Source: Tubulinosema ratisbonensis (lineage: Eukaryota > Microsporidia > Tubulinosematidae). From it: 12,152 bases of DNA. Positions 1 to 12,152 of the stretch are shown here, one piece after another. The stretch is taken from NCBI GenBank assembly GCA_004000155.1, contig RCSS01000286.1:1-12152 (forward strand), read 5' to 3'. How positions within the stretch are numbered: the stretch's first letter is position 1; the number at the start of each line of letters is the position of its first letter. Under the pieces are notes generated by a model. It was not told the origin of the DNA, ran no database searches, and saw only the letters and a list, made by a program, of their open reading frames with translations. A program made the translations under genes and the position numbers.

Positions 1-1550
1 CCACACACATTATAAACCTCTTCAACACATTCACTCAAACACTTTTCTAAATTATTTTCACATTCTCCTTCTAAATGAATTCTAATAACATCTTCTGTTC
101 CTGATGGTCTAACAAACCCTGTACAATCATATTTCTTTAAAATACCTTCCAAACTTACTTTTATACTTTTATCTTTTACCTTTAAAGCTAAATCTTTTAT
201 TGGATTAGGAATAAAATCTTCTTTTTCTAAATTTATCATTGATTCTATGACCAAATAATTTGACACTGCGTCACCTAAACTTAAAAGATTAATCAAGGCT
301 TTTTGGTGCTCAGTGCATTTTTCATAAACCTCTTCTTTGTAATGTAAAGCACCATGTCCATTTGGCTCAAAGAATAATCCAATATCAAATTGTTTTACTT
401 TTTTNATAAAGTTTTTTACTCCTGTCTCTGCTATTTCTACTTGCATAAACTGACTTAAAAATTTTATAGCTTTGCTGTTGGAGTAAATACTAAGCACACA
501 GCCTAATTTTACATTTGTAAAAATGTCTTTGAGTAATAATCCTAATTTTATGCATAATTTGTCACCATCTAAAAAAGTAAACTTTTTTCCTTTTTTAAAG
601 TAAATAATTCTATCTGCATCACCGTCAAAGGCTGCTTGCCAACTGTCTGGAATGTAATATAAAGGATTTTTACTGTTAATAATATAATCTGAGCCACACT
701 GATAGTTTAACAGGTCTCCAGTTAAGATTTTTATGTTAAGCTTGAGATCATTAAGAATCTTAGTACCAACTCCATAAGCAGTGTCTATGGGATGTAATGA
801 AAAATTGTTTATTTCTACATTAACATTTTCTTTCCTAGGTGGTGACATTTTTTCTACTTTTTTTAATGGTTCATTTTTAAAAGGATAGGTTTCTTCATTT
901 ATGCAATGAGTACAACAAAATGTTCTGTCTTCTTTAATTTCATTGGTTGATTTAAAATGTATTTTTGATTTGTTTTTCGTCAAAATTTGTAAATTATTCA
1001 ATAAAAAGGAAATGTACTCAAAATGTAAAACCACTTTGCCAGCCTTGTTAGTTTGTTTAGTCAAAAAATGAAGTTCTTGGGTAGATACAATGTGATGGTA
1101 GAAATAAGAAATACCTAGATGGTTTAGTAAGTCTATCACTGCGTGTGCCAGCTCAGGTGAAGAAGGCCTAGTGTCTCTTCCCAAAAGTATTTTAGAGTTT
1201 TTATCCAATTTTTCTGATATTTTTGATNTATTTATTTTACATATTTTTGCTAAATATTCTTCAAACATTTCCTTTAAGTTTATGCAATTTACAANCTCAT
1301 CACAAATTTTCTCATATTCTGTAGGAATAGATTCTCCGTTGTGGTCTATTAATTTTATACCATTATCATTTACAGGGTTATGAGAAGCAGTGATCATTAT
1401 TCCAATAGATTTATCTGTCTCTATCATCCTAATAATTGCTACCAATACTGTTCTTCTTATGGCATTTTTTAAGTCTAATCCGAAAGTATCTCTATAACCA
1501 GAGGTACCATAATGCATCTCTTTAGATGGTTTTACTATCCTTTCTAGCAT
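1..1550 (-). CDS. AGM1: Phosphoacetylglucosamine mutase, 3' end cut by window edge
   Basis: This enzyme interconverts GlcNAc-6-phosphate and GlcNAc-1-phosphate in the cytosolic UDP-GlcNAc pathway that feeds chitin and glycan synthesis. Reading the minus strand from the ATG at 1550 gives 516 open codons before the window ends. All phosphohexomutase signatures are visible: the N-terminal HYGTSGYR (residues 13-20), the phosphoserine loop ITASHNP with catalytic Ser56, GRDTRPS (124-130), the metal-binding DGDADR (309-314), the sugar-binding loop FEPNGHG (394-400) and the phosphate-binding loop FVRPSGTED (479-487). AGM1 rather than a phosphoglucomutase is indicated by TASHNP followed by NDNGIKL and by the eukaryotic-style C-terminus. 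Family members are about 540 residues, so only a short tail is missing. Single N bases at 405, 1228 and 1294 leave three residues undefined. No intron is seen. It is divergent from the paralogue starting at 1965. Confidence 0.95.
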   Translation of the reverse strand, partial: MLERIVKPSKEMHYGTSGYRDTFGLDLKNAIRRTVLVAIIRMIETDKSIGIMITASHNPVNDNGIKLIDHNGESIPTEYEKICDEXVNCINLKEMFEEYLAKICKINXSKISEKLDKNSKILLGRDTRPSSPELAHAVIDLLNHLGISYFYHHIVSTQELHFLTKQTNKAGKVVLHFEYISFLLNNLQILTKNKSKIHFKSTNEIKEDRTFCCTHCINEETYPFKNEPLKKVEKMSPPRKENVNVEINNFSLHPIDTAYGVGTKILNDLKLNIKILTGDLLNYQCGSDYIINSKNPLYYIPDSWQAAFDGDADRIIYFKKGKKFTFLDGDKLCIKLGLLLKDIFTNVKLGCVLSIYSNSKAIKFLSQFMQVEIAETGVKNFXKKVKQFDIGLFFEPNGHGALHYKEEVYEKCTEHQKALINLLSLGDAVSNYLVIESMINLEKEDFIPNPIKDLALKVKDKSIKVSLEGILKKYDCTGFVRPSGTEDVIRIHLEGECENNLEKCLSECVEEVYNVC

Positions 1551-1964
1551 AAAATAAAGTATTTTTTTTATTTATTTGTTTAAATCAAGTGACGTTTCAT
1601 AATTATTGCATTTATTTAATTTGTTTATTTTAATTTGGTTGGTAAAATACATATTTAATTTTGAAGGAATGTTTTTTTAGAAAATGTGTTTATTTTAAAT
1701 AATTTGTTTGTAAAAAATAGATTTATAACCCAAATATTTTCAATTTACTAAACATTTAAAGTATTTTGCATAATTTTAACATTTTATGATTTTATTAATT
1801 TAATCTTTTTTTATTTATAAAATATGTAAAGAAAAATAATTATTTTAATTTTTTATTGTTTTATTTAAAAATAGGATTAAATTAATTAAAAATTATATTT
1901 TTTTATTTTTAAATAAGAAAATAAGTATTTTTATTTTTTAATTTAGTAAAAATACCCCTCATTC
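1551..1964. promoter_or_regulatory. Shared divergent intergenic promoter region
   Basis: This 414-base gap separates the two start codons of the head-to-head AGM1 and AGM1-like genes, so the promoters of both must lie here or inside the genes. It is almost pure A+T, with long T and A runs, and I see no GC-rich operator. Many TATA-like strings occur, but the base composition makes them uninformative. The bases directly before the AGM1 ATG (TACTTTATTTT) resemble those before the ARF-like gene at 6416 (TACTTATTTT), which might be a start-proximal element. The other side carries a CCCC motif (1955-1958). Confidence 0.5.
1955..1958 (+). promoter_or_regulatory. CCC-type start-proximal motif
   Basis: A CCCC run sits six bases before the ATG at 1965, in the context TACCCCTCATTC. 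It stands out because the preceding several hundred bases are almost only A and T. CCC- or GGG-like motifs directly upstream of start codons are a described feature of microsporidian genes, so the motif supports this start and the lineage guess. The other three genes here lack it. Confidence 0.45.
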
Positions 1965-3203
1965 ATGAATTCAAAAAAGATTTTACCTAATTTACTAAGA
2001 AGGTTTTACCAAGACTTAAAAATACCATCAGAGACTGGTGAAATATTCAGATTAGCACTACTATCACATATAAGATCTTCTACCTTTGCAGCAAAATTTA
2101 TAGGATTGTATGTAACACCAAAACCTGTGATTATTGATCACACAGGTGAACAATTAGATGATACTTGGCAGAAATACCAAACAGAATTACTTATTACCAC
2201 AGAAGATTCATTACACATCACTTTAAATAGGATACACAGAAAAGTAGGTCAAATGAAAGATTTTGGGGATGGTCTTCCTTCCAGGATATTAATTTACACT
2301 CATCCCGTGTATAAAACAAAGCTACAAGAATTATTTGATATGCTAGAAAGTGAAATATTTTTCTATGATGAAGTTTTCTTTGCTCAGTTCTGTTTCTTTG
2401 TAAAACATTCCAATTTGAATGACAGTGTTTTAAATTACAAAAATTATTTACTTTATTTGACAAATTTAATTACTTTTTTAAGCAAAGATAATTTGGTAAA
2501 ACATTCACCAATCAAAACAAAAAGTAAGATAATTAATAAAATGATAGAAGAATTAAACCTTGATTTTAAGAATGATGATGTTTTATTTTGTGAATTAAGT
2601 GATGATGGGTTAAAATATTTTAAAAAAGGAAATTTAGTGGATACAAATAGTTTACTTGCTAAATTAGCCACTGAATTCTATAGAAGAGGAAAGAGTGTAG
2701 CAGTATTTTTGCCACCATGTGCTAACATTACATCTATAAAGTATTTAGAAACTGTTGCTAAAATTATCTCTAAGGAAGACGTGTCTTTGAAGGATTATAA
2801 AGATAATTTTGAAGTGGTTCTTTCTATAAACCAAAATAATTTGGTAAGTTTGGTTTCCAATCTTAAAGATTATGAGATACTTTGTACTTACGGCGATCCT
2901 TTAGTTTCTTACTTTATTTTTGATTATTTGGTTGACTTTTTTTCTGTTTTGTTTGAGGAATTACCTAATAGGTTTATAGAAATATCTATCAAAAATAAAG
3001 TAGAATGTGTTAAGTTTAACAAAGTAGATGAGTTATTAAGAAATAACAAATGTACAGGAAAGATTCAATCAGTGGATAAAAAGATTAAGATATTTGTGGA
3101 GGGAAGAAATCAAAGACAGGTGGATGAATGTGCAGTTGATATTGCACAATATCTTTATGATAATTGTGAAGGGGTAGGATATCATCCTGAGATAAATTAT
3201 TAG
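1965..3203 (+). CDS. AGM1-fold pseudoenzyme (catalytically dead paralogue)
   Basis: The 412-residue protein has a complete frame from ATG to TAG. By eye it aligns colinearly with the neighbouring AGM1. Residues 45-62, FIGLYVTPKPVIIDHTGE, match AGM1 SIGIMITASHNP...LIDHNGE, with about eight residues including the catalytic serine loop removed. ILIYTHP (108-114) takes the place of ILLGRDTRP. Around 209-222, CELSDDGLKYFKKG replaces AFDGDADRIIYFKKG. ANITSIKYLE (253-262) matches SNSKAIKFLS. The C-terminal CTGKIQSVDKKIKIFVEG (from 363) replaces CTGFVRPSGTEDVIRIHLEG. The fold landmarks persist, but the Ser, metal-binding Asp, sugar-loop and phosphate-loop residues do not. It is about 100 residues shorter than AGM1, mostly in the segment before the metal loop. 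It has no signal peptide or membrane helix. Mutase activity is very unlikely. An AGM1-binding regulatory role is inference. Confidence 0.8.
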   Translation: MNSKKILPNLLRRFYQDLKIPSETGEIFRLALLSHIRSSTFAAKFIGLYVTPKPVIIDHTGEQLDDTWQKYQTELLITTEDSLHITLNRIHRKVGQMKDFGDGLPSRILIYTHPVYKTKLQELFDMLESEIFFYDEVFFAQFCFFVKHSNLNDSVLNYKNYLLYLTNLITFLSKDNLVKHSPIKTKSKIINKMIEELNLDFKNDDVLFCELSDDGLKYFKKGNLVDTNSLLAKLATEFYRRGKSVAVFLPPCANITSIKYLETVAKIISKEDVSLKDYKDNFEVVLSINQNNLVSLVSNLKDYEILCTYGDPLVSYFIFDYLVDFFSVLFEELPNRFIEISIKNKVECVKFNKVDELLRNNKCTGKIQSVDKKIKIFVEGRNQRQVDECAVDIAQYLYDNCEGVGYHPEINY

Positions 3204-3660
3204 TGTATTAATAAATTAACAGGATGATGTATTGAATCATTTTTTATTATGTATTATTTAATGTAAAATAAATGTTTTTCTAAAAAGTAAAGAAAGTGTT
3301 TGCTAAAAAAACTATTGAAAACTTACAGGTGGTTAAAGTAAATAGATATTAAAAAATGTTTTAAGGATTTATTATGAAAAATTTAACTTCCTTTTTAAAC
3401 ATAATTATTTGAAAAGAATTTACTTTCACTTTTTTACATAATTAGTTAAAAAATGCTATCATTGCAATTTTAAATCAGAAGTTTTATTTTGTAAAACAAA
3501 AAAGTGATAAAAACAAATATTTTTATAATTTTTAAAAAATATATTTAATTAATGTTCGACTCTGGTGGTAGTTGAATTTAATTAAAAATTTTCTGTTGTG
3601 TTTTCTATAAATGGTATTGTTGTGTCCCGTGGGTCTTATACTATTCTTGAGATATTTTCT
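3204..3660. other. Intergenic sequence, no gene
   Basis: This is AT-rich spacer downstream of the AGM1-like gene. AATAAA-like strings near 3264 could serve as a polyadenylation signal, but such strings are common at this composition. From about 3550 the base composition becomes more mixed as the repeat-rich island begins. A GTTCGACTC string near 3554 looks like a tRNA T-loop, but no cloverleaf forms around it. Confidence 0.5.
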
Positions 3661-3746
3661 TATTGCTTAGGGATGAGAAATTCATACGAAAATCTTTTGC
3701 TATATTTTCTATATAAAATGTAATACCTAGTCACAAGAAACATAAT
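3661..3746 (-). repeat. Dispersed repeat copy A (possible LTR fragment)
   Basis: One of four related copies of a repeat of about 70-100 bp. Read on the plus strand it runs TTGCTTAGGGATGAGAAA, then TTCATACGAAAATCTTTTGC, then TATA and ATACCTAG. The last part, with AGAAACATA, continues as in copy D. It is the most diverged of the four. The plus-strand orientation matches copy B and the coding relic downstream at 4290-4807. Confidence 0.7.
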
Positions 3747-3822
3747 GTAAAATATATTTCTACAGAATTAAGCATAGAGCATGATATTGCGGGGCTTTCG
3801 GTGTTGTAGTAAAACGGGCCGT

Positions 3823-3845
3823 CCTTTTGTCATTTAGGCAAAAGG
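3823..3845. repeat. Perfect 7-bp hairpin
   Basis: CCTTTTG and CAAAAGG form a perfect inverted repeat around a nine-base loop. It lies inside the GC-richer island just before the left arm of the larger inverted repeat. No run of T follows, so it is not a simple terminator. It may be structural debris of a mobile element. Confidence 0.4.
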
Positions 3846-3866
3846 AAATCAATACTTCCTGTAACC

Positions 3867-4068
3867 AAAGCCTGCAGGGGAGGTTAGACTTAGGCAGTCA
3901 ATAGAGTGCACAGGGCTTTCACCTGCTAAAACCTACCACTTTTTTTTTGTTGCCTGGGGATGGGAAATCCATACAGAGATCTTTTCGCTATACCTTCTTT
4001 ATGAGAGTACTAAAACCTACCACGTGACCCCTATTTGCTACCTAAGTCTAACCTATCTTGCAGGCTTT
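3867..4068. repeat. Imperfect 38-bp inverted repeat enclosing repeat copy B
   Basis: The arm at 3867-3904 begins AAAGCCTGCA and contains AGGTTAGACTTAGG. The arm at 4031-4068 is its reverse complement, with 32 of 38 positions identical. Inside, the 14-mer CTAAAACCTACCAC occurs twice in direct orientation, at 3926-3939 and 4010-4023, bracketing dispersed repeat copy B. A third, diverged copy of the arm lies at 8819-8853 beside repeat copy D, in the orientation of the right arm relative to the element. This looks like element-associated sequence, possibly LTR or leader, that was partly duplicated in inverted orientation. It is not like any RNA gene I recognise. Confidence 0.75.
3940..4012 (-). 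repeat. Dispersed repeat copy B (possible LTR fragment)
   Basis: On the plus strand it reads T-run, GTTGCCTGGGGATGGGAAA, TCCATACAGAGATC, TTTTCGCTATACCTTCTTTA, AGTACT. The reverse complement matches copies C and D closely, including the core TATAGCGAAAAGATC and the tail GGCAACAAAAAA. It sits between the arms of the inverted repeat at 3867-4068. Confidence 0.85.
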
Positions 4069-4289
4069 AAGTACAGTAAAAAAATATTTTATAATATAGT
4101 TGTTGTGGTAACCAAATTAGATTATAAATTCAGGTATTTGATGAAATAATTGATTTGAATATTATTTAGGTGTTTTTAATAATTAGAAATGATAAAACTG
4201 CCCCTTTTATAAACAAAGTTCTAATTTATTATCCCCTAAAAATCATAAATAAAAATTTACCTAAAATAATTTCAAGTTTAAATTTTTAA

Positions 4290-4807
4290 GAGGCGATGAG
4301 CATATTATCCCTAGTGAACAACAATGCAAATTTGGCTCAAATTTCTTTTGTTTGAGGTATTTATTTTTGTTTTTATATGATAACTAAACAATTAATGAAT
4401 TATAAATTTGATAAAACAAGAGTAGATAAATGTTTATAATCGTTTAGGCCCGAATTAAAAGAACTTTTAGCGAGAATCATTAATCTTTCAAATGTTGTAA
4501 TTGCGAATGTTTCTTAATTTAAGAGGTATAAGAAATAGGGAAACAAGTTTATATTTCCTTCGGTTTATCAAGAGCATAAAAAAGAATGCAAATAAGAAGA
4601 AAATTACTCACATTGATTTCTAACAAGAAAAATTCACTTAAAACATATATAAAAGACATATTTACATGATGAGATAACGCAGTGAATTAAAGAGGAATTG
4701 TTATAGTGTGAAGACCATGCAAAGACGGATTTTACTAAAGTAGGTGTAGATCAAATACTTTTTGTCTGGCATATGGATCTAAAACCAAACTTCACAGCAC
4801 TTTTTTG
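4290..4807 (+). pseudogene. Stop-riddled retroelement pol relic (RNase H/integrase-like)
   Basis: One plus-strand frame shows protein-like composition for about 170 codons with no frameshift, interrupted by nine stop codons (4353, 4437, 4515, 4536, 4593, 4614, 4650, 4683, 4704). Recognisable parts include RPELKELLARIINLSNVV (from 4446) and FIFPSVYQEH (from 4548), which resembles the 'hv-P..y' lead-in to retroviral-type integrases. A following stretch has spaced histidines and ends IKEELL-stop-CEDH (4686-4718), resembling the end of the integrase HHCC zinc finger with the last Cys changed to His. A segment containing GVDQI follows. This order matches the polyprotein of Ty3/gypsy-like elements. 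The assignment is by eye, each motif is weak alone, and the frame beyond 4807 fades out. Confidence 0.4.
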
Positions 4808-6415
4808 AAAATTTTTTCTTACATTGCATATTCACGGTAAAATATTTAGATTATCATAATAAAAAGAATATAAAAATGTAATAACGTAAAACAGGCACAC
4901 ACATATACCAAGGCGAAACAGAATTTAACTTACACTACAGAGAATCTTTGGATATAATCTAAGTGCAGCTTCCAAGGTTTAAGTTAAAAGCTTCAAAGGT
5001 GAAAATATTACACTATTAATAATTATCTCAAAAATAGTAATTTAACCCATAAATAATAAACGCCCATTTAATTCTTATCTGTTAAAAGACTTTTTTAAGA
5101 TTGTAAAATAAGGAATATTTTTGAATCTTTCCATATTATTAATAGATGAGGTTTACTTTCATGAAACTAAAGTGGTTCATTAAACCAAGTTGCACATAAA
5201 CTGTGATTAAATTACTCCATTTTTTTCAGAATTAAATCCGATATAAGATGTTATGGGATATATTTTTAATTAATTGTTTTAATTTACTTGTTTCAGTAGA
5301 TTTTGATGACATTTTTGATAAATTATTAGAGCTATTAATAATTTAGAAAATACGATACTTACTTTGATATTTACTATGATCATATTAAAATATTTTTTGG
5401 TAAAGCTTTTAGTTCCGAGACTTTTTAAATAATCTTGAAAAACAATAAAATCGTTACACAATTATGAATTAAATTTAAATGCAAATTTGTGTTTACGTTT
5501 AAGGAAAAATTATAATGTTGTTTATAATTATGTAAAAATTCTCTAAAAAAACTATTAAAACGAATTTTTATTAAAATTTTCTTTATATATACAAAGGGTA
5601 TTAGTTATGTAATTTATAAAAAATAAATAAATTTTAATTTTTATTATCTTTAGCAAATAATGATTGTCAAATTTAATAAATAAAATTTATAAAAATAAAA
5701 AAAAATGTAATATTTAAAAAATAGTTTTGTAATATTTAGAATAAAGATTGTAAAATATAATGAATAATTTTGTGAAAATTTATGGGTAATAATTCTAACA
5801 GACAATATAAATATTTACATTTAATATTCTAATATTTACTATTTATATGGCTGTTATAACAATCCTGTCAAAAGAAAGTATAACAAAACAAATTAGTAAT
5901 ATTTTATATGTATTTTATTACTGTAATCCACTTATAAAAGAGTAGGATTAGTTAACATTTAAAATTTATATTTCATCCTTGTAATACTGACAATAAAAAT
6001 TAATTATTAAAAAATATTAATAAATTTATTTTTATGAATATTCATTTGTTGATCAATCATTGATACAAAGCTAAAAATTAATGAATTTTTCCTTGCATGA
6101 TTTATTACTTTTTTACTTGAAAATACATGTAAAAATAAAACAAAAACAATTTTATAAATTGTCAATTACATCTATTAAGTCTTTTAAAGAATAAATAAAG
6201 ATTTTAAAAAAATCAGTATATTTTTAATAATAATTCAATAAAAAAGAAATTTTATTAAATACAAAGAGTACAGTGTTACATTTTTACTTAAACATAAAAT
6301 TTATTATTTTAAAATTATTTATAAAAACCTGTTTTAAATAAATTTATTTTTAAAAGAATAATTTAAAAAAATAAATTTATTTTTATTAATTTAAAAAAAA
6401 TATTTTACTTATTTT
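4808..6415. other. Long AT-rich intergenic region, no supported gene
   Basis: No open frame with a plausible ATG start or protein-like composition is seen. The stretch 4870-4990 is somewhat GC-richer and may continue the decayed element upstream, but I cannot align it to anything. A 60-codon minus-strand frame at 5279-5461 begins only with TTG and lacks any family features. From about 5470 to 6415 the DNA is nearly all A and T, and the promoter of the ARF-like gene must lie in its right end. Confidence 0.5.
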
Positions 6416-6904
6416 ATGGGTACAATTTGTTCTTCTTGCACAACTAAAGAAACTTATAACATTGCACTAGTAAGCACAGACGAAGAAAAAAGAGCAACAG
6501 TTTACAAATACATGACCAAAGGTCACTTACCTCTTACAAAATATCAAGAAATTAGACTAACAAACTATAAACATAATTACAACCTAACAACACTAAATAC
6601 TGATGATTTGACCATGGATGTTTGGGAAGCTTACTTGAAATTTTCAAAAGCAACTTTTTTTGTGTGTGACTTAAACAAATCAGCTGACTTTGTGGTAGAA
6701 AAAGTTTTTGAAGAGTATGTATCTAATTTTATTAAAAATAATTATATTATTGTGGTGATGTGTTATTCTGATAACCCTGTTACTATATTTGATAATTATT
6801 CAGAACTAAATTCTTTTAAGCTTGTGTGTATTAAAACAGAGGATGATGAAATGAAGAAGTTAAAAGAAGCTTTTGCATGGATGGAAAAAAATATTAAAAA
6901 ATGA
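6416..6904 (+). CDS. ARF-family-like protein lacking GTP-binding motifs
   Basis: The protein is 162 residues, close to ARF length (about 180). The N-terminus MGTICSSC fits an N-myristoylation signal (Gly2, Ser6) with cysteines at 5 and 8 that could be palmitoylated, so it is probably membrane-attached. The body follows the ARF pattern: strand and P-loop region NIALVSTDEEKRATVYKYM (15-33) against the family's ILMVGLDAAGKTT; WEAYLKFSKATFFVCDLN (70-87) against the ARF stretch after switch 2; IIVVMCYSDN (111-120) at the NKxD position; C138 near the SAK-like motif; and the final helix LKEAFAWMEKNIKK (149-162). The P-loop GxxxxGK[ST] has become STDEEKRAT, WDxGGQ has become LNTDDL, and NKxD is lost. 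Nucleotide binding is therefore unlikely. The role is unknown; a trafficking adaptor or effector decoy is inference. Confidence 0.65.
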   Translation: MGTICSSCTTKETYNIALVSTDEEKRATVYKYMTKGHLPLTKYQEIRLTNYKHNYNLTTLNTDDLTMDVWEAYLKFSKATFFVCDLNKSADFVVEKVFEEYVSNFIKNNYIIVVMCYSDNPVTIFDNYSELNSFKLVCIKTEDDEMKKLKEAFAWMEKNIKK

Positions 6905-6930
6905 ATTAATTAANNNNTCTATTTAAAACT

Positions 6931-7147
6931 TAAATTTTGATAAAAAACATGTCATAATCTAAAATTTTACTTAAAAGTAATGTTAAAGTTTGATAAAAAA
7001 CATGTCATAATGTAAAACTTTGATAAAAAAACATGTCATGATGTAAAATTTTAGTAAAAATGTAATGTTAAATTTTGATAAAAAACGTGTCATAAATTAA
7101 AACTTTGTCAAAATGTGATGTTAAATTTTGAAAAAAAAATATCTTAA
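6931..7147. repeat. Minisatellite with two interleaved unit types
   Basis: There are eight consecutive units. Long units of 27-31 bases carry TTTGATAAAAAACATGTCAT (from about 6935, 6988, 7018 and 7073, with a decayed last one at 7122). Short units of about 24-25 bases, of the type TAAAATTTTACTTAAAAGTA, start near 6960, 7044 and 7098. The order is long, short, long, long, short, long, short, long. The array fills the gap between the 3' ends of two convergent genes, so both transcripts could run into it. Four N bases at 6914-6917, just before it, suggest assembly trouble. Confidence 0.85.
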
Positions 7148-7171
7148 ATTTTTTATAAGTAATTTATTATT

Positions 7172-7555
7172 TTAATTAAATTCTCCTTTTTTAAAAATAC
7201 CTTTACTTTCCCAAACTCTTTTAAGCTCAACAAACTTTTTATTCAACTCCTCAAAACAAACACTGTCAGCCAAATCATTCTTAAATTTTTTTGTAACAAA
7301 CCTATAAAAAGAGAAAAAGATATCAGATTGGTATCTCTTTTCATTCTGTAAGATTTCATTACAGATATAATAAAGAAGTAGTTTATGGAATATGTTAGAC
7401 CGATTGTAAACAAATTCAAAGCATTCTATTATCTCTTTCTCGTATGTTTTGTTTGATAAGATNTACAATGACAGTGTTTGCATGTCTCTTTGGGTAAGTG
7501 ACAGTGATTTTAGTGAGTAAAGGAGGTATTCTTTTGAGACTGTTTTTATTGGCAT
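7172..7555 (-). CDS. CTD-interacting domain (CID) protein, Rtt103/RPRD1-like
   Basis: The 127-residue protein is essentially one CID, the all-helical fold that binds the phosphorylated C-terminal tail of RNA polymerase II and couples transcription to 3'-end processing and termination. Residues 17-33, SLSLTQRDMQTLSLxIL, match the helix 1-2 signature of RPRD1/Rtt103 (S-Q-x-x-[IV]-Q-T-L-S). KLLLYYICNEILQNEKR (58-74) matches the family's K-L-x-x-L-Y-L-x-N-[DE]-[IV]-[IL]-Q-N-S-K-R core. RVWESKGIF (113-121) matches the closing helix R-x-x-x-[IV]-W-x-x-R-x-[VI]-[YF]. Fungal and animal homologues have further coiled-coil sequence after the CID; here almost nothing follows. An in-frame stop 21 bases upstream supports the ATG at 7555. 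One N (7463) makes residue 31 undefined. It converges with the ARF-like gene. Confidence 0.8.
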   Translation of the reverse strand: MPIKTVSKEYLLYSLKSLSLTQRDMQTLSLXILSNKTYEKEIIECFEFVYNRSNIFHKLLLYYICNEILQNEKRYQSDIFFSFYRFVTKKFKNDLADSVCFEELNKKFVELKRVWESKGIFKKGEFN

Positions 7556-7880
7556 AAGTTTGTAAAAAATAATTTAATAAAAATTTAAAAATAATTAANN
7601 ANTTTTTTAGTGACAGTGTTTTTGGCAAATAAGTTTATAAATTGTTAATTGACAGCTTTGTTTATTATTATAAACTATAAACACATTTGAATCACCAAAA
7701 AATTTTTAAAATAATAAATGTATTGAAAGCTGTATGATTTGATACTTATTTATCAAAAAAGTGATAAATTTTCCATATTTTATATCTAAAATAATTTTTC
7801 GAATTTTAAATAGTCCTTAATATTTTAAAAAATATGATTATTGTGGTAGTAAGTGATTACATACTGTAGTTGTTTAATTT
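7556..7880. other. AT-rich intergenic sequence upstream of the CID gene
   Basis: This should contain the CID gene promoter. It has N bases near 7599-7602 and no open frame worth calling. AGTGACAGTGTTTTTGGCAA near 7609 resembles AGTGACAGTGATTTTAGTGA inside the CID gene (about 7496-7515), a short local similarity of unclear meaning. Confidence 0.4.
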
Positions 7881-8008
7881 ATTCATGTTTATTAGAAGGT
7901 CATAAAATGTAAAAGCTAGGTACTAATATCTTATACAGAAGATATAGCGAAAAGATCTTCGTATGTATTTATATCCATGGCAACAAAAAAATTATGACAT
8001 GTAAAATA
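7881..8008 (+). repeat. Dispersed repeat copy C (possible 3' LTR fragment)
   Basis: The core reads GGTACT...TATAGCGAAAAGATCTTCG, TATGTATTTATATCCATGG, CAACAAAAAA. Similarity to copy D extends past the core into ATTATGACATGTAAAAT (D: ATTAATCACATTTAAAAT), and on the other side to ATGTTTATTA. It is in direct orientation with copy D, and the reverse transcriptase relic lies between them. Confidence 0.85.
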
Positions 8009-8094
8009 GATTAAACATACAAATACACTATTGGATATAAAAAAAACAAATATTAATAAAATATTTATAAAAAAATATAAAACTTAAAAGGTAT

Positions 8095-8640
8095 ATAATC
8101 GATATTGTAACACTGTCGGGATTTGATCTGGGTCCTTTGTAATCTCCAAAATTTTTGGATTTTTTTGTTTGTTATAAAAAAATAAGATAACAAGTCCTCA
8201 AAATACAATATAAAATCTTAAATATCAATTCAATTACGTCGAAATTACTATACTCAAAAAAATGCGGGGAGTGAATTTGTAAAAGAAGGACTGGAATACT
8301 AAGAAATTTTTTAGCGCTTTATATTCTCTTTTCTGCTGCAAATTTAAAATATAAAAGACATATTTTTGATCAAAACTTAGCTTTGGCTGACTTAAGCCAT
8401 TATAAAAAGATAAATGTTTGATTTTTTGATATATAAAAAGCTTTTCAGAAAAATTATTTAGTAAATTGTTAAGGAGATACAAAAAAATATAAGAATTCGG
8501 TTACTGGTAGGAGTATAAGAAATTATTCGAATGGCGAAGGATTATTTGTTTGAATATATGTGAAGAAATTTTAAATAAGTGTTAAGAATAAAGAGAAAAG
8601 AATAAAAGCTAATGCAGAAAAAATACTGTATATTAAAATA
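8095..8640 (-). pseudogene. Decayed Ty3/gypsy-like reverse transcriptase fragment
   Basis: A single minus-strand frame holds about 180 codons with several stops and no ATG start. FKISSHIFKQIILRH (8531-8575) corresponds to the RT palm segment PFG.xxAPxxFQ. The active-site YxDD that should follow is missing, and YSYQ-stop lies there. LLNNLLNN...SEKLFIYQKIKHLSF corresponds to the 'H...L..VL..L....SEKC.F....I.FLG' stretch. YKALKNFLVFQSFFYKF (8283-8333) is a clear match to the connection motif K-x-L-x-x-F-L-G-x-x-N-[FY]-[YF]-x-[RK]-F. Beyond 8234 the same frame continues with stops to PKILEITKDPDQIP, which may be RNase H-side sequence or unrelated. It is non-functional. Copies C and D of the dispersed repeat flank it. 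Confidence 0.7.
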
Positions 8641-8818
8641 TAGGGCAGCGTGTAATATTTTTCATTGAGCAAAAATAATTTTATATTGGCTTGGATGTCT
8701 ACAGTGAGCATACTGAAAGAAAACAATTGTTATACACATAAATGATTGATTCCCTTTTTAAAATAGGAAAATGTGAAAACTTTTTTGTAGGATGTATTGA
8801 CTATAAAAGTGCATGAAA

Positions 8819-8853
8819 CCAAAGCCTGTAAGGTAGATTTAGGCAGTCAATAG
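8819..8853 (+). repeat. Diverged third copy of the 3867-4068 inverted-repeat arm
   Basis: CCAAAGCCTGTAAGGTAG followed by ATTTAGGCAGTCAATAG matches the arm at 3867-3904 with a five-base gap. Next to it, TGGATGGGTTTTGGCGG (8870-8886) is the counterpart, on the opposite strand, of the AAAACCTACCACGTG block at 4013-4025. The two loci are therefore colinear over about 60 bp once this one is reverse-complemented, which supports two copies of one element in opposite orientation. Confidence 0.7.
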
Positions 8854-8931
8854 AAACACTTGGATGGGTTTTGGCGGCAGAAAGAATCAAAGTATCTTGA
8901 GCTACCCTAATTATGTAGTAAAATATTTTAC

Positions 8932-9042
8932 CATATGTTTCTATTAATCAGGTACTTATATTCTTTATATTTAAGGTATAGCGAAAAGATCTTCTTATGG
9001 ATTTCGTATCCTAGGCAACAAAAAATTAATCACATTTAAAAT
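8932..9042 (+). repeat. Dispersed repeat copy D (possible 5' LTR fragment)
   Basis: The core reads GGTACTTATATTCTTTATA, AAGGTATAGCGAAAAGATC, TTCTTATGGATTTCG, TATCCTAGGCAACAAAAAAT. It matches copies B and C over the whole core. It lies upstream of the reverse transcriptase relic in that relic's own direction, where a 5' LTR or leader would be. Confidence 0.85.
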
Positions 9043-9109
9043 GCTTTTTGTTGATATAAAACTAACACAACAAAATTTACGATTCTCTTTTCACCCTGAT
9101 CATTACTAA

Positions 9110-9367
9110 GAACTACTTGTGATTTCTTTGCTAGTTTTATCAAGAGAACTTTCATATACAAAATTATATCACAAGGAGATAAAGGGAGTAACGTTATTAA
9201 TAGACAACTTATTTTTACATTTATCGGGTATACCGCAATATAAACAAAGGTTTAAACAGTTTGTAGATTTTTATATATTTGGATCAAATAAGCTTTCAAA
9301 ATTAAAGAATTGTTTTACAATTGATGAATATAAAAAAGAGCAAAAAATGTATAAAAAAAGCATTTAA
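9110..9367 (+). pseudogene. Unrecognised open fragment without ATG start
   Basis: About 85 open codons start right after an in-frame TAA (9107) and end at TAA (9365). There is no ATG near the beginning; the only candidate start is GTG at 9119, which is implausible in a eukaryotic nucleus. Composition is protein-like, with a hydrophobic N-terminal part and a lysine-rich end (IDEYKKEQKMYKKSI). I recognise no family. It may be a relic of a gene or of the element whose repeat copy D ends just before it, or simply chance. Confidence 0.25.
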
Positions 9368-9945
9368 ACATTATCTAAATAAATCAAAATTATTTTTAAT
9401 GAAGATGTTGTATCTAATGGGTTTTATACCAGCTCTGAGGTATGAGACATAAAGGTATCCTTTATTATTGTAATAAAAATTATTTTTAGTTTTTTTAGAA
9501 TATATAGCCGTATTATATATTTAAATATGCATGTAATATTTTGGAGTAAACTGAAGTTGATTGACTAACTTGTCTTTAGTTTTTTTGGTCCGTCGAAAAA
9601 AAGAGGATATACGCAGATTTGTAAAATATTCTATCATAGTACTGCTAAGAAAAAATAACCGCAGCACTAAAACACTTGTATAGTTGCTACAATAGTTTTC
9701 AAAAATTACAAATAAAATTCTGTATATTTATATTTTAATTATGTTAGGATTTCTTATTAATAAATCAAAACATACATTTCATCATGTTTTCCATATATTT
9801 TATTAAGAAAATCATTTCCCCCAAAATTTTATATTGTATTTATAAATTATTAGTAATAAAAATTTACCTTATAATCTTTAAGGTTAAGTCTACAATTTGA
9901 AAATATGTTTTTAAGTTATTTACTTGTCTAAATAAACACCATTTG
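9368..9945. other. AT-rich sequence, no supported feature
   Basis: No open frame, repeat or RNA structure that I can support. The TCCGTCGAAAAAAAGAGG area near 9590 is a short GC-richer patch. Confidence 0.4.
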
Positions 9946-10115
9946 AGAAAAACAACCCCTTTTATTTTGTTCTATCTTATTAAGGATATGAAATAAATAT
10001 ATACTTTAGTTTGTTTTTGTATTATTCAACCAAGAGGCAGCGATCGGATTGGTTAGTTTGTTTTCTAAATGTTATCTCCTTGCAAAATAATTTCTACAAA
10101 AACCAGAAAGACTCT
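9946..10115 (+). pseudogene. Possible RNase H-like relic, partly repeated at 4194-4310
   Basis: AAAACAACCCCTTTTAT, then GTTCTATCTTATTA, then AAGAGGC about 80 bases on, match the order and spacing of AAAACTGCCCCTTTTAT, GTTCTAATTTATTA and AAGAGGC at 4194-4293. In one plus frame, with one stop, the sequence gives LYYSTKRQRSDWLVCFLNVI. This resembles the retroelement RNase H stretch 'YYSrkL...E.NW.v.ekE.LAi'. Both observations are weak, but they point to another fragment of the same retroelement family in plus orientation. Confidence 0.3.
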
Positions 10116-10947
10116 TAAAATTGAAAAAGCAAACATAAAACTAATTTTTATAGAATGGTTTAATATTTTATTTTTATGCCTTTTAATAAAACTCAAAGTA
10201 AGAATAGTAGTTTTTTTATAAAAAATGCACGCTTTGCAAAGTTCTTATTTTAGTTTTACTTAAAAACCTTTTTTTCGAATTTATTAAACAATCTTTAAAA
10301 TAAAATAAAATCAAAAAATTTTATTTTGTTTATTTTTTAAGGGAAATATTTATTTTAAATAAAATTAAATATTTATTGTATTTTAGCAAATGAAAAATTA
10401 TGTTTTTTTTTGTAACGTTAANTATTTTTTAAAGGTTAAATAATTTATTTAAAAGTTTTCTTTTTTCTAGAAAGACATTGCTGATGTCTTCGGTCATTTC
10501 GGGTAGTTTACTAAATATCTATCTAAATATTTTAAATAATTTTTGAACATAATTTTTCAACATATCATAAAACATGTCATTTACTTTAAAAGTTAAATAT
10601 TAGAAATAAGTATATCTTCTTACTAGAAATTAATTTTTTAGAACAATTATAAAAGAAAAGTGAATTGTTTTTCTTGTGTGTTCTTTTTTAAGTAAAAATC
10701 ACATACTAAACTGTATCATATAATCATTTATTGCCAAAAACCCATTCACAATTTACATTTAGTTAAAGAGCAAAGCATCATGCTATAAAATTTTATCCTT
10801 AAAGTTGAATGTGCGTGTTTATCGTCTTTCTTTTATAATTTTAAATAAGAATTAAAATATTTTGATTCAATATTTGTTATATAAAAATCCCTTTTATATT
10901 TTTATCAGAGTAAAACTCAGCGATCTAATCTCTTAATATTTTTCTGC

Positions 10948-11022
10948 ATTAAGATGATCATCAATGAAATAGATATCTTATTTTATTAAGATTCTATGAA
11001 ATATATATCTAGAAAATATCTT
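10948..11022. repeat. Diverged tandem duplication, about 37 bp
   Basis: ATTAAGATGATCATCAATGA...GATATCT is followed at 10985 by ATTAAGATTCTATGAAATA...TATATCT. Both halves share ATTAAGAT, ATGAAATA and an ATATCT block, with one short deletion. At this base composition, chance similarity cannot be fully excluded. Confidence 0.4.
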
Positions 11023-11372
11023 ATAATTTATTTAGATACAAGCACCTGATTAATTGAAAATTCTTATCTTACATCTTTAAATATATTTAAATATCCTTAA
11101 ATAATATAACATTAAAGTTTTTTCTGTCGCTATAATAATTATTTTCTTAAGTTTTAAATTCAAGGTTTCATTCATTCAATCATTCGTGCAGGGTGTCTAC
11201 AAAATCGTAATAATAATTTACAAATTTAGGAATTGTTGGAAATATATAAACTGATATTCCCGTCAAATTTACCGGAAAAATTAGATTTTAAAAGAAAATT
11301 TTTAAATAAACATGGGTAATTATATTTTTAATAACAATAAAAAATTAAATAAAACAAAGAGTCTCTTTTTAG

Positions 11373-11405
11373 GATATCTGAAGAACTTCTAGACTTCAGA
11401 ATATC
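11373..11405. repeat. Hairpin with 11-bp stem
   Basis: GATATCTGAAG and CTTCAGAATATC can pair across a ten-base loop with one bulged A. This is stronger than the usual A/T-only palindromes of the region because it includes G-C pairs. Its function is unknown; it may be a decayed inverted repeat or part of a transcript. Confidence 0.4.
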
Positions 11406-12152
11406 ATAGGAATATAAAAATAATCAATGTAAAAATAAGACAAGTAAGATGTAAGATATCTAAGCATATCTATGAATATATAGTTAAAACTTCTAATACA
11501 TTGTTTTAATATATTTAAAGGTCAGACTTCTTTTAAATTGTATCTACTTACAAAAATAATATTTTTTTCTATTTAAACTGTGCTTTACTTCTTTTAGAAA
11601 ATATGTTTTTTCATTTTTTAAAAAAAATTCTTTTCTCTAACTATCGTAGAAAATAATATTTATTATTTTTTAGAAAGAAGATTATTTTTAAAAATATTAT
11701 ACGTTTATGGAGGACGGGAAGAGAACAACAGTATAAATATATCATCAATCAGTAATTTTTTAGTTGCAACAAGGTTGTACCTGACATTCACGGCACTAAC
11801 TTATAAGAACAAGCACTTTTAAAAAACACAATTCATGTTCTGATTCTCTTAAAAAAATTATCATTTCCTTGTTTAATTCAGATGCTAAAATTTTTTTAAA
11901 GTTTAAACTTTGCACAAATGAACTATCAGTCAAAGATGCTAATATTAAAATTATTTTTCTGCAAAAATATTAATATATTTATATATTTTTTCGGTGCTAT
12001 TTTTCTTATTTTTCAAAAAAAGAATGTTAATATTTTTCTTAACTCAAAAACTTTTAAAATCTACAATATTTTATACAAAGCATAAATAAATTTATATTTT
12101 ATTTTAAAACATAGAAATGATGGTTAAAATTACTTACTTAATGTAACAAAAT

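Follow-up and report, generated by a model that had tools for sequence, protein, structure and literature searches.

The window analysed here, an entire contig of 12,152 bp from an assembly of 4.12 Mb, carries two genes of the AGM1 type in head-to-head orientation, and profile comparisons with relatives show one of them to encode what is, judging by its sequence, a pseudoenzyme derived from a native microsporidian AGM1. The gene for this catalytically dead paralogue, pseudo-AGM1 (P0001; positions 1965..3203, plus strand), runs from ATG to stop over 412 codons with zero internal stops, which confirms the full-length frame described in the first-pass annotation. Among 300 random sequences generated at window length by an order-2 Markov model of the pseudo-AGM1 coding sequence, the longest open run in the three plus frames reached 156 residues (mean 90), so a frame of 412 residues is not a chance occurrence. 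The codon usage of pseudo-AGM1 correlates with that of the adjacent AGM1 (r 0.92), the third-position GC content is 21.5% as compared to 22.1%, and the ORF is a real gene. Its start codon is preceded at a distance of 7–10 bases by CCCC (1955..1958, plus strand), which resembles the microsporidian CCC-like start-proximal signal; according to PMC2803860, this signal precedes most Encephalitozoon cuniculi genes as well as ribosomal-protein genes in other microsporidia. The signal is not universal in this assembly, since CCC is present at two of the eight gene starts inspected (four in the window and four elsewhere, with 60 and 30 upstream bases, respectively), namely those of pseudo-AGM1 and chitin synthase.

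The adjacent AGM1 (3..1550, minus strand) retains all six active-site motifs and has orthologues in P0004 (76%) and P0005 (65%). Its 3′ end is cut by the end of the contig, where P0004 suggests approximately seven further residues, and the gene contains three ambiguous bases (405, 1228 and 1295). The two genes are separated by a 414-bp intergenic stretch of 12.6% GC (1551..1964). Searches of the 4.1-Mb assembly with either protein recovered only its own locus, PF02878 at E ≤ 10 likewise matched the AGM1 locus only, and there was one match each for a UDPGP-family pyrophosphorylase and a chitin synthase.

The AGM1 homology of pseudo-AGM1 becomes clear through its relatives and not through Pfam or a direct BLASTP comparison with the neighbor. 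Pfam gave no PGM_PMM match at E ≤ 10 but only three unrelated families, all below their cut-offs, NCBIfam gave no relevant match over cut-off, and a sequence search of the PDB with pseudo-AGM1 or with a two-row profile of it and its orthologue P0002 returned chance-level matches only. The best BLASTP stretch against the adjacent AGM1 was likewise weak, with 21% identity over 98 residues (E 2e-6). In contrast, phmmer connected pseudo-AGM1 to the AGM1 P0003 with an E-value of 1.7e-14, the two-row profile reached the AGM1 P0015 at 3e-33 (database of 5.8 billion, 7622 candidates scored), and an hhalign comparison against 23 AGM1s gave Prob 100 and E 1.7e-46 over 389 columns, which bears out the earlier proposal of an AGM1-derived paralogue. 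Of 121 AGM1s compared locally with the profile, 120 received a score (lowest 7.5, median 25.9 bits) and 118 reached E < 1e-3, compared to a maximum of 4.1 bits among 242 reversed or shuffled AGM1s. The highest scores against the pseudo profile belong to the AGM1s P0006–P0008, and the similarity to ordinary microsporidian AGM1s (E 1.7e-46) is much stronger than that to the adjacent AGM1 (4.4e-7); pseudo-AGM1 does share descent with the AGM1 of the same genome, the activity of which we infer from its motifs, but the comparisons do not support the neighbor as its closest relative.

Pseudo-AGM1 very probably also retains the AGM1 fold. An AGM1-seeded model has the four-domain α-D-phosphohexomutase architecture of the AGM1 type, and a fold search with this model returned AGM1 as the top match, in agreement with the phosphohexomutase fold suggested previously. 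The structure predicted from the two pseudo rows alone was uninformative (pLDDT 43), and the fold assignment thus leans on the AGM1-seeded model together with the sequence profiles. Some of the individual fold landmarks listed in the first-pass annotation are weak; the CTG match is probably due to chance, as the CTG of the adjacent AGM1 is CLG in P0004 and CNG in P0005.

The active-site elements, in turn, are lost, as the first-pass annotation had noted. The phosphoserine loop TASHN, the metal loop DGDxDR, the sugar loop ExNGHG and the phosphate loop RPSGTE (with R[PQA]S[GD]TE allowed) are each found in 121 of 121 AGM1 matches, GTAGYR in 119 and GRDTR in 117 of them, although the set is biased towards motif-bearing proteins because it derives mostly from a single search with a motif-bearing query. 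All six motifs are present in the adjacent AGM1 and absent from both P0001 and P0002. In the alignment, P0001 lacks eight residues at the serine loop and five at GRDTR, and its metal loop is shorter by three residues and its phosphate loop by two. No counterpart of the GTAGYR stretch remains, and the sugar loop is replaced rather than deleted. Over the full protein, 106 columns are 90% conserved in AGM1s, and of these the two pseudo copies have lost 78 and 76. Pseudo-AGM1 therefore resembles AGM1/PCM1/PGM3 in its whole-length descent and predicted four-domain fold but differs in the absence of the six motifs and in being shorter, with 412–415 residues in the pseudo copies as opposed to 514–620 (median 528) in 55 other AGM1s. 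Given the lost loops and the known mechanism, in which Ser69 of the A. fumigatus AGM1 is the catalytic serine and its alanine mutant is inactive (PMC6096347, in the part available), pseudo-AGM1 should neither catalyze the reaction nor bind substrate in the AGM1 manner.

This bears directly on the suggestion, made in the first-pass annotation, that the protein might be a sugar-phosphate sensor; such a protein would bind GlcNAc-phosphate without turnover. The predicted fold would permit it, and substrate binding is described (PMC7761743) for PGM5 (aciculin), which like pseudo-AGM1 is an inactive paralogue within the α-D-phosphohexomutase superfamily with a suggested structural role. However, PGM5 is close to PGM1 and keeps its active-site loops along with substrate binding (PMC7761743), whereas pseudo-AGM1 derives from AGM1, lies outside the PGM1 subfamily, and has no intact metal, sugar or phosphate loop, each being either deleted or replaced in P0001 as well as in P0002. 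The very protein that lends the idea a precedent thus takes support away from it, and with every ligand-binding loop gone a sensor role seems very improbable. The remaining function of pseudo-AGM1 would then most likely lie in protein contacts.

That some function does remain is suggested by the orthologue P0002, a protein of 415 residues with conserved start and end that is 61% identical over 100% of pseudo-AGM1 (253 of 412 residues, with three single-column gaps). The dead state is conserved in this one other source with the same losses, which speaks for a protein that is both constrained and catalytically dead, as had been proposed, and against a decay of the loops confined to this genome. 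Full-length identity at this level also speaks against a dN/dS near 1. Identical runs of eight or more residues span positions 35–45, 87–106, 310–319, 331–340, 378–391, 393–401 and 403–412, and several of them fall on AGM1 blocks, chiefly those of P0006–P0008. The stronger blocks common to pseudo-AGM1 and AGM1 are HIRSSTFAAKF, LNRIHRKVGQMKDFGDGLPS and the C-terminal YLYDNCEGVGYHPEINY. The first of these (codons 35–45; 2067..2099, plus strand) is the AGM1 domain-1 helix motif, which is kept in the pseudo copy and lost in the adjacent AGM1. The second (codons 87–106; 2223..2282, plus strand) is the longest run, with 20 of 20 residues identical in P0002, and is shared with the AGM1 P0008. Finally, the domain-4 helix and the AGM1 C-terminal tail (YDNCEGVGYHPEINY; codons 378–412; 3096..3200, plus strand) are identical in P0002 at 33 of 35 positions, whereas neither P0004 nor P0005, which are both complete orthologues of the adjacent AGM1, has the tail. 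In a quick tree, P0001 and P0002 are separated by 0.67 changes per column, compared to 0.29 and 0.47 between the adjacent AGM1 and P0004 and P0005, respectively; provided that P0002 and either P0004 or P0005 belong to one species, the rate of change in the dead copy would be only approximately 1.4 to 2.3 times that in the enzyme. Judged by this conservation pattern, the body of the pseudo-AGM1 sequence is under purifying selection.

Two further readings can be weighed against the same data. The pseudo clade has the longest stem in quick trees, with 2.7–2.9 changes per column compared to 1.7–2.0 for the active clade, as might be expected of a functionless leftover drifting towards loss. Such a paralogue would hardly combine an intact 412-codon frame, conserved ends and 61% full-length identity including invariant blocks with a CCC-like start signal and an AGM1-like codon usage, and this explanation appears highly improbable. 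Scarcely more can be said for recruitment of the fold to new, unrelated catalysis at another active site: several charged residues outside the old site are conserved, for example in EGRNQRQVDE, but the loops of the old cleft are gone and a number of the longest conserved stretches lie at AGM1 positions.

The adjacent AGM1 has itself been reshaped, and both copies form long branches. It has lost 22 of the 106 conserved columns, and its orthologues 21 and 25, against a median of one and a maximum of 28 among 49 comparison AGM1s, a set that is mostly microsporidian and in which the four non-microsporidian members have the largest losses (18, 21, 21 and 28). The IRSSTFAGK motif in domain 1 is lost in all three active orthologues and kept in the pseudo copies, and the GxGxxPEIxY tail is missing from the ends of P0004 and P0005, the adjacent AGM1 itself being cut at the contig end. 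In addition, the active clade has a private insert with an FCCTxCINE motif at the junction of domains I and II (residues 198–247; 810..959, minus strand), which is present in P0004 and P0005 and comprises about 50 residues, whereas in 55 other AGM1s the insertion at this position never exceeds 20. The cysteine-rich insert could be a metal-binding or docking arm.

With respect to the order of duplication, the quick trees bring long branches together, and AU tests accepted all four groupings considered (pseudo with active, pseudo with P0006–P0008, active with P0006–P0008, and all eight together; p 0.62–0.72). Horizontal gain of either copy is not supported, since five domain pieces taken from P0004 and P0002 score best against microsporidian AGM1s when compared to 45 relatives treated as microsporidian and 10 non-microsporidian ones. 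Among the 45 top-ranked relatives, 11 carry species names, all of microsporidian genera, and the other 34 were treated as such by rank and tree position; this AGM1 affinity assigns the assembly to the microsporidia, whereas a search of it with the SSU rRNA family RF02542 gave no match. At 37 diagnostic columns the active copies show 8, 8 and 9 animal-type states and the pseudo copies 6 and 4, compared to at most three in each of nine rows inspected among the 45 other AGM1s.

Taken together, our leading, if tentative, guess from sequence and analogy is that pseudo-AGM1 serves as a non-catalytic partner or activator of the divergent AGM1 beside it. This reading is put first because the only AGM1 found adjoins pseudo-AGM1 head-to-head and is itself altered. 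Also in its favor are the helix and tail that are kept in the pseudo copy and missing in the active clade, the private insert of the latter, the unusual column losses of the active copy, the constraint seen in P0002, and the loss of motifs in both pseudo orthologues. We infer for the pair an interaction, regulation and co-expression, in which pseudo-AGM1 would act as a protein-binding subunit that stabilizes or switches the strongly diverged enzyme and thereby might set the UDP-GlcNAc supply for chitin. Contact would probably be made through three conserved parts of pseudo-AGM1 that are lost or altered in the active copy, namely the helix of domain 1, the KVGQMKDFGDGLP loop and the C-terminal tail. 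Precedents exist in the trypanosome AdoMetDC/prozyme and DHS pairs, as described in the available parts of PMC5201418 and PMC3663545.

Several observations count against the partner reading. Within the pair, the CCC signal is found on the pseudo gene only, which does not favor co-expression, and the column losses of the active copy are measured against a mostly microsporidian reference set in which the four outsiders lose as many. Statistics on reciprocal loss between the two copies are also weak or null. Column counts gave Fisher p-values of 0.17, 0.39 and 1.0 at thresholds of 70, 80 and 90%, and counting similar residues as kept reversed the odds ratio (1.53, 1.42 and 1.05; p 0.12, 0.24 and 1.0). 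Windowed correlations were weakly negative (r −0.19, −0.20 and −0.13 at windows of 9, 15 and 25), with equally low values in 2.3, 4.2 and 16.0% of circular shifts, and comparably negative values occur in other AGM1 pairs, namely −0.16 to −0.38 for P0008 and the active copy and −0.17 to −0.28 for P0117 and the pseudo copy. Reciprocity is accordingly a property of two blocks and not an established pattern of the whole proteins. In addition, the A. fumigatus AGM1 is reported to be a monomer in solution by gel filtration (PMC3763426), which argues against a simple swap of one subunit of a homodimer.

The main rival, which is a realistic possibility though still a doubtful one, is a moonlighting scaffold or adaptor unrelated to AGM1 activity, in which the emptied phosphohexomutase body is re-used as in PGM5. 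That protein is an inactive superfamily member with protein partners, as far as the available text of PMC7761743 describes it, and a scaffold would fit the monomeric state of the A. fumigatus enzyme (PMC3763426) and the loss of all ligand loops, ligand handling being dispensable for such a role; the conserved patches of pseudo-AGM1 would suit any partner. It would then be a coincidence, however, that the gene lies head-to-head with the sole AGM1 found and that the active copy has accelerated in parallel. A stronger version of the partner reading, which we consider unlikely, is that chitin-precursor synthesis in one microsporidian lineage now requires the products of both genes for its mutase step. 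A stripped AGM1 with a new CC..C docking insert would then be supplied in trans with the missing domain-1 helix and C-terminal tail surfaces by the dead AGM1. If true, a prozyme system would have arisen from an enzyme which in other fungi is monomeric.

The same contig possibly holds a second dead paralogue, a candidate pseudo-GTPase by sequence similarity. A 162-residue ORF starting with MGTICSS (6416–6904, plus strand) has as its sole non-self match in the assembly (E 0.1) an ORF at locus L004 that resembles an Arf-type GTPase and is one of nine Arf-family matches in the assembly; the two are 24% identical over 98 residues (BLASTP E 6e-6, single comparison), and the GTP-binding P-loop is missing by eye. 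Pfam gave no match for this ORF and an Arf family search did not recover it, and its match in the PDB, a designed propeller (E 2.4e-8), was regarded as spurious. Between this ORF and a gene for a 127-residue protein with a CID domain (7172–7555, minus strand; Pfam E 6.4e-16) lie four imperfect, partly overlapping copies of an AT-rich direct repeat with a 71-nt reference (6930–7138). A 241-bp element with imperfect inverted arms (3850–4090; 56 nt, 77%) looks like a MITE-type repeat. Pieces that match it number at least 83 in the assembly, a count based on scores for 40 of 193 candidates; the commonest is about 80 bp long, and related pieces lie near 7929–8007 and 8965–9042.

Dead phosphohexomutases such as PGM5 and activating dead paralogues such as prozymes are already known kinds. 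The trypanosomatid AdoMetDC prozyme and DHSp likewise combine a parasite enzyme, itself altered, with a conserved dead paralogue, but they concern other enzymes and another pathway, and their complexes are proven (PMC5201418 and PMC3663545, available parts), whereas a complex of pseudo-AGM1 with AGM1 is a proposal. Pseudonucleases derived from fungal Dis3 are similarly dead enzymes kept for a non-catalytic role (PMC8097288, available part), although the enzyme and process are unrelated to AGM1. Among the titles and opening abstract lines that searches of the open-access literature returned, none concerns a dead AGM1 or such a pair in microsporidia, and a word search of the available text of PMC10759460 found no mention of inactive, pseudoenzyme, paralog, mutase or chitin. 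A loop-stripped AGM1 adjoining a reshaped active AGM1 appears to be a new form of these kinds.

Microsporidia have shed much of their metabolism, so one would not expect them to conserve a dead version of an enzyme that is essential to the chitin pathway. Pseudo-AGM1 is a concrete example of a pseudoenzyme that a small parasite genome has kept, and the fact that Pfam and NCBIfam miss it suggests that similar dead paralogues may hide among uncharacterized microsporidian proteins. If the pair does form a heteromer, it would extend prozyme-like control beyond the trypanosomatids and would represent a parasite-specific contact in a pathway that is also present in the host.
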